NCBI RefSeq assembly: GCF_964204645.1
Contig: NC_134030.1
Span: 6,508,278-6,572,277 of the forward strand
Direction of reading: 5' to 3'
Length of the DNA stretch: 64,000 nucleotides
DNA from: Tubulanus polymorphus
Taxonomy: Eukaryota > Nemertea > Palaeonemertea > Tubulaniformes > Tubulanidae
The notes under the pieces are model-generated. The model searched no databases, was not told where the DNA came from, and saw only the letters and a list, made by a program, of their open reading frames with translations. Numbering within the stretch: the stretch's first letter is position 1; every line of letters starts with the position of its first letter. Both the position numbers and the translations under genes were made by a program. Of the stretch, positions 1 through 64,000 are shown piece after piece.

Positions 1-1206
1 TCTTGATTACAGATTAATTTTGACGGACCATTTTAAAAGTACCATTGTCAACCCGTGCGTGCCGGCTAATATCTAATTAGTATTATGGAGACAGACAACT
101 CAAATCAAATCCTCTTGCGATGATTGATGCCTGATTGTAATCATAAATCATGTATTGATATACGTTATTGTATGACATTTACGAAACGCAGATTCTACAT
201 AATCATAGACATTTGCAGAAAATTATATGTTTGTAGAACGGCTTGGCTTTGTGTCTACAAGCGTGAATTAACTAGAAACAAAATGAATGCTGCTATCACT
301 TCAAACGCTGTACATTATATACTTCAAACACTTTTGCCCAATGCGAAGTATTGATTCAATATCCTATGGCTTGTCTTTATAATAAACAGCTTAGCACATG
401 GTAACACGTATGACTTCGCTCTTAAGATCTATGCTTTTTGATGGGGTACCGGCACATACCAGATGGCGTAACAATACACTCAGTTATTCTTAGTGAAAAT
501 TAGTTCATTTTTAATGAACTTTGAACTGGACTTATAGGCTTCCAAATGGCAATGTTGTCAAGCAAGTCATCAAATAGATATAAGATTGACGTTCCCAATG
601 AGTGTATGGTATAGTTTTAGTTGATTCGAATTTATTTGAAATGTAGAAGAAATTGAAGCTCTTGAAATGAAGACGTAACTACATGTTGTACTAGTAAACC
701 TGGCGAATCCTCGATTGCCACAGTAGCAGTGCCGGTACCCCATTCTTTCTCTTCATCCACTTTGAATTTGCCTTATAATTATGTAACAGAGTGTATTCGT
801 ACTGATACAAGGGATATAGTGTTTTTCTTTCAACGCTTAAATCGATGTGTTGATACCGGTAAAGTTTTCGCATGAACATATTTGTTTTTTGATTTCCATT
901 TATTTGCCATACAAAATTTGTGTTTGCATCTTTTCCGCTCTTCCTTGAGACTGGATCCTGGATTGGGTCCACCCTGAGGTGTGATGGATACTGGAATTAT
1001 GAATCAATGACTTGTATTTCAGTCAGTTTCATAATGAACTTTCAAGAATTTCGCTTAATGGCTGAGCCAGAGTGGTGATTTTGTGTTTAAAAACCTTATT
1101 ACCGGGATAATTCTTGTACACTCGCTGAAATCCTTTTGATACACCACGGATGTTTGTAAACTGCATTTTGTTAGTGGAAAATAAGAGTAACGCTTTTCTA
1201 TTACAG
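1..1206. other. Upstream SIK3 intron, no exon recognised
   Basis: AT-rich sequence preceding the first SIK3 exon I can recognise. No splice-bounded reading frame resembling SIK kinase, UBA or linker sequence was found. The one distinctive feature is a 15-base inverted pair, ATGGGGTACCGGCAC near 440-454 and its complement near 731-745, which could be the ends of a small degenerate inverted-repeat element. Open frames here are short and not splice-bounded. Confidence 0.5.
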
Positions 1207-4200
1207 TTGCAGTCATTTGGCACCAGTACGACCCACGTCCCACACAGAACTTCGATTACTCTTGAAGATGCATCTGAGATTCCTATCGACAAAGAAACGG
1301 AAGAACTTAATAGGTAAATCAAATGTGCTGCAACCTCTGGGTTTAAATCTCCCTAAAGAAACGTTCAAATTCTAGCTGCTATCGTTTCAAGCTTTGACTT
1401 TCTATGAAAAATTAACTCAAAAATAAACTTATTAAAAAAATATAGATAGCTTATAGGTAGATTGTCAACAGAAAATTGTCAAAATATCACAACAACCAAA
1501 ACTACAACGGCTACAATTATTGATGAGAGATCATCACTGGTCAAACATCTATAATATTGATTGCTGATTACTATGAAACCACAGTATAGTTGTCAAAATC
1601 TTTACCGTTATTGGTAGACTAAGTCTTGAAAGCTAATATTTACCATTTATCAATCTTTGTTTTCAGATATTTGCAGACTCGACGACATACGTTAGCTATG
1701 GAACACCCCGTCCAAGAATTATCACAGGAATTACAACAGCTTCTCGCTTCCAAACAGCCAATCAAAGGGCGACGTTTTCCTGAGCGTTCTCCTAGTAAGT
1801 TTTTCAAGTTTTCACGATCAAGTGCAATTTCCTCAATAGATACACCCATACACAAGCTTGTGTCATCTATTGCATAGAAGGTTAAAGCTCTGTCAGGGTG
1901 GTCACTTACCTGAAAATCAAGGAAAAGTCAGGGAATTTTGTTTTCTTTAAAGAAAAACAGAGAATTTTTAGAAATAACAAGGGAAAAAACAACCTTCATG
2001 TCACGGAAAATTTGAGGAACAAAGCCAGTCAAATTAAAGTGGCCACCCTGTGCGATGGTTACTGATGTTAATTGGTTATGTCTGTTTCAGATCGTGATAC
2101 ATACAAAGATCCGAGTTCGTTACAACTTCCAAATGAGCGATACTCTCCGGTGCGACGAGCCAGTGATGGCACGACAAACCTGAAAAAATATCAGAATCAT
2201 TTAGAAAAGCTTTACAATCAAACGCTAAGCAGTCAATCGGGCTCCAGACATAACAGCTTAAAGCAACTACACCAAGAGTACCACCAGCTCCAGGTATGTA
2301 TAATTTTCTATCCTTTGAAGTCTCTAGAAATCATTGAATAATCCAATATAAGAGGTTATCCATTTATTATCTACATACAATTTCTGAATTATCTACCGAT
2401 TCCCTGTACTCAATTTTAGTCATATGCACACCGGATATGTACAACTGTATTCATGTCCAATTGTAATTTGGTATTTGTACTCTACTTAATAAATGCATGA
2501 CTTTATAGTTTGTCTATTAGAGTATAAGTTAAACTGTTAGTGTGCATGTTTCAGAACCGTTTGAAGGAGCTAGGTGGGTACATGGAGCCATGGTTTGTGG
2601 AATTTTGTAGCCAATTCCTGCAGACTATACATAAATCTCCTTGGTATCAGGGTGCATCCTCCCCAGTTCTTATGTCCACTGATGGTTCATATGATTATTC
2701 TCCACCCCCAGCTGTATTACCTCCTCCTCATAATCGATCTATCGCTGATTATCGCTCCGCGAACCCGACGAATGATTTTCCCATGCTACCAATCTTACTC
2801 GAATTCCGTTACCTGCTTTTCCTTTATCTGCAGAAACAAGTGAAAACGTCCGCCGTCGAACGCCACGCCGAATTACAAGAACAGCACCGTATACACTGTC
2901 TAATACAACAACAACATCAGGCTGCGTCTGCTCTGAATAGTCCTATCCCTTCACCGCAGTGTCCTGCATCTCCGAGTTATCAACAACAAGTTACGAATGA
3001 ATTCCCTACAGCCGCGCTATATCAACAATTACAAAGACTCAATTTACATCCATATCATCCGAGTAGTCCTCCAGCTCGTAGTATACTTAGCCCGAGTATC
3101 TTGAGTCCGCACGCGAGTCCGGTATCGACGTCGCCGGCGAGTTACAGTCCGTTGCTACCGCATCGCAAAACGGAATCGCCGCCGCAAACATACTATCAAT
3201 CGCAGCGCTCGTCGCCGCCGCCCGGTCCGAATTTACACATGATCGAAGAGGATACGACCGACAGTTGCGATCTGATCGTGCAGTCGGCCGAGGACGAAGA
3301 GGAAAGCGCCGCGATACAAAAAGCGAATCAAGAATGTCAGCGGCGATTCAGTCAACAAACGCCGCTGATTAACATAACAGATACTCAGGGTTACGTGATG
3401 GCCGTGTCGGAACAAGGTGCAAACGAGTCGAGTACGGACGACGCAGACGTCAGCTTTATCGATAACAGTCAGTATTTTACGACCGCTGTTCCGGTCAGTC
3501 AGCGATATCCGAGCGTAGTGCCGAGTATGGATATACCGGGCGGCGGCGTAGAACCATGCGAAGAGAGTCGAATGTCGTCCGACTCGATCGACGAAAACGT
3601 CGTTGTCGTCACCGCCGAGTCAGATCAGTCCGCCGTACAACCGCCGACGCCACCTACGCTTAATACGAATCTTCCAATGATGGGATTATTCCAGACCGGA
3701 ATCGAACAAGGATCACCGACGACGATTCAAAGAACCAATCAAATCCGATCTCAATTCAGGCAGCCTATTAATAATATCAGTGCTTATAATTCGACGACTT
3801 CGAGTAGCGCGACTACCCAACATAATTACCATAACATTCCCAGTCCGACGTTGCAGTATCCGACTTTTTTCGGATTGCCGGGCAACACGATGCAGACGTC
3901 GTCGAATCCGGACGTGAATATTTCGAATAAGTGCGGAGAGTTGAGTTTAACACGGCAGTACATGAAACTATGTTCGCCGGGCGACGGCGCGCCTTCGTCG
4001 CCGACGCTCGAGGGCATCACGATGATGAACTGGAAGAACAGTCTCGGCGAAATGCCGCACGGGTTGAAGTTCGCGTTGTCCGTGAATTTGACGTCGAGTA
4101 AAAACGTCGACGATATCCTGATCGAGGTGAAACGAACGTTAGATCAACGACGCGAAGCGTACGAACGAACGGAGAACGTTTTCCGGTTGGAAAGCCGTAG

Positions 4201-4330
4201 CGGCGTTCGGTTAGAGATCGAAATCTGTCGGGGTACGGCGGTGAACGGGCTGCGATTCCGGAAACTTTCAGGAGATACTTGTCAATATAAAAAACTATGT
4301 AACGATCTTATTACTTGTCTCAATCTGTGA
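1207..4330 (+). CDS. SIK3: Salt-inducible kinase 3, C-terminal half (5' end outside window)
   Basis: Partial gene. Exons read as 1207-1313, 1667-1794, 2091-2293 and 2555-4330 (stop TGA), all with AG acceptors and GT donors and matching phases. The kinase and UBA domains lie upstream of the window. The visible part holds the RRHTLA and RRASDGTTNL motifs, the second followed by a helix NSLKQLHQEYHQLQ; the order RR-x-SDG then KQLQQE-type helix is characteristic of SIK3. A Gln/Pro/Ser-rich stretch follows, including LYQQLQRLNLHPYHPSSPP, which mirrors the SIK3 'THQLQRL..PSSPPP' segment. The last ~95 residues resemble a KA1 domain (GVRLEIEICRG ... GLRFRKLSGD ... LCNDLITCLNL), like the MARK/KA1 C-terminus. 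SIKs are cytosolic Ser/Thr kinases activated by LKB1; RRxS sites are PKA/14-3-3 targets that inhibit them. Caution: residues from about 2650 to 2833 align poorly, and a good acceptor (pyrimidine tract then CAG at 2831-2833) could mean a missed intron in the last exon. Confidence 0.85.
1893..2050. repeat. Short inverted-repeat element (CAGGGTGGYCACTT family)
   Basis: A ~158-base element in a SIK3 intron, bounded by CAGGGTGGTCACTT on the left and AAAGTGGCCACCCTG on the right, which are inverted copies. Relatives with the same ends or fragments occur near 28812, 29138, 30627-30917, 34884-35100 and 51256. Size and terminal inverted repeats suggest a non-autonomous DNA transposon (MITE). The interior carries 'TCAGGGAATTTT'-type runs in several copies. 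No clear target duplication is seen. Confidence 0.6.
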
Positions 4331-4636
4331 CACGCGTGAAACAGATATTCCAGCTGTGAGATTCATTCTTGATATTTTTCATCCAAAGTACAGCCTAAGA
4401 TTTTCCCCAATAGGCCTAAATTGAAGCCGCTTTTTAATTTTACAAATGATTCTATTTGAAAGTAGAGTCAAATGAATTCTGCGCCTGTAAGCTGTAGATG
4501 AGATAAATTTCATGCAAATTCAACACTAGACCAATTTGACCATTATCTCTCACCCCCATGGAACAGCTCTTGAATTTTACAGTCTAAAGTATTTATTTAC
4601 TCCCTCTTTCTGGAGATCTATCCAAATTTCCTCATT

Positions 4637-4843
4637 TTAGGCTAAAAGTGATACCACGTTTCTCATTTCTGCTGAGTTGACCCGGCCGGCCGCCTATCTA
4701 GCCTGTACATAACTTTTCTTTTTTAATCAAGATCAATTTTACCATAACATACCCGGCAGCTATAGAAATTAACTGGATTACAAATTTCATTGCACTTAAA
4801 ACAATAACCCAGTCAATTAGGAGAAACGAGGTATCATTTTTAA
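4637..4843. repeat. MITE family with TAGGCTAAAA ends, copy A
   Basis: About 207 bases with inverted ends: TAGGCTAAAAGTGATACC... and ...GGTATCATTTTTA. The interior GACCCGGCCGGCCGCCTATCTA...CCCGGCAGCTATAGAAAT recurs in the opposite orientation at 17321-17538, and the ends recur at 43580-43749. The terminal ~30 bases are the best conserved part. Confidence 0.7.
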
Positions 4844-5110
4844 TGTAATGAAATAGTAAGATAAAGAGCGTATTTGTGATATCATATTGCCATATCATTA
4901 TTATTAACTTTAATAGAATGAAATACAAGTCTGAAGAATGAATACAAATTGGTGTTCTGAATCTCGAGTTTTATATCGTTATCGTCGTTAGTTTGAAAGA
5001 AAACTTTGTCATATCTATAGAAAAAGGCAGTTTAGTAATCAATGGTTTTCGATGGAAGATTAATCATATGAAAAAAACTTTCTACTAATGAGATTTGTGT
5101 TGAATAGTGT

Positions 5111-5139
5111 AATATATATATATATATATATATATATAA
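5111..5139. repeat. (TA)n microsatellite
   Basis: Uninterrupted TA dinucleotide run of about 14 units. The short frames overlapping it have no coding value. Confidence 0.9.
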
Positions 5140-6996
5140 TGTATCATAAAATGATGATTGTCAAACATGATATATCTCGTATGCATCTGAACAATACGGG
5201 GTGTCATTTGCTTTTTTCGAGAGAAAATGTCTGGACATTTTTTCGACTTAAATAATTCCACTGTTATTATAAGCAATTGTTTTAGATAGCCCACCGAATT
5301 TTAGTTCTATTCTATCAATCCACCACTGAAAAATGTTGCAGGATTCGTCTTCTTTTTATGATAATTCATTGTATTGATTTATTTTCTAAAAGAAAATGCC
5401 GTTGTTTTCCTAAATACAACTTACATACCCGTACGTCGTATAAATTCATTTTATGGTATGTAGTTCATTGTTTCTGATTTTGAATCATACAAATACATCA
5501 GTCATCTTGATAGAGAAAAATCTTAAGTGATATATCCATTGCCATATGTACTTTATAAATAATATAGTTAAGGAAAGTTTTATTTGACCTGCTTTATTGT
5601 GGTTCGGTGCTCAAGTGTAAATATAAACATCTGATATGATATACTCTCATTTGTATATAGGATTTTTCGTGCCTGTAAATAACGTGGTCTGTCTTTTCAA
5701 AAATTACAGAATGCATGAGTGTTTACAAAATGAATGGTTTTTGTCTTTAAAGAAATTTTTTTCTGTCATCAAGAAATCAGATTTCCAAAATTGAGATTTT
5801 CCAGTCATGTACTCTATATGATAGTGTGTTGTTAGTATAAAGAAAAAAGCTTTTGTGTGATCTTTTTTAATTTATTTATTTATTTCAATGATCAGTCAGA
5901 AGATATAGATAATGCTTGTCAGTACCAAGTGGTAAATAGCAGTTTCTATATCTATAGGAAGGTGTCGTATTAGGACCTATCTGTCCTGGTACATTCTACC
6001 ACGAGGCCTAAAATTTGAACAAGATGTCTAGGAACAACATCGCAAAAGTGTACCATAATCAAATGTCATTTGTGCCTGCTTGTTTTTGCCGGGTTTGTTC
6101 AAAATGGCTTAATTCACCGGGGCAAGTTTCAAAACTATGAAATAAAACTAGGGTTTGTGAAATTTTCTCCGTTATTATTTGGGTGCTTTCACTCTCCGTT
6201 TGAAATGGAAATAGCATGTATGAAATAAGACACAATTTTTATTTGTGTTGAAATTTCTGTTTAGAATTAATTCTTTGTTTATTTTGATTTGTTGCTTACT
6301 TTTTTTGCGAACTTATGTTGGCGCAATGAGAAGGTATATCAAACAAGACTGCATTGAGTTTACCTGATTAAGTTGCTACCCTTGTCATTCCTGTCCTACC
6401 AGTCTATACTACCTATTGTTATCTGCATGTTACACTGGGGAGTTGTTAGGTATGTCTCATATGCCAAGGTGAAGTTCATGATCGACTGGGTCCCCAGACC
6501 ACGCCAGATATAGATACACATAACTCCAATACTCAATTCAACATCATCATGCCAAAAGCTTCTTGACAATACTTGCAAAATCTAATCCTACTAGTAATTT
6601 TATCGTCTATGCATTACTTCACTGATATTTATGATAAGATATCTATTGCAGGCAATATCGTTCAATGGGTATCATGTGGTATTTTGTTCAATAGACAGAA
6701 AAAACTGGAAGACAGTTAATCGACAATATCATGAAAAATTGGATCTCGTAAGGTTAAGTTGAATTGTACATAAAGCTAGATAAGTTAATGGTAAATCCAA
6801 GATTTAGTTTCTGTTGTTGGACACATTGAAAGTAGAAATTATTCCTTTTCCTGAAATCAGGTTCAGAAGTTGGATTATAATAGGCCTAAAAATTTTGCAT
6901 TTTGAATATATAATGTAAGCTGTTATATGTAGTACAAGCAATAAAGTGTTTATCACTGCAACTAGAGATTTAGAAAAGATGGCAGGCTCATGTTCA

Positions 6997-7288
6997 TAAA
7001 TCCTTTCAGTGCTGACTAATTAATTCCTTAAAGTGCTGGAGATAATATTAAAAATTTAAAAAATTCCACCCTAGTGTGTTGAAAAACGGGAATACCACTA
7101 TTGTGCATCGTCTACACCGCGGCGCGGTACATCGTTAGTTACTAGTATTTCACTATGTTTGACCGGTGCTGCCATTTTTCAAGAGAGATAATTACTAATT
7201 ACATCAATACACCACAGTGCGGTGTACTAGCGAAATCTATCACTGATTTATACACTGCACTACGGTGTAGACGCACTGAAAGGGTTAA
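6997..7288. repeat. piggyBac-like MITE, copy 1
   Basis: About 290 bases with inverted ends CCTTTCAGTGC / GCACTGAAAGGGTTAA and a subterminal pair TGTGCATCGTCTACACCG / TACGGTGTAGACGCAC. Copies 2 (26329-26624) and 3 (26866-27170) share ends and interior. The TTAA at the outer border and the CCCTTT terminus fit piggyBac-derived MITEs, which insert at TTAA. The left TTAA here is degenerate (ATAA). Confidence 0.65.
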
Positions 7289-8430
7289 TCAAAAGTTTTA
7301 CGCAAAGTGAAGAATGGCTGGTTTTTATGTGCATTATTATCTATATTATCTGACCATTCCATTAGTAAATTGCGCTCCTTGAAAAAATAGTGTTCAATTA
7401 ATCTTTATGATTGTTAAGTTATTCAAGTCAAGTGTAGATGATGGTTTTATTCCCTTAACCTGTAGTGCTAATTTTGTTAAGGTCCCAAGGAGGCCAGTTA
7501 CACGGTCTAGGTTAATGGGTTTTTAAAGACTAGCCCATTTGGTTCTACAGGTGAATGTCATAACAAAGTCAGATGTTACAACCCTGATTAGCTTTGTAAA
7601 AGTTAACGCTGAATTTCAATATGTGTTTGTAATTTAAGATTTTGTTAAGACCATCTTATGAAATTGAAGACTGCACAGCTAGCCGGGAGACTTCATTTTT
7701 TTCATTATTTTAATAGATATTTAGGGTACTTCGTCATAATTCAAATTTTTGGCTGAAATGATTATTACAAATAGAAAGTAAATTATTGTTATTGGGTTTT
7801 TAGTCCTCTATGGGATGAACTAAAATTACTAACTAACAGATTTGTAATATTGTGTTTTAATTTTTTTCGGCACTGTTTTCAAATGCCATGATGTTATGAT
7901 TTTGTTATATTTGCAGTGTGTACTTATTTTTGGGGAGGGAGGGAGGAAAGGAGGGAAGGATTTAGAGACCATTTGTTAATCTATCATGTTGCCACACTCA
8001 TGTTGAGGCAGTGTGTTGCACAGAATGTTTTTTGAAAAATAAACGTTTTTGAAGAGAAAAGAACGGAATTTGTTTCATTTGCCATTTGGAAAATGGGACC
8101 TGGTTGCCTTTTTTGTCAAGACAGATCATAAAACCTCTCAGAAAATTGCATCGTTTAGGATGGATTTCTACAAAGACCCTAGGTGGAGGAACCTCATTAG
8201 TGACATGGCTGTTTTATGTGAGATGATGTGCTGGAATTGCCATTTTCAATTGCGGTTTTACTTTTTTGCAATCACAAGATTGAATATTAAGATGAACATA
8301 ATTACTTTTACTAGATTGAAAATTATGACGGACGTAACAAAAAGAATGGTTCTTAATTGACTCCATCCAACATATAATTAGTCGAAAGTGAACTACTAGT
8401 AGACTGTTTGCTTGTCGATGAATCCGCACT
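7289..8430. other. Intergenic, no gene seen
   Basis: AT-rich spacer between SIK3 and HIGD1. A G/A-rich run of GGGA/GGAA units sits at 7933-7970. An AATAAA occurs near 8037. The open frame at 8049-8360 lacks splice borders, codon bias or any family resemblance. Confidence 0.5.
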
Positions 8431-8680
8431 CCTATACTGAAGTAGAGACCGGCAACCAGTCTAATATGGAAACATGTAGTTTAAAGTCCACAGACAGTCC
8501 ACAGTCCGTATTTTACTCACACCATTGCTTCACGGGTCATCTCGCGTGTACGACGTCTAGCCGCCCGGTTATAGAAGCTTTTCCTGGAAATTGATTGTTT
8601 AAAATTCACCTTAGATTATATAGCAATAGCTTGTAAAGCGATCGCAGGATCACAGCGTATTCATTCTTGGTCTGTTAAAG
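8431..8680 (+). promoter_or_regulatory. Probable HIGD1 promoter and 5' untranslated exon
   Basis: A locally CpG-rich patch (8520-8575, with CATCTCGCGTGTACGACGTC) precedes a good donor AAAG/GTAATT at 8680/8681. The HIGD1 coding exon is preceded by an acceptor (TCATTTTCAG ending 9058), so a spliced 5' UTR exon must lie upstream; this is the best candidate. The exact transcription start is not determinable. Confidence 0.4.
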
Positions 8681-9082
8681 GTAATTCCGATGCTGTCAAT
8701 CAATATTTGTCGAGGTTTAGAAGGAGGATGCGGCGTGAATGTTGTTGTTGGGTTGTATGTTTTTATCATGAATCTGCGTGACCTTGAAAAGATATTTAGG
8801 GTACCCTGGAAGAGGATTTCTAAATTCGGAGGGCTCGCCAATGCGGGGTCTGCTCTTTGCACTGGAGGGGTCACTGATGCTAAGGAGGTCATCACGCCTT
8901 TGATATGGCTGGCAAGGATGCTGTGCTGTAGTGTTGCCTTCAGTTCTCCAAGAACTTCATATAAAGTGACTGGTCTCACTGTTACTGTTCTGCTAAATAA
9001 CCTTCAACTGATGATATATGCTGACCAGCTCGTCTTAATTTCTGTTTCTCATTTTCAGTTGTTAAATAAATAAATCATCATC

Positions 9083-9625
9083 ATGAGCGGTGGAAAAGCT
9101 GGAGACTGGGATGAAGAAGTGTCTTCGAAGTTCATGCGTAAAGCAAAAGAGGCTCCGTTTGTACCGATAGGTAAGTAATTCCAAAAGCAGCCAGAGAGTA
9201 GCTTGGTGGTATAGATTATTGATAATCCGTCCAAGTTTAAGCTGCTTATAATGTGTGGGCAACACTTCAAAGGTCATTATTGAATATATCTAATATAGGG
9301 TTCTATCGTGATCCGAATAATTTAAAGCTAAACTAACAAACCTGCGTAATTCTCTTGTGTTTCAATACGACTATTGCTTAATTTGGATATTGATTATTTT
9401 CTCGGTATGGTTTCAGGTCTAGCTGGTTTGGTCGCTGCGCTCGGTTACGGAGCCTACGCTTATAAGAATCGCGGTAACGTGTCTACGTCCGTTTATCTGA
9501 TGTCGTTGCGAGTGCGCGCTCAAGCGATGGTCGTCGGAGCAATCACGATCGGTGTCGGCTATTCGCTGTTTAAAACGTTCTACGAAGAACACCGCCCGCA
9601 TCCGGTCGAAAACAACAAGAAATAA
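9083..9625 (+). CDS. HIGD1A: HIG1 domain family member 1 (mitochondrial inner membrane)
   Basis: Two coding exons, 9083-9170 and 9417-9625, joined in phase 1 (G/GT), giving 98 residues; human HIGD1A has 93. The start ATG is the first in the exon, 24 bases after the acceptor. The N-terminus has an acidic, Trp-containing stretch (MSGGKAGDWDEEVSSKF), then APFVPIG, helix 1 (LAGLVAALGYGAYAY), a loop, the conserved RVRAQAMVVGAITIG segment and helix 2. HIG1 proteins are small inner-membrane proteins that associate with cytochrome c oxidase and respiratory supercomplexes; type 1 members respond to hypoxia in vertebrates. HIGD1A, B and C orthologues cannot be separated in an invertebrate, so the symbol means type 1. 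Confidence 0.92.
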
Positions 9626-11400
9626 CTTGTAGTTTACGCATCCGGTACATTAGAAGAACACTGCTCTGCTGTTTTCAATTTCATTCTGCCAACAGACACT
9701 TATTCATTTTACTGTCGGTTATAGTTATTAATATTGAAATGTTTATTCCACGAAATGTGCTAGATATAATATCATTTGTCTCTTGAGGATATTGAAATTA
9801 GTCCAAGCAAGCATCGATTATTGAATAATCCTTTTTGCTATGTGCTAGTTGTGATGTATGAAAGAATTGTCTCAAATTTTTCGAAAGTTTGATGTTGTGT
9901 TTACTGTTAAACTGCTCTTTCAAGATAAGTATTAAATATCTGTTGGTAGAAGTGTAAACTTGAATACCAGTAAATATAACCCCCTATTTTAAGATATTCA
10001 ATATAAAGCCAGTAAAGCCCTATATATACTCGATCGTTTACATCGCGCTGTGTACCGGGTTCAGTTTCACGAAAAAGGTTTTGGAAAATTAATGGAGGCT
10101 GTAAAAAAATAACCGATTCATGGCTAAAAGCTCAGACATACAATTTTTTGAAACTGGTCCCTGGTCTATCGGACACAGGGTATGACGGTATGTAATGATG
10201 TATAGTTTGAAAAGAAGACTTCATCTCGTGTGCATTTGTGTTATATCTTAACATATATAAGTATAGATTTCAACAAATTAGGTGCCATCATCTGTATTAT
10301 GTATGTCTTTAAAACGATAACAGTAGACGTAAGTTTGAAATTCTCTGTCCGTCGAATGGAAGAATCCTTCACCTGTGATTAGCTCCCTACGATTTTATAC
10401 GATCACATTTGTATGTGTTCACAAATTTTAGATGTTAAAAAGAACTAAAATAGTTTATCTATCTATGCGTGCTTCCAAAGATTATACGAGCACGGTTTAA
10501 ATTTTCAAATGAATTTACAAATGAAATGATTAGAGATTTTTTGATATTTTTGTTAAGCAGTATTGCAAGGGCATTGACGACGCAAATATATTTCTATTCA
10601 GATAGTGAAGTAAAATTGTTATATCGGGATTCTACTTGTTCTCTTTCGCTCTTAGAATAGAATTGCGAGATACACCGTTATTTTGTGAATGTATTAAGTT
10701 TAGTGGCCTGTTATTGATTGAAATTCTGTTAATCACATTTACAACCATTATGCAGTGAACTTCGCCCTTCTCTGTCAAAGCCAACTCAGACTTTTGACTT
10801 GAATTAGTCTTTCTGGCTTCCGAACGAATTGTCCTATCCTCAACTGGTAATTCACTTGCCTCGGACCAATTGTGTCCAAGTTAGGCGAGGTTGACTGTAT
10901 TTCGTAGCGAGTCACATATAAACTGCAACTGCTAAATCAGAGTATGATTACCTGTCGACTTATATGCAATTGGCTTTTAGAACAGTGAGTGTTTAGATTT
11001 GAATGATTGGAAGGTTATCAAATAATCTTTTCGTCGACAGTATTATGGGTTTAACTGGAATAAATGGCTTAATTGTAACCGTATATAGAGAAACGTACGA
11101 TAATCAGTAGAGATAAGATGTTTACGTGTTTTTCGTCTTGATTGGAAAAAAAAACTGGAAAATTCACAGAGATGCAGTTTCACACATGTATTGTACGTAA
11201 ATGCTACACTAGTCTAACTAGTAAAATATTTTTGAGTTTAAATCATCTGATGGTTTTTTGTGTTCATTGTAAAAGGTTTTTGTGTTTGTGTCAAATGGAC
11301 GTTTTATTTCAGTTGGAATGCTTCTTCGTCAAATGATTGAATTGTATATGAATTACTTGTAATGTATTGATTGACAATGCGGTGTATTGGATGAAATAAA
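9626..11400 (+). other. HIGD1 3' untranslated / downstream region
   Basis: No coding signature. AATAAA at 11395-11400 is followed by a TG-rich stretch (TTTTATGTGTCGCTGTC), the usual layout of a polyadenylation site, so the transcript may carry a ~1.7-kb 3' UTR. Nearer cryptic signals cannot be excluded. Confidence 0.35.
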
Positions 11401-11773
11401 AGATGAATTGGGATTTACTCATGAATTTTATGTGTCGCTGTCTTTAATTTAATTTTGGACTTTTCTGGTTTGGATATTTGTTGCATCTCTTTACTGCAGG
11501 CTCCAGAGCCCAGTTCCACTCCATAACAGCTTTGTTGAATTGATAAATTACTCTGTCGTTCTTGGAAACAGGTTTTGGAAATTGTTCGAAATGGTAATTT
11601 TTCCAGGCTGTGGAAAAGCTGAAATTTTGTTTTATTTTCTATGGCTATGGAAAATCAGATAAATCTTTCAAGTTTCCTGTGTATTTAGAATTTTGGGCTA
11701 AATGTCTCGCATTTGACAACAAACTTTATGAAAACACTCAATGGTATTGATAATTAGTACTTAATTACCTTGA

Positions 11774-12350
11774 ATGGGTCTAATTGTCTGTTCTGGGTTA
11801 GCAATGTGTAATTTAGGGGTATGGATTTCTAAGGGTTCATATGCTAGTTTCAAACCTGATATACTCCTGAAAAACTATCTAGTCTCTAATCTTCCAAATA
11901 ACCTCATAATTAACTTAACTAAATTTCGAACTGCAAATCATAAGCTCCCAGTAGAAACTGGTAGATGGAATAATACAGAGCGTGCTGAAAGAACATATCA
12001 ATTGTGTAAAAATGGGATTGAGGACGGATTTCACTACCTGGTACATATCTAAATGATAGTAGGGAATTATATCTAGACAGCAGATTTTATACGAACCCCA
12101 ACCTTTTCAAACATAAGTTATTAATGCAAACCAAAGACAGCCGAATTTCGTAAATTGTGTATTATCATTGTGGTAAAATTATGAGATTTTTCACTTTTCC
12201 TTAAAAATAGCTTGCATGTAAACGAATTTTTGATTAGGTATATACCTACTGTACGTCGCATATAATGAAATTTTTTTATGTACTGTATATCACTCAACTT
12301 GTCTTTGTATTAAGACCAAGAGTTTGTCAAATAGTAAAGTAAAGTAAAAT
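11774..12350 (+). mobile_element. LINE (non-LTR retrotransposon) 3' remnant
   Basis: The frame from about 11774 reads LTKFRTANHKLPVETGRW and then a degenerate Cys-type 'RTYQLCKNGIEDGFHYL' segment. This is the typical C-terminus found after the reverse transcriptase of many invertebrate non-LTR elements ('KFRTSNHRLPIETGRW..R..C.LC....GDEFHYL'). After the stop at ~12050, the next frames still resemble the family tail (QTKDSRISKLCIIIV), so the copy is broken by frameshift or stop. It ends near the repeated TAAAG units around 12335-12350. It is a dead fragment with no intact catalytic domain. Confidence 0.65.
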
Positions 12351-13766
12351 GAAATTGGGTAACCCGTAAATTAAGAACCCTGTGACTGATTCGCAATTAG
12401 ATATTTGAACATGGATGTCTTTGCGCAAGTGGTTCAGGCCACCGATTCTGAATACCTTCATTTTTTTATCTTCGGCAGTCTCGATCCACCTTTGTACAAG
12501 TTATTGTAATTCAAAAAGCGATGTTTGATACCTTTTCACAGCCCTCTAAATGCAAGAATATACAGTGAATGCAGAGTTTTTAATTTATCGCAAGTACATT
12601 GAAGCAATTACCAATTTCTAATCGCTCAGTTTAGGTAAGAATTCGACACAAAAGGTCGACACAAAAGGTAACACTATTTTCGGCCATGGAAGCGTTGTAA
12701 CCTCGGAAAAAAATCCCGAAAGACTACACAATTACTGAACCATTCACAAGAATGCTTTGTCAAGTGGGATTTCTTTGAAATCATTTTTCATACTATAATA
12801 AAACTAGTTTTTTGTATGATCTATTTCGAAATGTCTATACTAAACTGAGGTTAGAAACAGATCCGACAGACGGCTTGACCTGGTTACCGTAGAAATGAGC
12901 AGCTTATTTTCACCTTTAGAAGTTAACGAAAACAAATATTTGAATTGACGTCTCTGTGTGATGAAAAAAAAACTGAAGTTTATTTTATTGATATATATGA
13001 TTGTCTGATCTACTTACACGTCACATATGACGAACTAAACCGAGAATATTCATTCAATCTATACCAAAATATCCGATCTTAGTGCTTCTTTCGGCATATG
13101 TGATACTTAATTCAGAACGTCGATTTTGCATTCGGCATCATCATATTATATTCGGAAAGAGAGTGCCTAATACCAGGGGAACAATATTTTTCCTATTGCA
13201 TTTTGATATACAAGTTGACGAACCCTTTGACGAAATAAACATTATCAATATCAGGTGTTTGAAATTATGAATATATATGTGTATTCATACTATGATTTGT
13301 GAAGGTCGACCGAAACCTTACCCGGAATTATTACAGTTCAAAGTCGAAACACACTCTGTTTTCAAGAATATGATCTCACGAAATACTGATAATAATATAT
13401 ATAAACAGTACATGAATTACAAGCAGAATTTCGCGTGGCCTTTGCTATCATAAGATATCGACTATCAAATTGGCAAAACGTTCGCACAGCAAGGCAAAAT
13501 GTTCGCATAGCAGGTATTCTTCTAAATTCAAACGAAAAGTGATATGTACGAAATTATAATAAATTAAACATAATAGTTTCAATGCTCCTTACCCGAGGCT
13601 ACTATCCTCTCTACGAACAAAACCTAACGAACTACAACAAAAGATTTCTCGTGTCATCTTTCACATCTATTTGTCGCCGAAAAAGTCGAAACTTGACAAT
13701 AAAACACAAATAGATATTGTGTATTACCGCCTTTAAGTCGATCATTTTTAATGAATTTCTCCGAGA
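12351..13766. other. Intergenic, upstream of the GPCR
   Basis: AT-rich, no splice-bounded or family-like reading frame recognised. Probably contains the GPCR promoter, but no specific site can be defended. Confidence 0.4.
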
Positions 13767-14927
13767 ATGAATTCTAGTAGGACTGAGACAGACGCCGAGC
13801 GAAGTTCTGCGTCCAACTATCGCCCCTCCCGCGACTGTAACAGATGCTACGGTGGTGCTAAACGAATTCGCGGAACGGTTCTTCTATGGAAAGTGGTGAA
13901 TTTCACACTTGCATCTCAACGAACACACATCATACTGAAAATGAATAATTTCACGACGAGTTACCGAATCGGCCGTCCGTATATAAGTTACATTTCGCTT
14001 AGATCAGTGGGGATAATGGCCGATGGTTTTCGACAATTTTCGTTGGCAGCTTTACCAGCTATGTTTTGCCTAGGCACGTTCGGCAATGTCGCAACTTTCG
14101 TAATAATGATACATCGTCGATTTCGACGTTTGTCTTATGCTAACTACCTCATCGTTTTGTCCGTCTGTGATTTTCTGTATTGTATTAGTTCGACAATTAT
14201 GCCAGTCGTGCATTTTACAGTGACGCGTTTCTATTCGAGCGAGCTGATATTCTTTTTGAATTCTGATGCCGGCTGTCAATTCTATCAGTTACTTGTCAAT
14301 ACTGCGGGTGCCACTAGTTCATGGCTTATCGTAGCAATATCTATCGAGCGCTTATCAGTTGTGTGGTTCCCATTGACGGCACCGTTGATATGCACCCCCA
14401 CATTTGCGAGAATTACGACGACTTTGATCCTCATTGGTAATCCAATAGTTTTATACGTTTTCCATTATGTCCCGGAGATCCATTTTTCGCGAGTTTTCGA
14501 AGGTTGTTACATAGACGAAAGTCTTATGGACTACACAAACATTTTTTACGTAACCTATGTATATGTTATACCACTGACTCTCATCATATTTGGCAATTCT
14601 ATGATCATCATACGTTTGTTTTGTAGTGTGAATATGCAAGTATCTTCGACTAACAAAACGTCGAAATCGGTTCGAACTACTGTGATGTTAGTAACAGTTT
14701 CACTTGTTTTTGCATTTTGCACTGGACCTGTGACCATCGCGACTCTTTTACCGATTCCAAATCGATACTTTCAATTTCTCAGCGTTAATTTCTTGTCCCA
14801 ACTCATCGCTTGTAATTACGTAGTTAACTTCTATATATACATTTTGTTGGGAAACGAAATAAGGAATTTTTTCATCAAAAATATTTGTAATTTTTGCAAC
14901 AGGAATCCGTCAATGCAGCTCCAATGA
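13767..14927 (+). CDS. Rhodopsin-class (class A) orphan peptide-type GPCR, single exon
   Basis: Intronless frame of 386 residues with seven hydrophobic segments. Two starts are plausible: Met1 at 13767, or Met59 at 13941, which directly precedes NNFTTS, an N-glycosylation site; the first 58 residues look unlike a receptor N-terminus. Class A landmarks: GN in TM1 (Asn107), LSVCD in TM2, Cys pair in the TM3/ECL2 region (AGCQFY and EGCYID), SIERL at the DRY position, FCTGP where CWxP is expected, and NFYIY in place of NPxxY. The TM3 Arg is kept, while the TM6 Trp and TM7 Pro are replaced. These features fit the large invertebrate families of neuropeptide-like receptors (FMRFamide- or TRH-receptor-like), but no ligand can be assigned. 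The Gly-poor N-terminus and cytoplasmic C-terminus FCNRNPSMQLQ are short. Confidence 0.8.
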   Translation: MNSSRTETDAERSSASNYRPSRDCNRCYGGAKRIRGTVLLWKVVNFTLASQRTHIILKMNNFTTSYRIGRPYISYISLRSVGIMADGFRQFSLAALPAMFCLGTFGNVATFVIMIHRRFRRLSYANYLIVLSVCDFLYCISSTIMPVVHFTVTRFYSSELIFFLNSDAGCQFYQLLVNTAGATSSWLIVAISIERLSVVWFPLTAPLICTPTFARITTTLILIGNPIVLYVFHYVPEIHFSRVFEGCYIDESLMDYTNIFYVTYVYVIPLTLIIFGNSMIIIRLFCSVNMQVSSTNKTSKSVRTTVMLVTVSLVFAFCTGPVTIATLLPIPNRYFQFLSVNFLSQLIACNYVVNFYIYILLGNEIRNFFIKNICNFCNRNPSMQLQ

Positions 14928-17900
14928 TATCTTTATGAAGTAAGTGGTAATATGAACTCTAACACGTTTTAGATTCAATGGTAGCACGGGATGGAATATG
15001 TCCACACCTTACCAAATATAATTTTGCGTACATATGCAATGAAGTATAAGTGAGTCATAAAAAAGATTTAGGTCGAAGATTGGTTTGCCTAAGTCTATCC
15101 GCTATTTCATTTACCGAATTTTTCGTGTTTGTGAAATGTCATCTAATCGACCAATATTGAATTAATTCCTAAATTCTTACCAAAAACAGAACAAGATTTA
15201 TTTCAGCAATCAAGAGATTTTTCGAATGAAATAAGAAAAGAGAACTCTGAATATCAGGCTGGATGGGATGGCAGTCTTGCCAATGAAAGCCTTCCGACCA
15301 GCGACACTTCAGCGGTGCAACACGTGACTGCCTAAAAAGCGGGCTTCGGTTCAACTCATGTCGGTCTCGGGCTGCATTCAAAAAACCATCAGATCTTGCA
15401 CAAAAGCCCAAGACACTCTATTTTAGTGTATACAAGAGATTCTAAGTGGCAGTGTTGACAGTTAGTAAAGGCAGCACAAGTTATTCCTCTCCCAGAAAAT
15501 TTAAGTAATTGTTAAAGGCGGGGGCGTTGGTCGTATCTCAATGCCGATCACTGCCGAATTTTGGAATTTCATGGCAATAAAGAAGACCCCTTTTGCGCGT
15601 AATCTCAAACTCAAGCGGGTACAGATCAGTCGTCAGGAAAGATATTTTAAAAAATTCAACGCAGGCTTTAACTGCAAATAACCCTCTTTAACCTCTGTGA
15701 AAATTGGAAATATAGCTTTAAGAGATACTTCAAAATTATAAAATATTGCGATTTCTTTTACGCATGGTTAAGATATGCGGTCCTTGGTTTCACATCGTCA
15801 CTGTTCTCAATTGTTGCGTTCAAAAATTCCAAGAATCGCCAGCAAATATCTGCATTTCATTTCCTTTAAAATGGTGTGTAAATTGATTTCGTCGAGCAAG
15901 GGACTGCAGAACTATATGATATTCAATCTAAACTTATGTTTTAAAAATGAGCGCAAATTATCGCAACAATGGGGACCTCGCGGGACCGCCACAAAATGGC
16001 GCCTAGAAACTGGAAACTTCTTTATTTAGAAAACAATCCAGATATTTTGATACCAAATCCTCTGAGTAGTCCTCACTTCAGTAAGTCTAATTGAGAGAAA
16101 CGTGTGTACCAGTCAATCATCGCAAGTTTGTGATAGCTCGTAGATGCAACTGACAGATGCCTGTGATATGCTTATGGATCGAAGCAATATTAATTACTGG
16201 GAAAGGAGGGTTCGGGCGAACCATGCGTATGTTGGTAGTGAAACAATCACCCACAATAATAATTTCCTCGAACAAATCAGTTCCAACGCGCGAGATCATC
16301 CTTTGAGATCATTTTAAGACTAGTTAACAAGCAAACCATTTTCTGTAACTTGATCTAAACTTTATTTGAATATAAAACATTTTCTGTTATGATATAACTA
16401 TTTCGTTACTCTGAAGGAATATTGCTATCTCCATTTGACCGAATTAAGCAAGGTTTACTGTATTCAAATATATACTCCCAGCAGATTTTCGATACAAAAA
16501 AAGGAGATATGAAATCCACATCATCGTTTCTTTCGTCGTCACCTTACGTTGGACGGAACAAAACCTGATTCATCGTTTAAAAAGCAACTCAAAAAATGAG
16601 TTAGAAAATCTCCACGCAACAAGATTCCTATTGAAAAGAAACAATTTCAGCAGTTGGTGACATATTCACAACAAATCGATCAACATTCAATTTAGTAATT
16701 CGAAGTTAACGTGATCTTCAATGAGTTATCGACGTGCATTATATAGATAAATGGGCAGTCTTAAAGAATTAATGTAGCTGATCAGATTTTATTCATTTCA
16801 TTTAGAACTAGAATCTTCATCTAGAATTTTACCAAATGTGAATGATATTTGCTTTTCTTTTAAATTTGAAGACCCAGAGATCACCTGTATTGTTGGTATA
16901 TAAGTCAAGATTGTTGGTAAATGAATAGATATTCTTCTTCAAAGCAGTGGGTACAGAAAGTTGATAGGGGCTCAATATTTTCCTAGCTATACAAGAGTAT
17001 GCTAGATTTACAAATACGTGTAGATATAAAATACAGCAGAATGGACGGAAATTCCTTATCTTGTTACAAAGTCTCCAGTACCTGATTTTAAAGACTGATT
17101 CTAATCCAACCCTGCAGATTGGGGTAAACGCATCTGTACGTCTACCAAATCAACACCAGCGGTAAAACTAGTACCCCTGGTAATGTCACATTGTCAAAAT
17201 GACGCATTTTAAATCAGCTAAGTCACTGTGAATACATAATCGGTCAGATACCAAATATAACCTGATATCTCGATCACTGAATATCACTCTGTTAACTATT
17301 TACACACAAAATTTACAGTTTAGGCTAAAAAATGATACTTCGTTTCTCCTGATCAGCCGGGGCACTTCTGTAAACTGCAATCAAATTTGTAATCAGTTCA
17401 TTTCTATAGCTGCCGGGTCTATTATGGTTAGTTTGATCGTGATCTTAAAAAGATTAATGTACAGGGTAGATAGGCGGCCGGTCGGGTCAATTCTTAAACT
17501 CAGCAGAAATGAGAAACGAGGTATCAACTTTTAGCCTTACAGAAGCAGCGTACAACCACCGAACTGAATATAGGATAAAAATCGACGAATAAAATGAATA
17601 CATAACAAATTGAACTGAAATACTACAGCTTGCCCGACAAGAGACAATAATAGAATGCATTAACAAAAACTGTGACAGCATATAACAAAACATTTATATA
17701 TAATATATATGAATATATACATTATACATGTACAATAAACTATTATTAAGAAATATCACAGACAACTAACATGGACTTAGTTTAAGTAACTACTGCCATC
17801 TGGAGGTAAACATCTATTAATTATTGTGACTGAGGCCTATATTGCGATTTGTACACAAGCACAGAAAGCAGACGCGTCAGGACTTTGTGAAAAAATCATA

Positions 17901-18590
17901 TTTTACTACATATCTGACAGGTCAATAGTGAGAATGCAGTAATTGAAATTGGAAAGCAATAATGATTTTTTCATGTTCGAAATAGAAAAATATCAGCTTT
18001 CCTATAAGAAGGAATGCTATATCATAAATGCTGAAAACACTAACTGTTGTGAAAATTTGCGTGTGCTACGTTTGTGCAAACTGTGATAAATCATTCATTT
18101 GGCACTTATCAAACTACAATATTAGTGTTTAATTACTGTTACAATGAAATCCTTTGTATTTCATCAGATCTATTACAGCTCCAACTAATTTCTAAGCTTA
18201 GTAAATACACTCGCGACTTGTAAACTTAAATCTACCGGCTTCTGATGAATCTCTATCGTGTAATTTCTCAAGGAGCATCGATACAACTACAGATAAAAAA
18301 ATATCTAGTGAGATTCTATGAATGTGTGAGTTCTTTTGAAATGTTGTGAATTGGACGGATAATTTATCACAATATTTCCTCATTTACATGATAATAACTG
18401 ATCAGATTATTATGACCTAGTTCTGTAATGGTGGCCTCGATACACATAGAATTACGACTCTTCGAGATCGTCCGTTCAATAAAAGATGTCAAACTTATTA
18501 ACGGCGACTGCAGAACCGGGTCGTGAGTAACGACAATTTACAGATTCTGTGTTTTCTAGTTCAGAAATAAATCATCTGCTCCTATGCTAT
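14928..18590. other. Intergenic: GPCR 3' side and DCLK 3' side
   Basis: AT-rich sequence between the + strand GPCR and the - strand DCLK. It contains a MITE copy (17321-17538) and scattered low-complexity sequence. It must include the DCLK 3' UTR (leftward from 18590) but no clear polyadenylation signal could be assigned. The antisense frame at 15169-15411 looks like repeat-derived sequence, not a gene. Confidence 0.4.
17321..17538. repeat. MITE family with TAGGCTAAAA ends, copy B (inverted)
   Basis: Starts TAGGCTAAAAAATGATACTTCGTTTCTC and ends TATCAACTTTTAGCCTTA (inverted). Its interior is the reverse complement of copy A at 4637-4843 (GGCGGCCGGTCGGGTC, AGCTGCCGGGTC), so the two copies lie in opposite orientation. 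Confidence 0.7.
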
Positions 18591-28691
<10,101 letters not shown>

Positions 28692-28811
28692 CTTCAATGA
28701 TGCATCATTTTTAAAGTCGAAAATCTGCCACCGCCGTCTTGGTCATCATAGCTAATCCAATGTTATCAAATCCTGAAAAATAAAGAATTGACTCTTGAAA
28801 CCGAAATCAAA

Positions 28812-29225
28812 CAGGGTGGCCACTTTTATTTCCCCTATTCCTTGTCAGGCACGTTGTTTTCCCTGACATGATCTGCTAAGAATCTGATCAATTAACAGTC
28901 GGATACTAATTAAAACATGTTGACAGAAACTGTTTGATTTTTCGCACGATCTAGCAATCTCAACAAATTTCACTGAGGAGCTCTGGCTTTGACGTCCAGG
29001 GACTTTGAAGAATCTGATTTTGTTAAAGTAGCTCATTTTATTGATGAAGCAGTGAAGATATCAGTTGAAGCTAAACCAAAAACAGGTAACGTAAAAATCT
29101 CCCTCGAATAGGAATAACTTTTAACTTTTAACTTTAACAGAGTGGCCACTTTCCACCAATTTAGTTTTCCCTGATTTTTTTTATTCCCTGAGGTTCTCTG
29201 GTTTTCCAGGTCAGTGGTCACCCGC
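28812..29225. repeat. Two partial CAGGGTGGCCACTT-family copies
   Basis: ACAGGGTGGCCACTTTTATTTCCC begins at 28811 and CAGAGTGGCCACTTTCCACC at 29138; the block ends CCAGGTCAGTGGTCACCC. Interiors contain the TTCCCTGA/TTTTCCAGG strings shared by the family. Located in a DCLK intron (5' UTR intron). Confidence 0.5.
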
Positions 29226-30626
29226 GGCCGTTTTCTATATTCTAATTTGCTGATGCGCCAGCTAAACTGTTACCATGGTAGTTGCTTCCCTTAGTTATAA
29301 CTTAAGCCTAGCCAAGAGCTGCATATTATTCTTACAGTAGTAACAGTGTGGACACATACACAAAATTGTGGAACAGTGGAACCTCAGATAAAACAACTTA
29401 TATCAGTTATTACAAAATTTTATCTTCTTCTTATTCTTATAGTAATTTAATACTGGATATAACGAACTATTGGTTTATAAAACTATCAGGGGCCGGTTGC
29501 TCAAAAGTTGGTTTAAGTCTGACCAGTGAATAAATTATATGAACTTTTAATCGTCATTTAATGTCATCTATAAACTGTTTAACTAATTTTCTTGATTTTC
29601 TGGTCCCCTGAAGTGTGTTGTGACGAGGTTCCACTGTATAAACCCTTCAATCTGTGAAAATAACTGATCACAAAGTCTGCTTTATACACACTTACCAAAG
29701 AAAGATAAGAGTATTACTCAAAAAATTATTCCATCACTCGGACAATGGGCGTAATGTCTCCTTAAACATGAAAACGTGATGTCACCCGGTAATTTTATTT
29801 CTTTAAGAAGCACATTACCGGTAGTTATAATAAACAATTCCACTAAACATAGAGACAAAACAGCTTTATCTATCGACGTAGTATCGGGCATGAATATAGT
29901 TTCAGTAAGACACACCACTGGCAGCACTATTTAAACCTTTCAAATCTAATCCTGTTTTTATGCCGAAAAAAAAAAACACACGCGAAAACATGATTACCGG
30001 TTATGTATACGGCATATATACATACAATTTCAATATTGTAGAAAGCGCTCAGAAATTAATAACTAATCATTATGGGTAATAACGATCATATATAACAACT
30101 GGAGAAAACTGAAGAAGTCATTGGCCCCGACGCTGTTCTAACCCTTTCAATACCCGCCCGCATATATATACATAAATACGTATGTATAAACTTTCCATAG
30201 AATGCCAAGGTATTCACATTATATGGTTACTTGCAGTAAGACAATAACTGAGATCAATGAGCGTCCAATATCTTAACCTGTACGCAAAATATACTGTTCA
30301 TATTTCAATGAATTACGTACAGCTATTAACCCCAGCCCCCCCCCCTCATAAAGGGGTTTAAGGGAAACGCCAAATTTGTGTCCTAATGCAGGTGACTTGA
30401 TGAATAAGTGATTGAAAAAATATCTCAGCAGTTCATGAATATTTCAATGAAGCGATCAGTTGCAATGATTCACATACAGTCCCTGGAGAATTATGTTTGA
30501 GAAAACATGCTTTTATGTGATTAGTTTTTCAAAGCCAAAATCTGGCGAAGGAAAAGTTCTACAAAGTAAGACAATCAAATTGTCTATTTTCTACAAACTA
30601 AATATATGAAAATTTATCTTTATACA

Positions 30627-30917
30627 GGGTGACCACTTTCGTACTATATACAGGGTGAGCATTTACAAATCCAGTTTTCCATGTGATTACAAAAGTCCCT
30701 GAGTCAATTAGAGAAATCTCTTGGTTACAATTACACTTGGTGAAAATGTTACAATTAATTCACTTTTCAGTGAATCTCTAACTGATAAAGAAACACTGTG
30801 GTCAAAAGCATTAGGCCTATCCAAATTCTCTGAGATTTCCAGGTTGTTGGTAAAATTTGTCAAGTTTTTCAAGATTTTCCTCATTCTCTGAGATTCCCAG
30901 TTTAACAGTGGCTACCC
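30627..30917. repeat. CAGGGTGGCCACTT-family element
   Basis: Starts ACAGGGTGACCACTTTCG, has an internal start-like duplicate (ACAGGGTGAGCATTTAC) and ends AGTGGCTACCCTG, inverted to the start. Lies in the 5' UTR intron of DCLK. Confidence 0.5.
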
Positions 30918-31516
30918 TGTTATATCGCTGCAGTGAGCAGCAATGTATGCACAATAATAATAACACTGACGAGCATAAATCAATGAATGTCCCGCACGAC
31001 TGGTATCCAAGTGCCTCGTGACTAATGAGGCGCTTTTTTATTTATTGCTCCTCGCGACATAACTCTGCCGCCTGTCACTGGTCCCTTGGTTATTTCAGTT
31101 GCAGGTGAAAAATCTAATTAAATTTCACTCGCGAGAGACTTATTGAAATGTCCGACGACGATATTCGTGGAATTCGCTACTAATAAATCAAACGGAAGTC
31201 ATCTTGTCGCGGCAATGCAATTATTGATTTTAGATCTTTATACGCGGTAACTGGTGTTAATGCATTAAATGTTATGAAATTAATAGAATCAGACTGTAGA
31301 TTAAAGACAATAAAAGTAGCCATATTCTTTTATTTGCGATTATGAATAACAGAGCATGTAGCAAACCACAAATCTTAGCCCTCCGGTTTTGATCGTAGTT
31401 ACTGACTAATTGATCAATGGTGTTAAGCCAGTACAATCTGACGGCAGGGTGCAAGGTTCCGGGTTTGTGAAACTATCCGATCAAGAAATTAAACCTTCAC
31501 AAGATATAGTCCTCGT

Positions 31517-31612
31517 ATAGTTAGTTACCTAATCATACCAACTGACAATGCTGTGGAAATATCTGATCGTAAAACTAAACCACACTGACACTGACAGACA
31601 GGTTACCGACTT
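31517..31612. repeat. hAT-like MITE fragment (TAGTTAGTTACC family)
   Basis: TAGTTAGTTACCTAATC at the left, then GGAAATATCTGATCGTAAAACTAAACC and GGTTACCGACT at the right, matching the copies at 38056-38165 and 39502-40271. Sequence just before it (31430-31490, GTTTGTGAAACTATCCGATCAAGAAA) resembles the same interior, so two degraded copies may abut here. No target duplication seen. Confidence 0.5.
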
Positions 31613-32038
31613 TAATTTTAGTTAGTCCTTTTGCCTGGCGAGTAGTGTGGTACTGTATTGATTTGTGAAAAAAGCTACATAAAATTCTGGAACAATTTCT
31701 TAGATATTTGCGATCACTGAGAGACGAACAACGAATAGTTAGTAAAAGGATAGTGAAAATCTGATAAAATATTCTGGCAGTGACATCAATAAAATATATT
31801 TACGTTGAATTGATTTTTGCTTTGAGATAACCGAAAGATAGCAATTTTTTGTTCTATTATAGTCGTACATAGAGTATTAAAACTTAACCAAAGAACAAAT
31901 TTTACCAACTACTTGACATTCTTTTTCACAACGTCTTTAAATGAACCTAATTATCTGAAAACTTAAACAAGAACGTAGAAAAGTGGTGACTTACGTGAGA
32001 GAAATTAGATTATTCTGACAGATCGAGTGTGTACGCAC

Positions 32039-32160
32039 CTGCCGCCGCCATGTTGTTTACCTCTGTATCTAACACGATTATACGGCAGCCGATTAGGCGA
32101 CCCCGGTTAAACTACGGTAGACGAGAATGAGTAGACTGGTCGCCGCTTGTGACGTGGACA
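32039..32160 (-). other. DCLK: Probable 5' untranslated first exon of DCLK
   Basis: Minus strand: a CpG-rich sequence ends in ...ATGGCGGCGGCAG with a donor /GTGCGTAC (exon end 32039). Spliced to the acceptor at 28772, the ATG (32051-32049) opens a 24-codon upstream frame, MAAAGFDNIGLAMM..., stopping just before the DCX start codon. The exon's 5' limit is unknown. It could instead be an unrelated transcript start. Confidence 0.4.
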
Positions 32161-32240
32161 TCCCCGAAAACCCGGAAGTGATTCTTTTTGTTTGTAGCTT
32201 TTCGCCAGTTCGAGTGTTGACACGCAATCAAACGATAAAT
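32040..32240. promoter_or_regulatory. Bidirectional promoter of DCLK (-) and SEC61G (+)
   Basis: The probable DCLK first exon and the SEC61G 5' exon are head to head in ~200 bases of CpG-rich sequence. An ETS/GABPA-type site CCCGGAAGTG is at 32171-32180 and a CRE-like TGACGTGG at 32150-32157, both common in housekeeping promoters. The SEC61G untranslated exon ends at the donor AAT/GTAAGT after 32240. Transcription start sites are inferred. Confidence 0.5.
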
Positions 32241-32607
32241 GTAAGTTAGAGAAGCCAAAACAGAACGAAATAAATACGTCGATACTTTCATATTCCGAAA
32301 ACGAATTGTCTAAATTAATTTGAAGCTATCGTATAGATCTTATGTGACTGAAATCGATGTTGACGTAAAAGCGAAGTCAATTCAATTTCAATCCACCACA
32401 TATTTATTTCGTGTGTTTGATTTGACTATGTATTGGACATATCTCATGATTTAGTCAAGTACTACAAAAAGTAATCTTGAACGTGGCTATCGTTAGCATG
32501 GTGAAATGTTGAATTGTCTCCACACTTTAAACGTGGGCAAGTGTTTCTCATATTCAATGGTTGGTTTATCATGTGCATGTTGTATCATGTTTTTCATTAG
32601 ATTCACC

Positions 32608-33198
<591 letters not shown>

Positions 33199-33839
33199 AG
33201 AAGAGGTCACAACCCCACCTGAACTTCCTAATGTGTATAGTTTCACAACATTCTGAAGAAGAGATCGTTGAAATATGATATGTGTGTTTTATTTAAAAAT
33301 GTATTGTCTCTAAAAAATGAAAATAAAATAAAGTTATCTAATCTACTTAGAAGAATATGTTGTACTGTATTTTGATTATTCGATGTATGGCATTTTGCAG
33401 TTGACTAGGAAGAAACCTATACCATGACTCCAAAATAAGACTCGTACACCAACTGATGGAGATACTGTTTTCGATGAGGCTTTATTCTCTAACTTAATCC
33501 ACTAGTAGTAAAATGAACCTGGGGTCAGTTTTGGTAAGATGAGTTCAGACCCAGAGACGGCATCATGCAAAGAGTTTTCCTTAGTTGTAGTACCACCAGT
33601 GGCATTCAGTTGTATTGAGGATCTGTCGTGGGTGTAAGGCTCTCTGAGGAGGCTCAGGGGCCTGTTGCAAAAGATATCCTAGGTACACTGTAAAAATGCG
33701 TAACTGTATAAACTGTTTTAAAGGAACCTAGGATACTGGGGTCAAACGATTTGCGTCAGGCCTCGGTGGTAGTACCCGGGATCCCTGATTTGATTGTGCA
33801 ATAAATTGTGAATTCAATTGTGCCGTTCGTCAAAAGTCC

Positions 33840-33937
33840 GGATACGGATATTATACTTTACCATCGGAACCAGTCTACTATCTCGCGCATGCGCCCAATC
33901 CACTAAAAACACGTGTGTCGAAGAACAGAAATAAATC
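33840..33937 (+). promoter_or_regulatory. Fibrillarin promoter with NRF1-type site
   Basis: The only clearly GC-rich sequence ahead of the fibrillarin ATG contains TCGCGCATGCGCCC with GCGCATGCGC at 33885-33894, a consensus NRF1/palindromic site, 44 bases before the start codon. Typical of TATA-less housekeeping promoters. Confidence 0.5.
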
Positions 33938-36900
33938 ATGGGAAGACCAGGTAAAACAACCTTTTTATACTCGCAAATCGATTTAATTCGCTTTTCTTTT
34001 CAATGCTTTGAAAATATAGACATCTTAGTACCTGAAGAACTCTTTTGAGTTAGCTATCGAGATTTGCTTACTTATTTTTTGGACAATTTTCAGTTCTAAG
34101 ACTGTCCCGTCGGTGTATTTGCCTGCCTCGTGTCGCCCGTTTCATTGATTTAGAAAACCGGGTACCCTGTGGTTTTTACCCTTTTTCTTGCATTGGTAAT
34201 TGATACATTTCTTTTTTTGTTTTGCAGGTTTCTCTCCGAGAGGTGGCGGTAGAGGCAGTGGCCGAGGTGGATATGGAGGTCGTGGAGGTGGTGACCGTGG
34301 TGGTCGAGGTTAGTATGATCGTCTCGGGTGTCCGGCGAGATAGATACAAAGCACACTCTTGCTGTTCAAGTTGGTCATCTCAAATTCATGATTTCAAACT
34401 TGGAATATGTGTGCCACAGAATATCTGTAAAATATTTGAAAGAAATCATCATTGAAGTGAGATAACTTTCACTTAGTCATCAGTACAAAAATTTATATTG
34501 AAAAAAAAAAAAAATTCTTTCCCTGTTCCTTTTTTTAACATTTGTGAAATCAAATGATAATCGATTTTCACAATTTTACAGGCGGAGGCCGGGGTGGTTT
34601 TCGAGGTGGCCGAGGCGGCGGTGGAGGTCGTGGTACTCCTCGAGGTCGTGGCGGAGGACGCGGCGGTCGTGGAGGACGAGGTGGTATGAGAGGAGGAGCT
34701 AAAGTAGTCGTTGAACCTCATCGTCACGATGGTGTGTTCATCGCCCGCGGTAAAGAAGATGCACTCGTCACATTGAACATGGTGCCCGGTGATACTGTAT
34801 ATGGTGAAAAGAAAATTGCTGTTGAGGTAATGGATATTTCTGGTTTTAGGTCTAGACTTGTAGCCTCTTAAGTAAGGTTGCCCACTATTAAACCTTGGGG
34901 AATTTAACACATTTTACCATAAACTTAGAAAATTCATGGAATTCGGATATCACTATTGAACATATGTTTCTTTATCAGTACTTGATTGAATGATAATGAA
35001 TGAATTGTAACATTAGATCTAGGAATTTCTCATAATTCATTCAGGAAGTTCTCTATAATCTCAGGGGATTCATAAATGGGTGGAAAGTGACCACGGTGGT
35101 CGTGCACCTTGTCATGATAACTTAGAATGCTATGAATGAATGAAGTTGGATTTAATATTTCTTAATTTATCGACAAGTTGAACCACTTATAAACAGGTCT
35201 TTACTCGATAAGTGAGTTTTGTACTTGGTAGCGAGTGGAATAGTATGATCTTCAGCTGATGACAGACTTATTTATTTCTCAAGAAATATTGTATTTGCTC
35301 TGTTCAGCAAAAGGAACACTTTCTGCTCGGATGTAAAGATCTGATTTGAATCACTATGGACTCTAGGTCTAAAATTTATTATTGTTTCTTGCAGACTGGT
35401 GAAACCAAAACTGAATACAGAGCCTGGAATCCATTCCGATCGAAGTTAGCCGCTGCGATTCTTGGCGGTGTCGATAAAATTCACATGCCTCCCGGCAGTA
35501 AAGTCTTGTACCTCGGTGCTGCATCGGGAACAACTGTCAGTCACGTATCAGACATAGTCGGACCGGTGAGTAAATGCAAAATGCCCAAAACTCATTCAAA
35601 GAAATTGATTGAATTTTAATACGGTTTGATCAGGGGATTTTGGATCAAAAAATTTGAATTCCATGATCTGTAAGAATCCTGGTTCTGCTCCATGTGGTTA
35701 ACTCAAGGTTCGATTGAGTTGTGAATTTAACAATTTATATTTTTGTGTTTGAAGGAAGGATTGGTGTACGCGGTTGAATTCTCACACAGAAGCGGCCGTG
35801 ATTTGATCAACGTCGCGAAAAAACGAACGAACATCATCCCGATCATTGAAGACGCTCGACATCCTCATAAATACAGAATGCTCGTCGGTAAGTCGAGAGA
35901 AAGAATCGGTCATTCATCTGAACAACTTTTATTTTCACTCCCGAGAACGCGCGCTGAACGTTAATTATATTTCTAGGTATGGTCGACACGATATTTGCCG
36001 ATGTCGCTCAGCCCGATCAAGCTCGTATCGTCGCTATTAATGCTCATAACTTCCTCAAAAATAACGGTCATATTGTTATCTCGATAAAGGTAAGCTGCGT
36101 TGAGAGCGGCGTTGACTGATCGCTCAAATGATGAAATGTCTTTAGTTCTTGAATATCAATGATAGCAACTACTGATCTAATCTGATGAGAATGTCAACGA
36201 TTCATGTTTTATTATTTTACCGACCGTGTATATAGGAATGTTAGCCGAGCGATTATTCATTTGAACCAACATGTGTTAAAAACCACTAAAAAATACAGGT
36301 CTTTACTCTTGCTGATGAGTTTAGTACTTGGTAGCGAGTGGAATAGTATTATTATCTCAAGAGTTGACTCCACTTAACTTCAATTACTGTTTGGTTTAGT
36401 TGTGTTGATTCATAGGTACACAATTTCTTAATATTAATACTCCGTTGTCAATTCTTTATCAGCAGTTAATGATTCAGCAATACCCGCTTAGTTTGGATTA
36501 TTTGGGGCCAATAAAATATATCTGTTTCATAAGTGGCTATAAGACATTTGTATTAAGTGGGTTTTGCTAATTCCCTCGTGTGATTGGCTTTGTATCTCAG
36601 ATGATGATAACGTTAGTTCTTGAATTCATTTGTGAGAGAAACAACTGATCTAATCTGATGGGATTCATTACTGCAATATGGCGACTTGACCGTATTTTCT
36701 GTCGGAGTATTTTACATTCGGTTGTTTATGAATTGTAGGCGAACTGTATCGATTCGACGGCAACGCCTGAAGCGGTCTTCGCCGGAGAAGTCAATAAACT
36801 TAAACTGGAGAAAATCAAACCGCAAGAACAGTTAACGTTAGAGCCGTATGAAAGAGATCACGCTGTAGTCGTCGGTGTTTACAGGTTAGTATCTCGAGCT

Positions 36901-36989
36901 CTGTTCATTTTCATCATGTCTCCATGATTGTATTCCTATTCAGTAATTTCCTATGATGTTATATTTTTAGAGCGCCTCCGAAGAAGTGA
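33938..36989 (+). CDS. FBL: Fibrillarin, rRNA 2'-O-methyltransferase
   Basis: Eight coding exons: 33938-33950, 34228-34308, 34582-34826, 35395-35565, 35755-35887, 35977-36089, 36739-36884, 36971-36989; all phases agree, 306 residues (human 321). Residues ~5-80 form the Gly/Arg-rich (GAR) domain of RGG repeats, a target of arginine methylation and a nucleolar/RNA-binding region. The methyltransferase domain follows: [40 protein letters not shown] (SAM-binding), [47 protein letters not shown], and the end [20 protein letters not shown]. The enzyme acts in box C/D snoRNPs, methylating ribose of rRNA, and also methylates a glutamine of histone H2A. Polyadenylation signal AATAAA at 37216. Introns 3 and 6 carry candidate small RNAs (separate entries). 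Confidence 0.97.
34884..35100. repeat. CAGGGTGGCCACTT-family relic in fibrillarin intron 3
   Basis: AAGGTTGCCCACTATTAAACC at the left and GGGTGGAAAGTGACCACGGTGG at the right, with 'TCTCAGGGGATTC' inside, recall the family that also occurs at 1893 and 28812. Degraded. Confidence 0.4.
35190..35275 (+). ncRNA. Candidate intronic structured RNA, copy 1 (FBL intron 3)
   Basis: ACAGGTCTTTACTCGATAAGTGAGTTTT and GTACTTGGTAGCGAGTGGAATAGTAT recur almost exactly at 36280-36360 in intron 6 of the same gene. The ACTC/GAGT stem is conserved while its loop differs (GATAAGT here, TTGCTGAT there), the pattern expected of a folded RNA. A farther CTTGTC/GACAAG pair (35108-35178) could close a 5' hairpin, and an ACA follows at ~35260, so an H/ACA-type snoRNA is possible but not proven. 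Confidence 0.4.
36112..36190 (+). ncRNA. Candidate box C/D snoRNA, copy 1 (FBL intron 6)
   Basis: C box ATGATGA at 36128-36134 and D box CTGA at 36172-36175, 37 bases apart. Between them a possible D' (TTGA after TTTAGTTC) and C'-like TGATAG. A second copy in the same intron (36591-36665) has identical C-D spacing and shares TTAGTTCTTGAAT and CTGATCTAATCTGATG. Hosting in the gene for the box C/D methyltransferase is biologically apt. No convincing terminal stem was found. Confidence 0.45.
36280..36360 (+). ncRNA. Candidate intronic structured RNA, copy 2 (FBL intron 6)
   Basis: Paralogue of 35190-35275: AACCACT...TACAGGTCTTTACTC, loop TTGCTGAT, GAGTTTAGTACTTGGTAGCGAGTGGAATAGTAT. Preserved stem with changed loop. 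An upstream AAAATA could serve as an H box, but no ACA was seen at the expected place. Confidence 0.4.
36591..36665 (+). ncRNA. Candidate box C/D snoRNA, copy 2 (FBL intron 6)
   Basis: C box ATGATGA at 36601-36607 and D box CTGA at 36645-36648, again 37 bases apart, with shared TTAGTTCTTGAAT and CTGATCTAATCTGATG. Ends ~75 bases before the exon-7 acceptor, a usual distance for intronic snoRNAs in animals. Confidence 0.45.
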
Positions 36990-37742
36990 GGTTGATCGAT
37001 CATAGGAATGAGTATTATGGTCTCGATACCAGTCGACGTGTAAATAGGGAATGTTTCTGTGGATTGTAACGGCTACGAATGAATCGAACTTGCTGAGAGG
37101 ATTTTAACGATGTATATCTGAACGAATCATGCATTTAGGAGGGCGACTGCGGAATATTATTGTATGTGAATACAACGTATTTTAATTTAATCATTGTATT
37201 CTACGATTTGTACAGAATAAAGGAATATACATTTTATTTCTTATGATAACTCATATAGTTCACTAGTAAATAGTTTTACTGGATTGAGAAGATGCAGTCA
37301 TGATATCCCGCTCGTTGTGTTCTTGCTGAAATAGCATCAAATCCGGAAATTTCTAACGCAGAAGGCAACCCACATCTGGTCTTTGGTGTAGTTGGTTCAT
37401 CGGCATGTCCTTTCCTTCCTAGATGCTCGCCTTTTAATTTTACTAGATACACGATCTGCTAAGGGGCAATAGGATGAGATGGTAGTGTGTATCATTTCTA
37501 GAGGACTGCCTGCGGGACGAGAAACATTGGCGAGACAGGGTCATACTCTCCAAAAATGAGTGAACGAACATAAAATATTCCACTACAATGAAATTTTATT
37601 TAAATAACATTAGTAACTATTATTCATACAAACAATTTGAAAGGTGACTCGTCGAGATAATTTTCAAACTTTCTTCATGGAATTCAATTAGTTATTCTAT
37701 TTCATCACACAACGCACGCTCGGTATAAAACTACATGTTCGT
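36990..37742. other. Convergent 3' regions of FBL and ATP5MG
   Basis: FBL ends with AATAAA at 37216-37221. On the minus strand, the ATP5MG 3' UTR has an AATAAA complement (TTTATT) near 37597. No gene lies between. Confidence 0.5.
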
Positions 37743-39383
37743 TTACATAACAGCATCGTAATGTACAGCTCCCGGTATCGCGTAACCTAGTAGACTGCCT
37801 CGACCAATCACTTCCCCGGCGAAAAACCAGAAGAAAATTTCAGCCGTGATACAAGCATTCAGGAAACCTTCCTGTAATGAGTAAACAATAAAATACCATT
37901 AGAGTTATCTCCACAACAGATTTTAGGGGTGTCTAGTATCTGAATTTTTTTCTGCAACAGGTTTCAGAGCAGTGGCTGCCCCTTCCATTTTCACATCCAC
38001 CCGTCTGAACATCAGCCACAGCCACCCCTTATAAAGTATACGCTGCCCTAACCAGTTAGTTACCTAATTGTTGGTGGTAAGCCTTCGATGGGCTTATAGC
38101 CAACCAATATGTGGTTTGTGAAAATATCTGATCATGAAACTAAACCACAGACAGGTTACTGACTACCCTAACCAGAGTACTGGTCAATATTCTATCATTT
38201 GCTGATTTAATTGCTTTGAAATATATTGAGCTAATGTGAAAAATAGATGATTACACTGCAAAGTGAAGCTGAAATTGTCTGTATTTTTGGGGGATCGAAA
38301 GCCTTGCTACTTCAGCAGCCACGATGTCAAACACTTAACGATGAATGCAGCCCTTTTAAAATTCGAGCATGGGGAACAGTGGGATCCAACGAATGTTTTT
38401 TGAACTACAATAATTTGTTCTCACTTAAAATTCTCTTCATTCTTCAATTTTCTAGCCCCAGTAATACTTGACTGAAAGCAGCCACGATGTCATACACTTA
38501 TCAATAATGCAAGCCCTTTCAAAAATGCAAAATTCCAGCTTATGGAGAAAACTGGGTCTTTCCAACCCAATTCTTCACTATCTATCTATTGTAGTATACA
38601 AACCTTAACTGTTACAGTCTTCCATTTTCCGTTCTTCGCTGATTTGATAAGATTCTGGAATCCCTGTTGTACCTGAGGAAATTCAGCCGGGGTCGGCGGC
38701 ATCATTTCAACTTTAGCATATTTCCAGAATGTTTGCAGACGCGGTTTAGCGAACGTAACAGCACCTGGAAGAATAAAAAAATCTGATAGTGCTTAACTCA
38801 CACAACTAACAGTTTACAAGTCAGTCAAGATTGTTCACAGTTAACAAAGTAAACACCAAAATAGCAATCAATCCTGGTAAAAGATCAGCACCTCTTGTAA
38901 ATATTTCAATCAATTACAAAATATCACTGTTTCAGACTAAAAATGTCATCAGCAATTCAGTGTGTGTACTGGTTTATTTCATCAACCACGAGTGAGCACC
39001 GGATCTCCACTTTTATTTCAATCCTACACGTGTTGTAGGGTCGAGGCCTATTAAGACGAAGTGGTTACTTATGATATCAAATTTGGTGGTTGGTTGACCA
39101 CCCTGGCCTGTCCTGGTCAGTGTAGTAAAGTAGGTAGGCCTCCCCTCCGCACCCACTAGTCACTACTCTTTACTACTACACTACACTAGCCACACGCAAC
39201 AAACACCAATAATTCAAGCGATTCATACACTGTTATCGTCAAACAAATCATACTCAAGTAACGATAAACACATCGGTGAACGTGTTAAATATCTCATATT
39301 AAACTAATTAATCACGTACCGGTCACTAATTTCGGTCCTTTCGTCGCTAAAGACCCGGCTAGATTCGCTACTTTCTGCGCCAT
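37743..39383 (-). CDS. ATP5MG: Mitochondrial ATP synthase membrane subunit g
   Basis: Minus-strand exons 39383-39320, 38764-38604 and 37871-37743 (stop TAA), phases matching, 117 residues; the human protein has 103. Starts MAQKVANLAGSLATKGPKLV, then FAKPRLQTFWKYAKVEMMPP, FQNLIKSAKNGKWKTVTVK, and the hydrophobic C-terminal helix AEIFFWFFAGEVIGRGSLLG. Subunit g sits in the inner-membrane dimerisation module of F1Fo ATP synthase with subunit e, containing a GxxxG-like helix motif (here GEVIGRG). Intron 2 holds nested repeats. A palindromic ACGCATGCGT (39417-39426) upstream of the start fits an NRF1-like promoter. Confidence 0.95.
37950..38560. repeat. Interspersed repeat in ATP5MG intron 1-2 region (GCAACAGGTTT family), split by a MITE
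   Basis: CTGCAACAGGTTTCAGAGCAGTGGCTGCCCC ... ACCCCTTATAAAGTATACGCTGCCC, then after an inserted element, TTTGCTGATTTAATTGCTTTGAAATATA ... CAGCAGCCACGATGTC ... AAAATTCGAGCATGG. The same series runs uninterrupted at 57640-57900. A second partial copy of the end (AGCAGCCACGATGTCATACAC) follows at 38476. Confidence 0.6.
38056..38165. repeat. hAT-like MITE inserted in the GCAACAGG repeat, with target duplication
   Basis: 110-base element TTAGTTACC ... GGTTACTGACTA flanked by CCCTAACCAG on both sides (38046-38055 and 38166-38175). The uninterrupted relative at 57730 reads CTGCCCCTAAGAGAG, confirming the empty site. The core target duplication is probably 8 bases, as for hAT elements, and the remaining matching bases are chance or element ends. 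Confidence 0.75.
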
Positions 39384-39416
39384 GTTTGTTCACAATCTAG
39401 TCAAGGTCGTCGCAAT

Positions 39417-39426
39417 ACGCATGCGT
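39417..39426 (-). promoter_or_regulatory. NRF1-like palindrome upstream of ATP5MG
   Basis: ACGCATGCGT lies 34 bases upstream of the ATP5MG start codon. It keeps the GCATGC core of the NRF1 site, which in vertebrates controls nuclear genes for respiration. Two outer bases depart from consensus. Confidence 0.35.
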
Positions 39427-39501
39427 CAATCTCACGCCGGTGTCCGAATCCGTTTCCTACCGGAGCCGGATCCTCGCTTGCCAGGATAGCTGCCACCAGT
39501 C

Positions 39502-40271
39502 TAGTTAGTTACCTAATCGTTGGTGGTAAGCTTTTTATAATCGGATGGGCTTATACTATGGTGGCTGATAAGGGCCATAGCGTAAAATTCCTGGTATGTA
39601 AATGAGGGCGCCAGAACGCCAAAACGAAAAAAACGTCAAATTTTCTCTAAAAGTTCGTTTTGGCGCGCCAAAACAAAGAAAATTCCGTTTTGGCGCCCCC
39701 ACCAAAACAACGATAAACGTCCAATTTTCTCTGAAAGTTCGTTTTGGCGCACCAAAACTTTCGTTTTGGCACCACCGCCAAAACGAACTTTAAACCACGT
39801 AAAATAATTCTATATATACGTAAAATATTTTCATATATGCAAATATATGCAAATTACACACAAGATCAACGCGCCAAATTGAAAAATAATTTTACTGTGG
39901 TTGAATGCCTGTTTTGGCGGGGGCGCCAAAACGGAAATAACCGCGCCAAAACGAAATGTTCTTTGTTTTGGCGCGCCAAAACGTTCAGAGAAAATTGGAC
40001 GTTTTTCGTTGTTTTGGCGGGGGCGTCAAATTGAAAGTTCGTTTTGGCGGGGGCGCCAAAACGGAATTTTCTTTGTTTTGGCGCGCCAAAACGAACTTTC
40101 AGAGAGAATTGGACTTTTTTTTCGTTTTGGCGTTCTGGCGTTCTGGCGCCCTCATTTACATACCAGGAATTTTATGCTATGGCCCTTATCAGCCACCATA
40201 TTATACCAACCAATATGTGGTTTGTGAAAATATCCGATCGTGAAACTAAACCACAGACAGGTTACTGACTA
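39502..40271. repeat. hAT-like MITE, interrupted by the fold-back element
   Basis: Left part TAGTTAGTTACCTAATCGTTGGTGG ... GGGCTTATAC, right part TTATACCAACCAATATGTGG ... GGTTACTGACTA. Flanked by CCACCAGTC duplications (39493-39501 and 40272-40280). Joined, the two parts match the 110-base copy at 38056-38165. Confidence 0.75.
39558..40199. mobile_element. Long-TIR fold-back element made of CGTTTTGGCGC repeats
   Basis: About 640 bases. The terminal inverted repeats begin TATGGTGGCTGATAAGGGCC and match for ~230 bases with few differences. Target duplication TTATAC directly on both sides. Each arm consists of iterated CGTTTTGGCGC and GCGCCAAAACG units, many forming local palindromes such as GTTTTGGCGCGCCAAAAC; the centre (39795-39905) is AT-rich. 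No transposase frame; the frames across it translate only the repeat (RFGAPK...). It sits inside the hAT-like MITE. Confidence 0.8.
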
Positions 40272-40504
40272 CCACCAGTCCAGGTATCATCATCATCGTC
40301 GTCACGGATCAATGATTGAGGCTTGGTCCGGCTCATTTTGCAATGATCAGTGAATTACTTAAGGTGACACAGGAAGAACTTCGATGTTCTCAAATATTCA
40401 CTCCACACGAAAAAACGCGCTTCGCGCTGTAATCGTCGGGTCCACCATACTGGACACCGACCGGCACCCCGCCGGGGCTCCGGCGGCAAAATTTAACTGA
40501 TTTT

Positions 40505-40800
40505 TCGATAAATTGGGGAGACATGATAATGGTTTTCAACATCATGCACGAAAACTACAATATTGATGGTAACACCATACTTGAGGTAGATAAGCGGACA
40601 CGTCAGTTAAGAGGTCACAGTCAGAAACTTTTAAAACTAAGGTGTAAGAAAGAGCTTTACAGCAACTTTTTCTCGAATCGAGTTGTCAATAAATGGAACA
40701 GTCTGACGGAAAATATAGTCACTGCTCCATCAATAAATTGTTTTAAAAGTAGACTCGATAATTTCTGGGAAGACCAGAAATACCTCGTAAAATAAATTTT
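40505..40800 (+). mobile_element. LINE (non-LTR retrotransposon) 3' end remnant
   Basis: The frame 40523-40795 reads TRQLRGHSQKLLKLRCKKEL, FFSNRVVNKWNSLTE and NCFKSRLDNFW, the conserved tail that follows the reverse transcriptase in many animal LINEs ('RGHSKKL.K.R...R..FF..RVV..WNSLP..VV.A.S...FK.RLD..W'). Only ~90 residues remain; no catalytic YxDD is present. The downstream 40800-40900 sequence may be its 3' tail. Confidence 0.7.
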
Positions 40801-42088
40801 GTCAATTCAAATTAATGTCACAAATTACAATAATCGATGGTTTATTATTAGAATTTACTTGTATTCTAATCAAATCTTTAAAACTAATCTAATCAACTAA
40901 ACAATGCTAACATCTCCTTGGTAAATTTGCGGAATGGTGCTCCTAGTGGTACAATGTCGGTGGGATTCATCCTGGTACCTCCGTAGTTGCCGATACGATC
41001 ACCTTCGGCCACACGCACTTTCTTTACCTTTTCAGTATAACACTAACAACATTTGACCGAATAAATCCTTCTCCCTGTAGCAAATTTTAGAAAATCGCTA
41101 GAAATCAAGAGTGTAGCCATTAGAGACTAATCACATTTTTATAAAATTCAACTAATCAACTCTATAAACAATCTAATCTTTTAGTAATGAAAAAAAATAT
41201 ACCAATTATTTGTAATGAAATAAATATTATTAAGTGAGAGAGCTTTTTGTAGAAACCCTGTCACCTAAACCAATATTAATCAACAAACGAGCCGGACACC
41301 AATAGGCCACCACCAGGCCTCCTTCTCCGTGAATTTGAGGGCGACGGCCCGTGACGCAAAAAAACTCTGATCGCTCCGCGCCACGGGACCCCTGCTATTG
41401 GAGCCTGATTCCTATGTAGTGGGGACCGACGTCACCAGATTGAGGGGGAGTAAGTATTTGCTGCGTGTTATTAACAATAGAGAGAATTAGATTCATAAGA
41501 GGCGTGAGTCAGGTGCCCTAGCCGGCCCGCCCGCCTCGCCGAAAGACGTGTTAACCGCTTTCCGGGAAGACCGCGGCCAGAGTCCGTTGATTGAGTCCGC
41601 ATAATAGGGTCTGCATAATAGGTACCAACAGGTGCATGTCCCGCCGTACATGCACTGGTATAACATGCGGATGTGCTGAAAATGTCAAATTTCAGCTATT
41701 GTCTTTCTTTCGTGAACCATAGATCTGACCATCAACTCTGACCGCCTTGTATAATAGGTAAGCTATTCATGCACAGTAACAAAGCGGGTTGATTTGAGCA
41801 TTTTTTAATTTTTACACCACACTTGACTATTATAGTAGCACACTGTCACTGCCACTCCACTCACTGACTGGCACTGACACTGGCACCGCAGAATGAATTA
41901 CAGTTAAATCGCATCTGTTTATAAAAAAAGTTAAATCAGAGAGTTATAATATCATATCTTAATTGTAATAGATTGATTTTTACCTTTTTAGAGATAATTT
42001 TAATAAATTCATTGAATAAAGATAAAAAGCTTTTAATTAATGATTTTATATTTCAATTGATGTTTTTTAATTTTTTGTCTAATTCTAG
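40801..42088. other. Upstream region of SC5D
   Basis: Mixed AT-rich and CG-rich stretches (41280-41640 with GAGGGCGACGGCCCG, CGCCGAAAGACG, GACCGCGGCC). No gene is recognised. The SC5D 5' UTR exon and promoter should lie here because the first coding exon has an acceptor at 42088, but their exact place is unclear. Confidence 0.35.
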
Positions 42089-42116
42089 ACTAGTAGGGCG
42101 GAAGAAAGACAGAATT

Positions 42117-43558
42117 ATGGATATTGTATTGCATTTGTGCGATGCAAATATTCTGACGCCATACATCTATCCTAAAACCTGGAAGGAAGATGATCCATTG
42201 AGGCAGATTCTTGGTTTATTACTGATAGTCAATGTTGGTGGTTATTTGCTGTATTTTTCGGTCGCTTCGCTTAGTTATATATTCCTGTATGATAAGAGAT
42301 TGTCACAACATCCACATTATTTAGAGGTATAGTCCGAAATTCGATAATCCAAAAGCCTGATAGTCTACATGTGAAAATGCTTATAACAAAATAATTAAAT
42401 TTGCTTTATCAAATTTGATTCAGAATCAAGTGAAACTGGAGATATTGTACACAATTAAGTCGATTCCTCTAATGAGTTTACCGACAGTGTGTTTGTTCTT
42501 TCTGGAAGTTCGGGGTTATTCAAAACTCTATGACAATGTAGAATCTTCTTTAGGTAAGTTACAGGCTCCACTCTATTCAGATTATCGTTATTATCATATT
42601 AATCTGGTTGATGAGAAATTAGGATTAAGCATCATATTTCACATACATTAAGATGAAGACCATATAAATAGACAACCTTTCGATTTTGCTAATACGTGAA
42701 AGCAAGGGTGGATCCATCCACTTATTGTGAATACTGTTTTGCAACATTATCACTGGACCATAAGGGTTTGTTTGTCAGGGTCTTCCAGCATATTTTAGAA
42801 TTTTATCACCTCAGATGCATTCTGAGCATTTGTAGGGATGTTAGATTTACGGTATTACTCCACACATTGATCCAAAATACTACAAAAGTAAATCTGCTTA
42901 TGCATTTGATGTCTTCAAGAAAAGTCTTCCTTGAAAGAGCTACGAGTACAGTGGTAACAGCGTTAGGCTGGATCCCTGCCTGAAAATAATCAGATGTTAG
43001 ATCAGGGTTTGTTAAAATGTCTATTTCGGTCACTATTATTTTTCAGGAATGGTCGGCGTTGTTTTGACGTGTTTCTTGTTTATTTTTTTCACTGATTCGT
43101 TGATCTACTGGATTCATCGGTTTCTACATCACAAGAGCATCTACAAATACGTACACAAAGATCACCACAAGTGGAAAGTTCCGACGCCGTTCGCGAGTCA
43201 TGCATTTCATCCGATCGACGGATTCCTGCAGAGCGTTCCGTATCACATTTATCCGTTTCTGTTTCCGTTGCACAAATATACCTACCTCGTTCTGTTCGTG
43301 TTCGTCAATATTTGGACGGTTTCGATTCACGACGGTTACTACAGCGTTCCGAACGTGTTCAAGCCGATCGTGAACGGCTCGGCGCATCATATGGATCATC
43401 ATTTATTCTACAACTATAACTACGGTCAGTTCTTCACGTTGTGGGATCGCATCGGAGGTTCGTTCCGGTATCCGTCGGCGTTCGACAATAACGGTCCAAT
43501 CGATGATATGATCAGAAAGGGCATCATCGATGGCGATGAAGTTCAAAAGAAGAAATGA
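42117..43558 (+). CDS. SC5D: Lathosterol oxidase (sterol C5-desaturase)
   Basis: Three coding exons, 42117-42326, 42424-42553, 43047-43558 (stop TGA), phases fit, 283 residues (human 299). An acceptor TTCTAG at 42083-42088 implies an upstream 5' UTR exon. Membrane helices lie in exons 1-2. Fatty-acid-hydroxylase-superfamily histidine boxes: HRFLHH 137-142, HKDHH 150-154 and HHMDHH 227-232, which bind the di-iron centre; [20 protein letters not shown] and INGSAHH-like [11 protein letters not shown] are closely conserved with vertebrate SC5D. The enzyme puts the C5-C6 double bond into lathosterol in the ER, the penultimate step of cholesterol synthesis. Its presence suggests the host makes sterols. 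The frame at 42696-42983 is intronic. Confidence 0.97.
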
Positions 43559-44946
43559 TTCAATTGAAATAACGTGATGTAAGGCTGAAAAAATTGATAC
43601 CTTGTTTCTCATTTCTGCTGAGCTTAAAAGTTGACCGGACGCCACCATACAGCTATATAAAAATGATGACACTGATTACAAATTATTTTGCAGTTTACAA
43701 AAGTGGTCCGTTCGATCAGATGAATCAAGGTACCATTTTTCTAGCCTTAATTCTTTAGTCAACTGAGATCGAACTCAATGATGTATTAAGTATTGTTTAT
43801 TTCTTATCCAGACATGAATAGTAATCCTGCATTACAAGAATATTTTGAATGATTCAATTAAAAAAGTTGAAGAAATATTTCAGGCTGCTTCTATTGACTG
43901 ATGAAGGCAGTAGAATCCGGCGATGATATTTTTGCTTATTAAATTGAATTATCTTAGTCATTCTTGTGATGCAAGATTCTTATTTATTTACATCTTCACG
44001 GATATCATGTTGATAATATCAGTTTGATGATTGGTCCTAGTATCTGATTCAGGATATCATCATTTTTTGAAGAAATTGTGGGATCCAAGTTAAAGAAACG
44101 TTTTGACATTCGGATTTAGAAACAAATTTGACATCCAGATAACTGATTTGACCATATGTCTCCCACCACTATTCTATTCTGTGTAGACCTACACGTGATA
44201 CATAACAGTGTTTAACATTTTCTTTTATCCTGAATATTGTGATAATTTTATTTGATTTACACCAATTATACATGTTTATACGTGTTTTGTGGACTTGTAT
44301 CGGTAATTGTCTTAGGATATTTTATTGTCTCCATCACAATTTATGTGCTTAACCAATATTTTTGAATAAACAAAGTTATTTAAATTTAGTACACTCAAGT
44401 TATATTTTTATCTCAATTAATATTCTCATTCGGGACCTGTTTCAATATTTCTCTGGTCAAGAGTTAAAACACTGAACGAATGCCAACTCGAAGTCAAACT
44501 TTAACGATATGGCACTGGACGCTGGCATATCACGGCCCGCTAAACATACAAAAACTATGATATCGATAACTCCTGCCATCTATATACGTATAATTCTATC
44601 CTCTGGCATGCACATGTGGCGCCTTTTCAATGAAAAATTATTTACGAAGTGTCGAATATCATTCACATCCTAAATGAGGCAGAATAAGTAAAATTTTTCA
44701 TAGCTACGATCTTTGTAACCTAATTTTATTACATCATCTTTATTTTTCTGTGTATTTCATATGAATTAACGTGAAAATTTAAACCCGTCGTTGCTGCGAA
44801 CGGATCTGAATTTTAGTCAACAAAGGCCAGCGCATTTCTGAATGAGTCACTAGACCCCCACTCTCTGCGCTGACATTCCTTCTTCAGGACATTCATTAAA
44901 CTCGCTTTAAATCGTTGGAACGGTCTATTCTGCGTGATATTTCGCC
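43559..44946. other. SC5D 3' region and spacer before the Ig receptor
   Basis: Contains a MITE copy (43580-43749), an AATAAA at 44365-44370 that likely ends SC5D, and TGCCATCT near 44575. The promoter of the following gene must be within it. Confidence 0.4.
43580..43749. repeat. MITE family with TAGGCTAAAA ends, copy C
   Basis: TAAGGCTGAAAAAATTGATACC at the left; ATGAATCAAGGTACCATTTTTCTAGCCTTA at the right. Shares CTCATTTCTGCTGAG with copy A. Flanked by TAA on both sides, a possible short target duplication. Lies in the SC5D 3' region. Confidence 0.6.
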
Positions 44947-47900
44947 ATGGATATTATGTACGCGTGTTTATTTGTATTTCTGTGTATCACTAAAGGTAAT
45001 TATCAGTTTCTGTTGAGAGTCCTCCATTAATTTTTCTTGATGATGTAAATTACTAATGTCTATTTATTAATGGATGAGACCTGTTTTTCTGGGATATTTT
45101 GCTTACTATTTTGGGGCACATACCTCATTTATGTCTTAACAGAATGCCAAAAATCGCGGACAACAACTGAATATCCGATATTATTCCAGTTCTGTACCGA
45201 TTAGATGGATTGGCAAAAAGACTCATTAAGTCCAGTTGAATGAGAGAGAAAATCCTCCATTTTGTGAAATTTCTTGGATTTGAACATTGTTACCATGCCT
45301 ACGCCACCCTGATTTAGTTGTTGAGACCCCACAAGAAAAATAACTTCATTTTGTAGGCATGGTGACAATGTAAAAATTCAAGAAATTTCACAAAATGGAG
45401 CATTTTCTCTCTCATTCAACTGGACTTTAGGAGTCTTTTTGCCAATCCATCTAATTGGTACAGAACTGGAAATATATCGGATATTCAGTTGTTGTCCGCG
45501 ATTTTTGGCATTCTGTTAAGACATAAATGAGGTATGTACCCCAAAAAGTAAGCAAAATATCCCAGAAAAACAGGTCTCATCCATTAATAAATAGACATTA
45601 GTACTACGAGTTACGACAGCAAAAAACGTCCCACCGCATTATTAACAATTTCTTGAGTTGAGAGTAACATTGGATTCATTTCGACAAGATAAATGAAGGG
45701 AAGGCCAAAAATTAACGACAACACCCCTCACAACAAAAATAAACGCAGGCTCTCACAAATTCAAATTAATTTTTTCTTATTTAGAAGGGCCTATTTAGAA
45801 ACACCTAGCTATAGGCCTAATTTTAGATAGGTATTCCTGCAATAATAATTTTGTATGATGTACGGTAAATACAAAATAGCGTAAACACATTGTTGCAACT
45901 ACTAAGCCTATGGTATTTATCTACCGTTATCTTTAGCCACACTGATTCCTGCCTCTGAAATTTGAATCTTAAAACTACAACTATCCTGGAATTAACCTAC
46001 ACGATTCTGCGGTTAGGTGTCCAAAATGGTTATGTAACCTTACTATCATCCTAATCCTTAGATTAACACTATAGCCGTGAGGAATCGAAAAGGGACCGAA
46101 ACTGCAGTTTGACCAGTTGGGCGCAGTCATAAGGCCCAGGGTCCATACACAAAGATCGAACTAGCGAAGTGTATTTAATTGCAAATTGTGGCCAATTTTC
46201 ATCACAAATCCCAATTTATCCTGGCGGTGGTAATATGGATCCATAAACTGACCATCAAAACTGGTGCCACGTAGTAGCAGTCTTCTGAGTGAAACTTTCT
46301 TTTCTTTTCAGGGCTTCTGTTAGTAGACGCGCAGCAGTTGACTGCCTCGGTACTAGTTTCTCCGCCGACGCAAATAAAAGGCGACAAAACGACATTGATA
46401 TTGACGTATGAACCAAAGTCGACACTGTCCACAAACATAAATGTTCAAATAAAGAAAGTTATAGTGTCGCCTAATAAGAATGAAATGGAAAACGTGGCAA
46501 CTTTTAAAGGAGCAAGTAATGTGCTGGATTCTAGTCCTAAGTTCAGTCACCTACAGCTTGAATCGGTTGATAGCAATGGCATTAGATTGAAGTTCCAGCC
46601 AACAAACTTTTCAGATTCAGGCTCTTATCAGGCAACATTTGTGCGCATGTCAGATTTTGATACATTCATGGCTGCGTTCAGCATAGATGTTCAAGGTAAA
46701 TGCAACCATACAGAAACCCATTCATTTGTTCATTCTTTTTCCCGTGCTTTCCTCAAATCATTTGAATCGGACTAATTTTGTGTTATTGAATGAACCCTGA
46801 AACAGAGTAGTTCGGTTGACAAATACAAATTCTAGTAGACTCGTGAACACCACTTCATCTTGATAAAGTATAAAATAATTTGTTATCGAGGCTGAAAAGT
46901 ATATTCTTCAATTGAATGTAAAATCCCACCCACAATTGTCGAAAGGCTAGAAGGTTTATTCAAAATACAAGAAATATTTCGGGTGGTTGCTACACATGCT
47001 TCTTCATTCTAAAAATCATTTTACATGCGGATATTATGATCTTACTGATTCATTGTTCAATTGAATCCATAATGATGAGTTGAACTTATATAAATCAGGT
47101 CGATAAAATTATTCACCCTCGTGGAGCTGGCTGCACCATCCATGCTGTCGCAATTAGATCTCTGAAGCTCATAAGATTTGTCTCTGTTTGTTTTTCAGCT
47201 TACCCCGGTAGACCGACGATAACCGTTAACAATCAAGTCGCTACCGAAAACGACAGTAACTTGATGATTACTTGCGTCGGAAACGTCGGTAAAACCGCGA
47301 CAACGGGAACCGTCCGTATGTTCACAAAGATGCAGTTCGAAACCGTGTTCAGGCAGATTCCAAACGGAGACGTGCAGACGCAGAGCGTGTTAAACCCGGA
47401 TGGAACGACAACGATCACCGCTTCAGTTTTCACCGGCGTCGTCACATATCAGATGAATAAGGCGATATATCGCTGTCAAACGGAAAATAGTTTATTAAGC
47501 GCGAACGAGGAACGTTACTCGGCTGACGTGACGCTGAATGTCCAATGTAAGTTTATGTTGGTATTTTTTTCAGGACAGTGTGAATTCCCCTCCTTAAGTG
47601 TACATTTTTGGCTATGTAACCCTTATAAACACGAGTAGAGTTATGAGTACTCGAGTAGCCAATTATTATTTTCTTTTTTGAATTGGGATCTGTGAGCTTT
47701 AAATAATAGGCTCTAATGTTACAGGAATTGCAAAACCCTTTAGAAATAGGGCACGATTTGTACAATTATATAGTAAGAGTACTCCACTAATCCGCCATTG
47801 TCATACCCTGCTACCGCTTCATAGATTGGTATCTCAGTTTGATTTACGTTTCTAATCATGAAAACACAGAATTCACTCATTAGCACTCAGGAATTTCACT

Positions 47901-50900
47901 ATGTAGTGTCAATTACTCCTCAGAAAATTGAGTGCTAATGGGTCAAATCAAACATCTTGGTGAAGTCGGGAATTTCATAAATCCTGTCGTGGTAGTTTTT
48001 TCTAAGTAAGAGTTTTAGTTGGTATCCCGACGACAAACAATAGTCCCAGGGATGCTTTTAAAATCAAGGCCACCCCCTCAAATGGAGACCTTTTTCAGTT
48101 TATCACTTGACGCTTGTAAAGTTATTTGATCGAATTGATGAAATTATTTAAGATGTGTAAATTGATTTTTCTGTTCGCAGATAGAGTACGCGATGTTCGC
48201 ATTACGCCCGTCGATACAAACGTGCCCCGCAATTCGAGGATTGTGTGCGTCGCTTCGGGTAATCCTGAACCGGCCGTCACGTGGGAGCGAATATCCGGAC
48301 CTGTATTCGCAGAGATCGCGCCCGGCGTGCTTCAAATACCGCTGACGGCACTGCCAGGAACGCACGAGTATCGATGTAATGCTAAAAATACGGTTAACGG
48401 CGGAGTGGCGGTCATCAATAAGTCTTACAAATTCAACATCACCGGTAAGTAATAATGATCACCAACAACGCCTCCTGTACGACAATCATGACACTACTGG
48501 CGCGAATGTAAACAGTTTAGTCACTAGATATCACGCCACACATCGCATCCTGATTACATCGAGGCATCTGTTGTTGTTTTTTAATAATACAAATTTACTT
48601 CCATAACATTCAATCTGTCACAAAAACAACCGTCGGACTCATCGAAACAATCATACTCGATAATAGGGGACAGGTTCTTCTGCGATGGTGTAGCTGTCAG
48701 TCCCCTCTTTATGCCTACCCCTCTAAGATAAAATCACAAGATCCAGTGGCTGATTTTGAAGAACTTGTCACAACCCAGAAGGGCAATTTGATGTTCAAAA
48801 ATATGAGGCGCACTACTGAACTGAAATGCCCCTACTTGTTGTTGAAAAAAAAATACGGGAAAAGGGCGCTCCAAAGATCCGATAGACTTGCGCAAATCTC
48901 CCTGGAGACTATAGCCATCCATATAAAGACTTCAGGTCTCTTGTGCGGAAACGCAGGCATTTTTAAAATGGAAATGTATGACAGTCTTTTACCTGAACCT
49001 GCAGGCATATTTTATATAGACATTTTATCGCTACTTGCGGAAAATCACTTCATGAAGTCTTCACCCATAAACAGGTGATTGATACTAGGAACCAAATATG
49101 GAAAAATATTCATATCAAAATGTCCGTCCGTGTGATAAACTGTTAGCTAATTATTATTGGCATTTTGACAGAAATCTGGCCGATATTTCGCGAATAGTAC
49201 GAATAAACGGAAAATTAGGTCATTTTCATCATCCTCGTTAATTATCATCACCGGGGCCTATACCAGCGCGAGTGCGATAATTATGTTGATTATCAATGAT
49301 GATAGGTCACGCATATTTAAGGGTTAAATGTCGCTTAACGAGATAGAGAGAAGATATTATTTATTAGGACAAACGTCGTAATTTCGTGTTAATTGAAATA
49401 TACCGAAATTAGGTAAGGATATAATTATGACTGAATAAACGTCATCATCTTTTATCATAATGTACTTGATGGTGAATCTAATTGATAGAGTTGGGCACTG
49501 TGCCGGCTATAAATCCTAGTCCCCGAATTCGTCTCTGGTTAAAATACCAGGCTGTTGACCTTGTCAGATACAGTAACCCACGCCTTACTCGGACGTGGTC
49601 AACTCTGACAAAAATCAGTTTGACTCTAATGTATTTTCATATCTTTAACTTGGATTTTGTTTATCTCAGACCAATTTTGCTGGTCCCAGTTTATCTCAAG
49701 TAAGGCATTTATTTTCAATCCTAAAGAAAAACTCAATTAGGAAATCTGTTAGTTTCAATCATATAGGTCTGTAGTATTAAGTATTTCATTTTAATGTGAA
49801 TTAATAGTATTTTTATAGTAATTGTCCTTGCTCTTGATGTGACATGTATTAACTGTGCCGTGTACACATACAACTATTCAAGTGAAAACCTGCCTTCATG
49901 CACACCGCTCCCGCGTACAATAGAATTTAGTACCGTTTTTACTGGTGAAAGAATGATTTAAGTACGAACAAAAATTTCGTCTATTGTTTCGCCTCTAGCA
50001 ATAGCAGGGGGGGGTTGCTCTGCTAAAAATACGTTCAGAGCTTGATCAAAATTTTTTTTAGGCGATTGTTTTCAAGTACCGGTACGTCATACGCTCGGGC
50101 AGATTTTAATGCGATATCTCGCGTTGGCGTCGATCAGAGCAATAATACGTTTCTTGTTTGGTATTCAGACTTTTGAATCGGACGTTTTATTGAAAATCGT
50201 TACCTCAGATATTCCGGCAGGTGTTCGAGTGTCTCTGTTCATAAATAATTATCGTATATACAAGTGGGACAATACTACTGTCCATGTGCGCGTCGTCGAA
50301 GTCCACACGTCAAGACAAACTGTTTTAATACCTACTTTATTATCTTATAGACGCTAGATTTGAAATAGTGTTGTCGATAGAGCGAAAACTGAATCGCGAC
50401 TAAAACCAAATTCATCCTTGAAAAATAGTATGCCCCCTGTAAAAATCCTGGTAAAAAAGTGACCACTTTCATAAAGACCTGGGGGACCTTCATTCTAGTC
50501 AAACAACATACTGTATCAGTTCAGAAAAAAGTGTTGTTATTGTAGATATTAAGATAATCTAAGTTCATTACTTCGGGACTGGTTAAATTCATTATATCTC
50601 AACAAGGGAAATGACAAATAGATGTGTTATTTCCTTTTTCAAAGTCAATCCTTGTTCGATTTGTATTCTGGCTGTTATCAGAAATCTGTTAGGCGTAGAG
50701 GGCAACAACTAATAAGAACTGTACTCGTTTATTTATACCAATTAGTCATTACTAGCCAGCAGTCATCACGTCCTTATCACGTCCTGTTCTGTGGTTCGGT
50801 CTTAAAACAAAACACAATTTTTAACTTAGGAGTAGACTTGGAAGTAAGATAACATTGTTGAGATTTTTGATATAGGCCTAATCATCATCCATAACAGGCC

Positions 50901-53900
50901 TCTGTAACCTTAATGTCATCGGGATAAGTCTGACTAATGTATTGTGGGGCGTTGTTCGGTAGTGAGTCATTCATTCATTCATTCATTAAAATGACTCTAG
51001 GACGCTCTGTTTGTGAGTCGTTGTATCGCAGTGCACCTGTGACTGGTTCACTATATTCTCCTCATCTAGTGTGCAGCAGATTAGATTTACTATACGGCTG
51101 TGAAACAAACATCGCAGTGCACCTGTGACTGGTTCACTATATTCTCCTCATCTAGTGTGCAGCAGATTAGATTTACTATACGGCTGTGAAACAAAACCAA
51201 TAGATCTAACTCAAGATAGCGACAAACCTTTTGAATTTTGCTAGGCCCCCTAGGACAGGGTGGACACTTACCTGGATATCCGGGAAAAGTCGAGGATTAA
51301 TCAGGGACTTTGGTAGAAAAAAAGCTATAAGTTAGAAATTTGATGAGATTGCTATATCACACGCAGAATCAAACAGTTTCCGTCTATGTCTTTATTTATA
51401 TGACTGTGTAAATCGATTGGTTCTTAGCAGATCAAGTCAGAGAAAAAGCTACGCCAATAAAGGTCATGCTGTAGGAGTACGTACCTCCTCAATCTTTTAG
51501 AAAGATTTTGGCCTCGTTGATCATTTGTAACTCAAAACCATTGAGGGATATATTTTTTCGTAGCATTCCAGTGAATTAAGTCATGATTTAAAGCAGCATT
51601 GTTTGTAGATTAGGTTTTTTTTTTCGTGCTTAAAGGTTCGACGTAATTTGCTGCGGGCTGATTTACATATAATGTGATTCAACAATGAGTTTGTGAACGG
51701 GAATCAAATTGTAAATATATGCTGATGACCTGTATACATGCACAACTACAGTACATTATCAAAATCAGTTCATTATATTCCCCGCAATAATCTGGAAATA
51801 CTTCACTACTCGGCAAAAGACAGAAGTACTCGGGGTATGGGAAGTTATATGATTTGAACGTTGGTGCCTACTATTTATTAGTGCTTTTGAGTAGTAGAGG
51901 TTATTTCTGAAAATCCTGTATGAATCCCACGAACTATTCTTAATACACACATCTTTAATCTTAATTGTAATATACGGTAACGCATGTCATACTCAAAACA
52001 CATACCGTCATTTACGTCTCTCTCGTATCAATATAGCACAAAAACATTCTAATGTAGAAATCTATCGGCAAAACGATAACAACAGTAGATACTCTCTCAT
52101 TTTAGACAGACACACTGCGTATGATCTTCGTTGCATGTTTTATTATTATTTTTTTTCATGTTCTCTATTATTTTCAGCCTTACCGACCACGATACCACCT
52201 CCAACAAATAATCCAACTACGCCAAAAACAGGTGATGAAAAATACGCGTGCAGTATGGCTGCGATTCGTCCCCGTCATTTCGGGGGTATTTTGATAACGC
52301 CGGATACGACGGAGAACTGCACATAACCTAGCTTCATACACCAAACATAAATCATCATAGGCCTACCTAAATTTGATAAATCTAAAAAAAATGTCATTTT
52401 CTTCTATCTGGTAGTAAAGATCTTGAAGATATTGTATAGGCCTAGTAGAGAAGTTTTTGGTGTATGAAGCATGATTTGTAGGTGTATTTAGTGTTTAGAT
52501 GGGTGTGGAAATGATCTTTTTAGCTGAATAACTTTCACCAGCACGCTTTCATCTTTTAAAGTCTATAACGCTTTACAATCATTAGAACCTCTATATACTC
52601 TATGTCTGCATTGATGTGTTTGTGCTTCTCTATTTCTGATGGTGATTTCGTTCAGAATTATTCTGGATTTTGTAATGTTTATGTATAGGTGATGGTTTAA
52701 TGGACGTATGGACATATACATCATACAACAGGGCCGTACAGATACCCACAACCTCCCGTCCAGGTCCAGTAAGCGTATCTTTCTAGCCGTATTTTTTTCC
52801 GCAAGCTATGTTAACATATTACCAACAAATTATGTCATCGGAATTCTGTGAAGGGTAGAAGAATTATTCTATGTTTTATTGGGCTCACTTTCGGCCACTG
52901 TTCTACGTGGTAATTCTAAACTCTGGACAGGGCATCTTGGTTCGAGATAAGACTCAAATATCCATACGAGAGAACTCTCGCAATAATTCAAAGATGTACG
53001 TGAGGTTCTTGAGGAAAAGAGTATATCATTTGAGTTATGGTTCGGCTAAAGACTATCAGCCATCATCAGGCGTACTCGTATTCATTAACTCAAGAACGTA
53101 ACATCTTTGGCCGATTTATTGTGGGATTTCTCTCATATGTTAACCTTACACGGATATTATCGTGTATCATCTCGACTTATCAAATATCCACGGATAAAAA
53201 ACACCAGCATTTATTCATGACCCAATAAATAGAACTATTTATATAACGGCGGGTATGGAAGAACATTTCGATCTCCCCTCAATCTGGTAGGATCAATGAT
53301 ATGTCAAGTGCGTCGGTTTCCTTCCTTGTTTCGACTCGCCTTTCCGCGTTGCGTTGTGACGACCCATTGAACAGTAATCGTAATCGATATATTCTATTCG
53401 TTTTGCCGGCGACTAATGCTACGAATGGCAATTAAATTCATTTCAGCCTTTTCAACCTCCGCCACTTTTCCATAATGAATACGGCGATATATGCGCGTGT
53501 TAAGCAATCGATTGATGAAAAATTCTCCGATATAGATCAGCCATTCGGAGTTAGAAAGATGATATGGGCCGAGGTGAATAGCATCCGCCCTGCCTTTATT
53601 TCCGCAGCGCCTAGAAACAAACTGCCGGAATTCAGGTGTGCGTATTTCACCACCCATCAAACAACAGCACTCATTAATATAACAGCGTTACAAATAATCA
53701 CTCCTTTTATACAGTACATAATGGTGTTTAGTCTGTCAACGAGAGTTTAATAACTCATTGTAACGAGTGTGTATCTAACATTAGCAGGTTCTCTATGGAA
53801 TTACATCATCGAGAGTGTTGTCTTGGAACAGGTCTTTAAGTTTCCACCCAGTTTGTTTCCTAGCATAGCGCGCTTTATTAGCCTACGAATTAACTGACAT

Positions 53901-56900
53901 AGTCTTGAATCTCTTACAATATTATAATCGCTAGTCTTCGATTTTGTGTAGACATAAGAAATAAGTGAAGATTTGTTCTCGTTATCAAGTAGTAATAGTA
54001 CTTGTCCAATGAACCCGCTCTATATTTTACATGCACTGTCTCTACGCATAGGTTGACAAATGGTTGAGGTATTCATTCAATGCTTGAGTAAACAAACCAA
54101 ACTCGAACACCTCACACATATTTCTCGGTATTGACCGCAGTTCACGGGGAGTTGCTCGCGAACCAGTTTCTCTTATTATACATCCATTGTCGATTTTTTC
54201 GAACACTTTCGATCACAACTTTCCTGTTATTTATGAATAGAAGATGAATGGAAATGTACACGAAAAAGAATCTAACGCATTTGCTAATTTTGGACTCGAG
54301 CTAAAGCTGGATGCTTTCAAAGTTTGATATTGGATTCAGTTGTTTTTTAGTACTAGTAGGGTTTGATATTACTATTAGTATATTCACCGCTGAACTAACC
54401 CTCCTGGCTTCAAAAGCATTCCGAGCACAAATTCTTATGTCATTTAAACAGTAACAAACCTAACAAAGATTTGCCTTAACTGGAAATACTCCACATATAT
54501 ATACATATATCTGTATGTATGTGTGTGTATATGTATATATGTATATATATATATACGTTCTTTTATTACCAGTTACTATATTAGATAATGATTTCGATAA
54601 CCACCACGCACCAAATACTAATAACACGATAAATCTATTGTCTCGCTGGAGAAATCTCTTTAAAATTCATGTTAATACAAATTCATTACTAGTTTATTCC
54701 AGGGGAGCTTTATGCTTAATGAATCAATTGAATCAAAAATAGGCGAATAACAATAATGATCGACATTCTACTAAAGAGTGCATATTCAGTTAGTTATGTA
54801 ATGAAACTGTAGGGGTCGCCACGTCCTGAGCTCGTCGTCGTTCCTAGGTTGGCGAATGTTCTGAATTCTCTGAATGCGTTGCTGTTCAGATATAAAATCT
54901 TGATTTCTTTGACGTCTGATAAAGCTATAGCATTATTGGCGATGAAAGCATTTGTTCTTTAGATATGGTTACTTGAAATAGGCTGTGAATATCTAATTGT
55001 CTGGATTAAATTCCGCATCGTGAAGCCAAAGGATGCGATATCTTCAAACATAGCGTCTTCGTGCCTAATGCATATTTTCTCTTGGCCTATATGTGTCATT
55101 AATTTTCAATTTTAGGCATCAGCTGAAACCATGCTACCGGTATATAAACTTAGGGAACCTTGTCATTTTCAATGACCCAAGATTAAAATCCTTGTATTCT
55201 GACTGAATTTGAATCGTGATGTTTTCTTTGCATTGGCAATTATCTATACTGTTAGGTGATAAGTGAAATCGTGTGATTTCTATATTCTGCGGGTATTTTT
55301 GGTTCCTTCCTCCGCCCAAGTATTCCCGGTATATAAAATATATATTGAATATATGAGATTGTCCTCTCTTCTGCTTACAGGAGGAAGTACTGGAGATGAT
55401 AAAGATGGTATGTATTTATGTACAGCATGCTTACACCCTGATTTCCTTTCCCCGATGACTCGTTTCTTTAAATCTAACACATTTTTTCACGTTCTTTAAT
55501 GAACGAACATTTTATTTGTTGTAAAATACGTTTTTCTAAAAATCATATCTGGACTACTGTCGATTTCGCATTAAATCGTTCCATTTTCATTTGTAAATGA
55601 TTCTCTTCGAAAAAATATTTTCGTGGCAGACATTTTTTGAAACATTAGTAATTAATTCTTCAGTTTCCCCGTTAATGCCAAGAAAAACATCGTAAAAGTG
55701 TTTGGTTTCACTCGTGAGTTGGCTGTATAAATAAGAATGGAATTTATAACTATACGTTCGATATGTATGAAAAATGTCCAGATATGAACGAACCGGATAT
55801 AATTGAAGATATTGACACAGCGGGTGATGATCCCTCATTCACCTCGGCAACTAGTCATTGTTTAATATGATAGTTTTTCTGAATGCCCTCGAAAGATGGC
55901 AGCACATGGATACGAAATTTACTTCTCGCACGGGAGAAGACTTCATTTAAACTATTGATATAGAATATAGATGAATCTGCGTACTGTATATTGAACTGAT
56001 GCTTATTCTACTATTTTCACCGGTCAACTTTCACTGTAGTGTTGATTTTAGTTTGTGGCATGTGCGAACTGTAATCTTCATCTTTGTCGCTAGGTGGTGC
56101 CACGTGTACGTGTGTATGTCGACTGATATGGCCACCAGGTAACACGCACCACACGTCGATTCTCTATTCACTGTTACTCTCTGTCAGTCACGCTATTCAA
56201 AATTCTGATGTCCGATTATTATTATTAACAAGCTATCTTATATACCGTAGAAAATCTTAAACCGCCGATAAATTCAGTCAAGACTGGGCGAGGCCATCGA
56301 TCAGAATTTTGAATTTTTAGTTCGATTCTCTTCTAGATAGTTATTAAATATCTTGAATATTATCTTTTTAGTTTTAGATTAGTATAAAGTGATTTCACGC
56401 ACTTACAGGAAACCTTTGATACTAAATCCTTTATCTAGTACGCTGTGTGTTAGGTGCGAGAGGTCGTCCATCATGTGCTGCCATCTATGTTGTGAATTAT
56501 TCTTTTGCGGCCATATTCTCGCAAAATTACTCCTCCCTTGAGCCTGACGTACTCAGCGCAGGGAAACACGGAAGCAAGAGACAGAAACATGTTTCCGAGC
56601 ATTTCCTCGTGTCGTGTACGTAAACAAGAAACATGATTTAGGGATCGATGTTTCCGAGATCGAACATGTTTGTTTCCATATTTCCCTGTTTCCGTGCCAC
56701 GCCTGGTTGGGCTCGATGCAGCGATTCAGACCCTGGGGCTGGTTGCATAGTCATGGCTTAGACTTAAGACCAGTCTAAGACCAACTAAGTTCTATAGCCA
56801 ATCTAACAGCTTAAGACCAGTCTTAAGATTTAAGACCACTTTTGGACTTAAGTCACAACTGTGCAACTTGCCCCAGGTGACATTGCAAGATTCTGGTATC

Positions 56901-59476
56901 GTATAGTGACAGTCTCATACAGCCATCAGGTTCAAATCTCTGCTGAGAGGATACTTTTTCAATACTATAAGATACATTATGGAATATGTACTCTTTGTTT
57001 TGCACTTCAATACATGTTTGATAATAATAATAATAATACATTGTCCCCCTATCATTCTTGAATCGTACTGACTTCCATTAATTTTGAATTTATAACAGAT
57101 GATGATGCCCGACCTATCATGTATTATCATAATTTCGAAGCTGGTACTGTAAACATTGAAATCTACTCGGGCTATGTTTTCTCTTTATGTTATCTTGTAT
57201 TTTCTATTCAATGCCGAGCTGCGTACGCAAAATGCTACCTATAATACTAAAGTTTATAACGATAGGTAACGAATTGCTGCTACTTTGCATGGATTTCTTT
57301 TATTTCAATTGAAATAATGATGAAGATTCTTGCGAATTTCATTTTATTTAGAATTTCAAGCCACATTTTAGCAGTCTTTCAACTTATTTATTGTTTTTAT
57401 CTGACCATCTTAAAATCAGAAATCTTACCGGTATTTTTTAAAGAATTTCTTTATTTATGATCTTTCACATTTCATGATGCATGATTTCAAAAGAATATTT
57501 TGTTTAAGATAGACTTAAGCCCAACATCCTCTCTAGTTCATTCCGGTAGTTTTATGAATAATTGAATTAGTTTTTCATTGATGTATATATTCATATATGG
57601 TCCTCACGATTTCACACAGTAACTTAAAGGCATTTTGCACAACGGTGTTGTCCGCAACAGGTTTTAGGGGGGCAGCCATCCCTTTCATTTTTACATCTTC
57701 CCCTCTGCAAATCAGCCACCCCTTATAAAATATCTGCTGCCCCTAAGAGAGTAGATGTCAATATTTGATCTATGCTGATAAACTGCTTTGAAATATATGT
57801 GAAAAATAGATGACTAAATGAAAATTTAGCCCTGCTGCTTCAGCAGCCACAATTTTATGATGCAGACCCTTTAAAATTCCAGCATATGGAAAACACGGAA
57901 CATGTGTCCTGAAAAATTGCCTTTATTTTAAGACTTTACGCTGTCTTAGGATTATGAACGTTTTAAATAGCCGCCAGCATTCATTATTTACATCGATTTT
58001 GTTTTGGTTTCTATTTTAGGTACAGTTTTGTACGCTTCAATAGGCGGTGTATTGGGAGGTTTAGTTTTGGTGGCTCTCATTATTCTAATTATATACTTCT
58101 GTTGTATTCGGCGTCGTAAACAGCCCCCGTTTAACGAAGATCAAGAAAAAGGGTAAGAAATCAGTTTGAATTTTTCTATCCTTTCCTGATTTGCCATTCA
58201 ATCATCCAACACAAGCTCACGCTAACAGTCTCTTCATTGGTCTATTAGACCGCCCAAGTTTTCTTGGGCAGATAGGTGACCGCTGGGCGGCCACCTGTCC
58301 GGCCGGTCAAGAAATCTTGAACGGTGTCAACAGGGTTTGTGTAGGCGTGAGCTTCGGCATGAGGCAATCGAACCCTGGTAAGCAAGGATGCATTTAATAG
58401 GCTTCGTATGTATTGTATTCGCTCTATTTCTGTTTATTTGTAGAACCATGGCCAATAATAACGCTCCCGTCGGTAAATATGATATTGATATGGACGAAAA
58501 GCCAGCAACCGATGTAAGTATGAAACGTTGTCACCTGTTTTCTCCCTCCCTAATAATCTTTCCTCCTGACAGGAGTCGGATTGATATCAGAAATATGAAA
58601 TACTAATGTAGAATCGTGGAAGATTTTAACAATCTGTATAAAATCATGGAAAGGTGTGAAAAATTTACGAAAAGTGTCTCATCAAAATAGTTTGATCCCT
58701 TTTTGCAATATACTGTGGTGCTCCGGAATATGCTGTGGGATTTATCCAGCGCAGAAGCTGTGGATAAGTTTGTAAGAAATTTTAAGTTTTCATCCGTACA
58801 GATTGTGATCAGTAACTGCTTGTTTTTGTTAACTACAAATTTCCAAATACCTTGAAGAAATAATGCGAAAAAATCCTGGTATTTTCTTGTGATAAATGAA
58901 AGCCAATTGGAAGCAGTTAAAATAATGTGAAAATTCCAGAGTTCATCAATCTGACTCCTGCTACATGAAAATCACGATTTAAGCATGAAAATCTGATTTA
59001 CCTCTAATCCGTTTATATATACGAACGTATAGAACATCGCTGTAGTTCCCGGTACGGTGCGATTAATATCGAGCAGTCGATTTACGAGCGGCGATTTCAG
59101 CGACCCGGGATTCAGTCATTATCAGTTATCTTCATCGCATCCGGGAGCGGGAGCGGTAGCTGCATCGACCTACGACTCGAACAGCGACGTACATAGCAGT
59201 ACGCACGACTCCAGTACGCAGTATAGCACGCGCGACTTGGTCGACGACGTCGACCCGGAGGATAACGACGATACACCGACGGTCAGTTACACAAACTTAC
59301 CGAATGATCCGTCTCCCGAACCGGAGAATGTTGCGCCAGCAGGTGGAAATGAACGGGACGATGTCGATAACACTACGGATGCCGCTGCTAGCGACGCTGC
59401 TAGTACGAATGATTCCTTCACCGAAACCCCGGACATGGGTCGACGACGCACTTTATTATACAACTATTTAGTGTAA
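44947..59476 (+). CDS. Ig-superfamily single-pass receptor with ITIM-like tail
   Basis: Exons 44947-44995, 46312-46695, 47199-47546, 48181-48444, 52178-52231, 55381-55407, 58020-58152, 58444-58513, 59033-59476 (stop TAA) join in frame to 590 residues. Residues 1-~28 are the signal peptide (MDIMYACLFVFLC...). Ig1 (28-144) has the DSGSYQATF signature but no Cys pair. Ig2 (145-259): Cys170 and Cys237. Ig3 (261-348): Cys283, Trp295 and Cys326, I-set-like. A Thr/Pro stalk (LPTTIPPPTNNPTTPKT) and a 27-base micro-exon follow, then a membrane helix ~378-404 (GGVLGGLVLVALIILIIYF) and basic stop-transfer CCIRRRK. The tail includes DTPTVSYTNLPND, an ITIM-like VxYxxL at 527-532. Every ectodomain boundary is phase 1, typical of exon-shuffled Ig genes. 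The C-terminus NYLV resembles a class II PDZ ligand. Ligand and orthologue are unknown; likely cell adhesion or immune recognition. Confidence 0.75.
45053..45601. mobile_element. 549-bp palindromic element with TA target duplication
   Basis: In Ig-gene intron 1. Arms of ~250 bases (45053-~45300 and ~45353-45601) are inverted copies with few differences, around a ~50-base spacer (CCACCCTGATTTAGTTG...). Outer ends are CTAATGTCTATTTATTAATGG. TA flanks both ends (45051-45052 and 45602-45603), the target duplication of Tc1/mariner-type elements. No transposase frame. Confidence 0.8.
50967..50990. repeat. (CATT)n tetranucleotide repeat
   Basis: TCATTCATTCATTCATTCATTA, about five units, inside an Ig-gene intron. 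Confidence 0.85.
51025..51195. repeat. Perfect 86-bp tandem duplication
   Basis: The 86-base unit starting ATCGCAGTGCACCTGTGACT at 51025 is repeated without any difference from 51111 to 51195. Identity of the two copies suggests a recent duplication or an assembly artefact. Confidence 0.9.
53400..53660. other. Unexplained GC-richer block in Ig-gene intron
   Basis: An island of richer sequence (TTGCCGGCGACTAATGC, ACCTCCGCCACTTTTCC, AATACGGCGATATATGCGCG, GGCCGAGGTGAATAGCATCC) with open frames on both strands, but no splice sites, no family resemblance and no repeat partner in the window. It could be a conserved non-coding element, an unrecognised exon or a transposon fragment. Confidence 0.3.
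54495..54555. repeat. TA/TG microsatellite
   Basis: Alternating TATATA, TATG and TGTG units (ATATATATACATATATCTG then GTATGTGTGTGTATATG); low-complexity sequence. Confidence 0.85.
54794..54958 (-). pseudogene. Possible LRR-like fragment, antisense in Ig-gene intron
   Basis: The minus-strand frame from the stop upstream of 54958 to TAA at 54794-54796 reads NAFIANNAIALSDVKEIKIL, then YLNSNAFREFRTFANL, resembling leucine-rich repeats (LxxLxxLYLxxNxF). It ends with TTTSSGRGDPYSFIT. No splice site or start codon is visible, and only one to two repeat units remain, so this may be a relic of an LRR gene or chance resemblance. Confidence 0.3.
56545..56700. repeat. Inverted-repeat element (GGAAACACGGAA)
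   Basis: GCGCAGGGAAACACGGAAGC at the left and ATTTCCCTGTTTCCGTGCCACGCC at the right are inverted, with an inner pair ACATGTTTCCGAG / CGAGATCGAACATGTTT. About 155 bases, MITE-like, in an Ig-gene intron. Confidence 0.5.
56734..56878. repeat. Small MITE (CTGGTTGCATAGTC ends)
   Basis: GGGGCTGGTTGCATAGTCATGGCTTAGACTTAAG at the left; GGACTTAAGTCACAACTGTGCAACTTGCCCC at the right. Internal repeats of TTAAGACCAGTC. Related ends appear near 29487 and 33655 (GGGGCCGGTTGCTCAAAAG, GGGGCCTGTTGCAAAAG). Confidence 0.6.
57020..57040. repeat. (TAA)n microsatellite
   Basis: ATAATAATAATAATA run of about six units. Confidence 0.8.
57640..57900. repeat. GCAACAGGTTT-family interspersed repeat
   Basis: Unbroken relative of the ATP5MG intron repeat: CCGCAACAGGTTTTAGGGGGG, CACCCCTTATAAAATATCTGC, TCAATATTTGATC, GCTTTGAAATATATGTG, CTTCAGCAGCCAC, AAAATTCCAGCATATGG. 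Serves as the empty-site reference for the MITE at 38056. Confidence 0.6.
58240..58377 (+). ncRNA. Compact hairpin array in Ig-gene intron
   Basis: Five consecutive inverted pairs in ~140 bases: GTCTATTAGAC (58240-58250); GCCCAAG/CTTGGGC around TTTT (58252-58269); AGGTGACCGC/GCGGCCACCT with one mismatch (58274-58296); CCGGTCAAGA/TCTTGAACGG (58303-58324); CAGGGTT/AACCCTG (58331-58377) enclosing a GCTTCGGC tetraloop. Also GC-richer than the intron around it. Fits a structured RNA or a folded transposon end. It is not a tRNA. The overlapping frame 58191-58397 has no splice borders. Confidence 0.4.
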
Positions 59477-60439
59477 ATGTTTACTCATTGGTTTTGCTGC
59501 GGTGTCCGGGAATTTTATCGTCAAGTTTTCAGCAGTTCGCTCTTTTCAGTCGTTCTTTAGTTTTTGTAGCTAGCTTCGCTTATGGACCAGTTATATAATT
59601 TGGTTTAGATGTGAACCTAGCTCAAAAATAGTAAAAAACTTTTCAATGAAAACTGTCTATTGTACTTTATATCATGATTCAGATTCGCTAAATTTCATTC
59701 TTTTTAATTCATTTTCTTCATTTTCATCTTTCTTCGTTTTGTTATTCTTTTTTTGCAGTCTGTTTTTTCAAAAAATTATTTTTTGTTTGCATTGTTTTTT
59801 ATTATTTCTAGGAGCCATTATTGATAACCGAAGTGGTGAACTAAGACTGTGCCTGGCTTGCGTCATTCTATCTATATATCATTGTTTGTATGTTCCATCC
59901 ATCTCTCAAACATATCCGAGGATTAAATGAAATTGTTTGTTTGCATTCAAAAATCTGCATCCGAGAATGATAGTCGAGCTTGATTTTGCTCAGTTTTCAA
60001 TGCATGATCACTCGATCTCTGACCTCCGTTCAGTTTCACCTGAATCCATCTCTGAATGTATATCTTCTATGCAAGATCTCTGATATAATCTAATACATCT
60101 ATAATCTAGTACATCTTTTTAAGCAGCCATTCTTTGCTGATGCTGCGGCAAAACAAACAGTCTCATTTCTTGTATTGGCTTTCTAGTAACGGCTTCTGTA
60201 GCTATAGGGTATAGGCGCCTGTCAGCTAACATACTTAGTTCATTTCATCTACCCTTGTTAGCGTTTTGAACTTTATGGAATCTTGAGACTCTGCCACAGT
60301 ATAGAGGCCCAGGTGAACAGCTTTTGTATTTAGCTAATAAGAAGTTGTGTTATGCTTTAGTATGTGATATACATGTATAATGAGAATTTTGATTGCCTGA
60401 GTATGTCATTGCGTGGTAATACTGTACAGTCAACCGGTC

Positions 60440-60480
60440 TACTAGAGCAGTGGTTTCACTGGCGCCATCTAGTTCAGAAT
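60440..60480. promoter_or_regulatory. CTCF-like motif GCGCCATCTAGT
   Basis: GGCGCCATCTAGTTCAG at ~60460-60476 matches most of the CTCF core (YGCCMYCTRSTGG) on this strand, with the last two bases different. Confidence 0.25.
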
Positions 60481-61472
60481 TCTGCAAGGGAAGATGAATT
60501 CATAAAGATAATTAACATAAAAACTACCTATCATTTCATCGTTAAAACGAACACAACGCCACATAGATGTAAATCAAGTAACTTAGGTTCAGGTCACATT
60601 AATCCTATAAAGATAACGATATTCATGTATAAATAAGATGTTTTCATCCGGATTTATTGAATTGCTTCGTGCAGTTTATTGTCGTGTGTATTTTTTGCAC
60701 TTTATTTTATAGTTAGTAATTTTCATGAGGCTTCGCGCACTACTAACTTACCGTAAACTCAGAGCGGATCTTTTCGAAACTGAAATCGCGGAGCGATGGC
60801 AGATCATATGAACGTGAAATTTCGGGGCGCATAGCAGCAGCCAAGTTTCAGTTCACCATTTCGCGTGATTACGTTAAAGCTATAATGATGATGATGGATG
60901 AAATAAGATATCTTCACTTTCAGGTTTTGTCTATCATATATAGAGATATGGCGCTTATGTATTTCTTGTGTAGATTTTGAGAATGATAAACGATGTAGTG
61001 CTCGTGGACATCGCTCTCTTCTAAAAGGAAAAAACTGCTCGTCGAATAGTAGATTCCTACCTTTATCGCAGAGGAACCTCGAATCAAACAATATTTGACC
61101 CAAAAAATAAGAAAATTTTATTCATCTTTGATCAGTTGTAAAAACCAATTTACACCATGAATTGAGGTTCCGCTGTATCGGCATGTTGTATATTCATAAA
61201 ACTTGACGATGTACGGTAGATTTCCCCTTACTCCGATTACATTGGGGAAGTAAAATGGTTTTAGTAAAAGCAAATTTCTTCCAAGCACGATCAGCGTAGG
61301 AAGGAATCTACTGTACGGACTATGATGTTACCATCAAAATTTAATCGATCCTTCTAATTTTATCGCAAACTAAAACATAAGGAGCCATTGTTCCATTGTA
61401 GTTGCTATACTACCCTTTCGCGTTGTTTTATCATCACAAGCGTTACGACAAAGTTTTTGTTTCTCATTTCAG

Positions 61473-61598
61473 CCCAAACATCTAAACGCCGAAAATCTGG
61501 TGTACGCCGATCTGGCGATGGACGACACGCCGCGCAGTCGAAAACCAATACAAGTAATAGACGATCGCGTGGATTACGCCGATATTCGCCGAGTATGA
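61473..61598 (+). CDS. Alternative last exon of Ig receptor with two ITIM-like motifs
   Basis: Behind the acceptor TTTCTCATTTCAG the frame starting PKHLNAENLVYADLAMDDTP continues to DDRVDYADIRRV and a stop (61596-61598). It opens in phase 0. LVYADL and VDYADI fit the ITIM consensus (I/V/L-x-Y-x-x-L/V/I). In the preceding exon (59033-59476), phase-0 donors exist at 59282 (ACG/GTCAGT, which would drop VSYTNL) or at 59471 (TTA/GTGTAA, which keeps it). Joining is inferred; alternatively the exon is a second gene's end, but no other gene reads into it. Confidence 0.5.
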   Translation, partial: PKHLNAENLVYADLAMDDTPRSRKPIQVIDDRVDYADIRRV

Positions 61599-62962
61599 GT
61601 TTGTTCTGCCTTGCCCCCCGAAAATCCCTGGATAGAAAAAACTATCGACAAGTTTCACTCAGACGCCAGTTCAAACTGTTATCGATGATATACTAATGAC
61701 AGCTACGTGTATATGTGTCTGCAGTCAGTCGCATTTTTTTTTTTTATACGAACAGTTTTTATATTGGAAAAGAACGAATACGCGGAGAAAGGAACGGGTC
61801 ACGCCCTGAGAATGATTCAGCGATGCGTAGATCGAGATCAGCGAGATGCGAATGAAAGACGTCTGATGAATGGACCGACACCGAACGGGTTCAGAAATCG
61901 ACACGTTTGTTTTAAAACTTAAACTTCCGCCATGCGAAAGTCATAAATCATTCTGTGCTATGCATGTTTAAGATATAAGTAGTATAGTGTATATGAATTG
62001 AACGACAGCCGAATCGTTTATTAACACTCTCTCGGCTGTCTGTCCGGTTCTATTTTTTATAACCGGTAAAAAACAAACAACATTTCGTCCACTAATTCCA
62101 CAGTTGAAGAATAAATGGTTTAATTATTTTTGAGAAAATTTGACACATTCCTAAATGTTCTTTGACCTCTGATGAATTATATTTTTAACAGGTTTGTCTT
62201 GATTTTGATAAATCCGTTGTCGCGACATTTCGATGTTGACCGACACAATTTTAGCAATAATTACTAGGAATTCATCGTTTTGATAATCTGACTGTGACAT
62301 CGATTCTAGATCATTCATTTGTCCCTTAAACGTGGACACTAAATATAAATATTTGTAGTTGCAGACATATTAACGATGCTACTCCAACATGTCTTCATTC
62401 GTCATTGATTTTATACTGACTGCTGAAGTTAGGTATATGTTTTTAACAAAATAAAACTCGATAATATGATAGTTACTCAAATTTTCAATATGATGTCAAT
62501 TCAATAGCTATGTTTGTATATATGACTGATGCTTCTAGTATGAACTGATAATTTGAGGAGAATGATTTTGAGAATACATTCCGTTGCCATCATGTGCCTA
62601 CAATTGTGCAGGTAGATTTTGTTACTGATTCTGCTCCAACCCCGGGACAACCCTTGTCACGAGTAGTCCTTATTTCATAGCTATTCGATATTAAACGGTA
62701 ATCACATTCAATTCAGTAAAACAGATTTGCAGTGAAATTCAATTTTATGAAAAAAAATATGAAATAGCGTTCATTTATTGGCGCAGTCTTCCTAAACACT
62801 CAAAACATGAATTCTTGTCGTAGAAGAAAAGAAAACTACTTTAAACTCACTCATTTCATTTCATTGACATCTGTATAAAGTGAAAACTGTAAATACTAAC
62901 TATATTTTGTATAAAATCAGTATTATTTTGTTTATGGTCATGTTTACTGTATATTATAATGA

Positions 62963-63004
<42 letters not shown>

Positions 63005-64000
63005 CATTTCTAATAGGATTTATACATAGCATGGTGATTTAGGTATTTTGTATACTCTCAATATTCTCCCTTCAAATGATTTTATACGAAAACATTTTAT
63101 GATACTACGTTATAATGTTGCCATCTTCGACTAACTGTTCCATCCATATAGAGCATGTCTGTGGTGATATACACGAATGATGTCCTGTCATATTTTAGCG
63201 ATCGCTTGACAAATTTTTTTACGCCAATTCCAATACGTGTAGTACATCTTTCCTAAACAGTCCAAGTAGTATATTTTTAGAAAGCAATTTTGCTTATCCC
63301 GGCCAATTGAGGATATTCAAGCACTGTGGTAGTTCTGAATTTGGAAGTTCAAGTTATTGGTATGCTGGTAATTTGTACGATATGATATTTTGGAAACCTC
63401 GACAGCCTGCATCGGGCATTTCAAATTTCTTTTCAACACTGCTTCGAAATGCTGCCCTACTCAAGCTATCATTGGCTCCGCACGCTTGATGACGAAAATA
63501 AGAATATGACAATCAGAATTCTAAATAACCGATGGTTAACATACAACTTAGTATGAAGGGTATATACTTGGTATCGATAGAATACAAGAATGAATCTATG
63601 TAGAATAATAATCTCTGTGAATAATAATCCATCCATCCACACCTCACTTATCTGTCCATGTATTGTATGTCTTTCTGCGTTTACTATAAATTCTATCCGT
63701 ATTTAATACATGTTGATATTCCATTGTTGTATATTTTTACATCCGTTCAGTTCAAATATTCACTAGGATAGGCAAGTACAAGTACAGTTGTTCTACCTCC
63801 TTGAAATATGCGAATTTCTCTAGAAAAATTTATACGTACAAGAACACTCATGTACCATATATAATCTAATTAAGTAGATATTTCCCCAATTTCATTGCTC
63901 TTTTGAAATTGGCGCATCGGTATCAAGTTATGGTTAGAAATCCTGGATATTTTCGATCAGACACAGTTTTAATATTCTTTTAATTGGTGTAGTTACGCTA
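61599..64000 (+). other. 3' UTR of the Ig gene and downstream spacer
   Basis: AATAAA at 62450-62455 probably ends the Ig transcript. A GC-richer, codon-like block (61775-61905, NEYAEKGTGHALRM...) sits in the UTR. An (ATT)n microsatellite lies at 62962-63005. The rest, to the window end, has no recognised gene. Confidence 0.4.
62962..63005. repeat. (ATT)n microsatellite
   Basis: TTATTATTATT repeated for about 14 units. Confidence 0.9.

Follow-up and report, generated by a model that had tools for sequence, protein, structure and literature searches.

In oysters, IgIT and CgIgIT2 are membrane-spanning IgSF proteins that are named as inhibitory receptors in the titles cited by a recent review (PMC11999971, references 93 and 94). 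For CgIgIT2, the review itself speaks of an activating motif, whereas the cited title says inhibitory receptor (PMC11999971). Botryllus FcoR is a type I IgSF protein with ITIMs, in which splicing swaps ITIM and hemITAM, and the Hydractinia Alr genes are candidate ITIM-bearing IgSF receptors (PMC12065747). In Daphnia, tail exons of Dscam that carry an ITIM or ITAM are included or excluded (PMC6851185). Among vertebrates, MPZL1/PZR has two near-C-terminal ITIMs (Tyr241 and Tyr263, 22 residues apart) that bind both SH2 domains of PTPN11. Src-family kinases phosphorylate both tyrosines, and links between the phosphorylated form of MPZL1 and cell adhesion and migration have been described (PMC5599542).

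The receptor gene described here lies at positions 44947-58513 of the window, the whole stretch of 64,000 nucleotides that was analyzed (C6:6508278-6572277 of a 267.8 Mb animal assembly with 77 contigs), and is followed by two predicted last exons, A and B. Its general layout of Ig domains, one membrane helix and an ITIM tail is like that of CEACAM, SIRP, KIR and Siglec. This resemblance, pointed out in the first-pass annotation, stood as one of layout only. It did not extend to a family relationship, as a Pfam scan and a PDB phmmer search that included the tail found no homology of the Ig domains or tail to these four groups.

As functional analogues, oyster IgIT, Botryllus FcoR and vertebrate MPZL1/PZR are probably nearer. 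The final motif of MPZL1/PZR is also of the YADI type, and its two ITIMs lie near the C-terminus like those of the tail encoded by exon B. It has, however, one V-type Ig domain instead of three Ig-like domains, and no homology between it and the receptor was detectable by search. Crassostrea gigas CgIgIT2, compared by the description in the review only, has five Ig domains versus three in the present receptor. FcoR combines a V-Ig, a sushi and two C2-Ig domains and belongs to a polymorphic histocompatibility locus, whereas a Pfam scan found no sushi domain in the receptor. Arthropod Dscam combines ten Ig with six FNIII domains and draws on arrays of hypervariable exons; the present gene shows nothing of this kind. 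Expanded allorecognition clusters are multi-copy, unlike the present gene, for which searches of the animal's own genome, which give lower bounds, turned up neither another tail nor another Ig1.

Gene model and Ig-like domains

Eight shared exons on the forward strand, with canonical GT/AG splice sites and phases that are consistent throughout, make up the receptor gene, in agreement with the exons and phases proposed in the first-pass annotation. The gene is real, with exon joins that are predicted. All eight constitutive donors scored between 7.2 and 10.4 with a generic donor matrix; measured against the GT sites of the window, none fell below the 99th percentile. Exon 1 (44947-44995) contains the start codon and the signal peptide, translated as MDIMYACLFVFLCITK, and ends in phase 1 at the donor AAG/gtaatt. 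Each Ig-like domain is encoded by a single phase 1-1 exon. Ig1 is encoded by exon 2 (46312-46695), which is cysteine-free and ends with ...DSGSYQATF...; Ig2 is encoded by exon 3 (47199-47546), with two cysteines and without a tryptophan; and Ig3 is encoded by exon 4 (48181-48444), with a C-W-C pattern. The Thr/Pro stalk ALPTTIPPPTNNPTTPKT derives from exon 5 (52178-52231, 54 nt), and a stalk micro-exon, placed by splice sites and phase, adds GGSTGDDKD (exon 6, 55381-55407, 27 nt); both can be skipped in frame. Exon 7 (58020-58152) runs from phase 1 to phase 2 and carries the membrane helix (about 58040-58105) with a basic stop-transfer sequence, IRRRK. Exon 8 (58444-58513) encodes a short, basic juxtamembrane tail and ends in phase 0 at the donor GAT/gtaagt.

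By a hydropathy scan and by reading of the translation, the product was found to begin with a hydrophobic signal peptide and to contain a single membrane helix (hydropathy 3.0, residues 387-405), as is the case for an IgSF receptor. Both features, together with the Thr/Pro stalk, were borne out as originally described.

The three Ig-like domains differed in their support. Ig3 was the sole domain above the Pfam gathering cut-off (Ig_3, 31.4 bits versus 30) and assigns the protein to the IgSF. Compared with the PDB by phmmer, it matched many solved Ig chains, PTPRS among them (E = 8.7e-9), and these matches were generic, being of the receptor phosphatase, contactin and neural-CAM type. The other two domains proved weaker than had been claimed. 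Ig1 yielded only a V-set trace in Pfam (E = 0.13) and contains no cysteine. It retains a DSGSYxA F-strand-like signature, and the codon score of its exon was higher than those of all 48 intronic open controls. Ig2 matched C2-set_2 with E = 0.22, below the Pfam cut-off, and is 35% identical to an Ig domain at C6:6073253-6073558, which lies on the same chromosome at a distance of 435 kb. The gene carrying this relative encodes a V-set plus an Ig domain, seemingly with its own membrane helix. Ig1 and Ig2 can be considered Ig-like mainly by position and exon phase, and Ig2 also by its paralogous domain. Single-sequence AlphaFold models of the two domains reached pLDDT values of 45 (Ig1) and 36 (Ig2), too poor for a fold search.

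Last exons and ITIM-like motifs

Exon A (59033-59476, forward strand) is an open reading frame encoding a long acidic tail that contains VSYTNL (59282-59299) and ends with a TAA stop. Exon B (61473-61598, forward strand) encodes LVYADL (61497-61514) and VDYADI (61569-61586) and ends with a TGA stop. These three strings are the ones that the first-pass annotation listed; exon A harbors an additional ITIM-like string, LLYNYL (59453-59470), that was absent from its list. Both exons start in phase 0, matching the end of exon 8, and exon B fits directly onto exon 58444-58513 in this phase. In leave-one-out comparisons, the codon score of exon B was reached by none of 1261 intronic open controls and that of exon A by none of 28. 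GC content drops after the stop region of both. The acceptor at 61473 is strong (pyrimidine fraction of 0.87), and the one at 59033 is the weakest in the gene (0.40), which would suit a regulated exon. A possible third phase-0 end, EPLLITEVVN followed by a stop (59812-59844, forward strand), has a good acceptor (0.80) and a codon score that 88 out of 7652 stretches of intron also attain, and is a weak candidate only.

It had been proposed that nine exons in series give a protein with up to three ITIMs. Full-length exons A and B are not translatable in series, because exon A has its own stop codon (59474-59476), and joining A to B requires a phase-0 donor within exon A. The best internal donor, after 59281, scored 6.2 and would remove VSYTNL, which starts at 59282. 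Donors located 3' of this motif (59329, 59362 and 59470) scored only -2.3 to -2.9. Three ITIMs in one product, a number that membership in the ITIM-bearing receptors does not call for, were rejected on the basis of the stop codon and these poor scores. The simplest reading is therefore that of two alternative C-termini, and exons A and B are best read as such predicted ends.

Both tyrosines of exon B fall within ITIM-like strings near the C-terminus, with a spacing of 24 residues. Shuffles that preserved composition reached this motif pair in 0.27% of cases (P = 0.0027), or in 0.20% (P = 0.0020) when the whole tail was considered, whereas the exon A pair, VSYTNL and LLYNYL, yielded P values of 0.016-0.018. 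LVYADL and VDYADI thus exceed chance expectation for cytoplasmic [ILVS]xYxx[ILV] strings. This result is weakened by a stricter, positional control. The ITIM pattern is loose, and among the 78 open stretches of the window that have a good acceptor, 3 contain a pair of such strings; the other two of these stretches overlap each other and lie in the hydrophobic part of a neighboring hydroxylase gene. Neighboring IgSF genes on the same chromosome were also read for ITIM tails. One has SQYSEL as a single string, without a tandem pair, and a second showed no clear tail on reading. Searched against the PDB, the tail gave chance matches only. In the animal's own genome no paralogous tail was found, the gene itself being the only real match. 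A weak match on C9 was rejected, as on reading by eye it seems to be a gene of the sushi type whose membrane helix is generic.

SHP2 and the interpretation of the tails

Searches of the same genome with the SH2 and PTP families yielded two loci in which a pair of SH2 domains precedes a PTP domain, one at C7:4118074-4125084 (reverse strand) and the other at C7:19099445-19105016 (forward strand). The tandem SH2 region of the former, pieced together from exons, matched human PTPN11 (E = 6.6e-98) and PTPN6 (E = 1.3e-70) in the PDB, and by best match this gene is an SHP2 orthologue. The latter is a diverged SHP-like gene. An SHP-type tandem-SH2 phosphatase is thus present in the same genome as the receptor.

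The gene structure, the coding character of both ends and the presence of an SHP2 orthologue were established by computation. The explanation that we favor, with slightly better than even confidence, is that of a type I receptor of the IgSF, serving adhesion or recognition, in which alternative last exons choose the tail and the ITIM pair of exon B docks SHP2. In the exon B form, ligand binding would lead a Src-family kinase to phosphorylate LVYADL and VDYADI. The phosphorylated pair would engage the tandem SH2 domains of the SHP2 orthologue found in this genome and lift SHP2 autoinhibition, and docked SHP2 would damp or retune tyrosine-kinase signaling. In the exon A form, which would arise by alternative splicing, the tail would present VSYTNL, either as a single ITIM or as a pYxN Grb2-type site, with LLYNYL at its very end, and would give an output different from that of the exon B tail. 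The tyrosine signals of the tail probably recruit the SHP2 phosphatase, and by analogy to MPZL1/PZR, recruitment by the exon B tail on receptor engagement would be the most likely event. Such recruitment is not necessarily inhibitory, because phosphorylated MPZL1 is linked to adhesion and migration; an inhibitory receptor would be one of two outcomes. Of the original proposal of a recognition or adhesion receptor with inhibitory signaling, the type I Ig receptor with ITIM-like motifs has the support of the gene model, and a phosphatase for docking exists in the genome, but the inhibition is a step that we infer.

Tail tyrosines can also serve other purposes. In an ordinary adhesion protein of the IgSF, they would act in endocytosis (YxxL/I-type sorting) or adaptor binding, and the likeness to ITIMs would be incidental. 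YxxPhi sorting motifs overlap with ITIMs, VSYTNL is also compatible with the pYxN consensus of Grb2, and lone ITIM-like strings such as SQYSEL occur in other IgSF genes here. However, two near-C-terminal motifs with a 24-residue spacing look less like sorting signals than like tandem SHP2-binding tails, and the genome encodes SHP2; we consider the sorting or adaptor role rather improbable.

The number of tails can be questioned as well. If a shortened exon A (59033-59281) were spliced to exon B, the receptor would have a single mature tail with LVYADL and VDYADI only, and the VSYTNL end would represent a retained-intron form. The donor in question (ACG/gtcagt) is in phase 0 and its score corresponds to the 97th percentile of GT sites, yet it is lower than all eight constitutive donors, and coding composition extends to about the stop at 59476. 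This arrangement is unlikely. Very unlikely is an origin of exon B in another gene, or its not being an exon, which would leave the receptor with an end at 59476 and no more than one convincing ITIM. The join of exon B to the receptor is a prediction that spans 2.9 kb from exon 8, but the exon has a strong acceptor, is in the right phase, shows codon usage like that of coding sequence and ends with a stop codon.

Under the favored explanation, with alternative tails and SHP2 docking, the receptor is a further example of a described type, since oysters, sea squirts and cnidarians are already known to have ITIM-bearing IgSF receptors. It would extend the spread of the tandem-ITIM/SHP2 module by one more invertebrate, a reading which by itself does not establish an immune function, and would represent a compact single-copy gene where splicing may pick the signaling tail. 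We tentatively suggest, as possible though not probable, that mutually exclusive last exons switch one Ig ectodomain between tandem-ITIM (SHP2) and VSYTNL (Grb2/ITIM) tails, coupling ligand recognition to different outputs. If true, tail switching of this kind would go beyond the examples published for Botryllus and Daphnia.

Adjoining gene and intronic repeats

The gene next to the Ig receptor (43016-43558 of the window) codes for a protein whose fatty acid hydroxylase domain matches PF04116 at 93.6 bits and which contains the histidine boxes HRFLHH, HKDHHK, and HHMDHH. This gene probably has more exons upstream, from about 41925. Within intron 1 of the receptor, we noticed an almost perfect inverted repeat (45051-45603), composed of inner arms of 194 nt each, 94% complementary and 50 nt apart, and outer arms of 65 nt (97%). 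A MITE-like element or the insertion of a hairpin is its likely origin. In the intron separating exons 4 and 5, an 85-nt unit is duplicated exactly and in tandem, at a spacing of 86 (51025-51195).

Other IgSF genes on the chromosome

A related IgSF gene is located on the same chromosome (G000:C6:6067000-6074500, loci L012/L013). It encodes a V-set domain with normal cysteines and a membrane helix, and its Ig domain is 35% identical to Ig-like domain 2 of the receptor. No ITIM pair was seen in its tail piece. A further IgSF gene (L022:2-2764, from G000:C6:5182000 on) comprises three Ig domains, one FN3-like stretch, and a membrane helix, followed by a tail with a single SQYSEL and a PDZ-ligand-like terminal DTEV.

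Tyrosine phosphatase genes

Numerous tyrosine phosphatase domain matches are clustered on contig C12 (G000:C12:1076482-1467821 and vicinity), apparently representing a tandem expansion. Besides the SHP2 orthologue, a second, diverged SH2-SH2-PTP gene was observed at G000:C7:19099445-19105016 (L018). This one invertebrate genome carries two SHP-type phosphatases, the SHP2 orthologue and the L018 gene.
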